64,000 bases of DNA, taken from the NCBI RefSeq assembly GCF_900215325.1, contig NZ_OCMS01000002.1, positions 620,001-684,000 on the forward strand, read 5' to 3'. The notes beneath the pieces were generated by a model. It saw only the letters and a program-made list of their open reading frames with translations. It did not search any database and was not told the origin of the DNA. The translations under genes were made by a program, and so were the position numbers. This document shows, piece after piece, positions 1 to 64,000 of this stretch (positions are counted from its first letter, which is position 1; every line of letters begins with the position of its first letter). Source of the DNA: Fibrobacter sp. UWB16 (lineage in GTDB: Bacteria > Fibrobacterota > Fibrobacteria > Fibrobacterales > Fibrobacteraceae).

Positions 1-2
1 GA

Positions 3-533
3 GAACGTGTTGTTGTAAATGCTTATATTCCCAAAGAATCGAAAAAAATGTGGATATATAAAGAACCGCTTTTGTATCGTTCTGAAATAGAACGGTTTAC
101 TCCTTGTATTGATAAACATGTGAAGGCGAATATGGATTATTTCCTAAAAACATGCCTTTATGATAAAATTCTCTCTCATGAAGATGTATTTGATCAACTT
201 GCTTCATTTATGAGAGAAAAATATGAAGAATTAAGTAATTACTGTAATCGAGAAGATAAAATAAAAGTTGCAATTGTTTATGTGATGGATGATCGAAGTG
301 TTCGAATGAAACAGTTCGACAGTCCGACTTGTTTAGATGATTCCTTCGATGTTGATCCAGTTGTTCGAGAATGGCGTGCTGTAGATTCTCTAGTCAAGGA
401 ACTTGTCGAGCCTTTCGATGATAAGTGTGATTGGCGGAATTTAGTTCCGAACCCTAAACAATTTTCGGATGAAAAATATAAACGGGATGGTTGGTCGCTT
501 GTTTTAACAGAAAAGGATTGCCCAGAATTATGA
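3..533 (+). CDS. hypothetical protein, 5' end cut by window
   Basis: The frame is open to the left edge (codons read ERVVVNAYIPKESKKM before the first internal ATG at 48), so the gene very probably begins outside the window and 176 residues are visible. The protein is charged and rich in Asp, Glu and Lys, with no membrane segment or motif I recognise. Its stop overlaps the start of the next gene (ATGA at 530-533), so the two are probably translationally coupled. The gene is AT-rich and uses AAA and GAA codons freely, unlike the AAG-rich genes further right. Function unknown. Confidence 0.7.
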   Translation, partial: ERVVVNAYIPKESKKMWIYKEPLLYRSEIERFTPCIDKHVKANMDYFLKTCLYDKILSHEDVFDQLASFMREKYEELSNYCNREDKIKVAIVYVMDDRSVRMKQFDSPTCLDDSFDVDPVVREWRAVDSLVKELVEPFDDKCDWRNLVPNPKQFSDEKYKRDGWSLVLTEKDCPEL

Positions 534-1156
534 AACATCTAATAGTTTATTTGTTGCTGGCCTGTTCATCTGTCTTGGCTTATAATGATAGTCTTGTTTA
601 TTCGTTTTATTCATTAAAGAATATGGTAGCTCCGAATGAATACCGTAAAAACGACTTTTCTGCAGTATTTGGAAATACTGTATTTGAACAAAATGGTTTG
701 TTCATTTTTTACGAACGTTTAGGAATTCAACGTCTGTATGTTAGAAGTGATGAAAATCGTGAAAGGGAATGGAATGTTTATCAGTTGCCTGAAACACATA
801 TGCTACCGTGGCTTCATCCTGAAAAATACATGGAAAAAAGAAGTCAATTGCTAAAAGAAAATTTTTTTGTTGAAAAATGTAAGACGCAAATACCTTCAGA
901 TGAACTTCTGCTTGCTGATTTAGATTCTTTACATATTGATATGCATCTCTATGTTGTGCCAGGAAAATCGTATAACCGAAATTTAGATTATGTAATAATG
1001 GGCTTTTCACAAAAAAACGGGAAACGACGTTATTTTTATTATGTCAAATATAATGACTTTTGGGAAAAGAAAGAAAAACGTTTTGCAGTGTATGCGAATG
1101 TGTTCAAAATTATGGAAAATATAGACGAAAAGATTGTTTTCCCGGAGTGTCGATGA
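530..1156 (+). CDS. secreted protein of unknown function
   Basis: The frame opens further upstream, but the ATG at 530 overlaps the preceding stop (ATGA) and places a clear signal peptide first: MKHLIVYLLLACSSVLA, with likely cleavage after the second Ala. The mature part is about 190 residues, rich in aromatic and charged residues, with no recognised domain. The ATGA overlaps on both sides make it the middle gene of a three-gene coupled operon. AT-rich like its neighbours. Function unknown; periplasmic or surface location is inferred from the signal peptide only. Confidence 0.75.
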   Translation: MKHLIVYLLLACSSVLAYNDSLVYSFYSLKNMVAPNEYRKNDFSAVFGNTVFEQNGLFIFYERLGIQRLYVRSDENREREWNVYQLPETHMLPWLHPEKYMEKRSQLLKENFFVEKCKTQIPSDELLLADLDSLHIDMHLYVVPGKSYNRNLDYVIMGFSQKNGKRRYFYYVKYNDFWEKKEKRFAVYANVFKIMENIDEKIVFPECR

Positions 1157-1884
1157 AAATATTTTGTTTTGTGCTCTTTGTTTTTTTAATGGCTTCGTGC
1201 AGTTTGTTGCCAATTAATACTTACAAAGGCGATTTGTATGAACGAAAATTTTTTGTTGAAAAATTGAAAACAGATTATTTTGAAGAATGGGGTTTAATCC
1301 GTACAACAGGATATGGCGTTAATGTGAAATGGAATAAAAAAGTTGTTCCCAATGATTCTTCTGTTAAATTTGTATGTCGAGATGTTTCTGGCATTAAAGG
1401 TTTCTTTGCTGGAAGATTGATTCATGATGAAAAAAAAGAAAAAATAATAGTGGAGTGTTTCAGTCAGCCGGAGAAACCTATAAATTCTTATTCTTTTAAT
1501 GATTTGTTGATAAAAAGAATGTTGAACCAGCATCGTCTCGTATGGACTCTTAAGGATTCGGTTTTCAAGATTCTTTATGGTGGTGATAGTATTCAAATTC
1601 TTTCTGGAGAGTATTACAACCATAGATTAGTTTGCTCTGAAAAAGACCCCCAAGAATGTATGTTTGATTCTGATTTTGAAAAAAAGAAAGATGAAATATA
1701 TTTTGATGGTCCTTTCTACGAAATTTCTTTACCCACAAAAGGTCGTGTTCGTTCTTTGAAAATTCTGAAAGATTTTAAGAATTCTTCCGCTTACGAGCAC
1801 CTAAAACTCGACCCATCTATTCTCCCGCTCGAAAGCCCTGGCTATAAGAAACTCCGCGAACAGGAAAATGCGTTAATCAAGTAA
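1153..1884 (+). CDS. lipoprotein of unknown function
   Basis: The ATG at 1153 overlaps the previous stop (ATGA) and gives MKIFCFVLFVFLMASC, a signal peptide ending in a lipobox (LMAS|C), so the 243-residue product is predicted to be a lipoprotein. The mature part has no recognised domain. This is the last gene of the coupled AT-rich operon. About 110 bases follow before the convergent U32-family gene, and I see no strong terminator in them. Confidence 0.75.
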   Translation: MKIFCFVLFVFLMASCSLLPINTYKGDLYERKFFVEKLKTDYFEEWGLIRTTGYGVNVKWNKKVVPNDSSVKFVCRDVSGIKGFFAGRLIHDEKKEKIIVECFSQPEKPINSYSFNDLLIKRMLNQHRLVWTLKDSVFKILYGGDSIQILSGEYYNHRLVCSEKDPQECMFDSDFEKKKDEIYFDGPFYEISLPTKGRVRSLKILKDFKNSSAYEHLKLDPSILPLESPGYKKLREQENALIK

Positions 1885-1997
1885 AAACTTGCGAGATAAA
1901 ATAAGCGAATAAAATGAGAGCGCACAGCAATTTTTCGATGTTGATGAATATTGTATATTCATTTAGAAAATATTTACTGTCTACTTCCTACTAATCT

Positions 1998-4583
1998 CTA
2001 AACACAACCTTTCTTTCGGTCTTGCCAGACGCTTTGATTGAACAGCTGACCTTCGGAGAGTCCGTACTTTTCTTCGACGCCTGCTTTTGAAATGGCGGTA
2101 TCAATGTCGAGCTTGCCGCGGATGGCTTGCGTATAAATGTCGATCTTGCGGCGGACGGATTCGGGCTCTTCATCCAAGAGTTCCAAACGGTAGCTGCTCA
2201 CGTTTTGTGCGATGAGCCTTGGCAAAAGCTTGAGGGCGGATTGCGGCTTGCCGACAAAGAGCGTGTTGCGGCATTCGGCATCGGATTGCAAGAAGTGGCG
2301 TTCGCCCTTGTGGTCGAGAATTTCGACTTTGTGCTGTGTGCAAATCTTTTTGCATTCGGGGAAGCGGCGGCCGGTCGTGAGGGCGCGTGCAAAGGCGCAG
2401 TATTCCGAGTGGAATGCGGGCATGTACTGGTGCAGAGCGAGTTCGAGCTTGCTTCCGTCAATGTTCTTGAGCAAGTCAAAAAGCTGGGTGCTGTTGAGGT
2501 CCCACGACGGGTGCAATTTTTCAAGTCCTTGTGCCAAAAGCCAATCGTAGCTTGCGCTGTTAGTGGCATTTAAGCTGTAGTCGCCGACCATCGGGATTCC
2601 GGAATCCTTGAGGAGCGCGAGCGAACCGAGGTTACGCACCAGAGCAAATTCCGGCATGAGCGTAAGAATTTGTTTGATGTAATGGTTTTCGCTTGGCTTG
2701 TGGATGCGGAGCGTGGCGATGCCTGCTTCAAAGCCGAGTTTGTGGATGTGTTCGAGCGGTTCGTCGTATTTCACGCCCCAGTCAAAATCCATGACGACTT
2801 TGTCGATGTCGAGGCCTTGCAATGCGTCAATTTGTTCGGGACGGCGGACGAGAACGGTTATCGTGCGACGATTCTTGGAAGTGCTCGTAGTGCTGCCGGG
2901 AGTGCCCGCGACCATGCTTGTACTGCGTGCGACGCTGTGTAGGAATGCGCGACCATTGTCTGCAGAAGGGGCGAGTTCTTTCCACTGCAAGCGCTTTTCG
3001 TCCAAGGCTTGAACGGCTTCTTGACGGAGCGTTCGCAAGACTTTGCCGGGGAGGAATGCGTTTGCTGGCAACTTGATTTCGAGCTTGTCGAGAACGTAAG
3101 CGGTCGCGCTCAATCCAGAAAGTTCTTTCTTGGCGATGGCTTGGAGTGCATCGGGAGCGACTTCGTTGCGGGCTGCTTCGAGGATGGCTCCTTCGACGGT
3201 GACCGCGCGCGTCTCGTTATCTGATGCCGATATTGTCAATTTCAGTGGTTCGCCAATTTTCCCTTCGAGTGTCATGCAAACAGGAATGTGCTTGGCGAAA
3301 CTCTTATCCGTAAAAGTCTTGTGGAGTTCTTTTTCGAGAGCGGGGGAGTCGTTGCGGTATGCTTTCATGCCGTAAGAGACTTTGCGCAAGTTGAATTCTC
3401 GGCCGAATTCCAAACGGACTTGCGACTTCCCGGCGCGGCTAGCAAACGTCGCTTTGTACAGTCGGCTTCCCGTTTGTCGCGGTTCCGGCTCTGCCCTATA
3501 TTCCTCAAATAAAATCCCGTCGCCCGGCAATAAAGTGCATGGAACAGGCTTGTCTTCAAGTTCCACAATCACGCCGTTGCGGTCTACTTGAACGACAGTT
3601 CCGATAAATTCACCATGGTGGTTCGAGAACGATCCGTCGACGAGTTCCTGGTGATTTACGCCATCGAGCCAACCTGTGTTGAGCCCGCGGGAGAACAGGA
3701 CTTCCAGCGGTTCCAAGTCCTGTGCGGTAAGCTCGGCGGCATTTCCATTCGCACACTCGGCATTTGCTTTATAACCTTTCTCGCTCAGAATTTCCAATGC
3801 CTTGCGATACGCGTGCGAAACGGCGGCCACATATTCCGGGCTTTTCAAACGCCCTTCGACCTTGAGCGATTCCACGCCGATTTCCTTGAGCTCTTCAAGC
3901 TTCGGAAGCGCACACAGGTCTCGCGTGCTGAACAAGTAGCGAGCCTTCGGGTCCTTCCATTCCTTGCCGTCCACAAAAATGCGGTAGGGAAGGCGGCAGC
4001 TTTGGGCGCACTGCCCGCGGTTTGCCGAGCGTCCGCCAAAGTTTTCGCTGGTAAGGCACTGCCCCGAGTACGAGACGCAAAGCGCCCCGTGGATGAAAAC
4101 TTCCAGTTCCAAGTCGGTGAGGCTCTTGATTTGCGCAATTTGTTTTGCCGAAAGTTCGCGAGCCAAGACCGCTCTTGAAAATCCGATGTCCTTGACCAAG
4201 TTCACGGCTTCGGAACTCGCGAGCGTCATTTGCGTGCTCGCGTGGATTTCCTGTTCTGGGCTAATCGCCTTGATGAGCCTTGCGAGCCCGATGTCCTGGA
4301 TGATGAACGCGTCCGGCTTTAACGCAATCAAGCGTTCCAAAAATTCCGGCAACTCCTGAATTTCGCGCTCGAAGATGAGGATGTTCATCGCAAGGTACGT
4401 CTTTACGCCGCGAAGCCTTGCGTAGCGGATCATTTCTTCGACATCTTCAAATGAAAAATCTTCGGTTCGACCGCGTGCGTTCCAGTGAGGTACACCATAA
4501 TAAACCGCGTCCGCCCCGTTGTTAATGGCGGATTCCAGCATGTCGCGCGTACCGACAGGCAAAAGAAGTTCAGGATTGTTCAT
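1998..4583 (-). CDS. peptidase U32 family protein, RlhA/YdcP-like, extended
   Basis: The N-terminal 330 residues are a U32 domain: LLLPVGTRDMLESAINNGADAVYYG at the start (a TIM-barrel opening), then IHGALCVSYSGQCL and GGRSANRGQCAQSCR with the family Cys residues. The GGRSANRGQC segment resembles RlhA (YdcP), which hydroxylates C2501 of 23S rRNA, more than the tRNA enzyme TrhP. About 500 further residues contain a DUF3656-like middle and a second barrel-like C-terminal half, so at 861 residues the protein is longer than E. coli RlhA. A TATTTT hexamer lies 7 bases before the ATG with no Shine-Dalgarno. Family assignment is firm; the exact substrate is inferred. Confidence 0.85.
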   Translation of the reverse strand: MNNPELLLPVGTRDMLESAINNGADAVYYGVPHWNARGRTEDFSFEDVEEMIRYARLRGVKTYLAMNILIFEREIQELPEFLERLIALKPDAFIIQDIGLARLIKAISPEQEIHASTQMTLASSEAVNLVKDIGFSRAVLARELSAKQIAQIKSLTDLELEVFIHGALCVSYSGQCLTSENFGGRSANRGQCAQSCRLPYRIFVDGKEWKDPKARYLFSTRDLCALPKLEELKEIGVESLKVEGRLKSPEYVAAVSHAYRKALEILSEKGYKANAECANGNAAELTAQDLEPLEVLFSRGLNTGWLDGVNHQELVDGSFSNHHGEFIGTVVQVDRNGVIVELEDKPVPCTLLPGDGILFEEYRAEPEPRQTGSRLYKATFASRAGKSQVRLEFGREFNLRKVSYGMKAYRNDSPALEKELHKTFTDKSFAKHIPVCMTLEGKIGEPLKLTISASDNETRAVTVEGAILEAARNEVAPDALQAIAKKELSGLSATAYVLDKLEIKLPANAFLPGKVLRTLRQEAVQALDEKRLQWKELAPSADNGRAFLHSVARSTSMVAGTPGSTTSTSKNRRTITVLVRRPEQIDALQGLDIDKVVMDFDWGVKYDEPLEHIHKLGFEAGIATLRIHKPSENHYIKQILTLMPEFALVRNLGSLALLKDSGIPMVGDYSLNATNSASYDWLLAQGLEKLHPSWDLNSTQLFDLLKNIDGSKLELALHQYMPAFHSEYCAFARALTTGRRFPECKKICTQHKVEILDHKGERHFLQSDAECRNTLFVGKPQSALKLLPRLIAQNVSSYRLELLDEEPESVRRKIDIYTQAIRGKLDIDTAISKAGVEEKYGLSEGQLFNQSVWQDRKKGCV

Positions 4584-4590
4584 ACCCGCA

Positions 4591-4596
4591 AAAATA
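4591..4596 (-). promoter_or_regulatory. -10-like hexamer, probable leaderless start of U32 gene
   Basis: On the minus strand TATTTT is followed by TGCGGGT and the ATG at 4583, a 7-base spacer. Transcription would begin at or within a base of the start codon. No Shine-Dalgarno sequence is present. Confidence 0.5.
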
Positions 4597-4600
4597 GAAT

Positions 4601-4948
4601 TTACACTTCGTCTAAATTGTAGCCGAATTGCACAATGGCGCCGGTATTGGCTTCACGGAAAATGCGCAAGTGGGCAAGCCCTTCGAGGATGGCGTTGTCA
4701 AGCGTGTCTTGGTTTTGCGCTGCATCGAACCCAAGTCCAATGGTAGGTATGTCCTGCGAACCTTTGTAACCCTCGTGGATGACCTTCACGTAAGTGTATT
4801 CCGGATCCATCTCAAGGATGGCTTCGTGGATGTGCTTGTCGTTATAGCCCGGATCGCTCTCGAATGATTGCTCGGAACGGCTACGGATCGTAAGAGAACC
4901 GCAATAGCCATCCTGTTTAAATTTCAACCATTTTTGTCCGACTGTCAT
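4601..4948 (-). CDS. small hypothetical protein
   Basis: A 115-residue soluble protein with no signal peptide or membrane segment. The sequence mixes charged stretches with a conserved-looking core (IPTIGLGFDAAQNQDTLDNAILEGLAHL). GAAGGA precedes the ATG by a normal distance, so the start is well supported. It diverges from the small lipoprotein gene at 4981, the two sharing a 32-base promoter region, and runs toward the U32 gene in the same direction. No function recognised. Confidence 0.7.
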   Translation of the reverse strand: MTVGQKWLKFKQDGYCGSLTIRSRSEQSFESDPGYNDKHIHEAILEMDPEYTYVKVIHEGYKGSQDIPTIGLGFDAAQNQDTLDNAILEGLAHLRIFREANTGAIVQFGYNLDEV

Positions 4949-4968
4949 AATTCCTTCAAAAAATAATC

Positions 4969-4974
4969 TAATTT
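4969..4974 (+). promoter_or_regulatory. -10-like hexamer, probable leaderless start
   Basis: TAATTT is followed by exactly 6 bases (TGCGAT) and the ATG at 4981. The first transcribed base is expected at or beside the A of ATG. No ribosome-binding site is visible. Confidence 0.5.
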
Positions 4975-4980
4975 TGCGAT

Positions 4981-5199
4981 ATGTTCAAGAAATCCCTTAT
5001 TTTGTCGTCTTTAGTTTGCATTTCAATGTTTGGATTCTCGGGCTGCTCCAACCAGGAGGCTGAGTACAAAATTGCAACTCTTACCGAAGAAAATGCCCGT
5101 CTGGCACGTCAAGTCCTTGTTCTCAAGGCTACTTTGGATTCATTGAACGCCCACAACAAGGCTGTGGATCACTCGCTCAAGTCTCTGGACATGAAATAA
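4981..5199 (+). CDS. small coiled-coil lipoprotein
   Basis: A 72-residue protein with a lipoprotein signal: MFKKSLILSSLVCISMFGFSGC, lipobox FSG|C. The mature 50 residues form a probable heptad coiled coil (IATLTEENARLARQVLVLKATLDSLNAH cut at either end by charged residues), so it resembles Lpp-type or OmpA-linked small lipoproteins in layout, though not clearly in sequence. It ends in Lys, as Lpp does, but that alone does not show attachment to peptidoglycan. Leaderless start predicted. Confidence 0.75.
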   Translation: MFKKSLILSSLVCISMFGFSGCSNQEAEYKIATLTEENARLARQVLVLKATLDSLNAHNKAVDHSLKSLDMK

Positions 5200-5287
5200 G
5201 AGAACCTTTGGGCGCATGTGCTCAAAAAAACATACAATTTTCTCTCATTTTCTTACAATAAACCGAATTTCTGCAAGAAAAATTTGT

Positions 5288-5293
5288 TAAATT
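5288..5293 (+). promoter_or_regulatory. -10-like hexamer for structured RNA
   Basis: TAAATT is followed by TGCGCTC and then the first base of the outer stem of the RNA at 5301. The predicted transcription start therefore coincides with the 5' end of the folded element, which supports both calls. Confidence 0.45.
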
Positions 5294-5300
5294 TGCGCTC

Positions 5301-5464
5301 GTGACTGGCCCCGGTTTGTCGCCACGGCGAAAACCATTTTTGCTTCCCACGTGAAGCCCCCGCGACCGTCAAGTCTCCAAGGAGGCGCTAGTAAGATGGT
5401 CTTTAATTAACCCACACATTCCAGTCACCCCGCCTGCAGGTTATTTTCCAGCCTGCTCGTGTGG
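5301..5464 (+). ncRNA. candidate structured RNA or riboswitch-like 5' leader
   Basis: An outer stem GTGACTGG (5301-5308) pairs perfectly with CCAGTCAC (5421-5428). It encloses three hairpins: GGTTT/TCGCC with GGCGA/AAACC (5313-5335), GCTTC with GAAGC (5342-5357), and GACC with GGTC (5364-5401) around an inner CTC/GAG. A second stem, CCACAC (5412-5417) with GTGTGG (5459-5464), encloses GCAGG (5436-5440) with CCTGC (5452-5456). That second stem crosses the outer stem, so the two form a pseudoknot or are mutually exclusive. The start codon of the following gene lies 28 bases downstream, and no intrinsic terminator separates them. It may be the leader of that gene or a separate small RNA. It does not match a riboswitch class I know. 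Confidence 0.5.
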
Positions 5465-5492
5465 TTCAACCCTTACTTTATGAGGTGCCCAC

Positions 5493-6122
5493 ATGGAAAT
5501 AATCGCTCTCGCACTTTCACTCCTCGCAGTGATTCTGTGCATTGTTATCCTTGTTAAGGTTAATAAGCTTCTCACGATGCTTCGTACCCCGATTTTCAAG
5601 AAGCTCACCCCGGACATGAACTTGAAGCCGTCCGCCCGTCGCCCGATCAGCGCACAGGAAATGGCTCAGCGTGGTGGCAACAATAAGGAAAATCGCCAGA
5701 ACAAGGAACGTCCGAACAACAATAATAAGGACAACCGCAATCAGCAGCAGGCTCAGGCTCATGCCCCTGCAACGCGTGATCGCAATGAACAACAACAGCG
5801 TCCGGAACGTGGCCCGCGCCGCGAACGCCGCCCGGAACGCCCGCATCGTGAAGCTAACGCTGAAGCTCCTGTTGCTGCTGCAGAACAGGCCGCTCCGATT
5901 GCACCGGCTGCTGAAGCTCCGGTCGCCGAAGCTCGTCGCCCGCTCGCTCCGCGCATTCCGGTTGAAACTCCGGCCGCTCCGGCTGTCGAAGCTGCCCCGG
6001 TCGCTCCGGTTGCTGAAGCCCCGGCAGAAGCTGCTGCAGAAACCGCTTTTGATCCGTCCAAGGTCCGCTATGGCCGCCGCAACGTGATCAAGAAGGCTCC
6101 GGAACTCTCCGAAGAAGCTTAA
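5493..6122 (+). CDS. membrane-anchored low-complexity protein
   Basis: The 209-residue protein starts with one hydrophobic segment (EIIALALSLLAVILCIVILV, residues 2-21). A basic linker and an Asn/Gln/Arg/Glu-rich low-complexity region follow (about 60-125), then an Ala/Pro-rich stretch (125-185), and a short charged C-terminus with FDPSKVRYGRRN. GAGGTG precedes the ATG. The layout suggests a membrane-tethered flexible protein, possibly binding nucleic acid or cell wall, but I recognise no family. It follows the structured RNA and ends at a strong terminator, so it is likely a single-gene transcript. Confidence 0.75.
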   Translation: MEIIALALSLLAVILCIVILVKVNKLLTMLRTPIFKKLTPDMNLKPSARRPISAQEMAQRGGNNKENRQNKERPNNNNKDNRNQQQAQAHAPATRDRNEQQQRPERGPRRERRPERPHREANAEAPVAAAEQAAPIAPAAEAPVAEARRPLAPRIPVETPAAPAVEAAPVAPVAEAPAEAAAETAFDPSKVRYGRRNVIKKAPELSEEA

Positions 6123-6140
6123 TTCTCACGAGAATTTGCA

Positions 6141-6176
6141 AAAAATCCCAGTCCAACCGGACTGGGATTTTTTTTG
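6141..6176 (+). terminator. bidirectional intrinsic terminator
   Basis: AATCCCAGTCC pairs with GGACTGGGATT around a 4-base loop, with an A-run before and a T-run after. It lies between the convergent low-complexity gene and yoeB, and can serve both strands. Confidence 0.9.
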
Positions 6177-6180
6177 TATG

Positions 6181-6444
6181 CTAAACGTTTTCGTAGTGAC
6201 CTTTGCAAGAAAGAATGTCGATAAATTCACCATTAATTCTGTAGATTAGCCGATTGCCATCGTCAATTCGTCGACTCCAAAATCCGCTGAGGTTTCCTTT
6301 CAATGCTTCAGGCTTGCCTAAGCCTTCGAAATGGTTTCGCTCGATGTCTTTTACAAGTTGGTTAACTCTTTTGAGCGTTTTTTTATCTTGGGCTTGCCAA
6401 TAGAGGTAGTCGTCCCAAGCTTTATCGGACCAAATTTTCTTCAT
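6181..6444 (-). CDS. yoeB: YoeB-family mRNA interferase toxin
   Basis: The 87-residue protein aligns over its whole length with YoeB toxins, which cleave mRNA in the ribosomal A site. The residues known to matter in E. coli YoeB fall at the same numbers here: E46 (GKPEAL), R65 (GNRLIY), H83 and Y84 (CKGHYEN at the C-terminus). The ATG shares one base with the antitoxin stop (TAATG), so the pair is coupled. The terminator just downstream closes the operon. The toxin looks intact. Confidence 0.93.
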   Translation of the reverse strand: MKKIWSDKAWDDYLYWQAQDKKTLKRVNQLVKDIERNHFEGLGKPEALKGNLSGFWSRRIDDGNRLIYRINGEFIDILSCKGHYENV

Positions 6445-6713
6445 TAGTCGTCAACCTCAATGAGTTCATGTTCAACACCCTTCCCGGCGTTAAGCTGCTC
6501 GATGCCTTTCTTAAGAGCTTCGATGTCGTTTGCTTTGGCGTTGTAACGGGCAGAAGGTTCACGGACTTCAAAGGGAATGCGATGCTCATTGATGACGTTC
6601 TTGATGAACATGTAGATGGCTGCAGAGGTGGACAGCCCTACGTTATTGCAGAACTCGTCAAAACGTTCTTTGTCTTTGCTGTCGATTCGTGCGGAAACTG
6701 TTGCCTGTGCCAT
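6444..6713 (-). CDS. RelB/DinJ-family antitoxin
   Basis: The open frame extends upstream, but the start at 6713 has AAGGAG 8 bases before it and gives MAQATVSARIDSKDKERFDEF, the ribbon-helix-helix opening typical of RelB/DinJ antitoxins, followed by GLSTSAAIYMFIKNVI. The C-terminal half (about 50-89) is acidic and should wrap the toxin. DinJ-type antitoxins are more often paired with YafQ or RelE toxins than with YoeB, so this is a mixed pairing. It should repress its own operon; an inverted repeat at 6783-6821 lies upstream. Confidence 0.9.
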   Translation of the reverse strand: MAQATVSARIDSKDKERFDEFCNNVGLSTSAAIYMFIKNVINEHRIPFEVREPSARYNAKANDIEALKKGIEQLNAGKGVEHELIEVDD

Positions 6714-6782
6714 AAAATGCTCCTTTTTTATATTACTCAATTTACAAAAATGTAGTGCAAAGTGCAATAGATTGAATTTGAT

Positions 6783-6821
6783 GCTCTGCAAAATAATGCA
6801 AATTGCGTGATTTTGCAGAGC
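6783..6821. promoter_or_regulatory. 12-bp inverted repeat upstream of toxin-antitoxin operon
   Basis: GCTCTGCAAAAT at 6783-6794 and its exact complement ATTTTGCAGAGC at 6810-6821 are separated by 15 bases. The element lies 70-108 bases upstream of the antitoxin start and after the terminator of the preceding gene. It could be an operator for the RelB-type antitoxin. Its distance from the start codon is large, and a second hairpin role cannot be excluded. Confidence 0.5.
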
Positions 6822-6830
6822 TTTCTGCGG

Positions 6831-6860
6831 CAAAAAATCCCGCCTCGTTGGGCGGGACCT
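6831..6860 (-). terminator. intrinsic terminator of SPFH gene
   Basis: On the minus strand GTCCCGCC pairs with GGCGGGA around a short loop and is followed by TTTTTT. It lies directly after the SPFH gene stop. Confidence 0.88.
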
Positions 6861-6884
6861 TTGCTTTTTAAACCTTTTCAGCAC

Positions 6885-8204
6885 TTACTTCGAGAGCTTT
6901 TCAGTAAGTCCCATAAGCATGTTCAAGCCTACTGCGTCCATGGCAGTGCTTGCGCCGCCCTTGGAGTCGCCGGTCATCATGATTTCCGGGACGAGCGGAT
7001 GTGCGGACTTGGCGAGAGCTTCAGCAACACCGACCTTGGTCTTGTAATCCCATTCGGCGCGTTCTTGCGGAGTCAAACCGGCGCTGACGAGAGCCCTGTT
7101 GGCGGCTGCTTCTGCTTCTTTTTCGGCTTTGATTTTCTTAGCGACTTCGAGAGCTCTCAAAGCTTCGAGGCGTGCCACTTCTTGTTCTTTTTGCGCCTGG
7201 AGAACGGCAACATCGCGTTCCTTTTCTGCCTGCGTCACAGCTTTGATTTTTTCCACTTCCTGGTCTGCTTTTGCCTGAGCAATGCGAGCCTTGCCTTCGG
7301 CTTCGGCGGTGATGGCTGCCTGCTTTGCCGTTTCTGCTGCCGTTGCGTTAGAGACGCGCTTCATTTCGCGGTCCTTCACGATGTCGAGCTGCTGTTGAGC
7401 TTTCTGATCGAGGCGGACGTTCTGGATTTCGAACTGCACCACTCTGATGCCGTAAAGACGGAGTGCCGAGGGCTTTGTCAAGATGCGGTTGCCGTTCTTA
7501 TCGAGTTTCAGCTTTGTGACCTTGTATTCTTGCGTTTCGGCTTTCTTGATGATTTTGCCTTCGGAATCGTAATCGTCTTCGCCGGCCTTTTCGGTGAGCA
7601 CTTCGATTGTGGTGAGGTATTCACCTTCCGTGAGTTGGTCTTCGGCGATTCTTCTGAATTCAGCAATCTTTGTCACCTTGGCTTCTTCGGCGGTGAAGAG
7701 CGGTGCGGTCTTTCTAACGGCGGAGAGCACGGAGTTACGGACAAGGTCATGCTTGAGTTTCTTGTCGGAACGTTGTTCGCGGTGGATTTTCACGAGGTCT
7801 TCGCAGTCCGTGGGGAGCTGGTATTTGAGGTAGCCACTGATTTCGGCGTTTGCATTTCGGGACAAGGTAACGGAAATATCGTCCTCGTCGTCGTCGCCGC
7901 CTTCCCAGCCTTCGCCCTTTACCTTATCGGTAGAGGAGTTGAAGTAGAAGTCCTTGGTTCTGTCGTAAGAGTAGATGCTTGCAAAACCCTTGAAGTAGAA
8001 ACCGGCGTGGTCGATGCAGGAGAGGGTACCAAACGGAGACTGCTTCACAAGAAGCTGCGTTGCGCTATTGTAACCGATATTACATTTGAGCAAAATAAGA
8101 GCGATAACAACGATGACCGCGACAATGATTGCTTTTGTGTAATTCTTTTTGGGAAGCTGTATTTTGGGTTGCACTTTGGGCTGTAATTTGGATTCTGTTT
8201 CCAT
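6885..8204 (-). CDS. SPFH/band 7 domain membrane protein
   Basis: I place the start at 8204 because GAAGGA sits 9 bases upstream; an in-frame ATG nine codons earlier lacks a site. The 439-residue product has one membrane segment near the N-terminus (AIIVAVIVVIALILL, about residues 25-40), then an SPFH domain, then a long Ala/Glu/Lys coiled coil (about 255-360), as in flotillins and HflK/stomatin proteins. The segment GGDDDEDD is an acidic insertion in the SPFH part. The C-terminus is Gly/Met-rich. It probably oligomerises at the membrane; its partner is unknown. Confidence 0.85.
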   Translation of the reverse strand: METESKLQPKVQPKIQLPKKNYTKAIIVAVIVVIALILLKCNIGYNSATQLLVKQSPFGTLSCIDHAGFYFKGFASIYSYDRTKDFYFNSSTDKVKGEGWEGGDDDEDDISVTLSRNANAEISGYLKYQLPTDCEDLVKIHREQRSDKKLKHDLVRNSVLSAVRKTAPLFTAEEAKVTKIAEFRRIAEDQLTEGEYLTTIEVLTEKAGEDDYDSEGKIIKKAETQEYKVTKLKLDKNGNRILTKPSALRLYGIRVVQFEIQNVRLDQKAQQQLDIVKDREMKRVSNATAAETAKQAAITAEAEGKARIAQAKADQEVEKIKAVTQAEKERDVAVLQAQKEQEVARLEALRALEVAKKIKAEKEAEAAANRALVSAGLTPQERAEWDYKTKVGVAEALAKSAHPLVPEIMMTGDSKGGASTAMDAVGLNMLMGLTEKLSK

Positions 8205-8223
8205 TGTTTTTTCCTTCTTTAGT

Positions 8224-8251
8224 TTATGCAATAAATATAGTTATTGCATAA
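8224..8251. repeat. perfect 11-bp palindrome in SPFH gene promoter
   Basis: TTATGCAATAA at 8224-8234 is matched by TTATTGCATAA at 8241-8251 around a 6-base centre. On the minus strand the centre and right arm contain TATATT, a -10-like hexamer for the SPFH gene, and the other arm covers the last codons and stop of the esterase gene. It fits an operator or a hairpin between the two genes. Confidence 0.55.
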
Positions 8252-9140
8252 GGCTTGTCAGGGAGAGCGCCGTCGTTCTTTCGGTGCTGCTCTTGACAAT
8301 GTCCGCAATCGTCTGGCGGGCTTCCTCGCCTTCGGGGGCGGGGTAGAGGGGGAACACGTGTCCCAGTTCTTCTCCGACGTGGAGCGTGACGGATACGCCT
8401 GCAGACTTCATTTTTTCACCGCAATTGACGATGTCGGGATAGAATACTTCCCAGGTGCCGACGAAAATGTCGGTGGGCGGGAGCCCCTGCATGTTGCCGT
8501 AGAGTGGCGATACCATTGGATCGTGTGCATCCATGCCGTTAGCCCAAGATAGACCAAATTGATGTAGTTCGTCGATATGAAGCCAGTTGTCGTATTCTGC
8601 TATGGATTCATCGCCGCCAGTGATGTCGACCCACGGTGAAATCAGGATGAGGTGCATGGGCGAGGGGAGCGATTGCTCTAGGATTTCTTCGGCGAGCGCA
8701 AGCGAGAATCCGCCACCGGCACTGTCTCCCATGATGATGATTTTGCTTGCGGGGAAGCGTTTCAAGAGTTCGCTGTAGAGCTTTAATACGAGTGTATGGG
8801 CTTCGAGCGCCGTATGTTCCGGCAAAAGGGGGTAGTCCGGCATCACCAAGCCGCAACCAGTTGCTTTGGAGAGATCGGCTAGCATTTTCCAATGGAAAAG
8901 TTGAAAGCCTTGCCTGTAGCCACCGCCGTGGAGGTAGAGAATGACGGGCTTGGTTTCGTCTGCGGCCGCCATCTCAAGAACTTGCATGCCCTCGATTTGG
9001 TATTCTTTTAAGGGGCGCTTGAACTTGACCTGTTTTGGAATCAGCGGATTGCTTTCGCCAAAGTTATAGACGTCCACCAATGAGACTATTGCTACGAGCG
9101 CGAGCAACAAACAGGGCACGAATATCTTTGCAAATTTCAT
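8241..9140 (-). CDS. alpha/beta hydrolase, HSL-type esterase
   Basis: The 299-residue protein begins with a hydrophobic N-terminal segment (IFVPCLLLALVAIVSLV), a signal anchor or signal peptide. The esterase core has LHGGGYRQG (oxyanion HGGG), GDSAGGGFS (nucleophile Ser), ISPWVD and GTWEVFYPD (acid region), and ELGHVFPLYP (catalytic His). This is the hormone-sensitive-lipase family layout; such enzymes hydrolyse short acyl or acetyl esters. Location at or outside the inner membrane is inferred. A role in removing acetyl groups from plant polysaccharide is possible but unproven. The start at 9140 is an ATG; the TTG four codons upstream is less likely. Confidence 0.85.
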   Translation of the reverse strand: MKFAKIFVPCLLLALVAIVSLVDVYNFGESNPLIPKQVKFKRPLKEYQIEGMQVLEMAAADETKPVILYLHGGGYRQGFQLFHWKMLADLSKATGCGLVMPDYPLLPEHTALEAHTLVLKLYSELLKRFPASKIIIMGDSAGGGFSLALAEEILEQSLPSPMHLILISPWVDITGGDESIAEYDNWLHIDELHQFGLSWANGMDAHDPMVSPLYGNMQGLPPTDIFVGTWEVFYPDIVNCGEKMKSAGVSVTLHVGEELGHVFPLYPAPEGEEARQTIADIVKSSTERTTALSLTSLMQ

Positions 9141-9215
9141 ACGAGGGGGCAATTACACCAGAGTTCTCGACAATATACTTTTTCCGTCGTGTAAACTCAA
9201 GTAAAAAAAAGAAGA

Positions 9216-9316
9216 CCCCGGAATAAATCCGGGGTGACAATTCACTGGATCCCCTCCCGCGCTACGCTTGGTCGAGGATGACAATTCTAATAACTATTGA
9301 CTAATGACCAATGACT
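9216..9316. repeat. intergenic repeats and hairpin terminator before rpiA 3' end
   Basis: CCCCGGA pairs with TCCGGGG at 9216-9234 (hairpin repeat). A reverse copy of the GTCATCC...GGATCCAGT repeat spans 9244-9282. A degenerate TTGACTAATGACCAATGAC string runs from about 9290 to 9316 and overlaps the rpiA stop codon. No gene is visible between the esterase and rpiA. Confidence 0.65.
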
Positions 9317-10004
9317 AGAATTCGATCAAGCCCTTGGCTTCGTCAGCGAGGATGACCTTCGTTGCCATGTTGATGAACAGGCCGTGTCCGACGATACCCA
9401 CGATGTGTTCCAGATCACGGGCGAGCTTGTCCGGGTCTGCGATGGGGGCGAACTTCGCATCGGCGATGAGGTTGCCTGAATCGCTAATCACCGGACCGTC
9501 CTTGCCAGGAGCGCCCATACGGACCTTGACTTCGCCACCGAGCTTTTTCACGCGTTCTGTCACGACGGCGATAGCTCCCGGGATGATTTCAAGAGGGACT
9601 GCGAACTTGGTGCCGAGCAGCTGCACGGCCTTGCCGGAGTCTGCGATAATCACGTAGTTATCCGTCATGGAGGCGACAATCTTTTCGAGGAGGTGAGCGG
9701 CTCCGCGTCCCTTGATTAGGTTGCGGTTCGGGTCAATTTCGTCTGCACCGTCAATCACCATGTCGAGGTGGCTCACTTCGCCCATTTCCTTGAGCGGGAT
9801 GCCGAGGCTACGGCATTGGAGTGTGGTGCTCCAGCTGGTCGAAACGCCCGTCACGTGGATGCCTTCGGTCTTGATGCGTTCGGCAAGGCGGTTCACCATG
9901 TGAGCTGCCGTGCTGCCTGTGCCGAGACCGACAATCATTCCATCCTTGATCATGTCTGCGGCACGAACGCCTGCAGCCTTCTTGAGTTCATCCATCGATG
10001 CCAT
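9315..10004 (-). CDS. rpiA: ribose-5-phosphate isomerase A
   Basis: The 229-residue protein interconverts ribose-5-phosphate and ribulose-5-phosphate in the pentose phosphate pathway. Family motifs are intact: VGLGTGSTAAHMV (phosphate loop), DGADEID (catalytic Asp region), KGRGAAHLLEKIVA and ADSGK. The ATG at 10004 is chosen because AAGGAG lies 9 bases upstream and the ATG overlaps the slyD stop (TAATG); the ATG at 10013 abuts the ribosome-binding site and cannot use it. It is cotranscribed after slyD. Confidence 0.95.
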   Translation of the reverse strand: MASMDELKKAAGVRAADMIKDGMIVGLGTGSTAAHMVNRLAERIKTEGIHVTGVSTSWSTTLQCRSLGIPLKEMGEVSHLDMVIDGADEIDPNRNLIKGRGAAHLLEKIVASMTDNYVIIADSGKAVQLLGTKFAVPLEIIPGAIAVVTERVKKLGGEVKVRMGAPGKDGPVISDSGNLIADAKFAPIADPDKLARDLEHIVGIVGHGLFINMATKVILADEAKGLIEF

Positions 10005-10636
10005 TAGCGCCATCTCCTTTCGTTTGAGTCAAAATTGTCGTCGCCCATGCGATTGTCGTAACTGTCGTAGTTATCGTATCCATCGTTAAATTCGTCTTCA
10101 TCCGGGAAGCCGGACTCCTGTTCGGTGAAACTTGCTTCGACGATGTCTACAACTTCGACGTTAAAAATCAAATCCTTGCCTGCAAACGGGTGGTTTCCGT
10201 CCACAATCACGGTGTCTTCGAGAATTTCCTTGATGGTGTAAATGCCGTCGCACTGGTCGTCATCGCCATCCAGGTTCAAGTCGTTTACAAATTCCTCGGC
10301 GGTGTCCGGCAGCTGGAATTCGCGCATGTCGTTATCCTGGTACATTTCGAGTTCCATGCCGAGCCAGAGCTCTCCGACGTCGCGGAGTTCTTCTTTCGGG
10401 ACTGTGAGGATAAGGTCCTTGCGGTATTCGCCATAACCGAGATTTGCCGGAATGCTCACCGTAAACTTTTCGCCCAGACGACGCCCCGTCAATGCGTCTT
10501 CGAGTCCGGGAATGATATTGTTGTATCCGTGGATGTACACGAACGGCTGGGAGGCGGGAACTTCTTCAAGAATTCGCTTGCCTTCTCTGAGGGTGTAGGC
10601 TATGCTCACCTTCATCTTGTCTTGAATGACTACCAT
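10004..10636 (-). CDS. slyD: SlyD-like FKBP-type peptidyl-prolyl isomerase
   Basis: The first 75 residues are an FKBP domain (QPFVYIHGYNNIIPGLEDAL, then ANLGYGEY), interrupted by the chaperone insert typical of SlyD (about 76-125), with HPFAGKDLIFNVEVVDI closing the fold. The usual His-rich metal tail is replaced by an acidic and aromatic tail (DEDEFNDGYDNYDSYDNR). It should catalyse prolyl isomerisation and hold unfolded chains in the cytoplasm; nickel binding is doubtful without the His tail. It is translationally coupled to rpiA downstream. Confidence 0.88.
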   Translation of the reverse strand: MVVIQDKMKVSIAYTLREGKRILEEVPASQPFVYIHGYNNIIPGLEDALTGRRLGEKFTVSIPANLGYGEYRKDLILTVPKEELRDVGELWLGMELEMYQDNDMREFQLPDTAEEFVNDLNLDGDDDQCDGIYTIKEILEDTVIVDGNHPFAGKDLIFNVEVVDIVEASFTEQESGFPDEDEFNDGYDNYDSYDNRMGDDNFDSNERRWR

Positions 10637-10693
10637 ACGGGCGTAAATGTAGTAAAATTGGTCAATTTCGCCACTTATATTAAATTGTTTTTC

Positions 10694-10699
10694 TAAATT
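10694..10699 (+). promoter_or_regulatory. -10-like hexamer, probable leaderless start
   Basis: TAAATT is followed by 6 bases (ACGGAC) and the ATG at 10706, with no Shine-Dalgarno. Confidence 0.5.
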
Positions 10700-10705
10700 A
10701 CGGAC

Positions 10706-11434
10706 ATGCTTTACGGTATTTGTTCAGATATCCATTCCAATGCCACCGCTTTCGAGGCTGTGCTCCAGTCCATGCGCGAAAATGGCGTGGAACGGAGAGT
10801 ATGCCTTGGTGATATTGTGGGATATGGCGTCGATACCGATGAGTGCGTCAATTTGGTTAAAGAGAACATGGATGTGTGCCTGATCGGGAACCACGACAGC
10901 GTGGCGGTCCGGTACGAATCCAGCGCCGGGTTCAACCCGTACGCGAAGCAGGCGATTGAATGGACCCAGAAGAACCTCTCTAAGGAGTCCGTGACGTATA
11001 TCCGCTCGCTCCCGTACATCCAGGAAGAAAACGATATCTGCTTTGTGCATGCGTCGCCCTTGTCTCCGGCAGATTGGGTCTATGTGACCGATCTCGAGGA
11101 TGCGCTGAACGCTTTTGACCATTTCTCGGAGCGCTACTGCTTTGTGGGGCATACGCATAGCCCGGTCATCATTGCTAGCCGCCCCTTGGCGATCCCGAAG
11201 ATTCTGGACGAGTACGAGTACGTGATTGCGAATACCGAACGCTTGCTGGTGAACGTCGGCAGTGTGGGGCAGCCCCGCGACCGCGACCCGAGAGCCTGCT
11301 GGTGTCTGCTCGATACCGAGACCAAGTGCGTGCGGCTCATTCGAGTGGAATACGACATTCGTGAGACGCAGAACCGCATGAAAAAGCAGGGGATGCCCTC
11401 GTTTTTGATTGACCGACTATCGGTGGGGCGTTAG
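10706..11434 (+). CDS. metallophosphoesterase family protein
   Basis: The 242-residue protein carries the calcineurin-like phosphoesterase metal motifs in order: SDIHSN (8-13), GDIVGYG, GNHDS, then VHASP and GHTHSP. The closest layout is the small bacterial group related to diadenosine tetraphosphatases and YfcE-type phosphodiesterases; the substrate cannot be told from sequence. The stop is followed at once by rlmH (TAG then ATG), so the two genes and folA probably form an operon. The start is predicted to be leaderless. Confidence 0.9.
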   Translation: MLYGICSDIHSNATAFEAVLQSMRENGVERRVCLGDIVGYGVDTDECVNLVKENMDVCLIGNHDSVAVRYESSAGFNPYAKQAIEWTQKNLSKESVTYIRSLPYIQEENDICFVHASPLSPADWVYVTDLEDALNAFDHFSERYCFVGHTHSPVIIASRPLAIPKILDEYEYVIANTERLLVNVGSVGQPRDRDPRACWCLLDTETKCVRLIRVEYDIRETQNRMKKQGMPSFLIDRLSVGR

Positions 11435-11896
11435 ATGAAGTGGGTGTTGGCGGTGTTTGGTAAGGCTGGTTCCCCGTTCATTGCGGACGAGGTGGAAAAG
11501 TATGTGAAGCGTTTGCGCGGTTCCGCGATGCCACTGGAAGTGGTGGAGCTCAAGGAATCGAAAATTGACGACCACGCCCAGGCGCTTGCTCAGGAAGCCG
11601 CTCTTTTCGAGAAAAAATTCCCGCGTAACGAGTTCCGCCGAGTGATCCTCTCCGAAGAGGGCAAGCTCATGACGACGGTTAAGCTCGCCGATACGTTACA
11701 GGCCCGCTTTACGGGAAATATTGTGTTTTTGATTGGCTCCGCGTACGGCATCGACGAGAACTTGAAAAAGTCCGCCGACTTGCTCTTGAGCCTTTCTCCA
11801 TTGACTTTTACCCACGACCACGCCAGGATTATTACGGTAGAACAGCTCTACCGCGTCCAGATGGTCATGCAAAACCACCCATATCATCACCGATGA
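11435..11896 (+). CDS. rlmH: 23S rRNA pseudouridine-1915 N3-methyltransferase
   Basis: This 153-residue SPOUT methyltransferase has the family's C-terminal knot: [36 protein letters not shown] and NHPYHHR at the end (pieces shown separately). RlmH methylates pseudouridine 1915 in helix 69 of the large subunit. Length is normal for the family. It begins directly after the stop of the phosphoesterase gene with no spacer. Confidence 0.94.
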   Translation: MKWVLAVFGKAGSPFIADEVEKYVKRLRGSAMPLEVVELKESKIDDHAQALAQEAALFEKKFPRNEFRRVILSEEGKLMTTVKLADTLQARFTGNIVFLIGSAYGIDENLKKSADLLLSLSPLTFTHDHARIITVEQLYRVQMVMQNHPYHHR

Positions 11897-11911
11897 GACG
11901 AGAGACGAAAG
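11892..11911 (+). repeat. GACGAGAGACGAAAG-type repeat before folA
   Basis: A degenerate string of GAGACGA and GAAAGAC units fills the 15-base gap between rlmH and folA, and must supply whatever ribosome-binding site folA has. Related strings occur at 57785-57816 and 62302-62334. Confidence 0.55.
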
Positions 11912-12403
11912 ATGTTAATTTCTGCAATTGTAGCGGTTTCTGAAAACAATGTCATCGGGCGTGACGGTCACTTGCCGTGGCACCTGTCTGCCGATCTCAA
12001 GCGCTTCAAGGCGATTACCTCGGGGCATGCCATCATCCTCGGTCGCAAGAATTATGACGATATCGGACGCCCGCTCCCGAACCGCACGAACTACGTGCTC
12101 ACCCGCAACAGGGATTTCCAGGCCCCGGGCTGCATTGTCTGCTCTTCGCTCGGTGAGGCTATTGAGGCCGCTCGCGCTGCAGGCGAGACGGAATGCTTTA
12201 TTATTGGTGGTGCTGCCGTGTATCGTGAGGCGATGCCGCTGGTCGAAAAGCTCTATTTGACGAGAGTTTTGTCGCACGTGGAAGGCGATGTTTTCTTCCC
12301 GGAGTGGAACGATAAGTTCCAGAAAGAAAGCGAAGAATCTTTCCCGGCAGACGAAAAAAACGACTTCCCGACAACCTTTGAAATTTGGGTACGAAAAAAA
12401 TAA
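11912..12403 (+). CDS. folA: dihydrofolate reductase
   Basis: A 163-residue DHFR that reduces dihydrofolate with NADPH. Visible signatures: AIVAVSENNVIGRDGHLPWHL at the N-terminus (Met20-loop region with LPWHL), the substrate Asp replaced in the usual position by the SADLKRFK helix, IILGRKNYDDIGRPLPNR (cofactor loop) and CFIIGGAAVYREAMP (glycine motif). It is the third gene of a compact set with the phosphoesterase and rlmH. The upstream gap is occupied by the GAGACGA-type repeat, so the initiation signal is weak. Confidence 0.95.
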   Translation: MLISAIVAVSENNVIGRDGHLPWHLSADLKRFKAITSGHAIILGRKNYDDIGRPLPNRTNYVLTRNRDFQAPGCIVCSSLGEAIEAARAAGETECFIIGGAAVYREAMPLVEKLYLTRVLSHVEGDVFFPEWNDKFQKESEESFPADEKNDFPTTFEIWVRKK

Positions 12404-12442
12404 GGTTCTATTGCCCTTAGAATTACTTATTATATACTAGAG

Positions 12443-14134
12443 ATGTTGTTGAGGAATGGAAAGAAAATACTTAGACTTCTCATTGCAGTGGTTGCCGCTG
12501 TAATTGTTGTTCTATTTGTCGTCAGTTTTAACGGCATGTGCCGTCATGGTTCGTGCAACAATGTCATCGCCCTTAACGATGGCTGGTCCATTTCTTTTGG
12601 CGGCATTCATCTTCCGCCGATGGAACATGTCTCCGATTTCCGAGTTCCCTCAAATATTCAGCCCGGCGATACGATTATCTACGAGCGCGACATGCGGAAT
12701 GATTCAATTCCCTTGCCGACAACGCTCCGTTTCCATGCGTATCACGTTGCTGTAGCTGTCTATGTTGACAGTGTTTGCTATTACCGTTATGGTTTTGAAC
12801 GCTTTAAAGAGGGTAAACTGGTCGGTAGCGGCATCCACCTTGTGAATATGCCGGAATTTCTTGACGACCATGTCATTCGCGTGGTGACGATTGTGACCGA
12901 AAAAGCGGCCGCAAAATCTGTGGCGCAGATTGAACTTTTGCGTTCAAATAGCATGACAGACTATTTTTCGCAAAATTCTGATTCCATTACCATTGGCATA
13001 TTCCTGATGTTCTTTGGGGCCATTGCCTTTATTACGGGCTGCTGTGCCGTCGGCTTTGACAGGGCTTATTACCGCCTTGTTCTGATTGGCTTGTTTGCTG
13101 GTTTGATGGGACTTTGGACGCTGAATTACGCGAAGGGTATCCAGATTGTTTCCACGAACTATGCGCTGGATACGACGTTGGAATACGTTTCGCTTTACCT
13201 TGCAGCAATCCCGTTTGGCCTTTTGATTATCAATATGCGTGCGGGCAAGATTTCGACCTGGAAGTTGAACGTGCTGAAAGTCATTGTCGGCTTTGGTGTG
13301 CTGTTCTTCTTGGTGACGACGATTTTGCATGTGACCGATATTGCGCATTACCCGACATTCTTGCTCGTTTACCATTGCTATATCTTTGTATCGTTCCTGT
13401 TCATGGTCATTTTCAAGGTGCTTTACGATCGTGGTGCCGGAATGCAAGAAAAGATTCTTGCGTCGGGAACGGTGGTGTTTGTGCTGTTTGGCATTGCCGA
13501 TTTGTTCCGCTACAATGTGCAGAATTTGTTCGGCTTGGAAAAATCCTTCTTGGATGCGACTTGCCTTCCTGTGGGGACGCTCCTGTTCATCTTGTTCTTG
13601 ATGGTGGGCTATCTCGTCTACATGTACGAGGAACTCATGGACAAGACTGAGAAAGAAGTGCTCCGCCAGATTGCCTATCGTGATGCCTTGACGGGCATTT
13701 ACAACCGCGCCAAGTGCGAACGCATTTTTGAAGTGCTCAACCGCGATGATAGTGACTACGCGATTGTGAGTATCGACGTGAATGGACTTAAGTACGTAAA
13801 CGACCACTTTGGGCATTCCATGGGCGATAAGCTTTTGTGCGCCTTTGCCGATGTGTTCAAGAATGCGTTTAATGGCATCGGGACGACTATTCGCATGGGT
13901 GGTGACGAGTTTGTGGCGATTGTTCGTGCCGAACACCTTTCTGATTTGAGCACGGCGTTAAAGACGATGGTGCTTCTGGAAAAAGAGGCCAAGTTGCCGA
14001 TTGCTCTGAACGTTGCTTATGGCTACTCCGTACGCCGTCGCGGTGATGCCGTGACAGCAATGGATGTTTACCGCATGGCGGATGCAAACATGTACGCCAT
14101 GAAGCTCGCTTCTAAGCAACAGCGAATGGCGTAA
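12443..14134 (+). CDS. membrane-bound diguanylate cyclase
   Basis: The 563-residue protein has an N-terminal membrane segment (LLIAVVAAVIVVLFVVSF, about 11-28), an extracytoplasmic beta-rich domain (about 30-175), roughly seven further membrane helices (180-395) and a GGDEF domain (about 400-560). The layout resembles 7TM-DISM sensor proteins. The active-site loop RMGGDEF is intact, so it should make cyclic di-GMP. The product-inhibition site is absent: NGIG stands where RxxD would precede the loop. TATATA lies 6 bases before the ATG, so the mRNA may be leaderless. Confidence 0.9.
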   Translation: MLLRNGKKILRLLIAVVAAVIVVLFVVSFNGMCRHGSCNNVIALNDGWSISFGGIHLPPMEHVSDFRVPSNIQPGDTIIYERDMRNDSIPLPTTLRFHAYHVAVAVYVDSVCYYRYGFERFKEGKLVGSGIHLVNMPEFLDDHVIRVVTIVTEKAAAKSVAQIELLRSNSMTDYFSQNSDSITIGIFLMFFGAIAFITGCCAVGFDRAYYRLVLIGLFAGLMGLWTLNYAKGIQIVSTNYALDTTLEYVSLYLAAIPFGLLIINMRAGKISTWKLNVLKVIVGFGVLFFLVTTILHVTDIAHYPTFLLVYHCYIFVSFLFMVIFKVLYDRGAGMQEKILASGTVVFVLFGIADLFRYNVQNLFGLEKSFLDATCLPVGTLLFILFLMVGYLVYMYEELMDKTEKEVLRQIAYRDALTGIYNRAKCERIFEVLNRDDSDYAIVSIDVNGLKYVNDHFGHSMGDKLLCAFADVFKNAFNGIGTTIRMGGDEFVAIVRAEHLSDLSTALKTMVLLEKEAKLPIALNVAYGYSVRRRGDAVTAMDVYRMADANMYAMKLASKQQRMA

Positions 14135-14180
14135 TTTCACAAAAAAATTCATTCTCCGCAATTTTTTGATTAGATTTTGA

Positions 14181-15467
14181 ATGATGATTGAGTTCAATAT
14201 CTTTTATAAGCTTGCGGCTGCGCTGGGTATCGGTTTTATTATCGGTATGCAGCGTGAAAACTCGTATTCCCGCAATAATTCTAGGCACCCCGCTGGGTTG
14301 TGCTCGTTTTCAATTGTAAGCCTTTGTGGCGCCTTGTCTTGCTACCTGGGCGACCTGATGGGCTCCATTGTTCCCTTTGTCGTTGGCCTTGTGATCGTTG
14401 GGCTTTTGCTTGTGGCAAGCCATATTGCGTACGGCCTTTCGAACCAGAATAATGGCGGGCCTGCGGGCGTCACGACTAGTGCGGCACTTATCATGATTTA
14501 TTTCTTGGGGGCGCTTTGCTGGTTCAACCGGCTCTTGGAAGCGTGTATCCTCATGATTGTGCTTTTGTGGCTGTTGGCGGTCAAGCGGCAACTTCACGAT
14601 TTTGCGAAAAAGATCTCGACCGAAGACATTATCGCGACAGTCAAGTTCGCGGTGATTTCTCTCATGATTTTGCCGTTCCTCCCAAACCATGCTTATGGCC
14701 CGGCGGGGCTTGAAGTCTTGAATCCGCATACGATTTGGCTTTTTGTCGTGTTCATTTGCGGCATCGGCTTTGTGGGCTATGTGCTCATCAAGCTTGTCGG
14801 TCCGGGTAAAGGCATTTGGCTCACGGGACTTTTGGGCGGGCTTGCGAGCAGTACCGCACTCACGCTGAACTTGGCGGGCCGTAGCGTTGATAACGAACAG
14901 TATGCGGCGGACTTTACGCTAGGCATTGTGCTTAGCTGGTCGGTGATGTATGCGCGACTCTATCTCATTTGCGTATTCCTGATGCCGTCACTTGCGCTCC
15001 CGTTGTTGGCGCCTTTGCTTGTGCCTGTGGTGCCGGGGCTTGGCTATGCGGCGTACCTGAAACTCCGTGAATCTAAGGATCATCGCCAGAAGACAACTGA
15101 TTTTAACAACCCGTTCAAGCTGTTGCCTGCAATTAAGTTTGGCTTGGTCTTTACGGTGGTCATGTTCATCGCGAATGCGGCTCACGCTTATTTTGGCTCA
15201 GGTGCGTTGATGATTTGTAGCTTCTTGGGCGGTGCGGCTGAAATGGATGCCGTGGCGTTTTCGCTCATCGACATGTGCCGAAAGGCGACTCTTGAACACC
15301 ACAACTTGATCTTGGCGCTCCTTTTTGCGAGCCTTGCCAATACGCTTACCAAGGGCTGCATGGTGTATTTCCTTGGGGCAAAGTCCATGCGCCGCCCGAT
15401 TCTCCCGGCGGTGGGGCTTATCTGCGGCGTGTCCGTAGTGATGATTGGAATTTATTCGGTGGTATAA
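14181..15467 (+). CDS. MgtC/SapB-like membrane protein with DUF4010-type C-terminal region
   Basis: The 428-residue polytopic protein opens with an MgtC/SapB-type region (ALGIGFIIGMQRE, then HPAGLCSFSIVSLCGAL), about 140 residues of helices, and continues with a DUF4010-type bundle (GLLGGLASSTALTLNLA and LGGAAEMDAVAFSL). Proteins of this fused type are annotated as putative transporters without a known substrate. Two start codons lie in tandem; TAGATT is 4 bases before the first and 7 before the second (14184), so the second may be the true start if the mRNA is leaderless. Confidence 0.85.
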   Translation: MMIEFNIFYKLAAALGIGFIIGMQRENSYSRNNSRHPAGLCSFSIVSLCGALSCYLGDLMGSIVPFVVGLVIVGLLLVASHIAYGLSNQNNGGPAGVTTSAALIMIYFLGALCWFNRLLEACILMIVLLWLLAVKRQLHDFAKKISTEDIIATVKFAVISLMILPFLPNHAYGPAGLEVLNPHTIWLFVVFICGIGFVGYVLIKLVGPGKGIWLTGLLGGLASSTALTLNLAGRSVDNEQYAADFTLGIVLSWSVMYARLYLICVFLMPSLALPLLAPLLVPVVPGLGYAAYLKLRESKDHRQKTTDFNNPFKLLPAIKFGLVFTVVMFIANAAHAYFGSGALMICSFLGGAAEMDAVAFSLIDMCRKATLEHHNLILALLFASLANTLTKGCMVYFLGAKSMRRPILPAVGLICGVSVVMIGIYSVV

Positions 15468-15468
15468 A

Positions 15469-16221
15469 ATGTCTGAAAAAATGAAATTTGCATTGACTAT
15501 CGCAGGCTTCGATGGCTCTGCGGGCGCTGGAATTTTAGCGGATGTTAAGGCGATGGCGCATTTTGGCGTGTTCAGTGAATCTGTTTGTACCGCACTCACG
15601 CAACAGAACGAAGATGAATTTGTTGCGCCAGGATGGGTTATCTGGGAACGCATCGAAGCGCAACTTGAAACGTTGTTTGCCAAGCGCCAGTTCAAATTCG
15701 TGAAAATCGGGCTTGTCGAAAAAGCGAAGGTCTTACAGCGAATTGTAGAATTTGTCCGTGAAAAGTCTCCGGATGCCTACATTATCTGGGATCCGATTGC
15801 AAGTGCTTCGGCGGGTTTCCATTTTATGCGCTCGGCAGAACGCGAAGAATTTATGCCGGTGATGAAGCAGATTGATTTGGTCACTCCGAATCTGGACGAG
15901 TTCGGATTCCTGGGATTTGAACAGGCTGCTTCTCGCGGAAAGTTTGAATTCGGGAAGGATTTCGCCTTGCTTTTGAAGGGCGGGCATTCGACGGATGACG
16001 AAGCCGTTGATACCTTGTGGGACAAGGACGGTAAACAGTACAAGTTCACGAGTCCGCGAATCCCGGGAAATGGCAAACATGGCACTGGCTGCCATCTGTC
16101 ATCGGCTATTTTAGCGAACTTGGCGCTTGGGCATACGCTCCCGGAATCCTGCCAAATAGCGAAGAATTACCTCACCGAGCTATTGCAAAGTGGCGAGGGG
16201 CGATTGGCTAAAGACTTTTAA
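15469..16221 (+). CDS. thiD: ThiD-like hydroxymethylpyrimidine/phosphomethylpyrimidine kinase
   Basis: The 250-residue ribokinase-fold protein shows AGFDGSAGAGILAD (N-terminal substrate loop), TPNLDEFGFLG, LLKGGH and GNGKHGTGCHLSSAI, where the Cys and anion hole of the family lie. It should phosphorylate HMP-P in thiamine synthesis; some homologues are pyridoxal kinases. No other thiamine gene is near. The ATG at 15469 comes one base after the previous stop; an earlier in-frame codon inside the upstream gene is unlikely. Confidence 0.88.
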   Translation: MSEKMKFALTIAGFDGSAGAGILADVKAMAHFGVFSESVCTALTQQNEDEFVAPGWVIWERIEAQLETLFAKRQFKFVKIGLVEKAKVLQRIVEFVREKSPDAYIIWDPIASASAGFHFMRSAEREEFMPVMKQIDLVTPNLDEFGFLGFEQAASRGKFEFGKDFALLLKGGHSTDDEAVDTLWDKDGKQYKFTSPRIPGNGKHGTGCHLSSAILANLALGHTLPESCQIAKNYLTELLQSGEGRLAKDF

Positions 16222-16230
16222 GTTGTAAAA

Positions 16231-16356
16231 AAAAATCCCGGCCGTGATGGTCGGGAATTTTTTTCATTTCGTCATCCCGAACGAAGTGAGGGATCCAGTA
16301 ACATAAAAAAGCACCCCGCAGGGTGCTTCTTTTAAATTCTGCGGAATGCCGCGAAT
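16231..16356. terminator. terminators and repeat between thiD and typA
   Basis: Three elements fill the gap. A hairpin at about 16234-16265 (TCCCG/CGGGA with T-run) ends thiD. A GTCATCCCGA...GGATCCAGT repeat lies at 16271-16300. A strong bidirectional terminator at 16305-16333 pairs AGCACCC with GGGTGCT around CGCA and has A- and T-runs on both sides, serving typA on the minus strand. Confidence 0.85.
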
Positions 16357-18191
16357 TAATCGTCGTCTTCAGCCGGCTTCTTGGACATCTGCTTACGCTT
16401 GATCGGGTCGAGCTCGGTCTTGCGGATGCGGAGCACTTCCGGAGTGACTTCGATGCATTCGTCTTCGTTGATGAAGGTGACGCATTCTTCCAAAGTCATG
16501 CGGCGGTACGGCGTGAGCTGGATCATGTCGTCTGCGGACTTCGAACGCATGTTGGTGAGGTGCTTGCCCTTCGTGACGTTCACGGTGATATCGACGTCGC
16601 GGTTGTGTTCACCCACGATCATGCCCGGATAAACTTCGGCACCCGGACCGATGATGAGGTAGCCACGATCTTCCAAGTTAGAGAGAGCGTAGCTTGCAGC
16701 TTCGCCCGGTTCCTTGGCGATGAGTACACCGTTGATACGAGACGGAATTTCTCCCTTGTACGGCTGGTATTCTTTGAAGAAGGACTGCGTCACAGCGTAA
16801 CCCTTGGAAAGGGAGAGAAGCTTCGGACGGATACCGATAAGGCCACGGGAGGGAACGATAAATTCGAGAGAAACGCGGTCGTTTTCGTCGGTGGTCATGT
16901 TGACCATTTCGCCCTTGCGCTGCTGGATTTCCTGGATGCAGGCGCCGCTGAATTCGTTCGGAACTTCGACCTTGAAGTCTTCGACCGGTTCCAAAAGTTT
17001 GCCGCTTTCGTCTTTCTGGAAAATGACCTGCGGGGAACCGATGGTGAATTCATAAAGTTCACGGCGCATGTTTTCGACGAGAATCGTGAGGTGCAAAATG
17101 CCACGGCCAGAAACCTTGAATGTAGATGCACCTTCGGCCTTTTCGACGAGGAGGGCGGGGTCAGCCATGTGGGCGCGTTCCAAACGTTCCTGGAGCTGGT
17201 TACCCGTCATGAACTTTCCACCGTATTTGCCGGCGAGCGGCGAAGTGTTCACGGTGAAGAGCATGGAGATTGTCGGCGGGTCAATGTGAATACGCGGCAA
17301 GTGAACTGGATTGTTCGTAGAAGAAAGCGTATCACCGATATCGAAGTAGTCAAGACCTGCGATGAGGATGATTTCGCCCGGACCAGCTTCTTCGATCGGC
17401 TTCGGGGTGAGGCCTTCGTAGCGGAGGATCTTTTGCGGACGGACGTTCTTGACGGTTCCGTCGGGGAATGCCTGAGCGTAGGTCTGGTTCGGCTTGAACA
17501 CGCCCTGCTGCACGCGACCCACAGCCAAACGGCCGAGGAAGCTGGAGTATTCGAGGGAGGCGATCTGGAGGAGCGGTTCGCCGTTCGGATCGCCCTTCGG
17601 AGCCGGGATGCGTTCGATGATCTTGTCCATCAAGATGCTGAAGTCGCCATCCGGGTCTTCAAGTTCGGCGCGGCAAATGCCCTTACGGCCACTGCCAAAA
17701 ACTCTGTCGAAATCGAGCTGTTCTTCGGTAGCATCGAGTTCGCAGAACAAGTCAAAGACCTTGTCCAAGGCGAGGAGCGGGTTACAACCGTCACGGTCGA
17801 TCTTGTTCACGACGATGATCGGGGTAAGGCCGAGTTCCAAAGCCTTCTTCGTCACGAAGCGGGTCTGGGCCATGGGGCCTTCGAATGCGTCAACGACCAG
17901 AAGAACGCCATCGACTGTACCCAAAACGCGTTCCACCTGGCCACCGAAGTCGGCGTGCCCCGGGGTATCGACGATGTTCACGCGGTATCCCTTGTACATC
18001 ACGCTCGTGTTCTTGGAGAGGATGGTAATGCCGCGTTCGCGTTCGAGGTTGTCGGAGTCCATCACTCGGTCCACGATTTCTTCACCTTCATGGAAGGTTC
18101 CGCACTGTTTGAGGAGCTGGTTCACCAGGGTTGTTTTACCGTGGTCAACGTGGGCGATGATGGCAACGTTTCTGATTTTTGATTGATCCAT
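16356..18191 (-). CDS. typA: translational GTPase TypA/BipA
   Basis: A 611-residue ribosome-associated GTPase. G1 is [10 protein letters not shown] (14-23), switch regions RGITI and [11 protein letters not shown]4 NKIDRD; EF-G-like domains II, III and V follow, then the TypA-specific C-terminal domain. It takes part in ribosome assembly and stress or cold adaptation in other bacteria. A TATCTT hexamer at 18223-18228 on the minus strand predicts a leader of about 25 bases. A long antisense open frame over the same DNA is an artefact of codon bias. Confidence 0.97.
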
Positions 18192-18269
18192 ATTTTACCG
18201 TTTGGCTTTAATTTTCGGCGCAAAGATAGAAAAATGAGTGGAAAAATGCAATATTTAGCGTTCGTATTC

Positions 18270-18275
18270 TATATT
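18270..18275 (+). promoter_or_regulatory. -10-like hexamer, probable leaderless start of ruvX
   Basis: TATATT is followed by 7 bases and the GTG start at 18283. A leaderless GTG start is predicted. Confidence 0.5.
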
Positions 18276-18282
18276 TAGGGGC

Positions 18283-18696
18283 GTGAATTACTTGGCTTTG
18301 GATTACGGAGAGCATCGTGTCGGGGTCGCTTTTGGCGATTCCGAGCTCAAAATGGCGTTTTCGCGCGAAACGATTGACCAGAAGACGACGAACCTGTTCG
18401 AGCGCCTGGACCAACTCGTGCGCCTCAACAAGATTGACGAATTTGTCGTCGGGATGCCGTACCACCCGGATGGCCGCAAGGACGGTAAAAACGTGGTGGT
18501 GGAGGCTTTTATCAAGGATTTGGCACTGCGATTCCCGGGGATGAAAATCCATACGCAGGATGAATCGTACTCCAGCGTGCAGGCGCAGGAGTTCACCTCG
18601 TACATGAGCAAAAAGAAAAAGCAGAAGAATAAGGCCATTATCGACCGCACCGCCGCCGCTATCATACTCCAGCGCTGGTTCGACGAGAACCCCTAA
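18283..18696 (+). CDS. ruvX: RuvX/YqgF-family Holliday junction resolvase-like protein
   Basis: The 137-residue RNase H-fold protein begins with a GTG. Motifs: LALDYGEHRVGVAFGD (first catalytic Asp), VVGMPYHPDG, then QDESYSSVQA (Glu) and IDRTAAAIILQRW (Asp). In other bacteria YqgF is needed for 16S rRNA 5'-end maturation and is also annotated as a putative resolvase. It diverges from typA. Length is normal for the family. Confidence 0.92.
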   Translation: MNYLALDYGEHRVGVAFGDSELKMAFSRETIDQKTTNLFERLDQLVRLNKIDEFVVGMPYHPDGRKDGKNVVVEAFIKDLALRFPGMKIHTQDESYSSVQAQEFTSYMSKKKKQKNKAIIDRTAAAIILQRWFDENP

Positions 18697-18711
18697 CCAC
18701 TTCGCTTTTTC

Positions 18712-18800
18712 GTCATTCTGAGCGAAGCGATATACGAAACTAGCTACTTTTAGTAGCTTTAGTTGAGTTATGCCCCTTGGGTAAGAATCCAGTTAAGTTA
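18712..18800. repeat. intergenic repeat remnant after ruvX
   Basis: A GTCATTCTGAGCGAAGCGA unit at 18713-18731 starts the typical intergenic repeat, and AATCCAGTTAAGTTA follows at about 18787-18801. Between them lies a small GCTAC/GTAGC hairpin, as if the two ends of one repeat had been separated by about 50 bases. Confidence 0.5.
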
Positions 18801-18808
18801 CTTTTTAC

Positions 18809-18814
18809 TATATT
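18809..18814 (+). promoter_or_regulatory. -10-like hexamer, probable leaderless start
   Basis: TATATT is followed by 6 bases (TACAAC) and the ATG at 18821. No Shine-Dalgarno is present. Confidence 0.55.
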
Positions 18815-18820
18815 TACAAC

Positions 18821-19279
18821 ATGGCTAAAGAACTCGATAATTTTGATGATGAAGAAATGGACGAAGCCAACGGTGCGATGCTCGATGCATTGAACGCCGA
18901 AGAAAACTTTGTCCCGCAAGTCCGTGACTACAGCGACCGCCGCATCCTGATCTGGGAAGAAGACGATGTCCGCCGTGAAGCCTGCCTCGAAGTCCTTTCG
19001 GACTTGCTCGTGGGCGCCTACTTCAAGGCCGTGAGGACCGAAGAAGAAGCTCTGCAGCAGCTCGAAGAAGACGACTGGGATACGTTCGTCGTGGACTTCT
19101 ACACCGAAGGTGTTTCCGTCAGCGATTTCATCAAGCGCGTGAACAACTATCCGGGGTCCATCCTCGTGGCTATCAACATGGGCCCGCTTACGCTCCCTGA
19201 AGAACGTGAACCGGCCAAGGCCGAAAACTTGCGCCGCCTGTTCGATATCGAGCGCGCCAGCTCCCAGATCCACGCGTAA
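18821..19279 (+). CDS. receiver-like (CheY-fold) protein, degenerate
   Basis: The 152-residue protein has an acidic N-terminal extension (about 1-38) and then a receiver-like pattern: RRILIWEEDD for strand 1 with acidic residues, helix DVRREACLEVLSDLL, and DTFVVDFYTEG placing an Asp where phosphorylation normally occurs. The next strand is SILVAINMG, and the conserved Lys near the end is not evident. It may be a pseudo-receiver or a diverged response regulator without output domain. No histidine kinase is adjacent. The fold is inferred from pattern only. Confidence 0.65.
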   Translation: MAKELDNFDDEEMDEANGAMLDALNAEENFVPQVRDYSDRRILIWEEDDVRREACLEVLSDLLVGAYFKAVRTEEEALQQLEEDDWDTFVVDFYTEGVSVSDFIKRVNNYPGSILVAINMGPLTLPEEREPAKAENLRRLFDIERASSQIHA

Positions 19280-19508
19280 GCATTGTCTCCTGACGCTTCA
19301 CTCTCGTCATCCTGAGCGAAGCGAAGGACCCAGTAAAATCTTGTTTATGCTGTCATGCCGCACTTAGTTGTCTTTGACCACTTAGAGCTTTAGCTCTTAT
19401 GTGGTCATGATCCGCGAATGGGGACGGCATCGTCATCTTGTAAAAGGTCGCCCCAAACGGGACGACCTTGTTATTTGTCATGCCGGATTTATTCCGGCAT
19501 CGGCGTTT
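19280..19508. repeat. intergenic repeat and hairpin cluster
   Basis: A GTCATCCTGAGCGAAGCGAA repeat lies at 19306-19335. GACCACTTAGAGC pairs imperfectly with GCTCTTATGTGGTC at 19377-19408. AAGGTCG/CGACCTT forms a hairpin at 19443-19471, and ATGCCGGA/TCCGGCAT another at 19480-19500. The hairpins probably terminate the two converging genes; no ORF is supported here. Confidence 0.6.
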
Positions 19509-20756
19509 TTAATTCCCGCAGGCGGAAATCATGCCCGGCGTAGGCGTGTCCGTGCACCAGGAATCAGGCTCGGCTCGTTTATCCCAAAAACCGATATTCA
19601 GTTGCAGGCTTTTCGGGGCTGTAGGGGAGGTGGTGCCAACAGGCAACGGCGATACGTGTATGGAATCGGCTTTGCCATAGTACAGCGAATCGATTACGGC
19701 TCCATTGCACTGCAGCACAAGCGAACCCGCGTTTTTGACGAATGCAGGCATGTTTTCGACGGACTTGTAGATGCCCGCCGTATTTGCTTTGTCGCGGTTG
19801 CCTACAACGAGAATTTCGTTTGGCGGCAAAGAAACGGTTTCGAATTCGGCAGAACCGCTCACGTTTGATGTTTTGCCGATTGTGCATTTGTCCAAAATGA
19901 GCGTGTCTGTACTGCCGTTGTACAGTTCAACGAAGCTGTATTGCGTTGTGTCCTTTGTACTTGTCCATATGAAAAACTCGCTTATCACAATGTCGTCTAC
20001 GGCTGGAGCGCGTTTCATTGCGGGGAGCGTGAGCGACACTTGCAGATTTACGTCTTTCGCAAGGTCGATGGCGAGCGCAATCTTGCTGCGGAGCGATTCA
20101 ATCTGAAAGCTTGGTACAGGCGTGTTTTCGTCAAGCATAAAGTCGTCTTCCAAACTGAAAATGGCCTTTCCGTTTTTGTCTTCCATCGAAATTGTAATGT
20201 GGTATTCGCGGTCGAGCTTGAGCTCGTCACTTGTAAAGGTGACATAGTCTGATTCAAATTCCATGGGGAAGGTGAACGATTCTCCTTTGCTTGTGAGTTT
20301 CATTTCGCCTTTCTTGATTCCGGCGGGGTTTCCAAATCCAATGGGAACTTTGACGTAGACAAAGCCGATAAGCGCATGCATCGGAATTTTCAGATTCACG
20401 GCAGAGCCCGCTTCTAGCGAGGTCGTGACTTCTCCTTGTTGCATCAGAGTGCCGTTTGCGTAGAGCTTGGCGTTGAAAATCCAGTCTTCGCCAGGGAAAA
20501 GGTCTAGATTGAACGAATTGTTTTCTGCAGAATGCACAAGGTGGATTGTGTCCGTTCCATAGCAGTCCAGAACAATGCTGTCAAGCAGGGGTGTTTCTGC
20601 GTAATCGAGCTGGAATGCTACATTGGCTGTTTCGCCAAGCAAGATGGCGTGGTCTGAATCGCTTGCGTGAGAATCTTCGGAGCAGTTCCACAAGGCAAGA
20701 GCGGTGAGTGTTGTAGCCGCACAACGGCAGACGTGTTTTTTGAAAGTAGGACTCAT
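19509..20756 (-). CDS. lipoprotein with C-terminal lamin-tail-like domain
   Basis: AGGAGG lies 6 bases before the ATG at 20756, which starts a signal peptide ending in ALALWN|C, a lipobox-like site although Asn at -1 is unusual. The first 250 residues are beta-rich and match no family I know. From about 255, DIVISEFFIWTSTKDTTQYSFVELYN and LPPNEILVVGN look like a lamin-tail domain (LTD), a module found in many secreted bacterial proteins. A surface lipoprotein is likely; function unknown. Confidence 0.75.
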   Translation of the reverse strand: MSPTFKKHVCRCAATTLTALALWNCSEDSHASDSDHAILLGETANVAFQLDYAETPLLDSIVLDCYGTDTIHLVHSAENNSFNLDLFPGEDWIFNAKLYANGTLMQQGEVTTSLEAGSAVNLKIPMHALIGFVYVKVPIGFGNPAGIKKGEMKLTSKGESFTFPMEFESDYVTFTSDELKLDREYHITISMEDKNGKAIFSLEDDFMLDENTPVPSFQIESLRSKIALAIDLAKDVNLQVSLTLPAMKRAPAVDDIVISEFFIWTSTKDTTQYSFVELYNGSTDTLILDKCTIGKTSNVSGSAEFETVSLPPNEILVVGNRDKANTAGIYKSVENMPAFVKNAGSLVLQCNGAVIDSLYYGKADSIHVSPLPVGTTSPTAPKSLQLNIGFWDKRAEPDSWCTDTPTPGMISACGN

Positions 20757-20876
20757 ATAACCTCCTGTTTTTAGGGTGGGTCCCACTTATTTAACACGCA
20801 AGTAAACGCCAAATTTTTCGCTAGAAATCTGTAAAATTTTCTAAACACGGGCGCAGCTCGTCATCCCGCTTTTGCT

Positions 20877-20905
20877 GTCATGCCCGTCTCCGAACGGGCA
20901 TCTCC
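20877..20905. repeat. hairpin repeat GTCATGCCCG...CGGGCATCTC
   Basis: A copy of the short palindromic intergenic repeat, ATGCCCGT pairing with ACGGGCAT, between two minus-strand genes. It may also act as a terminator for the lipoprotein promoter region or as a REP-like element. Confidence 0.65.
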
Positions 20906-20919
20906 CTCTCGCCTTTTCT

Positions 20920-21387
20920 TTACAAATGCAATTTGCTTTTCCCGTTCTCGACGCGATTTCCTTGCAACTTGGCCGCGCAGGCTTTGTCTTGCCGTAAAAT
21001 CTTCACGAGCGCGCTCGGGCTAAGCCCGAATGCGGCGGCCGCCGCTTTCGTATCCCCGTTCTTGGTCGCCATGATATCAAAGACATGGGCCACAAATAGC
21101 GGAAACTGCGGATTGCTCGGCTGGATGTGTCCGTTGCTACCCGGAAATTTCATCTCGACGGCGGGAGGTTCTTCGCGTACATTCAATGCAAGCGCCATTT
21201 GCATGCGGTGGAGGGCATGAATTTTGTTCTCTTTTGCGCTTCTGCTTTCGGAAGACTTGATTTCTAAATTATATTGTTGTAACGAAAGATGAACGCCGGT
21301 ATTGGTCTTGTTCCTATGCTGGCCACCGGGCCCGCTGCCCTGATAACCTTTCAGGGAGCAGGCGCGTAACAGTTCATCAAGATTCAT
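20920..21387 (-). CDS. peptide chain release factor-like protein (GGQ domain)
   Basis: The 155-residue protein contains GSGPGGQHRNKTNTGVHL near residue 17, the GGQ loop of class I release factors that triggers peptidyl-tRNA hydrolysis, but no codon-recognition domain. The C-terminal half has an Ala-rich helix (DTKAAAAAFGLSPSALVKIL) resembling a small DNA/RNA-binding motif, unlike the basic tail of ArfB. It may rescue stalled ribosomes. The start is uncertain: 21387 is preferred because 21411 would overlap the divergent gene's start. Confidence 0.78.
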   Translation of the reverse strand: MNLDELLRACSLKGYQGSGPGGQHRNKTNTGVHLSLQQYNLEIKSSESRSAKENKIHALHRMQMALALNVREEPPAVEMKFPGSNGHIQPSNPQFPLFVAHVFDIMATKNGDTKAAAAAFGLSPSALVKILRQDKACAAKLQGNRVENGKSKLHL

Positions 21388-21405
21388 TTTCAGGTAGGTA
21401 TCGCG

Positions 21406-22125
21406 ATGCATGTTCTGAAAAATAAAATAGTTCTAGCGCTTTTGGTGGGCGTATTTGCAATTGTGGCTGGTTGTGCCGGTTCTTCTCAGGGCTCTGCGGG
21501 TGAATCTGCCGAGACGGCTGCTGTCCGCGACGCAAAGGTCAAGGCCCAGGAATCCCAAAAGCTTGTCATGCTCGAAGAGATGTATGAACTCTTCAAGTCT
21601 TCGGTAAGGAATCGCGCCCCGTCCGATATCTTGCTCGATTTCTTGACGGATCCTTCGGAAGATTGGCTTAATGAACTTGAAAGCCACGCCAAGACCTACG
21701 ATGCCGCCGCCATGGATACCTGCCAGTTCTACGAAGCTTATGCCATCGTGCTTTACAGGCTCTATGAACGTGAACACTTGTGGACCGTGCCGGATTACCG
21801 CATGCTTTACTTGCTGCTTTACGATAGCGGCTTTTTGGACTTGGCCGATCATGTGAAGATGGGCCCGTTCGAGGTCAAGAACGACCGTGGCAGTGTTGGC
21901 CTTGCCTCTAGCCCGAAAGTCCCCATTATGCTGTTTACCTGGGATGATACCAAGTGGAAACTGGACCTTATTGAAACGCTCCCGCTCATTACGAAGGGTG
22001 TCGAAGCGACGGCCGCAAAGAAAAACTGGACCGGTGCTAAGCTTGCGCTCTATTGGCTTGACAAGAAGTACCACTTGCAGTATTCGCGCTTGGACGACTC
22101 TCTCTTGGAACCGATTGGTTTCTAG
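21406..22125 (+). CDS. lipoprotein of unknown function
   Basis: Preceded by AGGTAGG. The signal peptide MHVLKNKIVLALLVGVFAIVAGC ends in lipobox VAG|C. The 239-residue product has a Ser/Gly/Glu linker and a helical mature domain rich in Tyr and Leu (FYEAYAIVLYRLYEREHLW, YRMLYLLLYDSGFLDLA). It matches no domain I know. The next gene, a secreted protein, follows after 35 bases and may be cotranscribed. Confidence 0.75.
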   Translation: MHVLKNKIVLALLVGVFAIVAGCAGSSQGSAGESAETAAVRDAKVKAQESQKLVMLEEMYELFKSSVRNRAPSDILLDFLTDPSEDWLNELESHAKTYDAAAMDTCQFYEAYAIVLYRLYEREHLWTVPDYRMLYLLLYDSGFLDLADHVKMGPFEVKNDRGSVGLASSPKVPIMLFTWDDTKWKLDLIETLPLITKGVEATAAKKNWTGAKLALYWLDKKYHLQYSRLDDSLLEPIGF

Positions 22126-22160
22126 TCATTTAAAGGATCCCAAAGCAGGGTATAGAATTT

Positions 22161-23042
22161 ATGCGTAAGTTTCTTGCGGTTTGTGCGCTTTTATCTGTTT
22201 TTTCGACTTCTGTTTTGGCGGCCCCAGCTTCTTCGAAAGCAAAGCCGGCGGGCTCGACTAAAATCTATGGAGCTGTCGAAGCGAAGGAAGGCTTTTTAGG
22301 CGGTCGCCTCTTTGACGTGCTCGATTCTGTCGGTGGCACGGGAACGTGGATGGAATGGGACGTAAATGGCGTCCGTGACCCGTCTGTTGCAAAAATTCTA
22401 GACCCGCTTTTGAATTCCTCGAACAAGCCCAAGATGATCTGGGCGATTACCGAACGTGAAAAGCCTTTGCTCTCGGTGCTTTTGCCTAAGGGCTCCGGCG
22501 AGGTGATTGTCTTTTACGAACTTGGGGCGCTTGACGCGAAGCCTGTCCAGCTCAAGCTCAACAAGGTCCTTACACCCGACGTCGTGTTTCGAGATTACAA
22601 ACAAATTTCAGAAAAGGAATTTGTGCATCTGGACCGCTCGAACTTGAAAATTTCTGTTACAGATAAGCGAATTCATTTTACGTATGATAACCCCGATAAG
22701 ACGCCGCTCCGTTACGATCCTGATTTTGCGACGAAAACGCTCGTCGATAAACATGCCGAAGTGAATGATTACCTCGGGTTCCTAAAATACGAATATTCCA
22801 TGATGCTCCGTGCATTTGTCCAGTCGACTCGTGGCATATTCAATTGGCAGCCATGGCACTGGTACATGGAAAAATGGAACTCCAATTACATGATTTCTCC
22901 CAAGGATATCGAAATGATTCTTGCCAAGGGTGTGCGTCCGGACTACATTACGGTCTTCAAGGCGAAAGCCGCAGGGGGCGAAATGATCGAAATGCGTACA
23001 ACTGGCAACGGATTCCTCGAAATGGTCATTACAAGACCCTAA
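22161..23042 (+). CDS. secreted protein of unknown function
   Basis: The 293-residue product has a clear signal peptide (MRKFLAVCALLSVFSTSVLA, cleavage near APA). The mature protein mixes beta-type segments with a Trp-rich stretch (NWQPWHWYMEKWNSN) late in the sequence. No recognised family. It sits between a lipoprotein and the PorU-like peptidase, so it may belong to the envelope export set, but that is only position. Confidence 0.75.
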   Translation: MRKFLAVCALLSVFSTSVLAAPASSKAKPAGSTKIYGAVEAKEGFLGGRLFDVLDSVGGTGTWMEWDVNGVRDPSVAKILDPLLNSSNKPKMIWAITEREKPLLSVLLPKGSGEVIVFYELGALDAKPVQLKLNKVLTPDVVFRDYKQISEKEFVHLDRSNLKISVTDKRIHFTYDNPDKTPLRYDPDFATKTLVDKHAEVNDYLGFLKYEYSMMLRAFVQSTRGIFNWQPWHWYMEKWNSNYMISPKDIEMILAKGVRPDYITVFKAKAAGGEMIEMRTTGNGFLEMVITRP

Positions 23043-23071
23043 TTTTAACACCCAAAAAGATGTTACCATTT

Positions 23072-23100
23072 GTCATGCCCGCCGCTGAGCGGGCATCTCT
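23072..23100. repeat. hairpin repeat GTCATGCCCGC...GCGGGCATCTC
   Basis: Palindromic copy of the short intergenic repeat between the secreted-protein gene and the PorU-like gene. It may terminate the former. Confidence 0.65.
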
Positions 23101-23115
23101 ATTTCTGTTTTTTAC

Positions 23116-23121
23116 TATTTT
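23116..23121 (+). promoter_or_regulatory. -10-like hexamer, probable leaderless start of PorU-like gene
   Basis: TATTTT is followed by 7 bases and a GTG at 23129. This GTG starts a signal peptide, and no Shine-Dalgarno lies nearby. Confidence 0.45.
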
Positions 23122-23128
23122 AGAATTC

Positions 23129-26100
23129 GTGAAATCTATCATCAAAAAATTTCAGATTCTTCTTGTTGCCTGTGCAACTGTTTCTAGCTTGGCTTCTTCT
23201 GTCATAGAAGATTCCAGGAAACATTTTATTTTGGACGACGAGGTCTTGGATTCTTCCAGGGAGTCTTGTGAAGATGGCTCGGGAAAGCGTTTTCATCCCG
23301 AACGTGTCGTTTACATGGATTCTGTTCCGTTCCGCCATTATCGCGTGGCTTTGCCGTCGAGCGAAAAGCCTTCGGTTTCTGTGACGAACAGTAAGCTTGT
23401 TCCGCTTGGTTCTTCGCCTTGCAAGTCGACTCCTGCAAAGGTCCAGTCGGTATCTGTTTCGACTCCGTATATCAAAGATGGCGTGTGGGTGACCGATGTC
23501 CTTGTCCCGCTTTACTTAAAACAGGGCGGTTCTGTTGCGCTTCGCAAGGAATTCCGCCTGAATGTCGATTTTGCAACGGCTTCGGCTAGTGGCCGTAATC
23601 CTGGCGCACGTGCATTGATGCATGTGGTGAACAAGCAGGCTGCCTCCCAATTTGGTCTGGCTTCGTCCCGTTCCGTATTGCGCCGTGAAGCAAGTTCCGA
23701 AGTTGACAAAGTTGTCCAGTTGGTCGAACTGGTCGTGGGCGACAAGAATATTGCGACATTTAGCGAAGATGGCGTGTACGCCATTGGGTTCAATGCCATC
23801 CGTAGTGCGCTCAGCAAGATTAACCGTCAGGAGCTTGTGTATGGCATTCCTATAGAAAAGCTTTGCATTTTTGCGGCTTCTCCAGATACACTCCCTGACA
23901 TGGGCCCTGGTGCAAAACTCCGCAACCCGAACCAGCTTTTTGAACTGCCTATCAAAGTTGTGGACCAGAACTCCAATGGTATTTTTGACGATGCCAGCTC
24001 TAGTCGTGGAGACTCCATCTATTTTGTGGGGTACGGCAACGCTTTCTGGAAACGTATCGATGCCGAACCGTATGATGCTCCTAGAACGAGCATGAGCTAT
24101 TTCCATTCGTATTCGCCCTATTCCTACTATCAGCACTTTATTCTTGGGTATAAGGAATCTGGGACTGGCCTTCGCTTGGAAACTCTGGAACCGCCGAAGT
24201 CGACTCCGAAGACGATTGACTGGTATAGATATTTGCGTGCCGAAAAGGACGTGTACTTGCGCGACACCTATTATGGTATGGTGCAGGACTGGGAACATAC
24301 GACTGGTAAGGAATGGTTCTGGGAATGGCACGCCCGAAACGAAGAAACTGTTGTGCCGGCAAGTAAGCTTGGCGCTCAGCAGCCAACCGTAGACTTGCCT
24401 GGTCTTATCGAAGGCAAGGCTGGCTACGCTGCCGTTTCGTTCTTCCCTTACAGGTCTATCAGTGGCGTGGAATCCAGTATTTCTGAATACCAGAGCTCGG
24501 GCGTTTTTTCTACGGAATCCTATAAGAATAGGATGAAGCATATTCATTTCAAGTTTGACGTTAATGGCGAAACGCATTCGAAGACCGATGGTCAAGAAGA
24601 TATCTGGTATGATGGGACTCTTCTGCCGGGCGGCAACTTTGCGATGACGTTTGAGTCGTTCCAGAAGACGGGAAACCAATATGAACTGACTATCCTTCCC
24701 AATAATTATCAGTATGACCGCTTTGACGGGTATTCTGTCGCTTACCCCTGGGATCCGTCGTCTGTTTCAGTAGATTCTGCGGAATGGCTGTTGCCGGGTT
24801 TTGTTTCGGGCGTCATCCGCATTCCAGTGGGCGAGGATGAAAACTTGAACTTGATGAAGTTCAAGAACATGGAGCCTGTCGGTCTTTTGAAAATTGCAAA
24901 TGGGGTAGCTCTTGATAGCATTGGCTATAACGATGATGTGCGTTATATGCTCTATCGCAGTAGCGACCGTCGCAAGGCTATTAGTATCAATGCCATTCCG
25001 GAGCCTTCTAAAAATGTGGTGCAGAATCTTGCCAATATATCGCAGAAGACGGAATACCTGATTATCACGCCCGAAGAATTTTTGGCACCCGCAGAGTCTT
25101 TGGCGGTATTCCGTTCGAGTGACAAGTCGGCAAGTCGATTTGTAACGGCGGTTGTCGCTGCTGAAAATATCTATAGGCATTACACAGGTGGCGCCGCTTC
25201 CCCGATTGCCATCAGAAACTATATCGCCTATGCTCGTAGCGTTTGCCCGGACTTGCGTTTTGTCTTGCTTGCGGGGTCGGGCCATTATGACTATCGTGGC
25301 ATCGATGGACATGGCAAGAACTATATGCCGCCGTTTGAAAAGGAATCGTCGGTAACCGAAGACTTCTTTGCCGTGCTCGATTCTGGAGAGGTTGTTCGTG
25401 GCGCTGTTGCGTACGATGTTGATTTGGCTGTGGGACGCTTGCCTGTTTCGAGCGAAAGCGAATTTGCCAATTATGTCGATAAGGCCAAACGATACGATCA
25501 GATTGGTGTGTTTGACCATGGCGAATGGAAGTCTACGTTACTGATGGCGGCAGATGATGCCCGCAATGGTACTGTCGCTGACGATGCAAAGCATACTGAA
25601 GACCAGGAAGAACTTGCCTCCTTGATTGATTCCGTTTCGAACAAGCTTGGCTTTAGAATGAACTTGAAAAAGGTCTATCTGCTGGATTACGAGTATGATG
25701 CAGCAGGGCAGAAACAGGAAGCCACAAATGATTTCTTGAATATCATGAGTCAGGGCGCCTTGATGACCATGTACTTTGGTCATGGTTCTAAGGTGGCGTG
25801 GGCTTCGGAAGGCTTGCTGAAACCGGCATACTTGCCAAAGCTGACAAATGAAAAGGCTTTCACGATTTTGAATTCCTTCTCGTGTACGGTCGGACGTTTT
25901 GATGAAGGCGATACGAAATCCATGTCTGAAGCGTTTGTTCTGGACCCGGATGTCGGAGCTATTGCAGCAATTGGTGCCTCTCGTGAAACGTTTGAAAGTT
26001 CGAACAAGATTTTTGCTAGAAATTTTGTAAGCCGCGCTGTTCTTGAAAACGGTATTTATCTTGGTGAAGCCTACATGCTTGCCAAGGACAATGTGGTTAA

Positions 26101-27253
26101 GCAGAGTAAAAATATGACCGGCGATGTGTATAACTCGGAACACTATGTATTTGTCGGTGAACCTGTGATTCGCATGCCTTATGCTACGTTGAAAATTTCA
26201 TTGGATAATCCGGTGGATTCCATTCAGGCTCTGGATAAAATGAAGTTGTCTGGAAAGGTGTCTGGAATTTCGTCGGGAAGTATCGCCTTGACCTTGAGAG
26301 AAGGCCGTATTCAAAAGCGCCTTGCAATGCAGAATCGCCTTAACGATACCATCAACGTCAAGTACGATGGACCGCTAATTTATTCGGAAGTTCTTCCTGT
26401 GAAGAATGGACGTTTCGAGACGGAATTTGTGACGCCGAAAAAACTGAATATCGGGGATTCTCTTGCTGAATTGCGTGCATGGGCATATTCTTCAAATGAC
26501 ATTGCCGTTGGTCGCTATCTCGATACGAATATTGTGATTTCGGGTGTCTCGAAATATGCCGATTCCTTGAATGACAAGACTCCACCTGTGATTACGATCC
26601 AATCGTGCAATGCGGGTGCTTCGTCATCCTTTGCCGATGGCCAGCTTGTCAAGCTTTGGACTCCAGCTTGCCTGCAAGTGATTGTCGAAGACGAAACTGC
26701 TCTGGATTATCGCGAACAGGCCGATGAAGGCATTACATTTGAAATGGTGGGGCTTGAAAATCCGTACCATCCTGCTCCGTTCCTGGAACAGGCATCTAAG
26801 CGTGCCGTTGCTCGCAAGTCGATGACGACCGAAAACTATCCTCCGGGAAATTACGTGTTCCGCGTCCGCGCTTTGGACGTCCTTGGAAATGTCGCTGTAA
26901 AGACTATCAATATCGAGATTACGGAATCGATGCAGACCGGACTTTCGGACGTGTTCAACATCCCGAATCCGATGGGCAAGAAGGGCACGACATTCTACTT
27001 CAAGGATCTCGCTGCCGGATCGGGCTCTGTAGTGACGATATTCATTTATAACCAGCATGGCCGTCTTGTCAAGGTTATCAAAGATGCCAAATCGGGCTTG
27101 ACCCATTGGGATGGCAAGGATAATTACGGGCGCCTGCTCGCTAATGGATTGTACCACTATGTTGTTCGAAGCAAAGCTAAGGTCAGCGTTTCGGACTCTA
27201 AGACAAAAACTCAAACTTGGACTAAAAAACAAAAACTGTTGATTTCGAGGTAA
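23129..27253 (+). CDS. porU: PorU-like family C25 peptidase, type IX secretion
   Basis: The frame is open for 95 codons upstream, inside the previous gene; the GTG at 23129 begins a signal peptide (VKSIIKKFQILLVACATVSSL) and is my start, giving 1374 residues. The catalytic C25 (gingipain-like) domain lies at about 665-985, with FGHGSK (His885) and NSFSCTVGRFD (Cys919). That His-Cys distance, 34 residues, is close to the 33 in gingipain R. A FlgD-like Ig domain ends the protein (IPNPMGKKGTTFYF, YNQHGRLVKV, DGKDNYGRLLANGLYHYVV). PorU is the sortase that cleaves cargo and attaches it at the surface in type IX secretion. A C25 cargo protease is the alternative. Confidence 0.82.
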   Translation: MKSIIKKFQILLVACATVSSLASSVIEDSRKHFILDDEVLDSSRESCEDGSGKRFHPERVVYMDSVPFRHYRVALPSSEKPSVSVTNSKLVPLGSSPCKSTPAKVQSVSVSTPYIKDGVWVTDVLVPLYLKQGGSVALRKEFRLNVDFATASASGRNPGARALMHVVNKQAASQFGLASSRSVLRREASSEVDKVVQLVELVVGDKNIATFSEDGVYAIGFNAIRSALSKINRQELVYGIPIEKLCIFAASPDTLPDMGPGAKLRNPNQLFELPIKVVDQNSNGIFDDASSSRGDSIYFVGYGNAFWKRIDAEPYDAPRTSMSYFHSYSPYSYYQHFILGYKESGTGLRLETLEPPKSTPKTIDWYRYLRAEKDVYLRDTYYGMVQDWEHTTGKEWFWEWHARNEETVVPASKLGAQQPTVDLPGLIEGKAGYAAVSFFPYRSISGVESSISEYQSSGVFSTESYKNRMKHIHFKFDVNGETHSKTDGQEDIWYDGTLLPGGNFAMTFESFQKTGNQYELTILPNNYQYDRFDGYSVAYPWDPSSVSVDSAEWLLPGFVSGVIRIPVGEDENLNLMKFKNMEPVGLLKIANGVALDSIGYNDDVRYMLYRSSDRRKAISINAIPEPSKNVVQNLANISQKTEYLIITPEEFLAPAESLAVFRSSDKSASRFVTAVVAAENIYRHYTGGAASPIAIRNYIAYARSVCPDLRFVLLAGSGHYDYRGIDGHGKNYMPPFEKESSVTEDFFAVLDSGEVVRGAVAYDVDLAVGRLPVSSESEFANYVDKAKRYDQIGVFDHGEWKSTLLMAADDARNGTVADDAKHTEDQEELASLIDSVSNKLGFRMNLKKVYLLDYEYDAAGQKQEATNDFLNIMSQGALMTMYFGHGSKVAWASEGLLKPAYLPKLTNEKAFTILNSFSCTVGRFDEGDTKSMSEAFVLDPDVGAIAAIGASRETFESSNKIFARNFVSRAVLENGIYLGEAYMLAKDNVVKQSKNMTGDVYNSEHYVFVGEPVIRMPYATLKISLDNPVDSIQALDKMKLSGKVSGISSGSIALTLREGRIQKRLAMQNRLNDTINVKYDGPLIYSEVLPVKNGRFETEFVTPKKLNIGDSLAELRAWAYSSNDIAVGRYLDTNIVISGVSKYADSLNDKTPPVITIQSCNAGASSSFADGQLVKLWTPACLQVIVEDETALDYREQADEGITFEMVGLENPYHPAPFLEQASKRAVARKSMTTENYPPGNYVFRVRALDVLGNVAVKTINIEITESMQTGLSDVFNIPNPMGKKGTTFYFKDLAAGSGSVVTIFIYNQHGRLVKVIKDAKSGLTHWDGKDNYGRLLANGLYHYVVRSKAKVSVSDSKTKTQTWTKKQKLLISR

Positions 27254-27255
27254 AT

Positions 27256-28125
27256 ATGGAATTACGTGAAAAACCGGGCAAAGTGCAAAAGCTTTTGGAA
27301 CTTTCTCTCCGCTTTCGCCTGATTTTTGTTCTGTTGATGATTGGCTTTTCTGTGGCGTTCCTCGCTACGGGTTGGCAACAGATGGCTTCGCTCCCGTTGG
27401 GCGCATCCGAAGCGCTTGGCATGTGGATTGCAAAATTTACGAATGTCATGTCGGCATGGAACTCTTCGCAGTACATTTTTGTGGCCGCACTTTCGATGAT
27501 TGTGCTGTATTTCGTTTTTGGCGGAGTCCGTGGCGGTTTCGGTGGCTTGCTTGCACTAGCGGCTTTTGTGGGCTCGCTTTTTGCCTTGGGCGGCGATGAA
27601 GATATGTTGCTCATGTTCTTTGGCGTGTTTGCTGGCCTTGCACTTTTGCTGGTGCTCTTTGCCAAGTGGAGTGTCGCCTGTGCGCTGTTCCCGTTTGCCC
27701 TTTCATGGCTTTTGCTCACGGGATTTGTAAGCTGGTTCCCGTTGATGATTGGCAAGGCTTGGCTCATGTGGGCTGTGCTTAGCGCAATCGCTTTCTCGGG
27801 CGTTGTTGCCTTTGCCTTGATTGCCGGCAAGGAACTCGGCGAAGGTGCGCCTCAGGCTGGCGCTCTCGTAAAGGCTGGCAAGAAAATGCTTGCCCCAGTG
27901 ATTATTGCCTCGCTTTTGGCCCTTTCGGCACTTGTCATTGACATGAGCGTCGTTGTGGACTGGAGAAGAATCGGTATTGCAGCCCTTCTTTGGGTGTCGT
28001 TTAACGTGTGGTTCTTCGGTTTTACATTCGGGACGATGTCTTTTGCCCCGTGGGAACGTATCCGCTCCGGCTCTCGCCGCGTCAAAATGAACGACAAGAA
28101 AAAGAAATCTTCAAAGAAAAAATAA
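27256..28125 (+). CDS. polytopic membrane protein of unknown function
   Basis: The 289-residue protein follows the PorU-like gene by 2 bases, with GAGGTAA before its ATG, so the two are cotranscribed. It has about seven or eight hydrophobic segments between residues 20 and 260 and a basic Lys-rich tail (NDKKKKSSKKK). No family recognised. Its position suggests a link to export or to the surface peptidase. Confidence 0.78.
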   Translation: MELREKPGKVQKLLELSLRFRLIFVLLMIGFSVAFLATGWQQMASLPLGASEALGMWIAKFTNVMSAWNSSQYIFVAALSMIVLYFVFGGVRGGFGGLLALAAFVGSLFALGGDEDMLLMFFGVFAGLALLLVLFAKWSVACALFPFALSWLLLTGFVSWFPLMIGKAWLMWAVLSAIAFSGVVAFALIAGKELGEGAPQAGALVKAGKKMLAPVIIASLLALSALVIDMSVVVDWRRIGIAALLWVSFNVWFFGFTFGTMSFAPWERIRSGSRRVKMNDKKKKSSKKK

Positions 28126-28130
28126 AGTTT

Positions 28131-28598
28131 GTCATGCCCGCCATTGCGCGGGCATTTTTCACACTCGTCATCCATACGCACGCTCGTCCCCCATACGCAC
28201 GCTCGTCACCCTGACGCGAAGCGGAAGGGTCCAGTCAATTCTCGCTATCGCAATACAAGAAATGACTGGATGTTTCAGGGCTTCGCCCCTCAACAAGACG
28301 AAGACGTAGGTCGCACTTGTCACCCTGACGCGAAGCGGAAGGGTCCAGTTAAGTCTTGCATTACGCAAAAGCGTCCCGTGCGATTTGCACGAGACGCTTG
28401 TTGTTGGAGTGTGGATGTTTTATTCTTTCTGATTATAAGTTAGATTGTTTTGAAACAAAAAGCCCTACTTTCGTAGGGCTTTTTATGGATAAAAAATCCA
28501 TGTTGAGAAATGGTGTTGAGAATTATGCCACGTGGCACTACTTCGTAGTGCGTGTTGCTTCGCCTCGGATATAGGAGTAAGCAAGCTTACTCCTATAT
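28131..28598. repeat. repeat-rich intergenic region with terminators and long palindromes
   Basis: About 480 bases carry no gene. There is a GTCATGCCCGCC/GCGGGCAT hairpin at 28131-28158 and two near-identical GTCACCCTGACGCGAAGCGG repeats at 28205-28235 and 28319-28349. A strong terminator AAGCCCTAC/GTAGGGCTT with T-run lies at 28457-28484. GCCACGTGGC is at 28527-28536 and CACTAC/GTAGTG at 28536-28550. A 30-base hairpin with 14-base arms ATATAGGAGTAAGC/GCTTACTCCTATAT lies at 28569-28598, just past the yicC stop. Confidence 0.75.
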
Positions 28599-28606
28599 CG
28601 CTCGGC

Positions 28607-29488
28607 TTACGCAACATTCATGGACTGTTCTCTAATGCACTCAATCTCGTTCTTGAGCTCGATGGCAAGTGCTGCGATGTCGGCGTTCTGGCACTTGGTG
28701 CCAAGCGTATTCGCTTCACGACCCATTTCCTGGAGAATGAATCCGAGGTTCTTGCCCTGGGCGCCACCCTTGGCGAGCGCGTCGAGGAACAGCTTGTTGT
28801 GGCTCCTGAATCTCGTGATCTCTTCGTGGATGTCGAGCTTGTCGGCCATGATGCAGGCTTCTTGTAAAAGGCGGACTTCGTCGATTTCGGAATCCTTCAT
28901 GAGCGTGTTGATGCGTTCGCGGAACTTGACCTTCCACGTTTCAATGCGCTGTGGATCGAGGACTTCGACCTTGTCGATGACTTCGTTCAGGTGGATCACA
29001 CGGCGGGTGAGGTCTACGGCGAGGTTTGCGCCTTCCTTTTCGCGCATGGCGATGACGCCGTCCAAAGCCTTGTCGAGTTCAGCCTTCAGGTGCTTTTCCC
29101 AGACTTCGTTGTCGCCGTTGCCGTCGGTGAACTGCAAAACTTCGGGGATGGCAAGCACATGTTCGAGCTTGATGTCGCCCGCAATGCCGTACTTCTTCTG
29201 CATCGCCTTCGTGATTTCTACGAACTTTTCCACGGCAGCTTCGTTGTAGCAAACGGGAATGTTCCCGGCATTGCCTGCACCAAGCGTAATCGAAAAGTTC
29301 ACGGAACCGCGAACGAGCTTGTCCTTAATTTGGGCCTTGAAGTCGTTTTCGAGATAGGCGAAGTTCTTCGGAATTTTGCTCGAAATTTCGAGGAATCGGC
29401 TGTTCACGCTGCGCACTTCGATAACGCACGTGATTCCTTGCAATGTGGATTCGCTCTTGCCGAATCCGGTCATGGAGATAATAGACAT
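28607..29488 (-). CDS. yicC: YicC-family endoribonuclease
   Basis: The 293-residue protein opens with MSIISMTGFGKSES, the family signature, and ends with KNLGFILQEMGREANTLGTK and an Ile/Glu-rich helix, as YicC proteins do. Recent work describes YicC as an RNA-cleaving enzyme affecting small RNA stability. The ATG at 29488 is separated from the metX-metW stop (29490-29492) by a single base, so the genes are probably cotranscribed; a possible earlier start would overlap that gene. Confidence 0.9.
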   Translation of the reverse strand: MSIISMTGFGKSESTLQGITCVIEVRSVNSRFLEISSKIPKNFAYLENDFKAQIKDKLVRGSVNFSITLGAGNAGNIPVCYNEAAVEKFVEITKAMQKKYGIAGDIKLEHVLAIPEVLQFTDGNGDNEVWEKHLKAELDKALDGVIAMREKEGANLAVDLTRRVIHLNEVIDKVEVLDPQRIETWKVKFRERINTLMKDSEIDEVRLLQEACIMADKLDIHEEITRFRSHNKLFLDALAKGGAQGKNLGFILQEMGREANTLGTKCQNADIAALAIELKNEIECIREQSMNVA

Positions 29489-29489
29489 T

Positions 29490-31286
29490 CTAAACCTTTT
29501 TCGAAATTGTCGCAATCACATGTTCGGCGCCAAAGTTCGCGAGCCCAATGGCGGTCAGGAACTTGCTTATCTTGTGTTCATTCTGGAAGTGCAAGTTTTC
29601 AATCTTGAAACCTTCCTTGTTGCACAACGTATAGAAGTCCTTGAGCGTAAGCACGCGGATGTTTGGCGTGTCGTACCATTCGTAGGGGAGTTCTTTGGAA
29701 ATCGGCATGCGACCGTGGAGCATGAGGCTTCCGCGAGCAGACCAGTGGCCGAAATTCGGGAACGTCACGATGACCTGCTTTGCTACGCGCAAAAGTTCGT
29801 TCAAAAGTGCCACCGGGTCGCGGATTTCCTGAATCGTGCGGTTGATAATCGCGTAGTCGAAACTTCCGTCCTTGATGTCCGTGAGACCGCTTTCATCCAA
29901 GTCGCGCTGGATAACTTGTACGTCTTTTTCGAGGCAGTCGAGAATTCCCTTGATGTTCTTTTCGATGCCAAAGCCCGTGACGTTTTTCTTGCGGATAAGG
30001 TAATCTAGCAAGTCGCCACTGCCGCAACCGAGGTCGAGTACATGGCTACCTTCCTTCACGAGCTTGCTGATGCGCTGGAAGTCGCTCTGGTCGTGGAATA
30101 CTGGCAATGCCTGCGTTCCGTTCTGCGGGATAATCTTGGAATCGAGGAAACGGCCCACAGCCTTACCGAGTTCGCCAACTTCAATCAAGAATCCGTCATG
30201 GCCAAACTGCGTGTCGAGTTCGAGGCTCGTCACGGTCTTGCCGACGTTCAAAAGGGCGCTTGTGATGCGGCGGCTCTCGTGCGGCGGGAAAAGCCAGTCG
30301 GTCGAAAGGTTCACGTTCAGAACTTCGGCCTTGATGTCCTTGAAGGCGTTTTCGATGCTGCCGTATTCCGTTTCGAGGTCGAATGCGTCGGTCGCATGGG
30401 CGATGTGCAAGTAGCTGTTGGCGTCAAAGCGGTCAACAAACTTTGTTCCCTGATAACGTAAGTAGCTTTCAATCGGCAAGTCCAGGTCGTACGGCGTCGA
30501 GTAAGTGACGGCGTGGCTTCTGTTCTCCTGGTCTTGGGCGCGCTTGAATTTTTTCTCCATGCCCACGGCAGAGAGGTAGGTGATGTGCGCAAGCTTGCGG
30601 GCGTTTGCAAGGCCAATGTCCGGTCTCGTTTGGCCTTCTTCGTAATAGTCGCCACCGTGGAAGTTCGGGTCCTGCGTGATGACATCGCGGGCCACAACTT
30701 CAAAGCCGAGTGCCTGGCTCGAGAATCTGGGCGAGCTTGCAATCACGATGATGCGCTTCACCTGTTCCGGGTAGTAGATGGCCCACTTCATCGCCTGGAA
30801 TCCACCCATGGATCCGCCGATGACGCTGTAGAATTCCTTGATGCCAAGTGCGTTCGCGAGTTCCTTCTGGGCGTGTACCATATCTCCTATCGTAATGGTA
30901 GGGAATGTGCTGCCGTAGGGCTTGCCCGTACGCGGGTTGATCGTTGCTGGGCCCGTGGAGCCTTTGCATCCACCGAGGATGTTGCTGCAAACCACGAAGA
31001 ATCTGTCGGTATCAATAGCTTTGCCTGGTCCGATGAGTTCGTCCCACCAGCCGGGTTTCTTGTCATTTTCGGTGTACCAGCCGGCGGCGTGCGCATCGGC
31101 GGTTAACGGCGAACAAACCCACACGGCGTTATCGCCGGCGTCGTTCAAAGAGCCGTAGGTCTCGTAACGGATGGTCAGGGCCGGGAGAGTTTTGCCATTC
31201 TCCAGCAAAAAGCCCTGTTCACCATAATCCTTGTTGAAGTCTTTCGGGACTACGGGACCAAATGATTTATGCAAATATTCACTCAT
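29490..31286 (-). CDS. metX: fused homoserine O-acetyltransferase-MetW protein
   Basis: One 598-residue frame joins two enzymes usually made from adjacent genes. Residues 1 to about 385 are MetX: NILGGCKGSTGPA, VIGGSMGGFQ with the nucleophile Ser, STDWLFPP (Asp) and FGHDGFL (His). It acetylates homoserine in methionine synthesis. Residues from about 400 are MetW, a methyltransferase-fold partner: HVLDLGCGSGDLLDYL, NRTIQEIRDP, FPNFGHWSAR and LPYEWYDTPNIR. No frameshift is needed; the link is about 15 residues. TATATT lies 7 bases before the ATG at 31286, suggesting a leaderless mRNA. Confidence 0.93.
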   Translation of the reverse strand: MSEYLHKSFGPVVPKDFNKDYGEQGFLLENGKTLPALTIRYETYGSLNDAGDNAVWVCSPLTADAHAAGWYTENDKKPGWWDELIGPGKAIDTDRFFVVCSNILGGCKGSTGPATINPRTGKPYGSTFPTITIGDMVHAQKELANALGIKEFYSVIGGSMGGFQAMKWAIYYPEQVKRIIVIASSPRFSSQALGFEVVARDVITQDPNFHGGDYYEEGQTRPDIGLANARKLAHITYLSAVGMEKKFKRAQDQENRSHAVTYSTPYDLDLPIESYLRYQGTKFVDRFDANSYLHIAHATDAFDLETEYGSIENAFKDIKAEVLNVNLSTDWLFPPHESRRITSALLNVGKTVTSLELDTQFGHDGFLIEVGELGKAVGRFLDSKIIPQNGTQALPVFHDQSDFQRISKLVKEGSHVLDLGCGSGDLLDYLIRKKNVTGFGIEKNIKGILDCLEKDVQVIQRDLDESGLTDIKDGSFDYAIINRTIQEIRDPVALLNELLRVAKQVIVTFPNFGHWSARGSLMLHGRMPISKELPYEWYDTPNIRVLTLKDFYTLCNKEGFKIENLHFQNEHKISKFLTAIGLANFGAEHVIATISKKV

Positions 31287-31293
31287 ATGCATA

Positions 31294-31299
31294 AATATA
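31294..31299 (-). promoter_or_regulatory. -10-like hexamer, probable leaderless start of metX-metW
   Basis: On the minus strand TATATT, then 7 bases (TATGCAT), then the ATG at 31286. Confidence 0.5.
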
Positions 31300-31350
31300 G
31301 TAAAACATCTAGCAGGTCTGTGGAACCTGATAAATGATTATTACTTGAAT

Positions 31351-31479
31351 TTACCCTGCATCGCCATGGTAAGCTGGAGCGTAGGCTTCTGAGCTAACAT
31401 CCATCAATTGGGCCTGATGGCTCAATTTGATGATTTTTATTTCAGGGGTGATATAAACTTTTTTCTGTTTGTTTTTCAT
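31351..31479 (-). CDS. 42-residue ATGA-coupled small protein
   Basis: This short frame reads MKNKQKKVYITPEIKIIKLS, then HQAQLMDVSSEAYAPAYHGDAG, then TAA. Its ATG overlaps the stop of the secreted-protein gene (ATGA), which argues for real, coupled translation. The layout, a basic start, a KVYxxPEIxxxxL core and a Gly/Asp-ending tail, resembles the small peptides of about 40-60 residues common in Bacteroidetes and relatives, some of which are exported or modified. It has no classic signal peptide. Function unknown. Confidence 0.55.
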   Translation of the reverse strand: MKNKQKKVYITPEIKIIKLSHQAQLMDVSSEAYAPAYHGDAG

Positions 31480-32717
31480 AGTGATTTATAATAGGCTCCT
31501 CTGGCCTTGGGCTTGCCATGTAGGTTACGGCCTTTCAAGTCGTAGTACCGGTTTTTCTTGAGCGAATTTGGGTCAGGGTCAATCTTTCCGATATCTGAGG
31601 TCGTGTTATTTTTTCGATTGATAACGATAACATCCATAGAATAGGGGAGTTCGAAGTCGAGGGGTGTGCTGCTGTAATTGTAAGCGGCACTCTTCGCTAA
31701 AGCTTTTGAGTTTGTTGATTCAGCGGCATACGATCCGTCTGGGTCATAAACAAGGAAGGCGCGCATTGGATGGATTCGAGCTCCTATGCCGAACTGTACG
31801 AATTCACCTGCTTTAACAGCCGTTTGGTATTCTCTTATATAATTGCTTTTTCCTTCTCGTTGGTCTTGTGCCGCAAATCCGTAATATCTTCCTCTAAATT
31901 CGTTTTCGTGAGCGTAGGGATTGGAATAGAAGGGATCCCATTTTTTGAAGGTGTATGTTCCAACAAAGGTCCAATTGCCGATGTGTTGAAAGGGCGGCTT
32001 TGTTTTCTTGAATGTCACAGGGCCTTTGATTTCTAGGCTCGGTGCTTTCATTTTTATGATGTAGGGCGTGTTGGCTTGAATGGTAATTGGAGCTGTTTCG
32101 GGGGAATCATCCCATATGGATATTGTTTCAACTTGCAGTCTGTTTGTTTCGGCATTGGGGGTGACTCCTGCGAATTGGAGAATTTCTGAAATGCCTTCCA
32201 ATTGGTTCGTGCTGGCTTCGAATGGCAAAAATATTGTTGCATAAACATCGAGGTGGTCGAACTTTCGCGTTAGTACAACTTTTTCTGCGTTGAAGTCTTC
32301 GGATATTTTAAAGTCTTCGTCAGCTGCGCAATACCCTTCGATTGTGACAAATTTTTTCTTTTCGTTATCTTCGTTTATGGTTACTGCACCTATGGTTTGG
32401 CTTGTTCCTCCTATAGTGACTGTTGCTGTAGCATAGAATGATTCGTATTGTTCTGTTGATTCAGTGCTGTAATAAACAGTGTATGTCCCCGCATTGATTG
32501 CCGTCGGTATCTCTTCGTATAAATGCCCGCCGTCATAGAGTGTGTATAGTATTGGACCGGAATTTGATTCTGCTGACGTGACGAGCTTTTGGTATGTTCC
32601 GTTGACGACGAGGTCCTTTGCGAAAGTAACCTTTACAGTTGGTTCTTTTTGTTGTGGGGGTGCCGCAAAAGATAGTGCTGATATGCACAGAATGAGCTCC
32701 AATATGAAATTTTTCAT
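31476..32717 (-). CDS. secreted beta-rich protein of unknown function
   Basis: The 413-residue protein has a signal peptide (MKNFILELILCISALSFA) and a beta-rich mature part with a YDGG/AINAGTYTVYY segment resembling MBG-type repeats, then a Trp/Phe-rich central region. It ends with YYDLKGRNLHGKPKARGAYYKSL (pieces: LKGRNLHGKP, KARGAYY), which I recall as a common ending of Fibrobacter extracellular proteins and which may be a sorting or anchoring signal. It is followed by the coupled 42-residue ORF. Function unknown. Confidence 0.75.
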   Translation of the reverse strand: MKNFILELILCISALSFAAPPQQKEPTVKVTFAKDLVVNGTYQKLVTSAESNSGPILYTLYDGGHLYEEIPTAINAGTYTVYYSTESTEQYESFYATATVTIGGTSQTIGAVTINEDNEKKKFVTIEGYCAADEDFKISEDFNAEKVVLTRKFDHLDVYATIFLPFEASTNQLEGISEILQFAGVTPNAETNRLQVETISIWDDSPETAPITIQANTPYIIKMKAPSLEIKGPVTFKKTKPPFQHIGNWTFVGTYTFKKWDPFYSNPYAHENEFRGRYYGFAAQDQREGKSNYIREYQTAVKAGEFVQFGIGARIHPMRAFLVYDPDGSYAAESTNSKALAKSAAYNYSSTPLDFELPYSMDVIVINRKNNTTSDIGKIDPDPNSLKKNRYYDLKGRNLHGKPKARGAYYKSL

Positions 32718-32784
32718 TTTTACAAATCCCTTAAAACCTCAATGTCGTATTACGTACAATATATATTCTTAAGAGAGTGTTTGC

Positions 32785-32836
32785 AATGACCACTGACCAT
32801 TGACCAATTACTATTGACCACTGACCATTGACTAAC
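32785..32836. repeat. degenerate TGACCA tandem repeat
   Basis: About seven units of a 7-10-base motif (TGACCACTGACCATTGACC and variants) lie in tandem. A shorter version occurs at 9290-9316. The rest of 32718-33105 holds promoter-like TATATT at about 33047-33052 and a leader of some 50 bases for the DsbA-like gene; no other gene is visible. Confidence 0.65.
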
Positions 32837-33105
32837 AATTACTTTGTAAATTCTTTTCGTGCGATTTTAGTCACGTTTTTTACCCCTCTCATTTTTGTAA
32901 CTTATTGAATTGCTTATAGTTACGGATTACGATTTGCGGAAAATGGTCAAAATTTCGGAATTTACAATCGATTTTATTGGATACAGATGAGACGATTGTG
33001 TATGCTTTTTTGATGTTTTTCCCAAATCAAAGTAAGTTTTCGTTATTATATTTCTCACACATCGTGGGCTGATTGTGCCCTCAAGTTTTAACTCAAAGGA
33101 CAAAA

Positions 33106-33840
33106 ATGAAACGTCTCTCTCTCTTTGCTATGGCTCTTGTAGTCTCCGGCCTCGTTGCTTGCAACCAAGCTTCCGCTGGCGGTTCGTTCAACCAGCAGGC
33201 TCGCCTCGACTCCCTTGAAAAGGATTTCAAGCAGGTCAAGGAAGAATTCGAAATCTTCAAGTACGCTCTTGAAAAGCGCGGCATCTCGCTTGAACAGGCC
33301 CGTGCTGAAATGGAAGCCGACAACAAGGTCTGGGACATCCCTGACGAAGACAGCCCGGTCTTTGGCAACACCAAGAACCCGAAGCTCACGATTGTCGAAT
33401 TCACCGAATTCCAGTGCCCGTACTGCTCTCGCATTGCTCCGGTGATGCAGGACCTCAACAAGAAGTACCCGGACCAGATCAAGTTCGTCTACAAGCACTT
33501 CCCGCTCAGCTTCCACTCCAATGCTAAGGCTGCTGCAGCATCCGCTATTGCAGCTCAGAAGCAGGGCAAGTTCTGGGAATACCGTTATGCTCTCGCACCG
33601 CACTCTCGCGAACTCGGCGATTCCATCTACCTCGCTGTTGCTAAGGAAGTTGGCCTCAACGTCGAACAGTTCAAGAAGGACATGGTTCTCGATTCTGCTA
33701 TGAGCGCACGCATCGACAAGGACTTCCAGTTGGGCGTCAAGGTCGGCGTTCAGGGCACCCCGAACTTCTACATCAACGGCAAGCGTCAGGACCGTTTCAG
33801 CCCGGATCTCGTCGAAAAGCTCTTGAAGGAAGCCAAGTAA
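33106..33840 (+). CDS. DsbA-like thiol-disulfide lipoprotein
   Basis: The ATG at 33106 follows AAAGGA and gives a lipoprotein signal (MKRLSLFAMALVVSGLVAC). A coiled linker (about 25-75) precedes a DsbA/thioredoxin domain with FTEFQCPYCSR (Cys104 and Cys107) and the cis-Pro region VQGTPNFYINGK. It probably oxidises or isomerises disulfides, or acts as a thiol reductase, outside the inner membrane. Codon use is strongly biased (nearly all Lys as AAG), as in the cellulase next door, suggesting high expression. Confidence 0.9.
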   Translation: MKRLSLFAMALVVSGLVACNQASAGGSFNQQARLDSLEKDFKQVKEEFEIFKYALEKRGISLEQARAEMEADNKVWDIPDEDSPVFGNTKNPKLTIVEFTEFQCPYCSRIAPVMQDLNKKYPDQIKFVYKHFPLSFHSNAKAAAASAIAAQKQGKFWEYRYALAPHSRELGDSIYLAVAKEVGLNVEQFKKDMVLDSAMSARIDKDFQLGVKVGVQGTPNFYINGKRQDRFSPDLVEKLLKEAK

Positions 33841-33852
33841 TTACGTTTTCAG

Positions 33853-33888
33853 GCGTGCACGTTAAATCGATTGACGTGTGCGCTTTTT
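33853..33888 (+). terminator. intrinsic terminator of DsbA-like gene
   Basis: GCGTGCACGT and ACGTGTGCGC form a stem with wobble pairs around an 11-base loop, followed by TTTTT. Confidence 0.75.
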
Positions 33889-33938
33889 AATTATCAAGTT
33901 TGTAATTTAAAATCAAAAACAACAAAAGGATGCACATT

Positions 33939-36900
33939 ATGATTAAGCAATCATTGAAAGTTGCCTCGCTCGCCGTCCTCGGCTTGAGCGTTACAGCTGC
34001 AATGGCTCAGCCGAAAAAGCCGCATCTGGCCGTTTACAAGTTCTTCGATGAACAGTATCGTCCGGGTGGATACGACTACTCTTACGGTGGCACGAGCAAG
34101 GGCGTTACCATCACCAAGTCTGGTGGTTACAAGTCCAAGGCCGCCCTCAACATCAAGTTGGACCCGAAGGAATACTCCGGTGCTTCCATCTGCCTTTACA
34201 ACGAATTCTTCGACTTGAACAAGTACATGCTCGACTCCAAGGTCGAATTCATGATCAAGGGCAAGCATGGTGGCGAAGCCGTTAAGGTTGGCCTCCTCGA
34301 CGAAGAAGTTTCTGATGGCAAGAAGACTCAGGTCGTGCTTCCGATGAACAAGTACATCGAAGGCGGCGCTGTGACGACGGATTGGAAGAAGGTTTCCATT
34401 CCTCTCGTGGACTTCCCGGACCGTGGTCTCTACTGGGACAACACCCGCAAGTCCGAATTCCCGTCTCGTATCGACTGGGACAAGATTGCTGAAATCCGTT
34501 TCTCCATTGACAAGAGCGCTGCAAGCGAATTCGAAGTCTGGATCGACAACATCGAAATCGTGAAGGGCAACAAGAAGGCTGCTCCGAAGAAGCAGATGGT
34601 CTACTGGGACGAAAACAATGATATCATTGACGGCCCGAAGAACCCGGAAAAGCTCGACGGCAAGGCCAAGACTCTCGCTACGTTCTATGACAACCAGGTC
34701 AAGGGCTTCTCTTACAGCTACGGTGGTCTCACTGCTCAGCGTGAAGCTCAGTCCAAGACTCCGGGCAACAAGAACGTGCTCGCCATGTACATCGATAACA
34801 ACGACTGGTCTGGCGTGACCTACTCTCTCGGTGAAGGCAAGTTCATTGACCTCTCCAAGGTTCGCGACAAGGGCGGTCTCTACTTCTGGATCAAGGGTAA
34901 GCTCGGCGGCGAAAAGCTCTACGTCGGTATCCTCGACAACCAGGGCAACGACATCAAGAGCCAGACCAAGGTCGGCCTCAACGACTGGATCAAGGTCTCC
35001 AAGGATTGGCAGCTCGCCAAGATTCCTCTCAAGCGCTTCACCGACAAGGGTAAGGCTTGGGATGCAAACAAGTCTGCTGAAGTCGCTAAGGACATCAAGT
35101 GGGACAAGATTCAGGAAATCCGCTTCTCTGTCGGTAAGGGCGAAAACGCAGGCGAACCGGGCAAGCCGGCTCCTGTGACGGTCTTTGTGGACCAGATCAC
35201 CTTCACGTCCAACATCGACTGGGTGGACCCGGATCTCAAGTGGGATTCCTTCAAGTCCAACGCTCCGGACTACGTGATCACTGACTTCGAAAGCAAGTTC
35301 TCCAAGGACAAGTGGGAACCGTCCACCGGTCCGAAGTCTCAGCTCAAGTTCAAGGTTGAAAACTGCGCCGAATTCAAGAGCAACTGCTTGAATATCGAAC
35401 ACTACCTCCTTGCTGACTGGGTTGACGTTGTGCTCGACATGCAGAAGTCTGGCCGTCCGGCTGCTGACCGTGACTGGACCAAGCACTGGGGCCTCATGTT
35501 CGATGTCTATTCCGAAAAGGCTTGGCAGTCCATTACCGTCCAGGTGCAGGATGCAGGCAACGAAATCTTCGTTTCCAACGTCGGTGCTCCGAAGGGCAAG
35601 ACGACCCTCCTCGTTCCGTTCCGCACGTTCGGCAAGTTCCCGTACTACCAGCCGCCTGAGGCTGTCGAAAACGGCATCTTTGACCTCAAGGGTGTTGTCA
35701 ACCTCGACTTCAAGCCGAGTGGCGAAGGTACTGCCGGTGGCTTCAAGATCGATAACGTCCGCTTGACCAACCAGCGTGAAGTCAAGGCTAAGGAACGTCC
35801 GGCTGTCATCAAGGTCTTGGTGAAGGGCGAAAAGGAAGTTCTCAACCCGGAAATCTCTGGTGGCTTGTTCGGTATCAACGCAGCCCTTTGGGACGGCGAC
35901 ATGCTCGACAACAAGAACTTCAAGGTTCAGACTCGTGAATTTGCAAAGCGCATCAACCACGGCATTATCCGTTATCCGGGTGGTCTCCGTGCTGATGACG
36001 ACCACTGGAAGGAAATCCTCGACAACCACGACTGGATGGTCGACACCGACGAATTCCTCGAATGGTTGAAGAAGACTGGCTCTAACGCAATGTTCACTGT
36101 GAACTTCGGTTCCGGCACTGAAAAGGAAGCTGCTGACTGGGTCAAGCACACGAACATCGACAAGAAGGCCGGCATCCTCTACTGGGAAATCGGTAACGAA
36201 ATCTACGGTAACTGGCATCCGTATTACGAAAAGTATGGTAAGGACGGCGGTACCATCTATGGTAAGCGCGCTCGTAAGTTCATCGAAGCCATGAAGAAAG
36301 TTGATCCGACCATCAAGGTGGCTGTGCTCGGCGTTCTCGAAGGCGACTGGAACGAAAAGGTCCTTGCTGAAACGGGTGACATTGCTGACGGTCTTATCGT
36401 CCACCACTACCCGCAGCACTTCGGTGAAGAAAACGACTTCGCTATGCTCTCTGCTCCGCAGACCCTCACTGCAATCTACGAACGTTTGCACAAGGTCGTG
36501 GACAAGTGGACTGCAAAGTTCAACAAGAGCAAGAAGATTGAACTCTGGCTCACCGAATGGAACTCTGTTGACTTCAACCCGGGTCCGCAGACCTTGTCTG
36601 TCGAAAACGGCTTGTTCGTCGCTGACTACCTCGGTATGCTCGCTACTGAAAACGTCGACAACGCTCAGTACTGGGATATCCACAACGACATCACTCCGGA
36701 AGGCGGTGACTACGGTTACTTGACCCGTTCTGGTGAAGAATGCATGAACTGCCCGCGCCCGAGCTACTGGGCATTCCAGATGGCTTCCGACGCTCTCCGT
36801 GGCAAGCTCATGAAGACCACCATCAAGGGTGACGAAGACGCTCTCCTCACCGCTTACTACACTGTAAACGGCAACAAGAAGCAGCTCCTCCTCGTGAACA

Positions 36901-37100
36901 AGAGCCCGTACAGCGAATTCGACATCAAGCTCGACATTCCGGGCTTCAAGGGCAAGGCCAAGGTCCAGACTTTGGACAAGACCTCCGAAAAGCTTAAGGA
37001 AGGCTGGGCAAATGACCCATCCAAGAAGGCTAAGACTGTCGATATCTCTAAGGGTATCAAGGTCGGCAAGCGCACCCTTACCCTCATCACTTTGGAATAA
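33939..37100 (+). CDS. celF: GH51 cellulase with three N-terminal binding-type modules, endoglucanase F-like
   Basis: The 1053-residue secreted enzyme has a signal peptide to about residue 25 (VASLAVLGLSVTAAMA). Three related beta-sandwich modules of CBM11-like type follow at about 30-213, 245-424 and 443-610. A GH51 catalytic domain runs from about 620, with acid/base Glu754 (EIGNEIYG) and nucleophile Glu873 (LTEWNS). GH51 holds arabinofuranosidases and endoglucanases. Size and layout fit the cellulose-binding endoglucanase F (Cel51A, about 118 kDa) described from F. succinogenes S85, as I recall, so cellulase is the likelier activity. AAAGGATG precedes the ATG at 33939. Codon bias is extreme. 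Confidence 0.88.
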   Translation: MIKQSLKVASLAVLGLSVTAAMAQPKKPHLAVYKFFDEQYRPGGYDYSYGGTSKGVTITKSGGYKSKAALNIKLDPKEYSGASICLYNEFFDLNKYMLDSKVEFMIKGKHGGEAVKVGLLDEEVSDGKKTQVVLPMNKYIEGGAVTTDWKKVSIPLVDFPDRGLYWDNTRKSEFPSRIDWDKIAEIRFSIDKSAASEFEVWIDNIEIVKGNKKAAPKKQMVYWDENNDIIDGPKNPEKLDGKAKTLATFYDNQVKGFSYSYGGLTAQREAQSKTPGNKNVLAMYIDNNDWSGVTYSLGEGKFIDLSKVRDKGGLYFWIKGKLGGEKLYVGILDNQGNDIKSQTKVGLNDWIKVSKDWQLAKIPLKRFTDKGKAWDANKSAEVAKDIKWDKIQEIRFSVGKGENAGEPGKPAPVTVFVDQITFTSNIDWVDPDLKWDSFKSNAPDYVITDFESKFSKDKWEPSTGPKSQLKFKVENCAEFKSNCLNIEHYLLADWVDVVLDMQKSGRPAADRDWTKHWGLMFDVYSEKAWQSITVQVQDAGNEIFVSNVGAPKGKTTLLVPFRTFGKFPYYQPPEAVENGIFDLKGVVNLDFKPSGEGTAGGFKIDNVRLTNQREVKAKERPAVIKVLVKGEKEVLNPEISGGLFGINAALWDGDMLDNKNFKVQTREFAKRINHGIIRYPGGLRADDDHWKEILDNHDWMVDTDEFLEWLKKTGSNAMFTVNFGSGTEKEAADWVKHTNIDKKAGILYWEIGNEIYGNWHPYYEKYGKDGGTIYGKRARKFIEAMKKVDPTIKVAVLGVLEGDWNEKVLAETGDIADGLIVHHYPQHFGEENDFAMLSAPQTLTAIYERLHKVVDKWTAKFNKSKKIELWLTEWNSVDFNPGPQTLSVENGLFVADYLGMLATENVDNAQYWDIHNDITPEGGDYGYLTRSGEECMNCPRPSYWAFQMASDALRGKLMKTTIKGDEDALLTAYYTVNGNKKQLLLVNKSPYSEFDIKLDIPGFKGKAKVQTLDKTSEKLKEGWANDPSKKAKTVDISKGIKVGKRTLTLITLE

Positions 37101-37146
37101 GGTGTTGAGCTAAGGCTCGCAAACTAGATTCTCGAAATCTTGAAAA

Positions 37147-37176
37147 GGACTCCGCATACGTGCGGGGTTCTTTTTT
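37147..37176 (+). terminator. intrinsic terminator of cellulase gene
   Basis: GGACTCCGCA and TGCGGGGTTC pair (with wobble) around TACG and are followed by seven T. Confidence 0.88.
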
Positions 37177-37279
37177 TGTGTGTAAAAGGCGTGGTTTTCA
37201 AAACCACCCTTTGTGTATATTAATCCCAAAAGTCTATTGAATTCGAACTTTCAATAAAACCTTCAATAAAAGGAGAATC

Positions 37280-38605
37280 GTGAAAATGATAATGCGTAGC
37301 CTTGTACTCCTTTTAGTTGCTTTTTCGATTTCGTTTGCGGATTGGAACATTGCTGATTGGCGTGTATCGTTTAGTTCTGTTATAGACAAATTCTCTAAAA
37401 TGCAAACTGTGGCCGAAAAGCTGGAAACCGCCCCGGTCGCCTATTATGGCAAGCTTATCCAAAGAGAATATCTGCAACGTGAATATTTTGATGTGTACAA
37501 TCCAGAATTCGAAAAGAACTTTCCGGAAGTGTACCAGTCATTTATGGGATGGTCTGACTACAAGCTGAAACGGCAAAATGACTTGTTGACGCAGGCGCCT
37601 GAAAAATTGCAACAGGTGTTTGAACAACGTTATTCCGCAATGAATGTGAAGGGGTTCTTCTTGATCCACGATGAAATTCGTGTAGACAAAGTTTATGACA
37701 AAGAAACAAAAACGTGGGTGACACCCAAGCCTGGCGAAGAGAAAAAGGAACTCTTTTCTTTTGCGTATGTGGGGCCGGATATATCGCAGGATACGTCGTG
37801 GAAAATTTCTCAGCGGATGATGAGTCATTTGAATGAACCTGAAGAAAAGCTTATGCCAGTCAGGAGAATCTTCTTTATGGATGGTTATTCTGAAGAATGC
37901 TATTCTCTAGTCGATACATCTATTTTTGAAAATCTGCAGTACTTTCCACATCGCTTGAAATATGATGTTGATTTGAATGCGGTGAACGCCCAAACATCAA
38001 CTCTTACAAGTGCTGAAATGTTGAAGAAAAATTCGCAAAAACTTGTTAAAGATGTTGGACCTATTCGGTTCAATGCGTATGCCGATTTTGGGCGGCCGTT
38101 CTTGGTTGGCGATTTTCCGGACTTTGACCCTGTATTTTATTTGGATTTTGGTTTTAATGTTTACTTGGGTGACTTTTTTGGAGGGCTTGGGGTTAGCATT
38201 CGCACACTCGATGCTAAATGCGATTCATGTGGTACGGGCGATTTTGGTGCGCACGTGGAGCTTGGCTTTTTATGGCTGAAAACGGATTATATTGAGAGCG
38301 GAGTCTGGGGAAATCTTGGATTCGCGGCAATCGAAATCCCGCCAGAACGGGGAAAAGATGATTCAGAGTACCAGCATGAACGCTACTTCCGCTATGGCTT
38401 TGGTGTTCATGTCGAAGCTCTGTTCCCGAAGCTGATCGGGAAGCCTATCGATAGTTTCTTCGAGCCGGGGATAGGGAACCGATTCGGCGTGCGGCTAAAG
38501 CTTGGGATGCAGAATGTCAATGCTCCTGAATTCGGGCATGCAAAAGGATATTCACCATTCATTTCATTAGGTTTTACTTGGCATGTAATGAGAGTGAGGT
38601 ATTGA
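37280..38605 (+). CDS. exported protein with beta-rich C-terminal half
   Basis: AAAGGAGA precedes a GTG at 37280 (ATGs follow at 37286 and 37292). The 441-residue product has a signal peptide (SLVLLLVAFSISFA) and a helical N-terminal half. Its C-terminal half alternates hydrophobic and polar residues with aromatic girdle-type segments (FNVYLGDFFGGLGVSI, FGVHVEALF, SPFISLGFTW), ending in an aromatic stretch typical of outer-membrane barrels. No family recognised. Confidence 0.75.
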   Translation: MKMIMRSLVLLLVAFSISFADWNIADWRVSFSSVIDKFSKMQTVAEKLETAPVAYYGKLIQREYLQREYFDVYNPEFEKNFPEVYQSFMGWSDYKLKRQNDLLTQAPEKLQQVFEQRYSAMNVKGFFLIHDEIRVDKVYDKETKTWVTPKPGEEKKELFSFAYVGPDISQDTSWKISQRMMSHLNEPEEKLMPVRRIFFMDGYSEECYSLVDTSIFENLQYFPHRLKYDVDLNAVNAQTSTLTSAEMLKKNSQKLVKDVGPIRFNAYADFGRPFLVGDFPDFDPVFYLDFGFNVYLGDFFGGLGVSIRTLDAKCDSCGTGDFGAHVELGFLWLKTDYIESGVWGNLGFAAIEIPPERGKDDSEYQHERYFRYGFGVHVEALFPKLIGKPIDSFFEPGIGNRFGVRLKLGMQNVNAPEFGHAKGYSPFISLGFTWHVMRVRY

Positions 38606-38623
38606 ATTTTCTAATTTAGTCAC

Positions 38624-38629
38624 TAGAAT
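38624..38629 (+). promoter_or_regulatory. -10-like hexamer, probable leaderless start
   Basis: TAGAAT is followed by 6 bases and the ATG at 38636. Two overlapping TAATTT/TAGATT-type strings occur close by, so the exact hexamer is not certain. Confidence 0.45.
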
Positions 38630-38635
38630 TAGATT

Positions 38636-39241
38636 ATGAAACGTATCCTCTCTTTGTTGCTGCTTGTGTCGACCGTCGCTTTTGCTGCGCCGCTTTCTGC
38701 GCCGTTTACGCATGACGGTATTTTTGCAAATGCATCTGCTGGAATTGGCTACGCTTCATTTGAAAACGCTGATGGTGAAAAATCTATAATAGCGAATGGT
38801 TTTGGCGCAAAGCTCCATGGAAAACTGGGCTATTATGTGATGCAAGACGTGGCGTTGCATGTGAATTTGGGATATGTGATGTATTCCAACTTTCGTGAGG
38901 CTTGGTATGGCGTTTCCAGATATACGGACCATGAATTCAATATTCTGAGTTCTGTGTACTTGGGGGGTGGCGCTACGTATTACGTGCCTGAATGGAATAA
39001 CGTCTTTTTCAGTGGCTCGCTTGGCGTGACCGGTTACGATTTGGATTGCCGCAGGTATAATGGCAATACGGGGCTCAAGGCGTTCAGTTTTGACGTCGGA
39101 GTAGGCAAGGACTGGTGGGTAAGTGAACACTTTGCCGTGGGCGCATCTGTCGAGTTCAATTCTGCGGAGTATTGGTCCGATGACGATGGCGTGTTCCGCT
39201 CGTCTTCCATAATGCTCCTGCTCTCGGTGACATTGAATTAG
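38636..39241 (+). CDS. small outer-membrane beta-barrel protein
   Basis: The 201-residue product has a signal peptide (MKRILSLLLLVSTVAFAAP) and a mature part of alternating short amphipathic strands with Gly and aromatic residues, such as GYVMYSNFREAWYG and SSVYLGGGATYYV. Final strands contain SSSIMLLLSVTLN, a barrel-type ending. It resembles OmpX/OmpW-size eight-stranded barrels; the family is not certain. The pair with the gene upstream suggests a shared envelope role. Confidence 0.78.
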   Translation: MKRILSLLLLVSTVAFAAPLSAPFTHDGIFANASAGIGYASFENADGEKSIIANGFGAKLHGKLGYYVMQDVALHVNLGYVMYSNFREAWYGVSRYTDHEFNILSSVYLGGGATYYVPEWNNVFFSGSLGVTGYDLDCRRYNGNTGLKAFSFDVGVGKDWWVSEHFAVGASVEFNSAEYWSDDDGVFRSSSIMLLLSVTLN

Positions 39242-39245
39242 CAAT

Positions 39246-39277
39246 AAAAAAATCCCTGAAATAAATTCAGGGATTTT
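39246..39277. terminator. bidirectional intrinsic terminator
   Basis: AATCCCTGAA pairs with TTCAGGGATT around TAAA, with A- and T-runs at the ends. It lies between the barrel gene and the convergent glgB. Confidence 0.9.
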
Positions 39278-39299
39278 AATAACTGCGTCGAAGGCGCGA

Positions 39300-41516
39300 T
39301 TATCTCTCGAGTTTGAAGTAGACTGCTGCAAGAGGCGGAAGCTTGATATTCAAGCTCCATTCACGATTCTGCCACGGAACGTCTTGCGTCCAGACTTCAC
39401 CGAGATTGCCCACGTTAGAGCCGCCGAACATGGCTGCATCGGTGTTGAAAATTTCTTTCCAAGCACCGCGAGCAGGAGCGCCCAGACGGTAATCGTTACG
39501 GACAACTGGCGTGAAGTTGAACACGCAGAGAATCATGTTGCCGTGGTCATCTTTACGGACAAAGCTTACGATGGAATTGTCGGCATCGTCGCACCAGATC
39601 CATTCAAAGCCGGTGTAGTAATGGTCGATTTCCCACAGCGGAGCATTTTCCTTATAGATGTGGTTCAAGACCTTCATCATTTCGAGGAGCTTGCCGTGGC
39701 TATCCCAGCTGACCAAGTGCCAGTCGAGTGAACGCTTTTCGTTCCATTCGCGGAACTGACCGAATTCGTTGCCCATGAAGTTGAGCTTCTTGCCCGGGTG
39801 TGCGTACTGGAAAGCGTAGGTGAGGCGGAGGTTTGCAAACTTCTGCCAGTTGTCGCCAGGCATCTTGCCAAGCATGGAACCCTTGCCGTGTACCACTTCG
39901 TCATGGCTGAAAACTTGTATGAAGTTTTCAGAATAAGCGTAGACCATGCTGAACGTGAGCTGGTTGTGGTGGTACTTGCGGTGGATCGGTTCGTGCTGGA
40001 TGTAGGAGAGGAAGTCGTTCATCCAGCCCATGTTCCACTTGTAGTGGAAGCCGAGACCGCCCTGCTCTGGCGGGCGAGTGATGCTCGGGAAGCTTGTCGA
40101 TTCTTCGGCGATGAGGATGGCATGCGGGGTCAGGCGGCCCATGATGCTGTTCAAGTGCTTGAGGAATTCGAGCGTGTCATAGTTGATGTTGCCGCCGTCC
40201 TTGTTTGGCACCCATTCGCCCGGACCCTTACCGTAGTCGAGGTAAAGCATGGAGGCTACAGCGTCGACGCGGAGACCGTCGCAGTGGAATTCCTTGAGCC
40301 AGTACATCGCATTTGCAATGAGGAAGTTCTTGACTTCGTTACGGCCGAGGTTAAAGATGTATGTGCCCCAGTGCGGGTGTTCGCCCTGACGCGGGTCGGC
40401 GTGCTCGTAGCAGGCGGTGCCGTCGAAACGTCCGAGAGCGTGTGCATCCTTCGGGAAGTGGGCCGGAACCCAGTCCAAAATCACGCCGATTTCGTTCTGG
40501 TGGCAGAGGTCCACAAAGTGGCGGAACTGGTCCGGTGTGCCGTAGCGGCTCGTGGGGGAGTAGTAACCGGTAACCTGGTAGCCCCAGGATTCGTCGAGCG
40601 GGTGTTCGGCGAGCGGCAAGAATTCCACGTGCGTGTATCCCATTTCCTTGAGGTACGGGATGAGGCGTTCGGAGAGTTCGTCCCAGTTGAGGAAACGGTC
40701 CGGATTAGCCGGGTCGCGACGCCAGGAACCGGCGTGGACTTCGTAAATGTTCATCGGAGCGCCAAAGACCTTTGTGGCCCAGTGCGTCTTCATGTAAAGA
40801 TCGTCGCCCCATTCGTAACCGTCGAGGTGGGTCGTGATGGATGCTGTTGCCGGGCGGACTTCGGCGAGCTTTGCAAGCGGGTCCACCTTCACATGGAGGT
40901 TCCCGTCGGCACCGTGAATTTCAAAGCGGTAAAGTTCGTTTTCACCAAGATTCGGAATGAAGATTTCCCAAATGCCCGAAGCGCCGAGCATGCGCATCTG
41001 GTGACGACGGCCGTCCCAGCTGTTGAAGTTGCCGACTACAGAAACGGCACGAGCGTTCGGAGCCCAGACGGCGAAGTGTACGCCTTTGAATCCCTGGTGT
41101 TCGATGAGGTTAGCGCCGAGCTTGCGATAAAGTTCGTAGTGCGTGCCTGTTGCAATCAGGTGGCGGTCAAAGTCGCTGAGGACCGGCAAGAATGCATACG
41201 GATCGACGAGCGTGTATTCGATGCCGTCGCCCTGCTTGATGATGAGCTTGTAGAAGAACGGCTTATATTCCAAGTCGAGGATGGCTTCGAAAAATCCTGT
41301 GTCGCCAAGCTTCACAAAATCAAATTCTTCAGTGCCGTCGCACGATTCACCGCGGACAAAGCTGGCCTGCGGCTGGTAGGTGCGGATGACGGTCTTGATC
41401 CCGCGATCGGTTTCGAGCGGGTGGATACCTAAAATTGAAAACGGGTCTTTAGTCTTGAAGTCCCAAATTGCCTGCATGTTTTCTGCGGTCAGGCTCGTGA
41501 AATCGTTCCATTCCAT
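39300..41516 (-). CDS. glgB: 1,4-alpha-glucan branching enzyme
   Basis: A 738-residue GH13 enzyme that makes alpha-1,6 branches in glycogen. An N-terminal CBM48-type region (about 120-215) precedes the barrel. Catalytic sites are LRVDAVASMLY (nucleophile Asp), LIAEESTSFP (acid Glu) and FSHDEVVHGKGSM (Asp). The C-terminal beta domain ends in KLPPLAAVYFKLER. ATG 41516 is preferred to the GTG at 41528 because no site serves either better. Glycogen is a known reserve of rumen Fibrobacter. Confidence 0.95.
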   Translation of the reverse strand: MEWNDFTSLTAENMQAIWDFKTKDPFSILGIHPLETDRGIKTVIRTYQPQASFVRGESCDGTEEFDFVKLGDTGFFEAILDLEYKPFFYKLIIKQGDGIEYTLVDPYAFLPVLSDFDRHLIATGTHYELYRKLGANLIEHQGFKGVHFAVWAPNARAVSVVGNFNSWDGRRHQMRMLGASGIWEIFIPNLGENELYRFEIHGADGNLHVKVDPLAKLAEVRPATASITTHLDGYEWGDDLYMKTHWATKVFGAPMNIYEVHAGSWRRDPANPDRFLNWDELSERLIPYLKEMGYTHVEFLPLAEHPLDESWGYQVTGYYSPTSRYGTPDQFRHFVDLCHQNEIGVILDWVPAHFPKDAHALGRFDGTACYEHADPRQGEHPHWGTYIFNLGRNEVKNFLIANAMYWLKEFHCDGLRVDAVASMLYLDYGKGPGEWVPNKDGGNINYDTLEFLKHLNSIMGRLTPHAILIAEESTSFPSITRPPEQGGLGFHYKWNMGWMNDFLSYIQHEPIHRKYHHNQLTFSMVYAYSENFIQVFSHDEVVHGKGSMLGKMPGDNWQKFANLRLTYAFQYAHPGKKLNFMGNEFGQFREWNEKRSLDWHLVSWDSHGKLLEMMKVLNHIYKENAPLWEIDHYYTGFEWIWCDDADNSIVSFVRKDDHGNMILCVFNFTPVVRNDYRLGAPARGAWKEIFNTDAAMFGGSNVGNLGEVWTQDVPWQNREWSLNIKLPPLAAVYFKLER

Positions 41517-41551
41517 AGATTTTCTCACTTAATGTTTTAACGCAAAGAAAA

Positions 41552-41574
41552 ATAACATAAAATGGGAATGTTAT
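41552..41574. promoter_or_regulatory. 7-bp inverted repeat upstream of glgB
   Basis: ATAACAT at 41552-41558 and ATGTTAT at 41568-41574 are exact complements separated by 9 bases, 36 bases upstream of glgB and in the divergent region with the thioesterase gene. An operator is possible. Confidence 0.35.
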
Positions 41575-41642
41575 GCGAATAATTGCAATAAAAACCGTAA
41601 TATTTGGATTATTATTACATTTGTATCGAATGGAGGCTTATA

Positions 41643-42074
41643 ATGGCTGTAGTGATGGAAGAAAATGCAAATCCGATGAAGTTTGAAAAGCTTTTTAAGG
41701 TGACGCCCGAGATGATTGATGAAAACAAGCACATGAACAATGTTTGGGCGGTGCAGTGGGTTCAGGATATTTCGATTGCCCATTCGGATTCTGTCGGTGC
41801 GACGGATGTCATGTACCAGTTCGGTTGCGGCTGGATGATCCATACGCAGTTTGTGGAATACAAGAATCAGGCGTTCTTGGGCGATGAAATCCGTGGTACG
41901 ACTTGGGTCGCTGGCTACAGCAAGGTCGCGAGCGTACGCAAGTGCCGCTTTGAACGCGTTTCCGATGGCAAGGTCGTTTTTGAATCCGAGACGCAGTGGG
42001 TTCTCATGGATATGAAAAAGGGACGGCCGTTCGCCATCCCTCAAGAAATTAAAGACCGATTTCAAGTAAAGTAA
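41643..42074 (+). CDS. hotdog-fold acyl-CoA thioesterase
   Basis: The 143-residue protein shows the 4HBT hotdog pattern: DENKHMNNVWAVQWVQDISIAH (helix with the catalytic-site Asn), MIHTQFVEYKNQAFLGDEI and WVAGYSKVASVRKCRF. GGAGG lies 7 bases before the ATG at 41643, ruling out the upstream in-frame start. It should hydrolyse an acyl-CoA or acyl-ACP thioester; the chain length cannot be told. It diverges from glgB. Confidence 0.88.
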   Translation: MAVVMEENANPMKFEKLFKVTPEMIDENKHMNNVWAVQWVQDISIAHSDSVGATDVMYQFGCGWMIHTQFVEYKNQAFLGDEIRGTTWVAGYSKVASVRKCRFERVSDGKVVFESETQWVLMDMKKGRPFAIPQEIKDRFQVK

Positions 42075-42078
42075 GGAA

Positions 42079-42143
42079 TGTCATGCCGGCCTCTTGGGGG
42101 CTTGGCTTCCATTTTGTCATGCCGGCCACCGAGCTGGCATCGC
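42079..42143. repeat. two hairpin-type intergenic repeats
   Basis: Two copies of GTCATGCCGGCC-type sequence lie in tandem; the second (42116-42143) pairs with a GGCAT half. They separate the thioesterase gene from the convergent alcohol dehydrogenase gene. Confidence 0.6.
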
Positions 42144-42152
42144 CATCTTGGA

Positions 42153-43373
42153 TTACATTTTTGTTCCTTTGACAATCTTATAGAGCGTTTCGAGCTCTTT
42201 CGCATTTAATATTTTCGGCACAGGGTAAAGCGGGTTCGCTTCCTTGCTTGCCGACTTCGCGAGTCTTGGAATGTCCTCGGTTTGGATAAATTCCAAGTGT
42301 TCTGGGATTTCCATAGATCGGTTCAGCTCGCGGATTTGCATAATGAAAACCTTGGATGCTTCATGGTTGTCGAGCTCTGCCGGGACGGCGCCGATGGCTT
42401 TTGCAAAGAATCCAAGGCGGGCTTCGCAGGATTCTCCGTAAAATTCCAGAACGTGCGGTAGAATTACGGCGTTTGCAAGTCCGTGTGGCGTGTGGTACAT
42501 GCCGCCTAAGCTATGGGCAATGGCGTGCACATAACCGACATAGGCGCGCGTAAAGGCAAATCCTGCGAGATATGCTGCTTTTTGCAGGTTTTCTCTTGCT
42601 TTGATGTTGTGCCCATCGCGATAAGCGTCTTGAATGTTTTCAATAATCAGTCGACCGGCGAGAATTGCGGCTTCGGCACTGCCATTGAAATTGCTGTAGC
42701 CAATGTAAGCTTCAATTGCATGCGTGAGCGCATCCATGCCTGTTGTCGCTGTAAGATTCGGAGGCAAGTCGAGCGTGATGTTGGCATCGAGAATCGCAAG
42801 GCTTGGAATCAAGACAAAATCGTTAATCGGATACTTCTCATGTGTCTGCGGATTAGAAATCACGGCGGCCACAGTCGCTTCGCTCCCTGTCCCCGCCGTC
42901 GTCGGGATGGCCACGAGATACGGGATCTTGCGAAGAACGCGGAGCGTCCCTCGCATAAAAGTAATTGGCGTCCAGCGCCTTGCAATGCGGATGCCTACGC
43001 CTTTTGCGCAGTCGATTGCAGAACCACCACCAAAGGCGACGAGCCCCTTGCATTTGTTTTTGCGATAAATGCGAGCCGCTTCGTTGATGTTGTCTATGGA
43101 CGGGTTGGGGATGGTCTTGTCGTAAATAGCGTAATGGATTCCTGCTTCATCCAAGTACTTCTTGATGTTTTGGAAATGCTCAGTCTTGGCCAGGAATTCG
43201 TCTGTAACGAGCAAAACTTTTTCGATGTCGTTTGCCTTGAGGTGCTTAGGGAGTTCTTTTAAGCTCCCTGCGCCGTGAATGAGCTGCGGCTCGCGCCATG
43301 GCATAAAGTGAACGCCGACAAAGAACGCTTTTTGGAAAGCGCGGCAGGCGAATCTGTAAAGGAAAGATGCCAT
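42153..43373 (-). CDS. iron-containing alcohol dehydrogenase
   Basis: The 406-residue protein has the family nucleotide motif VAFGGGSAIDCAKG, PTTAGTGSEAT, and metal ligands in ILDANI, DALTHAIEAY and HAIAHSLGGMYHTPHGLANAV. Such enzymes interconvert alcohols and aldehydes with NAD(P). AGGAGG lies 6 bases before the ATG. It follows the aldehyde dehydrogenase gene by about 10 bases, so the two are probably one transcript handling the same aldehyde. Substrate unknown. Confidence 0.92.
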   Translation of the reverse strand: MASFLYRFACRAFQKAFFVGVHFMPWREPQLIHGAGSLKELPKHLKANDIEKVLLVTDEFLAKTEHFQNIKKYLDEAGIHYAIYDKTIPNPSIDNINEAARIYRKNKCKGLVAFGGGSAIDCAKGVGIRIARRWTPITFMRGTLRVLRKIPYLVAIPTTAGTGSEATVAAVISNPQTHEKYPINDFVLIPSLAILDANITLDLPPNLTATTGMDALTHAIEAYIGYSNFNGSAEAAILAGRLIIENIQDAYRDGHNIKARENLQKAAYLAGFAFTRAYVGYVHAIAHSLGGMYHTPHGLANAVILPHVLEFYGESCEARLGFFAKAIGAVPAELDNHEASKVFIMQIRELNRSMEIPEHLEFIQTEDIPRLAKSASKEANPLYPVPKILNAKELETLYKIVKGTKM

Positions 43374-43383
43374 AAGTGACCTC

Positions 43384-44835
43384 CTACATCGACTTTAAAA
43401 AGCGTAATGCTTTTTCTGCAAAGTTTTGAATTTTGGAACGCAAACTGCCCGGAACAATTCCATAAGGCGGGTGGAAAAATGTCACTGCATCGAACCCTTT
43501 CTGTTCCATGATATTGCGCTCGTGGCTAAACGTCTTGAATCCGAAAAATCCGTGGTAATTGCCGGTACCGCTCATGCCCACACCGCCAAAGGGAACTTCA
43601 AGATTCTCGATTTGGATAATGGTGTTGTTCACGCAAGTGGAACCCGATGTGGTATGGCTCAGAACGTAATTGATATCGCGTTTGTTTGTACCGAAAATGT
43701 ACAGCGCAAGCGGTTTTGGGCGGCTTTGCACAAAAGCAATCGCTTCGTCAAGATTCTTGTAGGCGATAATCGGCATAATCGGTCCGAAAATTTCGGACTT
43801 CATGATTTCCATGTCGGGCGTGACGTTGGTAAGCACTGTAACTGGCGTGTAGCAATTTTCGATATCGCTCACTCCGCCGATGACTTGCTTAGCGCCTTTG
43901 GCAATTGCATCCTTGATGAGTGCGGCATGGCGCTCTGTGGCGCGCTTGTCGACGATGTGTACAAAGTCTTTGCATTCATGGCGCTTGGCTTCGGTATCGC
44001 CGAATCTGCGCTTGATATCTTCGGCAAATGCTGCTGCAAATTCCTGAACTTTGTCTTCAGGGCAAAGGGCGTAATCAGGTGCAATGCAGGTCTGCCCGCC
44101 ATTTAGCGTCTTGCCCCAGGCTATTTGCTTGATATGCTTCTTGACGTTAACGCCGGGGAGTAGAATCGTGGGCGACTTTCCGCCAAGTTCAAGCGTGATG
44201 CTCGCGTGGTGCTTGGCTGCCATTTCTGCAATGTGTGCGCCGACCTTCGGACTCCCTGTAAAGAATACATGGTCGAACGGAAGCTCTAGTAACTTGTCTC
44301 CAATTTCAGCTCCTTCGCCTTCAATCAGTGCAATTTCATTTTCAGGGAAAAGTCCATTAAACATTTTCACGAGAACTTCGCTTACGTGCGGCGTCTTGTG
44401 TGAAGGCTTCGCCATAATCACGTTGCCTGCCGCAATTGCTGAAATAATCGGGTTCACGAGTAGCAAGAACGGATAGTTCCACGGCGCAAAAATAAGCACG
44501 CGGCCTTTGGGCTCGTAGTGGAGGCGGCTCTTGGACGTGGGCAAAAAGAACACGCGACTTGCGCTTTTGTCCTTCATCCACTTTTTTAGGTGGCTGATGG
44601 TGTGGTCGATTTCTTCGATGGTTGGGAAAATTTCACTGAGCCAAGCTTCGAAACGGGGCTTGTGGAAGTCCTGCCAAACCGCTTCGTAAAACTCTTCTTG
44701 GTGCTTCACGACGGCTTCACGAAGCTTTTTCAGCTTCTGGATACGCTCCTTGGCGCTCGTCTGGGCTATTTTCCAGCGATTTTCCCCTTGAGCTTCAAAA
44801 ATATTTTTGATATCGATCCCATGTATTTCGTTCAT
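43384..44835 (-). CDS. aldehyde dehydrogenase, ALDH3-like
   Basis: The 483-residue protein has APWNYPF, ITLELGGKSPTILL (general base Glu), LNGGQTCIAPDY (nucleophile Cys) and EVPFGGVGMSG. Missing the long N-terminal part of most ALDHs and ending in a basic, hydrophobic tail (AEKALRFLKSM), it looks like class 3 enzymes that act on medium- and long-chain aldehydes at membranes. It is followed by the alcohol dehydrogenase. The ATG at 44835 has TATCTT 7 bases upstream and no Shine-Dalgarno. Confidence 0.92.
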   Translation of the reverse strand: MNEIHGIDIKNIFEAQGENRWKIAQTSAKERIQKLKKLREAVVKHQEEFYEAVWQDFHKPRFEAWLSEIFPTIEEIDHTISHLKKWMKDKSASRVFFLPTSKSRLHYEPKGRVLIFAPWNYPFLLLVNPIISAIAAGNVIMAKPSHKTPHVSEVLVKMFNGLFPENEIALIEGEGAEIGDKLLELPFDHVFFTGSPKVGAHIAEMAAKHHASITLELGGKSPTILLPGVNVKKHIKQIAWGKTLNGGQTCIAPDYALCPEDKVQEFAAAFAEDIKRRFGDTEAKRHECKDFVHIVDKRATERHAALIKDAIAKGAKQVIGGVSDIENCYTPVTVLTNVTPDMEIMKSEIFGPIMPIIAYKNLDEAIAFVQSRPKPLALYIFGTNKRDINYVLSHTTSGSTCVNNTIIQIENLEVPFGGVGMSGTGNYHGFFGFKTFSHERNIMEQKGFDAVTFFHPPYGIVPGSLRSKIQNFAEKALRFLKSM

Positions 44836-44842
44836 ACACAAT

Positions 44843-44848
44843 AAGATA
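44843..44848 (-). promoter_or_regulatory. -10-like hexamer, probable leaderless start of ALDH gene
   Basis: On the minus strand TATCTT, then ATTGTGT, then the ATG at 44835. Confidence 0.45.
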
Positions 44849-44936
44849 GAACAAATTGAGCAAAAACGGCGTTTTTGGTATTGAAAAACAAAGCTTTTTT
44901 AAAAATTATTCTGTTTCATCTATTCATGTATTTTTG

Positions 44937-44942
44937 TAAATT
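44937..44942 (+). promoter_or_regulatory. -10-like hexamer, probable leaderless start
   Basis: TAAATT is followed by 6 bases (GAAACT) and the ATG at 44949. No Shine-Dalgarno. Confidence 0.5.
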
Positions 44943-44948
44943 GAAACT

Positions 44949-45464
44949 ATGGGTTCCATAATTAAGTATAAAGGCAAAGCCCCGCAGGTGGGGCAGCGCG
45001 TATTTATCGCCGAAGGTGCATGCCTTGTGGGCGATGTGTGCATCGGCGATGATTCGTCTGTGTTTTACAATGCCGTGTTGCGTGCCGATTTGGCAGAAAT
45101 CAAGATTGGCAAGCGTACAAATATCCAGGATAATGTGAGTGTTCATGTTTCGACGGGTGTCGGCGTAAACATTGGAGACGAGGTGACTGTTGGTCACGGT
45201 GCTGTGCTCCATGGCTGTACGATTGAAGACAATGTTCTTGTGGGCATGGGTGCAATTATCATGGATGGAGCCCTTATCATGAAAAATTGCATTGTCGGTG
45301 CAGGCGCTCTTGTGACGGCTGGAAAAAATTTCCCCGAAAATTCTTTGATCGTGGGATCTCCGGCGCACATCGCTAGAACACTGACTGCAGACGAAATTAA
45401 AAACGTAAAGATTGGCGTAGAACACTACTTGGACGCAAAGGATGAACTTCTAAAAGATGTATAA
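44949..45464 (+). CDS. gamma-class carbonic anhydrase-like protein
   Basis: The 171-residue left-handed beta-helix protein has hexapeptide repeats and the three expected metal-binding His: NVSVHVSTG and VGHGAVLHGC. The family includes gamma-carbonic anhydrases, the YrdA/PaaY group and acyltransferase-like proteins; bicarbonate chemistry is plausible but not shown. It overlaps the next gene by 8 bases, beginning a run of five envelope genes. Confidence 0.9.
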   Translation: MGSIIKYKGKAPQVGQRVFIAEGACLVGDVCIGDDSSVFYNAVLRADLAEIKIGKRTNIQDNVSVHVSTGVGVNIGDEVTVGHGAVLHGCTIEDNVLVGMGAIIMDGALIMKNCIVGAGALVTAGKNFPENSLIVGSPAHIARTLTADEIKNVKIGVEHYLDAKDELLKDV

Positions 45465-46422
45465 GTTCTTTTTCCTAATAAATCCGGTGAGTGGAGGTGG
45501 ACAAGGTAAGGTCATCCATAAGTTTCTTCCTGAAATTATGGAGTCGATGGATTTTAAATCAGACGAGTGGAAGTCTGAATTTACGCGCAAGGAAGGAATG
45601 GATGAACAAATCCTGACGGCGCTTTCCTCGACAGAAACGCTTGTGGCAGTTGGCGGCGATGGAACGGTATCGTCGGTGCTTTCGATTATGCTTGAGTCCA
45701 GGTTTGCGGACAAGGTTCAGATCGGACTTATCCCGCTTGGTACTGGCAACGACCTGGCCCGCGTGCTTGGACTTTACAAGCCGTTTGTGGATAAGGGACT
45801 TCTATATCTGGTGCGTAGGCTCCTCATGGCGAAGTCTAGGCCGTTTGATATTTGGACCGTGAACGGCAAGTATGCGCTTGCAAACTATTTCTCGGCGGGT
45901 ATTGATGCGCGTATTGCGCACGATTTTAACCAGGACCGTGCAACAGGCGTTATTTCTTCGAATTCCGTAGTTGCAAATAAATTGCATTACGTTAAGCGAT
46001 TCTTTGCCGATAGGGCGTATTACTTGAAGCGTGGTCGGATTTCCATGAAAGTGCAAAATTCAGATCATGAGGAATGTGTTGATTTGACGGGCCACAAGAC
46101 CGTCATTGTCGGGAATATCCCGAGCTTTGCCAGTGGCGCCAACCCGTTCTTTAAATCCAACATGGCTGATGGCTATTTGGAAGTGGTCTGCGTGCCGAAT
46201 ATGCTGAACTTTTTGCTTGCGATTGCGGTTGGAAACATTCCGGTCGTTGGCTATATCATGAAAAAGTATTTGCTCAAGTCGCATAAGGTGCGTTCTCTGC
46301 AACTTGATCTTGCAGATGACGAATACATCCAGCTGGATGGTGAAGACTTGAGTGGTAAAGTGGGCGAACATGTTACCATCGCTTTTGCAAGCCAGGTGCG
46401 CATGCTCACGTTAGAGGAATGA
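45457..46422 (+). CDS. diacylglycerol kinase-family lipid kinase
   Basis: The 321-residue protein has FLINPVSGGGQG, VAVGGDGTVSSVLS and LGTGNDLARVLG, the signatures of the DAGK catalytic fold shared with YegS and eukaryotic lipid kinases. It may phosphorylate diacylglycerol or a related lipid during envelope turnover. Start and stop both overlap neighbours (8 bases with the gene before, ATGA with lpxD), so it is translated as part of the lipid operon. Confidence 0.9.
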   Translation: MYKFFFLINPVSGGGQGKVIHKFLPEIMESMDFKSDEWKSEFTRKEGMDEQILTALSSTETLVAVGGDGTVSSVLSIMLESRFADKVQIGLIPLGTGNDLARVLGLYKPFVDKGLLYLVRRLLMAKSRPFDIWTVNGKYALANYFSAGIDARIAHDFNQDRATGVISSNSVVANKLHYVKRFFADRAYYLKRGRISMKVQNSDHEECVDLTGHKTVIVGNIPSFASGANPFFKSNMADGYLEVVCVPNMLNFLLAIAVGNIPVVGYIMKKYLLKSHKVRSLQLDLADDEYIQLDGEDLSGKVGEHVTIAFASQVRMLTLEE

Positions 46423-47441
46423 TGTTTTCGGTTTCTTTATCTGAAATTCTTGAAACGATGAATCTTAAAATGCCTTCGAACGAGGGCGTTTTAAATTTTG
46501 AACTGACTGGATTTTCTTCGCTGGATCAGGCGGGAATGCACGATGTCTCGTTCTGGACTGGCGATGCCAAAACAGAAACGGGGCTTGCAGGGAATGCCGG
46601 TGGCGTGAGCGCAAGTGCTTTTGCGGGCGTTACGGCTGGACTCCTCTTTGTACCGAGTTTGTACGAAAAATATTGCGTGGATGGTCACTCGGAACTTTTG
46701 CCGAATGTGCATTTTGTATGCCCGGTTGAAAGTCCGTACCATGCGATGGTGACGTTCATGAAGGAATTTGTGGAACGTCGAGAAGTTTTTGAAGAAACGA
46801 AAATTGCAGCTTCTGCACAAGTTCATGCTTCGGCGGTTGTCGAGGGCGTGGTGGGCGAGAATGCTGTTATCGGCCCGAATTGCGTAGTGATGAAAGGCGC
46901 TACGATTGGCGCAGGCTCGATTCTTGAAGCGAGTGTGACTGTTTACCCGCGTGTGACGATTGGCGAAGATTGCGTGTTCCAGGCGGGCGTTGTCGTGGGT
47001 CCTCGTGGTTTTGGATTTTATGAGTACGAAGGCAAACGTCGTATGGTGCCGCATTTGGCGGGAGTCCACATTGGGAACCGCTGTAGCTTTAGCGCTAATG
47101 ATGTGGTCGCTGCAGGCTTTGTTTCTCCGACGGTGATTGGCGATGATTGCCATTTCGATACGTTCGTGCAAGTGGCGCATAACTGCCGTCTTGGGAACAA
47201 CATCATGATGGCGTCGCAGTCTGGCGTGGCGGGCTCCGTGATTATGGAAGATGACGTGGAATTCGCTGGTGGTGTGCAGTCGGCGGGGCATTTGACGATT
47301 GGTAAGGGTGTGAAAGTCGCAGCCAAGGCGGGCGTGACCAAGAGCCTCAAGGCGGGCAAGGTTTACGCGGGCTACCCGGCCGAAGAAATTGACGTTTGGC
47401 GCCGCTCCGTCGTGAAACTCCGAATGATGGGCAAGAAATAA
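46419..47441 (+). CDS. lpxD: UDP-3-O-acylglucosamine N-acyltransferase LpxD
   Basis: The 340-residue protein has an N-terminal uridine-binding-type domain (about 1-100) and a left-handed beta-helix with many hexapeptide repeats. FVQVAHNCRLGNNIMMASQSGVAGS contains the catalytic-His region in pieces VAHNC and SQSGVAGS. LpxD adds the second acyl chain in lipid A synthesis. It precedes lpxC and fabZ, the common lipid A order. A Gly/Ala/Thr-rich insertion occurs before residue 80. Confidence 0.95.
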   Translation: MMFSVSLSEILETMNLKMPSNEGVLNFELTGFSSLDQAGMHDVSFWTGDAKTETGLAGNAGGVSASAFAGVTAGLLFVPSLYEKYCVDGHSELLPNVHFVCPVESPYHAMVTFMKEFVERREVFEETKIAASAQVHASAVVEGVVGENAVIGPNCVVMKGATIGAGSILEASVTVYPRVTIGEDCVFQAGVVVGPRGFGFYEYEGKRRMVPHLAGVHIGNRCSFSANDVVAAGFVSPTVIGDDCHFDTFVQVAHNCRLGNNIMMASQSGVAGSVIMEDDVEFAGGVQSAGHLTIGKGVKVAAKAGVTKSLKAGKVYAGYPAEEIDVWRRSVVKLRMMGKK

Positions 47442-47464
47442 TTTTATAAATTCCCGTTATCTAA

Positions 47465-48397
47465 ATGAAAAAAGATTCTCGTAAAAGCCCGCGTGAGTGG
47501 GAATTTAGTTCTGCGTCTTTGTCTTATGGCAAGGCGAACGTAAAAATTGAGGTCCAGGAGTACAATCCGCAACTGGAGCCTCGCGTTGAATGGCGCGTGG
47601 GCGGTCGTTCTTTTTACAGTACCGATTGCGCAAAGTGCTTCACGGATTTGAAGTTTAGCGTGGCCCGTACCGCAATTTACGAATTGGGCGAAGGCGCTCA
47701 AGCATTGACTCTTGCGTCCCCGGAACACCTTGCACCAGTATTCTTGATGTGGCCGTCTCGCCGCTTTGTGGTCGATGTCGCCTGCAACGAAGAAAGTGAA
47801 AAAGGGTGTGTTGCTGAAGTCCCGCTGATGGACGGCAGTGCGCTTCCGTTCTTTAGCGAATTTCGCAGAAATGTGGGTGCGCCCGAAGAACTCGCTTTTT
47901 ACGATGTTCCCGTGCATACTTCGTGGGACTTGTTCCGCACGGATGTCGCTGATGATGCTCAAGCTCAAAAGCCTTACGGTTCCGTGAAAATCATGCCGAG
48001 CGAAGCGTTCGAAGTGGAATACATCCTGGAACGAAACGAAAACGGTCGCGTCTTTAAGTCGGCGGCGAATGTTTCCATTTACTCGGCAGAAGACTTGTAC
48101 AATGTCTTTGCGGCGAGAACTTTCATTTTAAAAAACGAATTTGACGAAGCCCGCAAGGCAGGTTTGCTTGGCGGGGTGGATGAATCCTGTGGGCTCTTGC
48201 TTGACAATTCTCCGGAGGCTGTAGCCCCCGTGTTTAGAGTTGCCGATGAACCCGCTCGTCATAAAATCCTCGACCTGTTGGGAGACCTTTGCTTTGCAAA
48301 GCCCGCACTCCCGAAAGTTCGTCTGGAAATCATCAACGGTGGTCACTTGAGCCACAGAACAATCTTAGAAAAGGTGTTGCCCTATGCTTTACAATGA
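47465..48397 (+). CDS. lpxC: divergent UDP-3-O-acyl-N-acetylglucosamine deacetylase LpxC
   Basis: The 310-residue protein is a diverged LpxC, the zinc enzyme of committed lipid A synthesis. Landmarks remain: SPEHLAPVFL (Glu and first His), DGSALPF, FAARTFILKNEFDEARKAGL, RHKILDLLGDL (His and Asp ligands) and NGGHLSHRTIL (catalytic His). The usual N-terminal GxGLHSG motif is missing and the strand-loop around SLDNA reads GGVDESCGLLL. Genomic position between lpxD and fabZ supports the call. The start codon has no clear Shine-Dalgarno. Confidence 0.88.
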   Translation: MKKDSRKSPREWEFSSASLSYGKANVKIEVQEYNPQLEPRVEWRVGGRSFYSTDCAKCFTDLKFSVARTAIYELGEGAQALTLASPEHLAPVFLMWPSRRFVVDVACNEESEKGCVAEVPLMDGSALPFFSEFRRNVGAPEELAFYDVPVHTSWDLFRTDVADDAQAQKPYGSVKIMPSEAFEVEYILERNENGRVFKSAANVSIYSAEDLYNVFAARTFILKNEFDEARKAGLLGGVDESCGLLLDNSPEAVAPVFRVADEPARHKILDLLGDLCFAKPALPKVRLEIINGGHLSHRTILEKVLPYALQ

Positions 48398-48821
48398 AGA
48401 ACAAGTACATGCCCTCCTCCCTCAGAAGGCTCCGTTTGCTTTCGTGGACGAAATTCAGGAAATCACCGAAGGTGACCAGCCGTCTATCGTTGCTGTTTGG
48501 CACGTGACGGGCAAGGAAAAGTTCTTTGACGGTCATTTCCCGAACAATCCGGTGCTCCCGGGCGTGATTCAGATCGAATCCATGGCTCAGGCCGCAACGC
48601 TCTTGACGATGATCGCGAAGAAGGCCGATGTCGAAGGCAAGCGCCCGGCATTCATGGGTGTCGAAAACTGCCGCTTCCGCGCTCCGGTGATCCCGCCGCA
48701 GGACTTGACGCTCAAGGCTACGCTCGTGATGGCTCGCCATGGCATTTACAAGTACACTGGCGAAATCTGGCAGGGCGAAACGCTTATCTGCAACGCCTCC
48801 TTTAGCGCTGCAATGGTCTAA
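48384..48821 (+). CDS. fabZ: 3-hydroxyacyl-ACP dehydratase FabZ
   Basis: The 145-residue hotdog protein has LPQKAPFAFVDEI and FFDGHFPNNPVLPGV, with the catalytic His, followed by IESMAQAA with the Glu. It dehydrates 3-hydroxyacyl-ACP in fatty-acid synthesis, the same precursor pool used by lipid A enzymes. It overlaps the 3' end of lpxC by 14 bases. Confidence 0.94.
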   Translation: MLYNEEQVHALLPQKAPFAFVDEIQEITEGDQPSIVAVWHVTGKEKFFDGHFPNNPVLPGVIQIESMAQAATLLTMIAKKADVEGKRPAFMGVENCRFRAPVIPPQDLTLKATLVMARHGIYKYTGEIWQGETLICNASFSAAMV

Positions 48822-48834
48822 TTAAGGCTGTGTT

Positions 48835-49743
48835 ATGACGCGAGCTGACGATAAATTGAACGTGTTGATTTTAGCGGCTGGGCTTGGCACAAGGCTGAGA
48901 CCTTTGACGTCGGAAATCCCGAAGCCGTTGGTTCGCGTTTATGACAGGAGCATTCTCGAAATCCAGATGGAGCGGGCGAAGTCGCTTGGCGATGTTCGCT
49001 TGCACGCGAATGCGCATTACCTGGCCGACCAGATTGTAAGCGAAGGAAAGCGCCTTGGCTTTGAAAAAGTCTGGGTCGAAACGCCTGAAATCCTCGGAAC
49101 GGCAGGCCCGTTGCGCCGGATTTATGCGGCGGGGTATCGCGGAGGCCTCTTGATTATGAATGGCGACGCGTACTGCAATTTTGACTTGGGTGCGTTTGTG
49201 CGGAATGCACAAGCTGCGTACGAAGCGGGGAAGGCTGATGGCTCAAACCGCTGTGAGGCTGCTCTTTTGGCGGTCGATTTCCCGAAGGTGAACACGTTCC
49301 GCGTAGGGGCTGATGGTTGCCTTGCGGGCGTTGCCGGACGTTTCGGTGCAGATACAGGAACTGCAGCGACATTCTCCGGAATCTCGTGGTACAGCGATGA
49401 AGCTTTGTCTCGGATTCGTGACGGCGAATTTGATATCCGTGAATTCTGGAAACAGGAAATTGCGGCTGGCCGTGCGCCGTTTGTCGATATGTCGCAGTTG
49501 CATGCTACTTGGATTGACATGGGTTCGCCTGAAGGTCTCATGGCTGCTGTGGAAGCGCGTTTGGTGGAATGTGGCCGCGACAAGAATGAAGCGGTTGTGG
49601 AACCCGGCGTTGTCATTCCTGACGGTGTGAAAATTGCTCATTCTGTGATTTTTAAAGGTGCCGAAATTCAACCCGGCGAGACCATCGAAAACGAGATCCG
49701 TGGAAAAGGATTTAAGTGGGTAGTCAGTGAGGCGTCATCCTGA
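48835..49743 (+). CDS. sugar-phosphate nucleotidyltransferase
   Basis: The 302-residue protein opens with LNVLILAAGLGTRLRPLTSE and IPKPLV, the Rossmann-type pyrophosphorylase motif, then LGTAGPLRRI and LLIMNGDAY. The C-terminal part looks like a short beta-helix tail. It should activate a sugar-1-phosphate with an NTP for envelope polysaccharide; which sugar is unclear (mannose- or glucose-type). Its last codons (TCA TCC TGA) lie inside an intergenic repeat unit. Confidence 0.88.
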   Translation: MTRADDKLNVLILAAGLGTRLRPLTSEIPKPLVRVYDRSILEIQMERAKSLGDVRLHANAHYLADQIVSEGKRLGFEKVWVETPEILGTAGPLRRIYAAGYRGGLLIMNGDAYCNFDLGAFVRNAQAAYEAGKADGSNRCEAALLAVDFPKVNTFRVGADGCLAGVAGRFGADTGTAATFSGISWYSDEALSRIRDGEFDIREFWKQEIAAGRAPFVDMSQLHATWIDMGSPEGLMAAVEARLVECGRDKNEAVVEPGVVIPDGVKIAHSVIFKGAEIQPGETIENEIRGKGFKWVVSEASS

Positions 49744-49771
49744 ACAAGCGTAGCGCAGTGAAGGATTCAGG
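49734..49771 (+). repeat. intergenic repeat overlapping a gene end
   Basis: GTCATCCTGAACAAGCGTAG begins a copy of the common repeat; the unit supplies the final Ser-Ser and the stop of the nucleotidyltransferase gene. Confidence 0.6.
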
Positions 49772-49795
49772 AAGATCTTTTAAGAGTTTTTGATT

Positions 49796-50587
49796 ATGCG
49801 TAAATTTAGAGTTGTTTTAGTAGAACCGGAACACCCGCACAATGTGGGTTTTGTCGCACGAGCCATGCATTGCTATGCATTGCCGGAACTTTATATTGTC
49901 TATCCGAAGCGCGACAAAGTCTTGGACAAATCTTACCATACGGCCGCCAATAGCCATGATATTCTGGATAACGCAAAAGTAGTCCACAAGTTTGAAGATG
50001 CCATTGGCGATTGCTCTTGCGCTGTCGCTTACAGCCGCCGTATTTTTGCAAGTTCTATCAAGCATACGATGGTGCAGAACTTGTCTGATATGCTTCCCGA
50101 AGACGGAACGATTGCTCTCGTGTTCGGTCGTGAATCTTGTGGGCTTGCGCTTGAAGAAGTGAACGCTTGCACGTACCAGTGCGAAATTCCGGTGCCGGGA
50201 CTCATGAGCTTGAATCTTGGACAAGCGGTCTCGATTAGCTTGTATGAACTTTGCCGTTCCGGGGCACTCGCCAACGGCGAGGGCCGCGCGAAGCGCACAA
50301 CGCGAGGCGTTGCCGAAACGGGTCCTGCAACTATTCAGCAGATTGACGGCTTCAAGAAGTTCCTCGACCGCTATCTCACGGGCCAGTATCACGATCAGGC
50401 ATGGCGCGATAGCTTCCTTAACACGCTCTTGCAGCGCTTGCACCCGACACGTAACGAACTCTCAGCTTTGTTCGGTTTGCTCCGCAATTTGGCTGGCAAG
50501 CCCGCTCGCTTAGAGCACGCCGCTGAAAAAGAAGCAAAAAAAGCAGCACAAGAAGCCGCTCAAAAATCGTCTGAAAAATCGGAATAA
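49796..50587 (+). CDS. TrmJ-like SpoU-family RNA methyltransferase
   Basis: The 263-residue SPOUT-class protein has VLVEPEHPHNVGFVARAM at the N-terminus, VFGRESCGLALEEV and MSLNLGQAVSISLYEL, motifs 1-3 of 2'-O-ribose methyltransferases, closest to TrmJ (tRNA position 32). A Lys/Ala/Glu-rich tail follows (about 230-263). The ATG at 49796 lies just past the repeat and has a weak site. Confidence 0.88.
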   Translation: MRKFRVVLVEPEHPHNVGFVARAMHCYALPELYIVYPKRDKVLDKSYHTAANSHDILDNAKVVHKFEDAIGDCSCAVAYSRRIFASSIKHTMVQNLSDMLPEDGTIALVFGRESCGLALEEVNACTYQCEIPVPGLMSLNLGQAVSISLYELCRSGALANGEGRAKRTTRGVAETGPATIQQIDGFKKFLDRYLTGQYHDQAWRDSFLNTLLQRLHPTRNELSALFGLLRNLAGKPARLEHAAEKEAKKAAQEAAQKSSEKSE

Positions 50588-50615
50588 GTGTTCTGAATTT
50601 TTTAGAGAATCTTTT

Positions 50616-50646
50616 GCCATCTTGGAATTGTTCCGGGATGGTTTTT
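50616..50646 (+). terminator. intrinsic terminator of TrmJ-like gene
   Basis: CCATC and TTGGAA pair with TTCC and GGATGG to form an interrupted stem, followed by TTTTTA. It overlaps the 3' end of the convergent ketoisomerase gene by 2 bases. Confidence 0.75.
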
Positions 50647-51076
50647 AGTCTTTATGCTCTAAACTTTCGCGTTTGAAATCTTCATACTCGTAAATGTAAT
50701 CGGATTCGTCGTAATGCTCGGAGGCGAGCACCATGCAGACAGCGCCCGAGGAAAAATTCTCGATTTCGCGCCAGTGCATTGTCGGGATGTAAAGGCCGTG
50801 ATAGGAACGGTTCAGGGAATATTTGGAACGCGTCTTGCCATCGTCCAGAATCACGTCGAAGCTGCCGCTAGCAGCAATGATCAACTGACGGAGCTTGCGA
50901 TGGGCATGGCCCCCGCGGGTTGTTCCGCCCGGGACGTCGTACAGGTAGTACACGCGCTTGATATCAAACGGGATGAGTTCGCCGCCTTCGACAACGCTCA
51001 AGTTGCCTCGCTGGTCGTGAGCGATAGGGATATCAATTAAACGCGGTTCTTTAAGCTGTTCTTCGTTCCATTCCAT
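50645..51076 (-). CDS. FdtA/QdtA-like sugar 3,4-ketoisomerase
   Basis: The 143-residue cupin has RGNLSVVEGGELIPF, RVYYLYDVPGGTTRGGHAHR and WREIENFSSGAVCMVLAS, the pattern of dTDP-6-deoxy-hexose 3,4-ketoisomerases (FdtA, QdtA) and WxcM-like proteins. These act on dTDP-sugars for surface glycan. It lies near the lipid A and nucleotidyltransferase genes, which fits. TATATT is 6 bases before the ATG; AAAGG also lies in that gap. Confidence 0.85.
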   Translation of the reverse strand: MEWNEEQLKEPRLIDIPIAHDQRGNLSVVEGGELIPFDIKRVYYLYDVPGGTTRGGHAHRKLRQLIIAASGSFDVILDDGKTRSKYSLNRSYHGLYIPTMHWREIENFSSGAVCMVLASEHYDESDYIYEYEDFKRESLEHKD

Positions 51077-51082
51077 GCCTTT

Positions 51083-51088
51083 AATATA
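51083..51088 (-). promoter_or_regulatory. -10-like hexamer before sugar ketoisomerase
   Basis: On the minus strand TATATT is followed by AAAGGC and the ATG at 51076, a 6-base gap that could also contain a weak ribosome-binding site. Confidence 0.45.
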
Positions 51089-51204
51089 ACAAAACCTTTT
51101 TGAAATGAAATTGCATAAAAATTATTATTGCAATTTTTATGAGAATAAGCGAGATTGTTGGTTTTGAAATAATGGTGTAGAGAAAGTTCGTTGTGATAAT
51201 GGTT

Positions 51205-51290
51205 GCGTCGGCCAAGGATGGGGAGGGTGCAGGGAGGGGCCCGTGCGGCCTTCGCAACTCCGAGCTGGGGCCCCGCCCGCATGATGTACA
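51205..51290. other. GC-rich element in a 495-bp gap
   Basis: The interval 51077-51571 holds no convincing long gene. Within it about 85 bases are far richer in G and C than the flanks and include GGGGCCC and GGGGCCCC, which can pair around some 25 bases. It could be a remnant, a strong hairpin or a regulatory element. Confidence 0.4.
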
Positions 51291-51331
51291 TTTTGCGTCT
51301 TGCAAAGATGTACCTTTGGCGGTGTGCCTAC

Positions 51332-51448
51332 TTATCTCCAATGCTTTAACTGCGAGAGGTACGAATCGAAGGTCTTGCGGCGTTCTGCATCGGGCGTGTT
51401 GTCGGGATTCGGCATGTGCGTGAGCAAAAAGTCGAGCAACGTCTTGAT
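51332..51448 (-). pseudogene. 38-codon ORF remnant or small protein
   Basis: On the minus strand a frame beginning ATC at 51448 reads IKTLLDFLLTHMPNPDNTPD, then AERRKTFDSYLSQLKHWR, then stop. AAAGGAG lies 6 bases upstream and TATATT with TGACGCT further up, so transcription and translation signals are present but the start codon is ATC, or TTG at 51439 with no good spacing. Its codon use looks coding. Either the ATG has been lost by one base or this is a small gene with a rare start. Confidence 0.35.
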
Positions 51449-51559
51449 GGAAACTCCTTTGTTCGATTACAGCGTCAAATATATCAACGCTCTAATGCAA
51501 AATCAAGAAACAGGCTGTTGCTTTCTGTAAAATGTAGTGCGGTAGGCAATTGGGAATGT

Positions 51560-51565
51560 TATATT
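51560..51565 (+). promoter_or_regulatory. -10-like hexamer, probable leaderless start of dut
   Basis: TATATT is followed by 6 bases (TGCATC) and the ATG at 51572, with no Shine-Dalgarno. Confidence 0.55.
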
Positions 51566-51571
51566 TGCATC

Positions 51572-52006
51572 ATGACCACAAAGATCATTAAAATTCAGTA
51601 CCTAGACGATTCCATCCCGAAACTCACTTACGTTGGCGGCAAGTCCGACTGGATTGACCTCGCTGCTGCAGAAACGGTGACGCTCAAGGCGGGCGAATTC
51701 CGCCTGATTCATTTAGGTGTTGCGATGAAGTTGCCCGAGGGCTATGAAGCGCATATTGCACCGCGCAGTTCTACGTTCAAGAACTTTGGCATTTTGCAGG
51801 CGAATTCTGTGGGCGTGGTCGATTCGAGCTACTGTGGTGCAAACGATTGGTGGAAAATGCCCGTGTATGCGACCCGCGATGTTACCATTGAAAAAGGGAG
51901 CCGCATTGCGCAGTTCCGCATCATGGAAATTCAGCCGACGCTCACGTTTGTGGAAGGCGCACTTGATGGCGCTGACCGTGGCGGTTTTGGATCTACTGGA
52001 ATTTAG
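51572..52006 (+). CDS. dut: deoxyuridine 5'-triphosphate nucleotidohydrolase
   Basis: The 144-residue trimeric-type dUTPase has the five motifs: DLAAAETV, APRSSTFKN, GVVDSSYCGANDWW (motif 3, with substitutions), AQFRIMEI and DRGGFGSTGI. It keeps uracil out of DNA and feeds dUMP to thymidylate synthesis. The frame is open upstream but the ATG at 51572 has a TATATT hexamer 6 bases before it, so I take the leaderless start. Confidence 0.94.
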   Translation: MTTKIIKIQYLDDSIPKLTYVGGKSDWIDLAAAETVTLKAGEFRLIHLGVAMKLPEGYEAHIAPRSSTFKNFGILQANSVGVVDSSYCGANDWWKMPVYATRDVTIEKGSRIAQFRIMEIQPTLTFVEGALDGADRGGFGSTGI

Positions 52007-52010
52007 TTCT

Positions 52011-52982
52011 TTAGAACGTGTGTTTCCACTGGGCTGCAATGGAATAGAATAACCATTCGCGGCCTGTTTTTGTCATGAATGGTTCGTGGGCATCGTCATC
52101 GTATTTTTCACGGAAACTGCGACGCGCTCTAAAGTCGGCTAGCACATATAGCAAGTCTTTCTTGCTAATCTTGATTTCTACCATGGGCCAAATATCGATG
52201 GTCATAAAGTCGCCATCGTAATTGCTCGAAAATTTGCCGTAATCGCTGCTCTGGTAATTTCCCCAAAGAGTTGCTCCAATGCCAGCCATTGAAACCTTGA
52301 GTGGCATTTGGTATCCCAGGAAATATTCCTGTTCGTACACCCATCCGTTTGCAAAACCGTAGGAATTTCGCCAACCCCAGACGGTTGATTTTGTGCCCGT
52401 CATTTTTTGGTAACCCGCTTTGTATGTAGCGGTCGTGACGACATGATGCCATTCGCCTTCCCAGATAGCTGCCAAGTCGAACATAAAGCAGGCGCTTGCC
52501 CATGTATAAAGATACCAGTGTGCAAATGGCGTTAGGTCTTTGTATTTGGTCTTGGATTCGTCAAGTTTGGCAAGACCTTGTATGTCGTCGGTGAGTGGCC
52601 AGCCTGTGCCAATGGTTCCGCCGATAGCAAATTCGAGGAACGCTATCGGTGAAAATGTCACGGAGGCTACAGGCGCAATGGTGACAGGAGATAGTTCTAG
52701 CCCGAGCTTGAATGCCAAATGGTTGTCCATGGTAAGTTCGTCTGAACCGTTCAAAAATGGCATGGTGTAGGTGGCGTCAAATTCAGTAACAGCTTCGACA
52801 CCATCGTAAGCACCGCTAATCCCTGAAAAGTGCGAGGAACCTGTTTTATGGTCGACCATTGGGTAATACGCTGCCGATGTTGTGAGTGTAAACTCCAGAG
52901 GGGATTTTTTTTGTGGAGTAGGCTCTTCGGCAAAAAGCGCAGAACAAACTATTAATAGTAAAACTAAAATAAACCTATTCAT
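52011..52982 (-). CDS. outer-membrane protein of unknown function
   Basis: The 323-residue protein has a signal peptide (MNRFILVLLLIVCSALFA). The mature part is rich in aromatic, alternating strands (GYQKMTGTKSTVWGWRNSYG, then FANGWVYEQEYFLGY), ending in Phe (AAQWKHTF), the typical barrel terminus. It precedes no partner with a firm link, but shares orientation and is 18 bases downstream of the porin gene of the RND operon. Confidence 0.75.
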   Translation of the reverse strand: MNRFILVLLLIVCSALFAEEPTPQKKSPLEFTLTTSAAYYPMVDHKTGSSHFSGISGAYDGVEAVTEFDATYTMPFLNGSDELTMDNHLAFKLGLELSPVTIAPVASVTFSPIAFLEFAIGGTIGTGWPLTDDIQGLAKLDESKTKYKDLTPFAHWYLYTWASACFMFDLAAIWEGEWHHVVTTATYKAGYQKMTGTKSTVWGWRNSYGFANGWVYEQEYFLGYQMPLKVSMAGIGATLWGNYQSSDYGKFSSNYDGDFMTIDIWPMVEIKISKKDLLYVLADFRARRSFREKYDDDAHEPFMTKTGREWLFYSIAAQWKHTF

Positions 52983-53000
52983 AAAACATCCCACATGAAA

Positions 53001-54392
53001 TTAGAACGAAACTTTACCCTTGAACGTAACACTGCTGAAATCGCGGTATTGGCCGTACATTCCATCCTTGCCGTCTGGGCCTTCCAAATATAAATCGCCG
53101 ATAAGGCTGAGGGTAATGGCGTCTGTTAGTTTGTAGTCGAATTCGAGTTCGCTTGCTGTAGAGTAGTTGCACAAATCAAGTGCCCCAGAAGCAGAAATGG
53201 TGAGAGTCTCGTTTAGGAGAGTCTTTTCTATGCTGAGGGTTGCTTGGTGTTCGTACTGCTTGCGGTCCAAGTATTTTCTGTACTTGAAAACAACATCTGA
53301 AATGTATTGTGCGGTAATCGTCCAGCCGTCGCTCAATGTCCAATCGAAACCGACAAGGCTTACAAGCTGGTGCCTTTTCTTGCTTGATGTAACGTTCTCT
53401 TCGTAAAAGAATTGCTCAATTTGGTAATCTGCGGTTGTCTGAATATGCCGCATTGGGAAAAACGCCGTTTCTAGACGGAATACAAAATCGCCTGCAGGGA
53501 TTGCTGCATCGGCACCAATCATGGCCATGCGTTTGTATTTGCCTGTAACATCAATCATGCCGACATCCTCTGAGGATTCCGGGTACACGTAAAAGTAGGG
53601 CGAGTATTTAATAAATGGCGTGTCATCCCAGCCATAGAATCCGTACAAAGACAGGTCTGCTACAGATGTGTAGAAACTTGCACGAATGGCGTATTCGCTA
53701 TTGTAAATGTCTTTGTGGGGAAGCTCAAAATCGTCATAGAAATATGGGCAAAAAATTTGAATTCCGTCCATTTGGTCTGGGAACATGCGGGCACGGAGTG
53801 GGTTCCCGGCTGAGAGCGGAAGAATGCTCGGCGTAAAGAACGGAATGTAGTATGCATCGACTTGGGCTTTGTCTGTCAAGAGAGACAAACGTACTGCATC
53901 TATTCCGAGTTTGGATTCGTTATAATCGCTTGCGACTACTCTTGATTCATCAAAGGGACTCACGACATCGGTAATTTGGATGTCGTCGGCTTTTCCCCAT
54001 GAGACTATCTGGCGACCGATACGGAGTGCGAATATTCCGCTTTTCCAGTCGATATAGGCTTCTCTCAACTTTAATGCGAAAGATCCGTCTTCGTCAGCGA
54101 ATCCAGACATTCCATTAGAAGACTGGCTCCCAACGGCATCGTGGATTAATTGGCCGTTTACATAAATCATGGCTTCGTCGTAGAATGCCTTGACGGAGCC
54201 ATCGAAAATTGTCTGGCCGAGCAAAAAATCGCCTTTCTGCTTGTGGGCGTTGGGGAGGCCTATGCCCGTTTGGGTTGTGAGGCTTCCGCTAAATGCGATT
54301 TCTTGTGCGTGAAGCGTTGGGGCCGAAACGTGAACCATTGTTGCGAATGCTATGGCTGGGATTGCCGTTGTGAAAAAGGATTGCTTATTCAT
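53001..54392 (-). CDS. porin-like outer-membrane protein of RND operon, DUF1302-type
   Basis: The frame is open upstream, but AAGGAGG precedes the ATG at 54392 and the RND stop overlaps it (ATGA). The 463-residue product has a signal peptide to about residue 30. It contains REAYIDWKSGIFALRIGRQI and SWGKADDIQITDVVSPFD, a pattern of DUF1302-type outer-membrane proteins found beside RND exporters. It ends in Phe. It probably forms the outer-membrane end of the export path. Confidence 0.8.
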   Translation of the reverse strand: MNKQSFFTTAIPAIAFATMVHVSAPTLHAQEIAFSGSLTTQTGIGLPNAHKQKGDFLLGQTIFDGSVKAFYDEAMIYVNGQLIHDAVGSQSSNGMSGFADEDGSFALKLREAYIDWKSGIFALRIGRQIVSWGKADDIQITDVVSPFDESRVVASDYNESKLGIDAVRLSLLTDKAQVDAYYIPFFTPSILPLSAGNPLRARMFPDQMDGIQIFCPYFYDDFELPHKDIYNSEYAIRASFYTSVADLSLYGFYGWDDTPFIKYSPYFYVYPESSEDVGMIDVTGKYKRMAMIGADAAIPAGDFVFRLETAFFPMRHIQTTADYQIEQFFYEENVTSSKKRHQLVSLVGFDWTLSDGWTITAQYISDVVFKYRKYLDRKQYEHQATLSIEKTLLNETLTISASGALDLCNYSTASELEFDYKLTDAITLSLIGDLYLEGPDGKDGMYGQYRDFSSVTFKGKVSF

Positions 54393-56788
54393 ACTTCCTC
54401 CTTTTCTTTGCCAAAGGGTTTTGCCACATGTAAAAGGGCTGGGGTAATCGTGTAGTCGGCAATCAATGCGCTTGAAAGACCGACGATAATGAGTACACCA
54501 AGAACCGCCAAGAAATGCATGGGGCTGAACAGATAAACGCTGAACATGGAACACAGAATAACGGTCGTCAGGAACATCGTTGCGCCAATTTCGCGGAAGG
54601 TCGCTTCCATGGCCTTTTCGCTAGAACCCATTTGTTCATGTTTCATTTTCAGGTGTGTCGTCAAATGGATGGTGTCGTCAACGGCAATACCTAAAATCAT
54701 GGGCATCACGGTGATGGTGCTGAAGTCAAGGGCGTAATTGAAATATCCCATGACACCACCCACGAGAATGACCGGAGCTACGTTCGGGATCATGCCGATA
54801 AGACCGAGCTTAAGGCTAGAGAATGCGAAAATGAGCATGATGGCGATGATGACAAGCGAGAATCCGAAGGATTTCAGACCGCCAAAGACAATGCGGTTGC
54901 TCATCTCGGAATAGCGAATCATGTCGCCGAGCAAGGTGCATTTTGCGCTTGGGAAAAGTTCGGCGAGCTTTGATTTCAAAGCATTCATGTTGGCGAGGGC
55001 TTCTTCTGTTGCAAACTGCGTCATGTCCACGCTGACAACGGTTGTCTTGAAATCGTCATCCATGACATCGCTGAAGTCGTTATGCATTTCAATCGATGAA
55101 AGTTCCATCAGCTGTGCAAGTACGTATTCGTCTTCGGGAACGGTGTACATCGAATCTTTACCCTCGTTGAGGGCGCGGTTCATTTCCTTCAAGATGCTTG
55201 TCGCTGAGGTAACGCGAGCCTTTCCGCCCGACCATTTGGTGAGCGAAAGTGAGCCGAGATAATCTTCAAGCTGCACAAGCGCTTTCATGTTTTCGGGCTT
55301 CTTGAAAGCGCCTTCTTCGTCGTAAGAAATCATGACAGTGTAGCTGTACTGATTGCCGAGTTTTTGTGCCAACATTTTTTTGACTTCTTGAATGTATGGC
55401 ATCTTGTCGCCCGTGATGGTCAGGTAATCGAGCTGTGCCGTGATTTTGAACATCCCCGGAATGAATGCGGCAATAACCAATGCGCTAATGACAATGAACG
55501 ATTTCTTTCTGTTGTGGACAAACTTAGACCATCTCGAAAAAGACAGATCCAGTTTTGTGGCGCCGTTAACTTGAGTAGCTCTGGGCGCGCGGTCCTTACC
55601 GAACGAAAGCAGAATCGGGATGAGCACGGTAACATAGATGTAAATTGCGAGCACGATAAAGGCTGATGTTTTGCCCATCCATTCGAGGGGCTTCATGTTC
55701 ACAAACAGGAAGCTGATAAACGAAGCCATGGTTGTAAGAACTGTGAACAGCACCGGCCATCCGCATTCTTCGACGCACTTGATGGCGGATTCCTTGCGTT
55801 TGCCCGTGCGTCTAAAATGCAACTTGAACATCTTGATGTAGTGTACGGAATAGCCAACTGCAAGTGCCATGCCAAGGACAACCGGTAAAGTCACAAGAGC
55901 GGAGTCTGCTTTTTCTCCAAAAAACGACATCGCTCCAAAAACTGTGGCGATTGCGCTGATCGTTGCCACAGCCGGAACAATCACGCCAAATACGTTGCGC
56001 AGGCAAATCGCCAAGAACAAGAGCATCACGACAATGCTGCAGAGGACTCTTACACCGTATTCGGGAACTTCATAACGGTCTTCGTTAGCGCTGTCGTAAG
56101 GCATGCCACCACCGTAAAGCTTGAATCCTTTGTTCTGGAATTCTTCGCTTTCGATGATGTTCATCAGCTTGTAGCCGATGTCTGTTGAAACTTCGGTGTT
56201 GTCCCCACCGTACTTTTCTTCGAGCTCTTTTCCTTTGAACGGATGGAGCGAAAGGGAAATCCACGTTTCTTTGCCATCATCGCTGACAAGCGAATTGATG
56301 AGCGCATTCGTCTTTTCGCTCCCGCGCATCACGAGATCACGTGCTTTTGCAAGCCCCGCGGAATCTGAAGGAATACCGTTTTCATAGGGCTTTACAATCG
56401 AAAATCCTTCGTCATTGCCGACAGGAATATCGACTTCGACGATGGAGGTCAATCGGTCTGCAAACGGAATTTCATCACGCATGCGGTTGCCGATTTTTTC
56501 GATGACTTTCAGCATGTCTTCGCTAAAGACATCGCCTTCGCCTTGCTTTACGACAAGGACGCCAATCCCGTTCAGGTTTCCGAAGGTTTCTTCGTATTTT
56601 TTAGTGTTGATGGTTATTTCATCGGAGTTGCCGAACCAGCCTTCTTCGCCAAGCGCTAGCGAAAAATTGCTCAAGCCTAAACAGCAAATGACCGTGACAA
56701 TAAGCAATCCGGCAAGAATCTTCCAGCGGTTGCGAATTTGCGCCTGTCCGACCTTGCCGAAAAATTTGTTGAATTTTTCGACTTTCAT
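54389..56788 (-). CDS. MMPL/RND-superfamily exporter
   Basis: The 799-residue membrane protein has the two-fold RND layout: first helix near residues 25-46, a large loop (50-235), helices to about 400, a second helix near 430, a second loop (450-630) and helices to the C-terminus. GMALAVGYSVHYIKM and LGIAVDDTIHLTTH (Asp pair in the latter) are the helix 4 proton-relay motifs. It is most like MMPL/SSD-type exporters of lipids. Overlaps with the porin gene and a LolA-like gene 20 bases upstream mark a transport operon. Confidence 0.9.
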   Translation of the reverse strand: MKVEKFNKFFGKVGQAQIRNRWKILAGLLIVTVICCLGLSNFSLALGEEGWFGNSDEITINTKKYEETFGNLNGIGVLVVKQGEGDVFSEDMLKVIEKIGNRMRDEIPFADRLTSIVEVDIPVGNDEGFSIVKPYENGIPSDSAGLAKARDLVMRGSEKTNALINSLVSDDGKETWISLSLHPFKGKELEEKYGGDNTEVSTDIGYKLMNIIESEEFQNKGFKLYGGGMPYDSANEDRYEVPEYGVRVLCSIVVMLLFLAICLRNVFGVIVPAVATISAIATVFGAMSFFGEKADSALVTLPVVLGMALAVGYSVHYIKMFKLHFRRTGKRKESAIKCVEECGWPVLFTVLTTMASFISFLFVNMKPLEWMGKTSAFIVLAIYIYVTVLIPILLSFGKDRAPRATQVNGATKLDLSFSRWSKFVHNRKKSFIVISALVIAAFIPGMFKITAQLDYLTITGDKMPYIQEVKKMLAQKLGNQYSYTVMISYDEEGAFKKPENMKALVQLEDYLGSLSLTKWSGGKARVTSATSILKEMNRALNEGKDSMYTVPEDEYVLAQLMELSSIEMHNDFSDVMDDDFKTTVVSVDMTQFATEEALANMNALKSKLAELFPSAKCTLLGDMIRYSEMSNRIVFGGLKSFGFSLVIIAIMLIFAFSSLKLGLIGMIPNVAPVILVGGVMGYFNYALDFSTITVMPMILGIAVDDTIHLTTHLKMKHEQMGSSEKAMEATFREIGATMFLTTVILCSMFSVYLFSPMHFLAVLGVLIIVGLSSALIADYTITPALLHVAKPFGKEKEEV

Positions 56789-56808
56789 ATTTTGCCGTCC
56801 TTTTCTAT

Positions 56809-57597
56809 CTACTTAATCTGTTCACGTTCAAGAGCGCTTACTGTGAAGTAGCTCTCGTTGACCTTTTCGTCGTATTTGAGGTTCTTGACTTCGTAGATGG
56901 TCTTGTGGTTTGTCTGGACGTTAGTCATTGTCTGCTTGAGTGTGGTCCAGTAGCCGTTCACCTGTTTGATATCGTCTGCGGTAAGCGTTTTTTGCAAGCG
57001 GTTCTGCTTGTCGAAGTATTCGCCTTTCTGGACGACGAAGGTCTTCTTGTTCACCCATGTGACTCGGCGGCTGACTTTAGCCTTCGGGTCTTTGGCCTTG
57101 GCTTCCAAAATCCAGCAGTCGATGCCGTTCACTTTTTCTTCGCCAAGGAGGGCGAAGTTGTCCTTGGATAGGCTGCGGGTGCCGAGATCGTCGTACGTGA
57201 AGTCGGTTCCCTGGAAATCGTCGTCCTTGTTGGAGCCAGAAACGCGGCGTACCTTTTTCATGGCTGGGATATAAATCCAGCTGTCGCTATCGACTGTGGA
57301 GCCGTCGGCTTTGTCGGGGTAGTCATAGGTGAGGTAGCTGATGCCAGCCACGTCGCGCGGTGTTTTAAACATTAGAACAGTCTTGTCGGTTGTGCCGTCC
57401 TTCATGGTGTAAGAAACCAATTCGCGGTTACGTGTCTTGCCGTTTTTATCAATCAGAGTTACAGAAACAAGGCCGGATGATGTTTTTCCGGAGGGCAAGT
57501 CGTGGACTTTTTTGGCAATTTCATTTGCAGACTGTGCGAAACATGTTGTGAAAAGCAGAAAACCAGCGCTAAGAGCACTCAAAAAATGATTTTTCAT
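56809..57597 (-). CDS. LolA-like outer membrane lipoprotein-sorting protein
   Basis: GAAGGAG precedes the ATG at 57597. The 262-residue product has a signal peptide (FLSALSAGFLLFTTCFAQS). The mature part shows YDYPDKADGSTVDSDSWIYIPAMKK and RRVSGSNKDDDFQGTDFTYDDL (in pieces SDSWIYIP, GTDFTYDDL), typical of the LolA-like family encoded next to MMPL exporters. It probably carries a hydrophobic substrate through the periplasm. First gene of the four-gene set on this strand. Confidence 0.85.
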   Translation of the reverse strand: MKNHFLSALSAGFLLFTTCFAQSANEIAKKVHDLPSGKTSSGLVSVTLIDKNGKTRNRELVSYTMKDGTTDKTVLMFKTPRDVAGISYLTYDYPDKADGSTVDSDSWIYIPAMKKVRRVSGSNKDDDFQGTDFTYDDLGTRSLSKDNFALLGEEKVNGIDCWILEAKAKDPKAKVSRRVTWVNKKTFVVQKGEYFDKQNRLQKTLTADDIKQVNGYWTTLKQTMTNVQTNHKTIYEVKNLKYDEKVNESYFTVSALEREQIK

Positions 57598-57784
57598 ATT
57601 TTTCTCCTTCAAAAAAAAATTTAAAGGCGGTTTATGAAAATCGCCTTGTCCTTTTGTAAGAAAATTATATCATTCTCTACCGTTGCGGGACTTTTTCTAT
57701 AAAAAATTACTCCGAATTGTATTATAGGGGCGCTTTTTGTGTTCTAGAGCACGTTTTTCATACCTACTATTTTTACATGAATTT

Positions 57785-57816
57785 CTCTCGTCTTTCGTCT
57801 CTCGTCTCTCGTCTAA
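57785..57816 (+). repeat. degenerate GTCTCTC/GTCTTTC repeat
   Basis: Tandem CGTCTTTCGTCTCTCGTCTC and related units, the reverse-complement form of the strings at 11892 and 62302. The rest of 57598-57859 is promoter region; GGCG/CGCC makes a weak hairpin near 57626. Confidence 0.6.
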
Positions 57817-57859
57817 TTCCTATATTTTCCACGCAAAAAATTTTAACAAGGATTATCTT

Positions 57860-58843
57860 ATGGCAAAGATTGCTATTCTCGGTTACGGTAACCTCGGTCG
57901 CGGTGTGGAATGCGCTGTGAAGCAGGCTCCGGATATGGAACTTGTCGCCGTTTTCACTCGTCGCGATCCGTCGACGGTCAAGATCCAGACGGCTGGCGTT
58001 CCGGTGTTGAACGTCTCTGAAATGGAAGCATGGAAGGACAAGGTTGACGTGCTCATCATCTGCGGTGGCTCTGCTACGGACCTGCCGGTGCTCACTCCGA
58101 AGTACGCTTCCATGTTCAACGTGATCGACTCTTTCGACACGCATGCCAAGATTCCGCAGCACTTCGCTGCTGTTGACGCTGCTGCCAAGGGCGCAAACAA
58201 GATTGCTATGATCTCTGTCGGTTGGGACCCGGGTATGTTCAGCCTGAACCGCGTGTACGCTCAGTCCATCCTTCCGGAAGGCAAGGACTACACGTTCTGG
58301 GGCAAGGGTGTTTCTCAGGGCCACAGCGACGCTGTCCGCCGCATCAAGGGTGTGAAGAACGCCAAGCAGTACACCTGCCCAGTGGAATCTGCTCTCGAAG
58401 CTGTGCGTAGCGGTTCCATGCCGGAACTCACCACTCGCCAGAAGCACACTCGTCTCGTTTACGTGGTTGCCGAAGATGGTGCTGACAAGGCCTACATCGA
58501 AAACGCCATCAAGACGATGCCGAACTACTTCGATGAATACGACACTACGGTCAACTTCATCAGCGAAGAAGAATTCAACAAGAACCACAGCGGTCTCGCT
58601 CATGGTGGTTTCGTGATCCGTACCGGCAAGACTGGCATGAACAAGGAACACACTCACGTGATCGAATACAGCCTCAAGCTCGATTCCAACCCGGAATTCA
58701 CGACTAGCGTTCTTGTGGCTTACGCTCGTGCCGCTCTCCGTATGAAGGCTAATGGCCAGACTGGTTGCAAGACTGTTCTCGACGTTCCGCCTGCATACCT
58801 CAGCACGCTTAGCGACGAAGACCTCCGCGCACACTGCTTGTAA
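57860..58843 (+). CDS. ddh: meso-diaminopimelate D-dehydrogenase
   Basis: AAGGA precedes the ATG at 57860; the frame continues upstream through the repeat, which I exclude. The 327-residue product has AILGYGNLGRGVE (NADP-binding), CGGSATDLP, NVIDSFDTH, SVGWDPGMFSLNR and FWGKGVSQGHSDAVRRI, the dehydrogenase signatures. It makes meso-diaminopimelate in one step for lysine and peptidoglycan, bypassing the succinylase or acetylase steps. Codon use is strongly biased. Confidence 0.95.
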   Translation: MAKIAILGYGNLGRGVECAVKQAPDMELVAVFTRRDPSTVKIQTAGVPVLNVSEMEAWKDKVDVLIICGGSATDLPVLTPKYASMFNVIDSFDTHAKIPQHFAAVDAAAKGANKIAMISVGWDPGMFSLNRVYAQSILPEGKDYTFWGKGVSQGHSDAVRRIKGVKNAKQYTCPVESALEAVRSGSMPELTTRQKHTRLVYVVAEDGADKAYIENAIKTMPNYFDEYDTTVNFISEEEFNKNHSGLAHGGFVIRTGKTGMNKEHTHVIEYSLKLDSNPEFTTSVLVAYARAALRMKANGQTGCKTVLDVPPAYLSTLSDEDLRAHCL

Positions 58844-58853
58844 TAGAACTGCC

Positions 58854-59081
58854 CTGGATCCTTCCACCTTCGGTGTCAGGATGACGAAGCAAAGCGTCAT
58901 TCTGAGCGAATGCGAAGACAACTCAGGAGGTGAGTGTTGCAAAAATGAGCTTGCTCATTTTTATAACCGAGCCAAAGAGTTGGGACTTTAGTCAATCCAG
59001 TTAAGTTTGTAAAAAATTTGCCTCGGGTTTAACCCGAGGCTTTTTGTATAAAGGAGATGCCCGTTCGGAGACGGGCATGAC
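58854..59081. repeat. repeat cluster between ddh and dnaA
   Basis: A reverse repeat at 58854-58884 and a forward GTCATTCTGAGCGAATGCG at 58896-58917 form an inverted pair. AAAAATGAGC/GCTCATTTTT hairpin lies at 58942-58963. A GATGCCCGT/ACGGGCATGAC copy lies at 59054-59081. No gene is visible. Confidence 0.65.
59011..59046. terminator. bidirectional intrinsic terminator
   Basis: GCCTCGGGTT pairs with AACCCGAGGC around a single base, with A-run before and TTTTT after. It lies between ddh and the convergent dnaA. Confidence 0.88.
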
Positions 59082-59106
59082 AATTAAGAACTGCGCCGAA
59101 GGCGTA

Positions 59107-60432
59107 TTAATCGTGAATGGTATTCTTGAGGCTTTCGATCAAGCGGGCAAAGCTCGGGTCGGTTTCCATTTCTTTCTTGACGCTCTTGATGGCGTGCACG
59201 ACGGTGGAGTGGTCCTTACCACCAAAACGGGAGCCGATGCTCTGCAAGCTGATGGGGGAGAGTTCGCGCATGAGGAACATGGCGACTTGGCGAGCCTTCG
59301 AGATTTCCTTGGTGCCGCGGCCCGGTTCGATGAGCTTGGTTTCGGGAACTTCGTAATGCTGCGATACGGCATGGAGCACGGCGTCAAGGCTTACGCGGCG
59401 ACGGAGCGTCGGGGCGATTTCGGTGACGACCTTCTGTGCGATGTTCATGTCGATGTCGTGGCTCATGAGGCTCGATTGGAGCGTGAGCTTGATGATGGCG
59501 CTTTCGAGGCAACGCACGTTGCTTGCAATATTTTCAGCAAGGTAACGGATGACTTCGTCGCTGATTTCGAGATGGCGTTCTTCGGCCTTCTTGTGAAGGA
59601 TGGCTTCGCGGGTTTCTACGTCAGGCGGCTGGATGTCAACAGTTAAGCCCCAGGAGAAGCGGCTCACGAGGCGGTCGGAGAGGTTCTTGACTTCGGCAGC
59701 GGGAGCGTCAGACGTAAGCACAATCTGCTTGCCTGCCTGGTGCAATGCGTTAAAGATCAAGAAAAATTCGTTTTGCGTTTCGTACTTGCCTGTCCAGTTC
59801 TGGATGTCATCGATCAAGAGAATGTCTACTTCGTTGCGGTAGAAGTCCGACATTTCGGTGATGCGCTTTTCTTGCAGGCATTTCATGTACTGCTGCGAGA
59901 AGTCTTCGGATGTGAGGTAAATCACACGCTTGGTCGGGTCTTCTTCGAGAATGTAGTTACCGATGGACTGGAGCAAGTGCGTCTTGCCAAGACCGGAAGA
60001 ACCATAAATAAATAGCGGGTTGTACTGCGTTCCATCCGGATTTCTGGCGACGGCGAGGGCGGCGTTGAAGGCGAGCTGGGCCTTGTCACCCGGGACGAAG
60101 TTTTCGAAACGGAAGCTGCCAGAAAGCGGAACGCTCGGCTTGATAAATTCGCGGAAAGAGTTGTCAGAAGAGCTGACTTGCGGCTGGTAAACGTCTTGCG
60201 GCTGGAATTCAAATTCTACCGGAGCATCATCGTGGGAGACGTCTTTCCAGGCGAGGCGGATCAGGTCCTTGTAAGCGGCATAGACTTTGACGTCAAGTCC
60301 GGGGGGCACTGCGATAATGGCGTGTCCTGGGGTTTGGCTTACAAGCTTGGTCTGTGCAAAATATGTCTTGAATACCGTATCCGACAGCATTCCGTGGAGG
60401 TAGTTCAAGCATCTTTCCCATTCAACCTGCAT
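59107..60432 (-). CDS. dnaA: chromosomal replication initiator DnaA
   Basis: The 441-residue AAA+ protein has an N-terminal helical domain (1-75), linker, Walker A GSSGLGKTHLLQSIG, Walker B DILLIDDIQNW, RLVSRFSWGL (arginine-finger region), and the DNA-binding domain with GGKDHSTVVHAIKSVKK (box-recognition signature). It binds oriC and unwinds it. The ATG at 60432 follows GAGG. Its neighbours are not the classic dnaN or rpmH, so the origin may be elsewhere. Confidence 0.95.
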   Translation of the reverse strand: MQVEWERCLNYLHGMLSDTVFKTYFAQTKLVSQTPGHAIIAVPPGLDVKVYAAYKDLIRLAWKDVSHDDAPVEFEFQPQDVYQPQVSSSDNSFREFIKPSVPLSGSFRFENFVPGDKAQLAFNAALAVARNPDGTQYNPLFIYGSSGLGKTHLLQSIGNYILEEDPTKRVIYLTSEDFSQQYMKCLQEKRITEMSDFYRNEVDILLIDDIQNWTGKYETQNEFFLIFNALHQAGKQIVLTSDAPAAEVKNLSDRLVSRFSWGLTVDIQPPDVETREAILHKKAEERHLEISDEVIRYLAENIASNVRCLESAIIKLTLQSSLMSHDIDMNIAQKVVTEIAPTLRRRVSLDAVLHAVSQHYEVPETKLIEPGRGTKEISKARQVAMFLMRELSPISLQSIGSRFGGKDHSTVVHAIKSVKKEMETDPSFARLIESLKNTIHD

Positions 60433-60454
60433 CTTCAATCCTCATCCGATTAAT

Positions 60455-60511
60455 AATCTATCAACAACTAGGCGTTATAATTTAGCTAATTCTTTGGGAT
60501 GTTGATAGATT
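60455..60511. promoter_or_regulatory. 12-bp inverted repeat upstream of dnaA, DnaA-box-like
   Basis: AATCTATCAACA at 60455-60466 and TGTTGATAGATT at 60500-60511 are exact complements with a 33-base spacer. The core CTATCAACA differs at two positions from the DnaA box TTATCCACA. Both arms lie 23-79 bases upstream of dnaA, so autoregulation by DnaA is a reasonable guess. Confidence 0.5.
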
Positions 60512-60620
60512 GGGAGTGAAATAAACCTAAAAATTTTCTTACTTCTTTGTAAATGAAAATTAACGTACGCGTTTGGGCCTCCGTGCGTTGGCGAGAATCG
60601 CTTAAATTTTGCAAATTTTC

Positions 60621-60626
60621 TAATTT
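60621..60626 (+). promoter_or_regulatory. -10-like hexamer, probable leaderless start
   Basis: TAATTT is followed by 5 bases and the ATG at 60632 (or 8 bases and the ATG at 60635). Confidence 0.45.
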
Positions 60627-60631
60627 TTGCT

Positions 60632-61210
60632 ATGATGGTAATAAATACGCTTGTGGAATACAGTTTTTGGACGCCCGTTTTGCTCTGGGTCGGTCTCCAT
60701 TTTTGGTTTAGGAATGTCTCGTACGTCGTTTTTTTGAAAAAACAGCTCGATCGAGGCGAAAAATGGGCTTACGTGTTGAGCGGATTTGTGAAAAATCCGG
60801 GGCGTGTGAGTTTTTTGCGTTTCTGCGATTTTCTGTTTACGGCGGTGACGGCGGTGGGAACCTCTGCCACGGTGGTGTGGACACTTCAAAAGATTGGGCT
60901 TGGCACTAACGCCTATTATGGATTTGTGTCCGTGATTGTTTTTATATGGGTTGCTCATTTGATGAAGCGCAGGACGGAACTCAAGCTTACGGACTTGTTC
61001 CAGTCGGCTTTTTATCTGGAATATCGTTGGGTCAATTATGGGATCCAACGCAAGGGTATTACGATGTCGGATGAAAACGTGCGTGACCGTGCGGGACTCA
61101 GCTATGCGCATAAGCTCCGCAATGCCGAAGACCATGGCCGTTTTTGGAAGTACGTAAAGTCGATGGCCGCGTCTAAAAAGGTGCCGCCGGAAATGTTTGA
61201 GGTGTACTAG
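60632..61210 (+). CDS. small membrane protein of unknown function
   Basis: The 192-residue protein has three or four hydrophobic segments (about 9-24, 67-82, 92-108) and a basic, helical C-terminal half. No family recognised. The squalene synthase gene follows after 5 bases, so the two are probably one transcript; a lipid-linked role is a guess. Confidence 0.75.
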   Translation: MMVINTLVEYSFWTPVLLWVGLHFWFRNVSYVVFLKKQLDRGEKWAYVLSGFVKNPGRVSFLRFCDFLFTAVTAVGTSATVVWTLQKIGLGTNAYYGFVSVIVFIWVAHLMKRRTELKLTDLFQSAFYLEYRWVNYGIQRKGITMSDENVRDRAGLSYAHKLRNAEDHGRFWKYVKSMAASKKVPPEMFEVY

Positions 61211-61215
61211 CTCAT

Positions 61216-62304
61216 ATGATTGATAAATTGGATTCTTTAGATGTGGGCGAGAAGGTGCTCGAAGGCAAGGCGGCGTGGAAGTATGCCGAAGATATCTTGC
61301 AGTTGGTGTCGCGTACGTTTGCGCTGAACATCCAGGTTTTGCGTGGCAAGTTGCACCGCAGTATTTTGCTCGCGTACCTTTATTTGCGCATTGCCGATAC
61401 TGTTGAAGATGACCCGGACATGATAGCGACCGAAAAGGACCGCGTGCTTGCGCTGTTTGCTGATGTGTTCAAGACGGGCGAACTTGAGACCGAGAAAATT
61501 CGCACGTTCGTAGCTGCGCTCCCTGAATCTTGGCATGGCTCTGAAGACCCGAACAAGGATCTTTGCTCGAAGTCCGAAGTCGTGGTGCCGCTTTTGAAGT
61601 CGCTTCCTAAGAACTACCAGAAGCCGGTTTGCGACGTGGTGATTGAAATGTGCGGTGGCATGGCGAAGTTTGCGCTCCGTCAGGAAGCGGCGCTTTCAGC
61701 GGGCTGGTTCACGCTTGCGAACGTGGGCGAACTCGATGAATACTGCTACTATGTGGCAGGCATTGTCGGGAAGCTCTTGACGAAGCTTTTCTCGGCGGAC
61801 ACGTGCTTTATCAATGCTGAACGCGAGGCGGAACTTTCGAAGCTGGACGTGAGCTTTGGGCTTGCCTTGCAGGTCGTGAACATCGTGAAGGATTGCGTTG
61901 AGGATTCTGGACGCCGCGTGTGCTTTATCCCTGAAGAGATTTGCAAGCGTCATGGCTTTGCTCACCCGAGTGAACTTTTTGCCGCAGGAGCTGATGCTCA
62001 AAAATGCGGCGCGGTGCTTTCGGAACTTGTCGAAAAGGCTTGGCATCATTTGGACGATGCGATTGCCTACACGAAGCTCATCCCGAACATCAAGATGCGC
62101 ACGAGGCTCTTCTGCCTCTGGCCGCTCTTTATGGCGGCGGAGAACTTGAGCTTGATCGGGAATGGCGTGTCGGTGTTCACGTCGGACAAGAAAGTAAAGA
62201 TAACGCGCGATACCGTTAAGCGAATCGTGAAGGAAACATCGATGCACTTCTATTCGGACAAGTGGATTGATGAGGCGTACGCGAAAATTAAGAGGAACAT
62301 TTAG
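61216..62304 (+). CDS. squalene/phytoene synthase-family protein, squalene synthase-like
   Basis: The 362-residue protein has the two prenyl-diphosphate motifs: YLYLRIADTVEDD (first aspartate-rich, about 57-69) and ALQVVNIVKDCVEDSGRRVC (second), with SRTFALNI near the start and YCYYVAGIVGKLLTKLF between. The NIVKDxxED form resembles squalene synthases of eukaryotic type rather than bacterial HpnC/HpnD or CrtB. It should join two farnesyl diphosphates. No hopanoid cyclase or carotenoid gene is in the window. Confidence 0.85.
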   Translation: MIDKLDSLDVGEKVLEGKAAWKYAEDILQLVSRTFALNIQVLRGKLHRSILLAYLYLRIADTVEDDPDMIATEKDRVLALFADVFKTGELETEKIRTFVAALPESWHGSEDPNKDLCSKSEVVVPLLKSLPKNYQKPVCDVVIEMCGGMAKFALRQEAALSAGWFTLANVGELDEYCYYVAGIVGKLLTKLFSADTCFINAEREAELSKLDVSFGLALQVVNIVKDCVEDSGRRVCFIPEEICKRHGFAHPSELFAAGADAQKCGAVLSELVEKAWHHLDDAIAYTKLIPNIKMRTRLFCLWPLFMAAENLSLIGNGVSVFTSDKKVKITRDTVKRIVKETSMHFYSDKWIDEAYAKIKRNI

Positions 62305-62380
62305 ACGAAAGACGAGAGACTAGAGACGAGAGTCTTGTCATCCTGAGCGGAGCGCGTAGCGCGAAGTCGAAGGATCCAGT
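62302..62380 (+). repeat. two intergenic repeat families side by side
   Basis: GACGAAAGACGAGAGACTAG and related units at 62302-62334 begin at the squalene synthase stop. GTCATCCTGAGCGGAGCGCG to GAAGGATCCAGT at 62337-62380 is a long copy of the common repeat. About 20 bases remain before lspA. Confidence 0.65.
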
Positions 62381-62400
62381 GCTTTTTAAAGGAAATCGTA

Positions 62401-62973
62401 ATGGAGAATAATTCGAAGTTTTATAATAAGTGGCCGTTCCATGTGGCGGTGATTGTTTTTAGCATTATTTCTGACCAGTTGACGAAGCTGTGGGCGGTGG
62501 CGCGTTTTACGGACGAAGCAGGGAATTTTACGTACGAGAAAATTTCTGTGATTGGTGAACTTGTGCGCTTCCAGCTTGTGTACAACAAGGGCGCTGCGTT
62601 CAGTAGCCGTCCGCAAGACTTGATGCCGTTCTTGCCGCCTTGGCTGTTCTTTTTGCTGATTTCGATTGTCGCCGCTTTTGCACTTGCTTGGTTCTATAAG
62701 TCCATCGACAAGCGCGATTACTTGAGCCGCTTGGGCGTCGTGATGATTCTCGGCGGTGCTGTCGGAAACTTCATTGACCGCATGCGCATGCAGATGGTTG
62801 TGGACTTTATCGACTGCGATTTCCCGGACTTTATCATGACCCGATTCCCAACGTTTAACGTGGCGGACTCGTTCGTGACCGTCGGCGTTGCATTGGTGAT
62901 TTTGTCTCCCGTGATTTTACGTAAGTTGCATAAGCAAATTAAGGAAGAAAAAGACGCTGCTGAAAAAAAATAA
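62401..62973 (+). CDS. lspA: lipoprotein signal peptidase (signal peptidase II)
   Basis: The 190-residue membrane protein has IISDQLTKLWAV, VYNKGAAFSS, GGAVGNFIDRM (catalytic Asp), VVDFID and FNVADSFVTVGV (second Asp), with four membrane helices. It cleaves lipoprotein signal peptides; several substrates with lipoboxes lie in this window. TAAAGGAAAT precedes the ATG. A longer-than-usual charged tail (KEEKDAAEKK) follows the last helix. Confidence 0.95.
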   Translation: MENNSKFYNKWPFHVAVIVFSIISDQLTKLWAVARFTDEAGNFTYEKISVIGELVRFQLVYNKGAAFSSRPQDLMPFLPPWLFFLLISIVAAFALAWFYKSIDKRDYLSRLGVVMILGGAVGNFIDRMRMQMVVDFIDCDFPDFIMTRFPTFNVADSFVTVGVALVILSPVILRKLHKQIKEEKDAAEKK

Positions 62974-62982
62974 GAATTAGCT

Positions 62983-63135
62983 GTCATTCCCGGCTTAGAC
63001 CGGGAATCTCCATCGAGCTGAATGTCGCAAAATATACTTGTATATTTTATGACTGAAGCGAGGGGAGATGAGCTTTGCTCAATCCCCTTCTTGAAAAAAT
63101 AGAAGAGGAGATGCCCGCTCGGAGGCGGGCATGAC
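62983..63135. repeat. hairpin-type repeats between lspA and rluD
   Basis: ATTCCCGG/CCGGGAAT hairpin at 62983-63011 and GATGCCCGC/GCGGGCATGAC at 63108-63135 are copies of the palindromic repeat. No gene is visible in between. Confidence 0.65.
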
Positions 63136-63191
63136 ATGAAAAAAGTTAACACAACCCCATACCTCAAAGCGGCGAAGCCGCGACCCGAAAA

Positions 63192-64000
63192 ATGAATTAT
63201 ATCGTAGAAGAAAAGCATAATGGTGAACGTATCGACAAGTTCCTTGTCGGCGTTATGGAAAATGTCTCCCGCACAGACGTGCAGAAGCTGATTGAAGCGG
63301 GCGAAGTCAAGGTCGGCGGTGGCAAAGTCTCCAAGAACTTCCGCGTAGAAACGGGGATGGCGGTTGTCGTTGAAAAGATGATTGAGAAGGAATCTTCGAC
63401 GCTTGAACCCGAAGATATTCCGCTGAACATCGTTTACGAAGATGATGATATCGTGGTCATCAACAAGCCGCGCAATTTGGTGGTGCATCCGGGTAATGGC
63501 GTGAGTAAGGGAACGCTTGCCGCTGCACTCCTGTACCACTTCAAGGAAAATCTTTCGACAGTGAATGGACCGCTCCGTCCGGGTATTGTCCACCGTTTGG
63601 ATAAGGATACGCCGGGGCTTATGGTGGTCGCCAAGAACGATGCCGCTCATAGGCATTTGGCGCACCAGCTTGAAACGCGCACTCTCCACCGCACGTACAA
63701 TGCGCTTGTGTGGGGGTGCCCGCGTGATCTCGAAGGAACGATTGACGCTCCGATTGGTCGTAACCCGAAGAACCGTCTCAAGATGGCGGTGGTGAAGGGC
63801 GGTAAGGAAAGCCGTACGCATTACGTTGCCAAGCAGTTCTTTGCGATTGCGACGCTTTTGGAATTGCAGTTGGAATCTGGCCGTACGCACCAGATTCGCG
63901 TGCATAGCCGTTACACGGGCCATCCGGTTGTAGGCGATCCGCTTTATGATGGTCGCGACGAAAGCTTGAATCGTGTGCCGCCTCTGATGAAGCCTGTGGC
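63192..64000 (+). CDS. RluD-like pseudouridine synthase, 3' end cut by window
   Basis: The frame runs off the right edge after 269 codons. An S4 domain (VSRTDVQKLIEAGEVKVGG, about 27-45) precedes a RluA-family catalytic domain with IVHRLDKDTPGLMVVAK, where the Asp of HRLD is catalytic; RTHQIRVH follows near residue 235. It should modify uridines in large-subunit rRNA (RluD acts on positions 1911, 1915 and 1917), and rlmH at 11435 methylates pseudouridine 1915. The exact family member cannot be told. Confidence 0.9.
   Translation, partial: MNYIVEEKHNGERIDKFLVGVMENVSRTDVQKLIEAGEVKVGGGKVSKNFRVETGMAVVVEKMIEKESSTLEPEDIPLNIVYEDDDIVVINKPRNLVVHPGNGVSKGTLAAALLYHFKENLSTVNGPLRPGIVHRLDKDTPGLMVVAKNDAAHRHLAHQLETRTLHRTYNALVWGCPRDLEGTIDAPIGRNPKNRLKMAVVKGGKESRTHYVAKQFFAIATLLELQLESGRTHQIRVHSRYTGHPVVGDPLYDGRDESLNRVPPLMKPV

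Follow-up and report, generated by a model that had tools for sequence, protein, structure and literature searches.

A conserved structured leader RNA upstream of one membrane-protein gene in the Fibrobacteraceae

Related leader systems and the Fibrobacter locus

The autogenous leaders of ribosomal proteins L20, S15 and S4 each serve a single gene or operon and place a multi-stem fold beside the ribosome-binding site, while the rne (RNase E) 5' UTR leader of enterobacteria mediates feedback control of one gene, which encodes a membrane-associated, Arg-rich RNA-binding protein. In Fibrobacter, a genus of rumen fibre-digesting bacteria, the Fibro-purF motif is known. A literature search for that motif by name gave no result, and elements such as the rne 5' UTR leader are cited in PMC2864571. 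Leaving aside a 2017 list of 224 candidates, we found no description of the element reported here in the literature, and a 2010 compilation of 104 candidates mentions none from Fibrobacter in its main text.

The element lies in a 64,000-nucleotide stretch of the genome of Fibrobacter sp. UWB16, hereafter the window, to whose positions all coordinates refer; leader and gene are both on the + strand (Table 1). With the ribosomal-protein leaders (L20, S15, S4 and others in Rfam) it shares the restriction to one gene or operon and a fold of several stems close to the ribosome-binding site, but the gene here does not encode a ribosomal protein and an Rfam match was not obtained. The likeness to the rne leader is that of a structured leader of one gene with a membrane-associated, Arg-rich product, whereas sequence and Rfam matches to it were absent, the nuclease domain was not found in the product, and feedback is in the present case something we infer.

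Scanning the whole window against Rfam 15 at gathering cut-offs returned no matches, positions 5200-5600 gave none even at E <= 10, and none of the matches in nine relatives overlapped the element, in agreement with the original prediction, which had assigned the element to no known RNA class. The stretch CCCCGCGACCGUCAAG superficially resembles the conserved core of the cobalamin riboswitch (RF00174); this class was nevertheless rejected, as no match was obtained at the locus even at E <= 10 and the only match in the genome lies elsewhere, on contig C4. There, one clear cobalamin riboswitch was recorded with 80 bits (G000 contig C4:40432-40641, - strand, locus L031). The element represents a new leader-RNA family, absent from Rfam, of an already known kind, the structured mRNA leader.

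Table 1 Features of the leader and its gene in the window.
Feature	Position	Strand	Description
Promoter -10/-7-like box	5288..5295	+	TAAATTTG; presumed driver of the leader transcript
P1 outer stem, 5' strand	5301..5308	+	GUGACUGG; pairs with 5421-5428; likely at or near the RNA 5' end
P2 hairpin	5313..5335	+	5313-5317/5331-5335 and 5319-5322/5327-5330
P3 hairpin	5342..5357	+	folds in the window; sequence and length variable, genus-wide alignment impossible
P4/P4a domain	5364..5401	+	stem 5364-5370/5395-5401; inner hairpin 5373-5377/5382-5386
P1 outer stem, 3' strand	5421..5428	+	CCAGUCAC; pairs with 5301-5308
P5 hairpin	5429..5464	+	base CC 5429-5430/GG 5463-5464; upper stem 5436-5442/5450-5456
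Ribosome-binding segment	5465..5492	+	UUCAACCCUUACUUUAUGAGGUGCCCAC; Shine-Dalgarno GAGGUG 5482-5487; nearly invariant across the genus
Gene under presumed control	5493..6122	+	209 aa; one N-terminal TM segment; Arg/Asn/Gln-rich and Ala/Pro-rich disordered tail
Intrinsic-terminator-like stem and T run	6146..6175	+	TCCCAGTCCAACCGGACTGGGA followed by T run; 3' of the gene

Fold and compensatory changes

The 8-bp outer stem GUGACUGG/CCAGUCAC and the three hairpins that it had been proposed to enclose were found at the predicted positions (P1, 5301-5308/5421-5428). The + strand fold of 5301-5464 (-62.2 kcal/mol) was more stable than that of shuffled sequences (z = -2.71; one of 200 shuffles equally stable), and the minus strand folded no better than its shuffles (z -0.30). 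Among relatives, nearly all leaders likewise folded better than shuffles, with a mean z of about -2.5 (n = 56).

Of the 25 Fibrobacter genomes among 41 searched at the DNA level, 24 yielded the element. Alignment of 24 copies revealed near-invariant blocks (CCGUCAAG, UAAGAUGG, UUUCCAGC and AACCCUUAC-UUAUGAGGUGCC) separated by variable stretches, and RNAalifold derived 41 pairs from it, 12 of them with kept double changes. When the named structure was applied to 19 distinct sequences, 94.2% of cells were paired and double-sided changes occurred in 15 pairs, amounting to 55 cells vs 14.9 in shuffles, while slid structures paired in 33-47%. For 54 distinct sequences across genera, 93.6% of cells were paired, with double-sided changes in 25 of 43 pairs (227 cells vs 58.8 in shuffles; slid controls 33-45% paired) and the same picture in a subset of 26 sequences, the later, family-level alignments being fitted to the model and hence biased in its favour, whereas the earlier MAFFT alignment was not fitted.

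The search for compensatory changes in other Fibrobacter genomes, by which the original prediction had proposed to judge the stems, gave a strong positive result for P1 and for the helices inside it: such changes were found in P1, in 5313-5335, in both P4 helices (5364-5370/5395-5401 and 5373-5377/5382-5386) and in the distal hairpin 5436-5456. They affect six of the seven main pairs of P1, and in genus g12, whose leaders were added by reading the upstream regions of more distant gene copies, most of this stem has been rewritten from GUGACUGG/CCAGUCAC to GAAGUCGC/GCGACUUC with pairing kept. In P2, which is paired in 89.5% of cells, eight of nine pairs showed double-sided changes. P4/P4a is the domain of highest sequence conservation (CCGUCAAG...UAAGAUGG, with a conserved internal loop, GCUAGUAA), and compensatory changes within it fall in the outer P4 pairs and in P4a. 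The upper stem of P5 is paired in 91% of cells, with double-sided changes in three pairs, and carries a loop in which UUUCCA is conserved. P1, P5 and the ribosome-binding segment occur in all leader-bearing genera; P4/P4a was detected in genera g1, g11, g12 and g16 and was not found in g13, g15 and g17, with P5 conserved in the P4-less genera too. Two Fibrobacter leaders (L024:1280-1583 and L072:3008-3292) contain an extra 60-80 nt between P4 and the P1 3' strand. The secondary structure of the leader is conserved.

This does not extend to a second stem, 5412-5417/5459-5464, which had been proposed to cross the outer stem as a pseudoknot or switch. Its bases do pair in the window itself, but across relatives 65.1% of cells were paired vs 62.5% in shuffles, and three double-change cells compared with 3.4 in shuffles. 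On these pair counts the stem was rejected as a crossing pseudoknot or switch, and it is a local coincidence of the clade to which the window belongs; GG 5463-5464 finds its better partner in CC 5429-5430, with which it forms the base of P5.

Linkage to one gene and predicted limits of the transcript

A search of 168 genomes of the phylum with covariance model R1 revealed that the RNA is present once per genome, with carriers in Fibrobacter and further genera of the Fibrobacteraceae, the exceptions to single copy being a contaminated assembly with two loci and a copy split in two pieces at a contig end. The RNA lies 4-29 nt upstream of 90 of 91 close gene copies, and no strong match away from the gene was found in the 168 genomes. 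The one exception to this linkage, genus g15, has by eye a leader of similar design, with a P1-like stem and a P5-like hairpin, that falls below the search threshold. Six Fibrobacter genomes without the RNA also lack a match to the gene (G017, G098, G100, G116, G137 and G138; assemblies 62-89% complete). The surrounding genes vary from genus to genus, whereas the RNA and its gene remain side by side. Named records in a second collection likewise assign the carriers to Fibrobacter or other Fibrobacteraceae; most derive from metagenomes of rumen and gut.

Outside this group, genera g8-g10 keep weak relatives of the gene without the RNA, so that the RNA is not required for the gene; the g10 copies that were read lie directly after another reading frame. 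In genus g5, from another family of the class (f3; L090, L093, L095, L097), a gene relative has a different leader, in which TATAAT is immediately followed by an AGGTG...CACCT hairpin and then by a GAAAGAAGAAAG stretch before the ATG; homology between this leader and the element was not accepted. In G059, from a remote family of the phylum, model R2 gave a weak match that covers its P4 part; the matched stretch lies in what looks like coding sequence, and the match was taken as chance. Upstream of the leader, a 72-aa lipoprotein-like frame of coiled-coil character (4981-5199, + strand) is kept in several Fibrobacter loci and is not kept in other genera.

As had been predicted, the gene downstream encodes a low-complexity membrane protein: the product is basic, has a single TM segment and an Arg/Asn-rich disordered tail, and Arg makes up about 11-13% of the protein in two members that carry the leader. 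Orthologues share the N-terminal TM segment, an Arg/Asn-rich and Ala/Pro-rich middle part and a conserved C-terminal KVRYGRRN motif, which is also present in the window's product, and a search with the N-terminal 65 residues recovered strong copies from the family and, at class level, weak relatives (down to E 1e-3). The Pfam scan gave sub-threshold matches only (DUF4834, E 0.0045); weak NCBIfam matches to the ribonuclease E profile in 10 of 17 members are likely compositional, and neither the Pfam nor the NCBIfam scan detected a nuclease domain.

The box preceding the outer stem reads TAAATTTG in most leaders of the family and TATATTTG in others, at a near-fixed distance of 12-13 nt. TAnnTTTG is the promoter box of Bacteroidota, a related phylum, and by analogy the resemblance of both forms to it would plausibly put the transcription start on the first base of P1 or close to it. 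The original prediction of a promoter-like box with a start on the first base of the stem therefore stands in so far as the box is conserved and such a start plausible, whereas a sigma-70 scan found no promoter at the box; a literature search on F. succinogenes yielded no start-site mapping. At the other end, a terminator-like stem follows the gene, as similar stems do in relatives, and leader and gene are predicted to form a monocistronic unit. Just beyond it, two adjacent small frames (6181-6884, - strand) resemble by eye a RelE/ParE-type toxin and a RelB-type antitoxin, and may be a recent insertion, since the sequence after the terminator differs in several close relatives.

Between the RNA and the ATG no convincing terminator was found, although P2 (5315-5331) scores terminator-like, and conservation extends into the ribosome-binding site and as far as the start codon. 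Because of these two features and the near-fixed spacing of the box, and because the RNA is single-copy and directly upstream of the same gene only, we are confident that the element is a structured cis-acting 5' leader and not a separate small RNA. Covariation, the linkage in 90 of 91 gene copies and the lack of an Rfam match together bear out the proposal of a structured cis-regulator outside the known classes. The RNA stands at the head of the mRNA for a single membrane protein, in almost every Fibrobacter and in several related genera, and is therefore very probably a control element for this gene alone.

Candidate modes of control

The reading we place first, and hold tentatively at somewhat less than even odds, combines this leader with autogenous feedback. 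Transcription would start at or next to P1, so that a structured 5' leader of about 190 nt on a monocistronic mRNA has a closed stem at its 5' end; P4 and the loop of P5 would together form a recognition site beside the ribosome-binding site, and binding there would lower or raise translation, and perhaps mRNA stability, of the gene for the membrane-anchored, Arg/Asn-rich disordered protein only. The likeliest binder would be the encoded basic protein, because none of the genomes seen has another gene under the control of this RNA, the RNA binding of the protein being guessed from composition. What makes feedback our first choice is thus the strict linkage to one gene together with a basic, disordered and membrane-anchored product; the element is restricted to this gene, and it is the binding of the RNA by the product that we infer.

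Simple Shine-Dalgarno sequestration as the means of such control is not supported: over 56 leaders the mean unpaired probability of the Shine-Dalgarno sequence was 0.16 vs 0.18 in shuffles, and local hairpins around it were no more stable than shuffles in nine representatives. A candidate sequestering hairpin (5471-5475/5481-5485) is invariant in the genus, shorter outside it and of shuffle-level stability, and an anti-SD release pairing of UAAG (5392-5395) with CUUA shows no variation within the genus and has been lost from others. Pairing of the P5 loop UUUC with the Shine-Dalgarno GAGG is available in 45 of 46 sequences, but is not evidence, since G-U pairs are included and the pairing never varies. 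A short leader reading frame, with an ATG overlapping the Shine-Dalgarno sequence, was also rejected, as the frame is not conserved and the ATG is absent in g12.

Second in confidence, and rather unlikely, is that another RNA-binding protein or ribonuclease, such as RNase E/G or RNase III, reads the leader, or that the leader acts as an mRNA stabiliser in which a 5'-terminal P1 prevents 5'-end-dependent decay and mRNA lifetime depends on the hairpins (cf. the ompA and rne leaders). The near-fixed spacing between P1 and the promoter-like box, which would put the stem at the 5' end, is consistent with this, as is the better-than-shuffled folding of nearly all relatives. The RNase E/G of this genome is in addition short, with an open frame of 578 aa, in agreement with a survey that found Fibrobacteres RNase E/G too short for a degradosome scaffold (PMC3071783). 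A plain stabiliser, however, would need no invariant P4 and P5 loop sequences.

We consider it less likely still that the leader belongs to a new class of riboswitch for a small molecule or an ion, whose P1-closed multi-hairpin domain would bind a ligand (one linked to the state of the membrane or envelope, for example) and alter access to the ribosome-binding site. The compact multi-stem domain closed by P1, the high conservation of unpaired nucleotides in P4 and in the loop of P5, and the lack of a match to any Rfam class would suit such an RNA, but riboswitch classes usually control several genes, whereas the target in all genomes is a single gene with no known metabolic role; moreover, P4 as the likeliest pocket is missing from three genera, and no expression platform was found in the crossing stem, which is unsupported, or in the masking of the Shine-Dalgarno sequence, which is at chance level, though a platform of another type may exist. 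An independent small RNA lying upstream of the gene by chance, offered as an equal alternative in the original prediction, has a strong fold, its own promoter-like box and the terminator-like match at P2 to recommend it, but is highly improbable, as all strong copies adjoin the same gene while other neighbours change, conservation is highest up to the Shine-Dalgarno sequence, and termination at P2 would remove the conserved P4 and P5.

Autogenous feedback, which ranks ahead of these alternatives, can be extended to a bolder and doubtful proposal, namely an RNA-protein feedback pair specific to the Fibrobacteraceae, in which the membrane-anchored, Arg-rich disordered protein, alongside a short RNase E/G, may be a stand-alone RNA-binding or degradosome-like scaffold that titrates its own synthesis through a modular leader, with the P4 receptor domain gained or lost between genera. 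The present results add a well-supported, uncatalogued RNA family to a phylum with little RNA biology and point to tight control of a protein whose function is unknown. Because each genome has one copy of the RNA and one of the gene, experiments with reporters, deletions and binding assays would give clean answers, and, if feedback is borne out, the leader could lead to a membrane protein of Fibrobacter that binds RNA.
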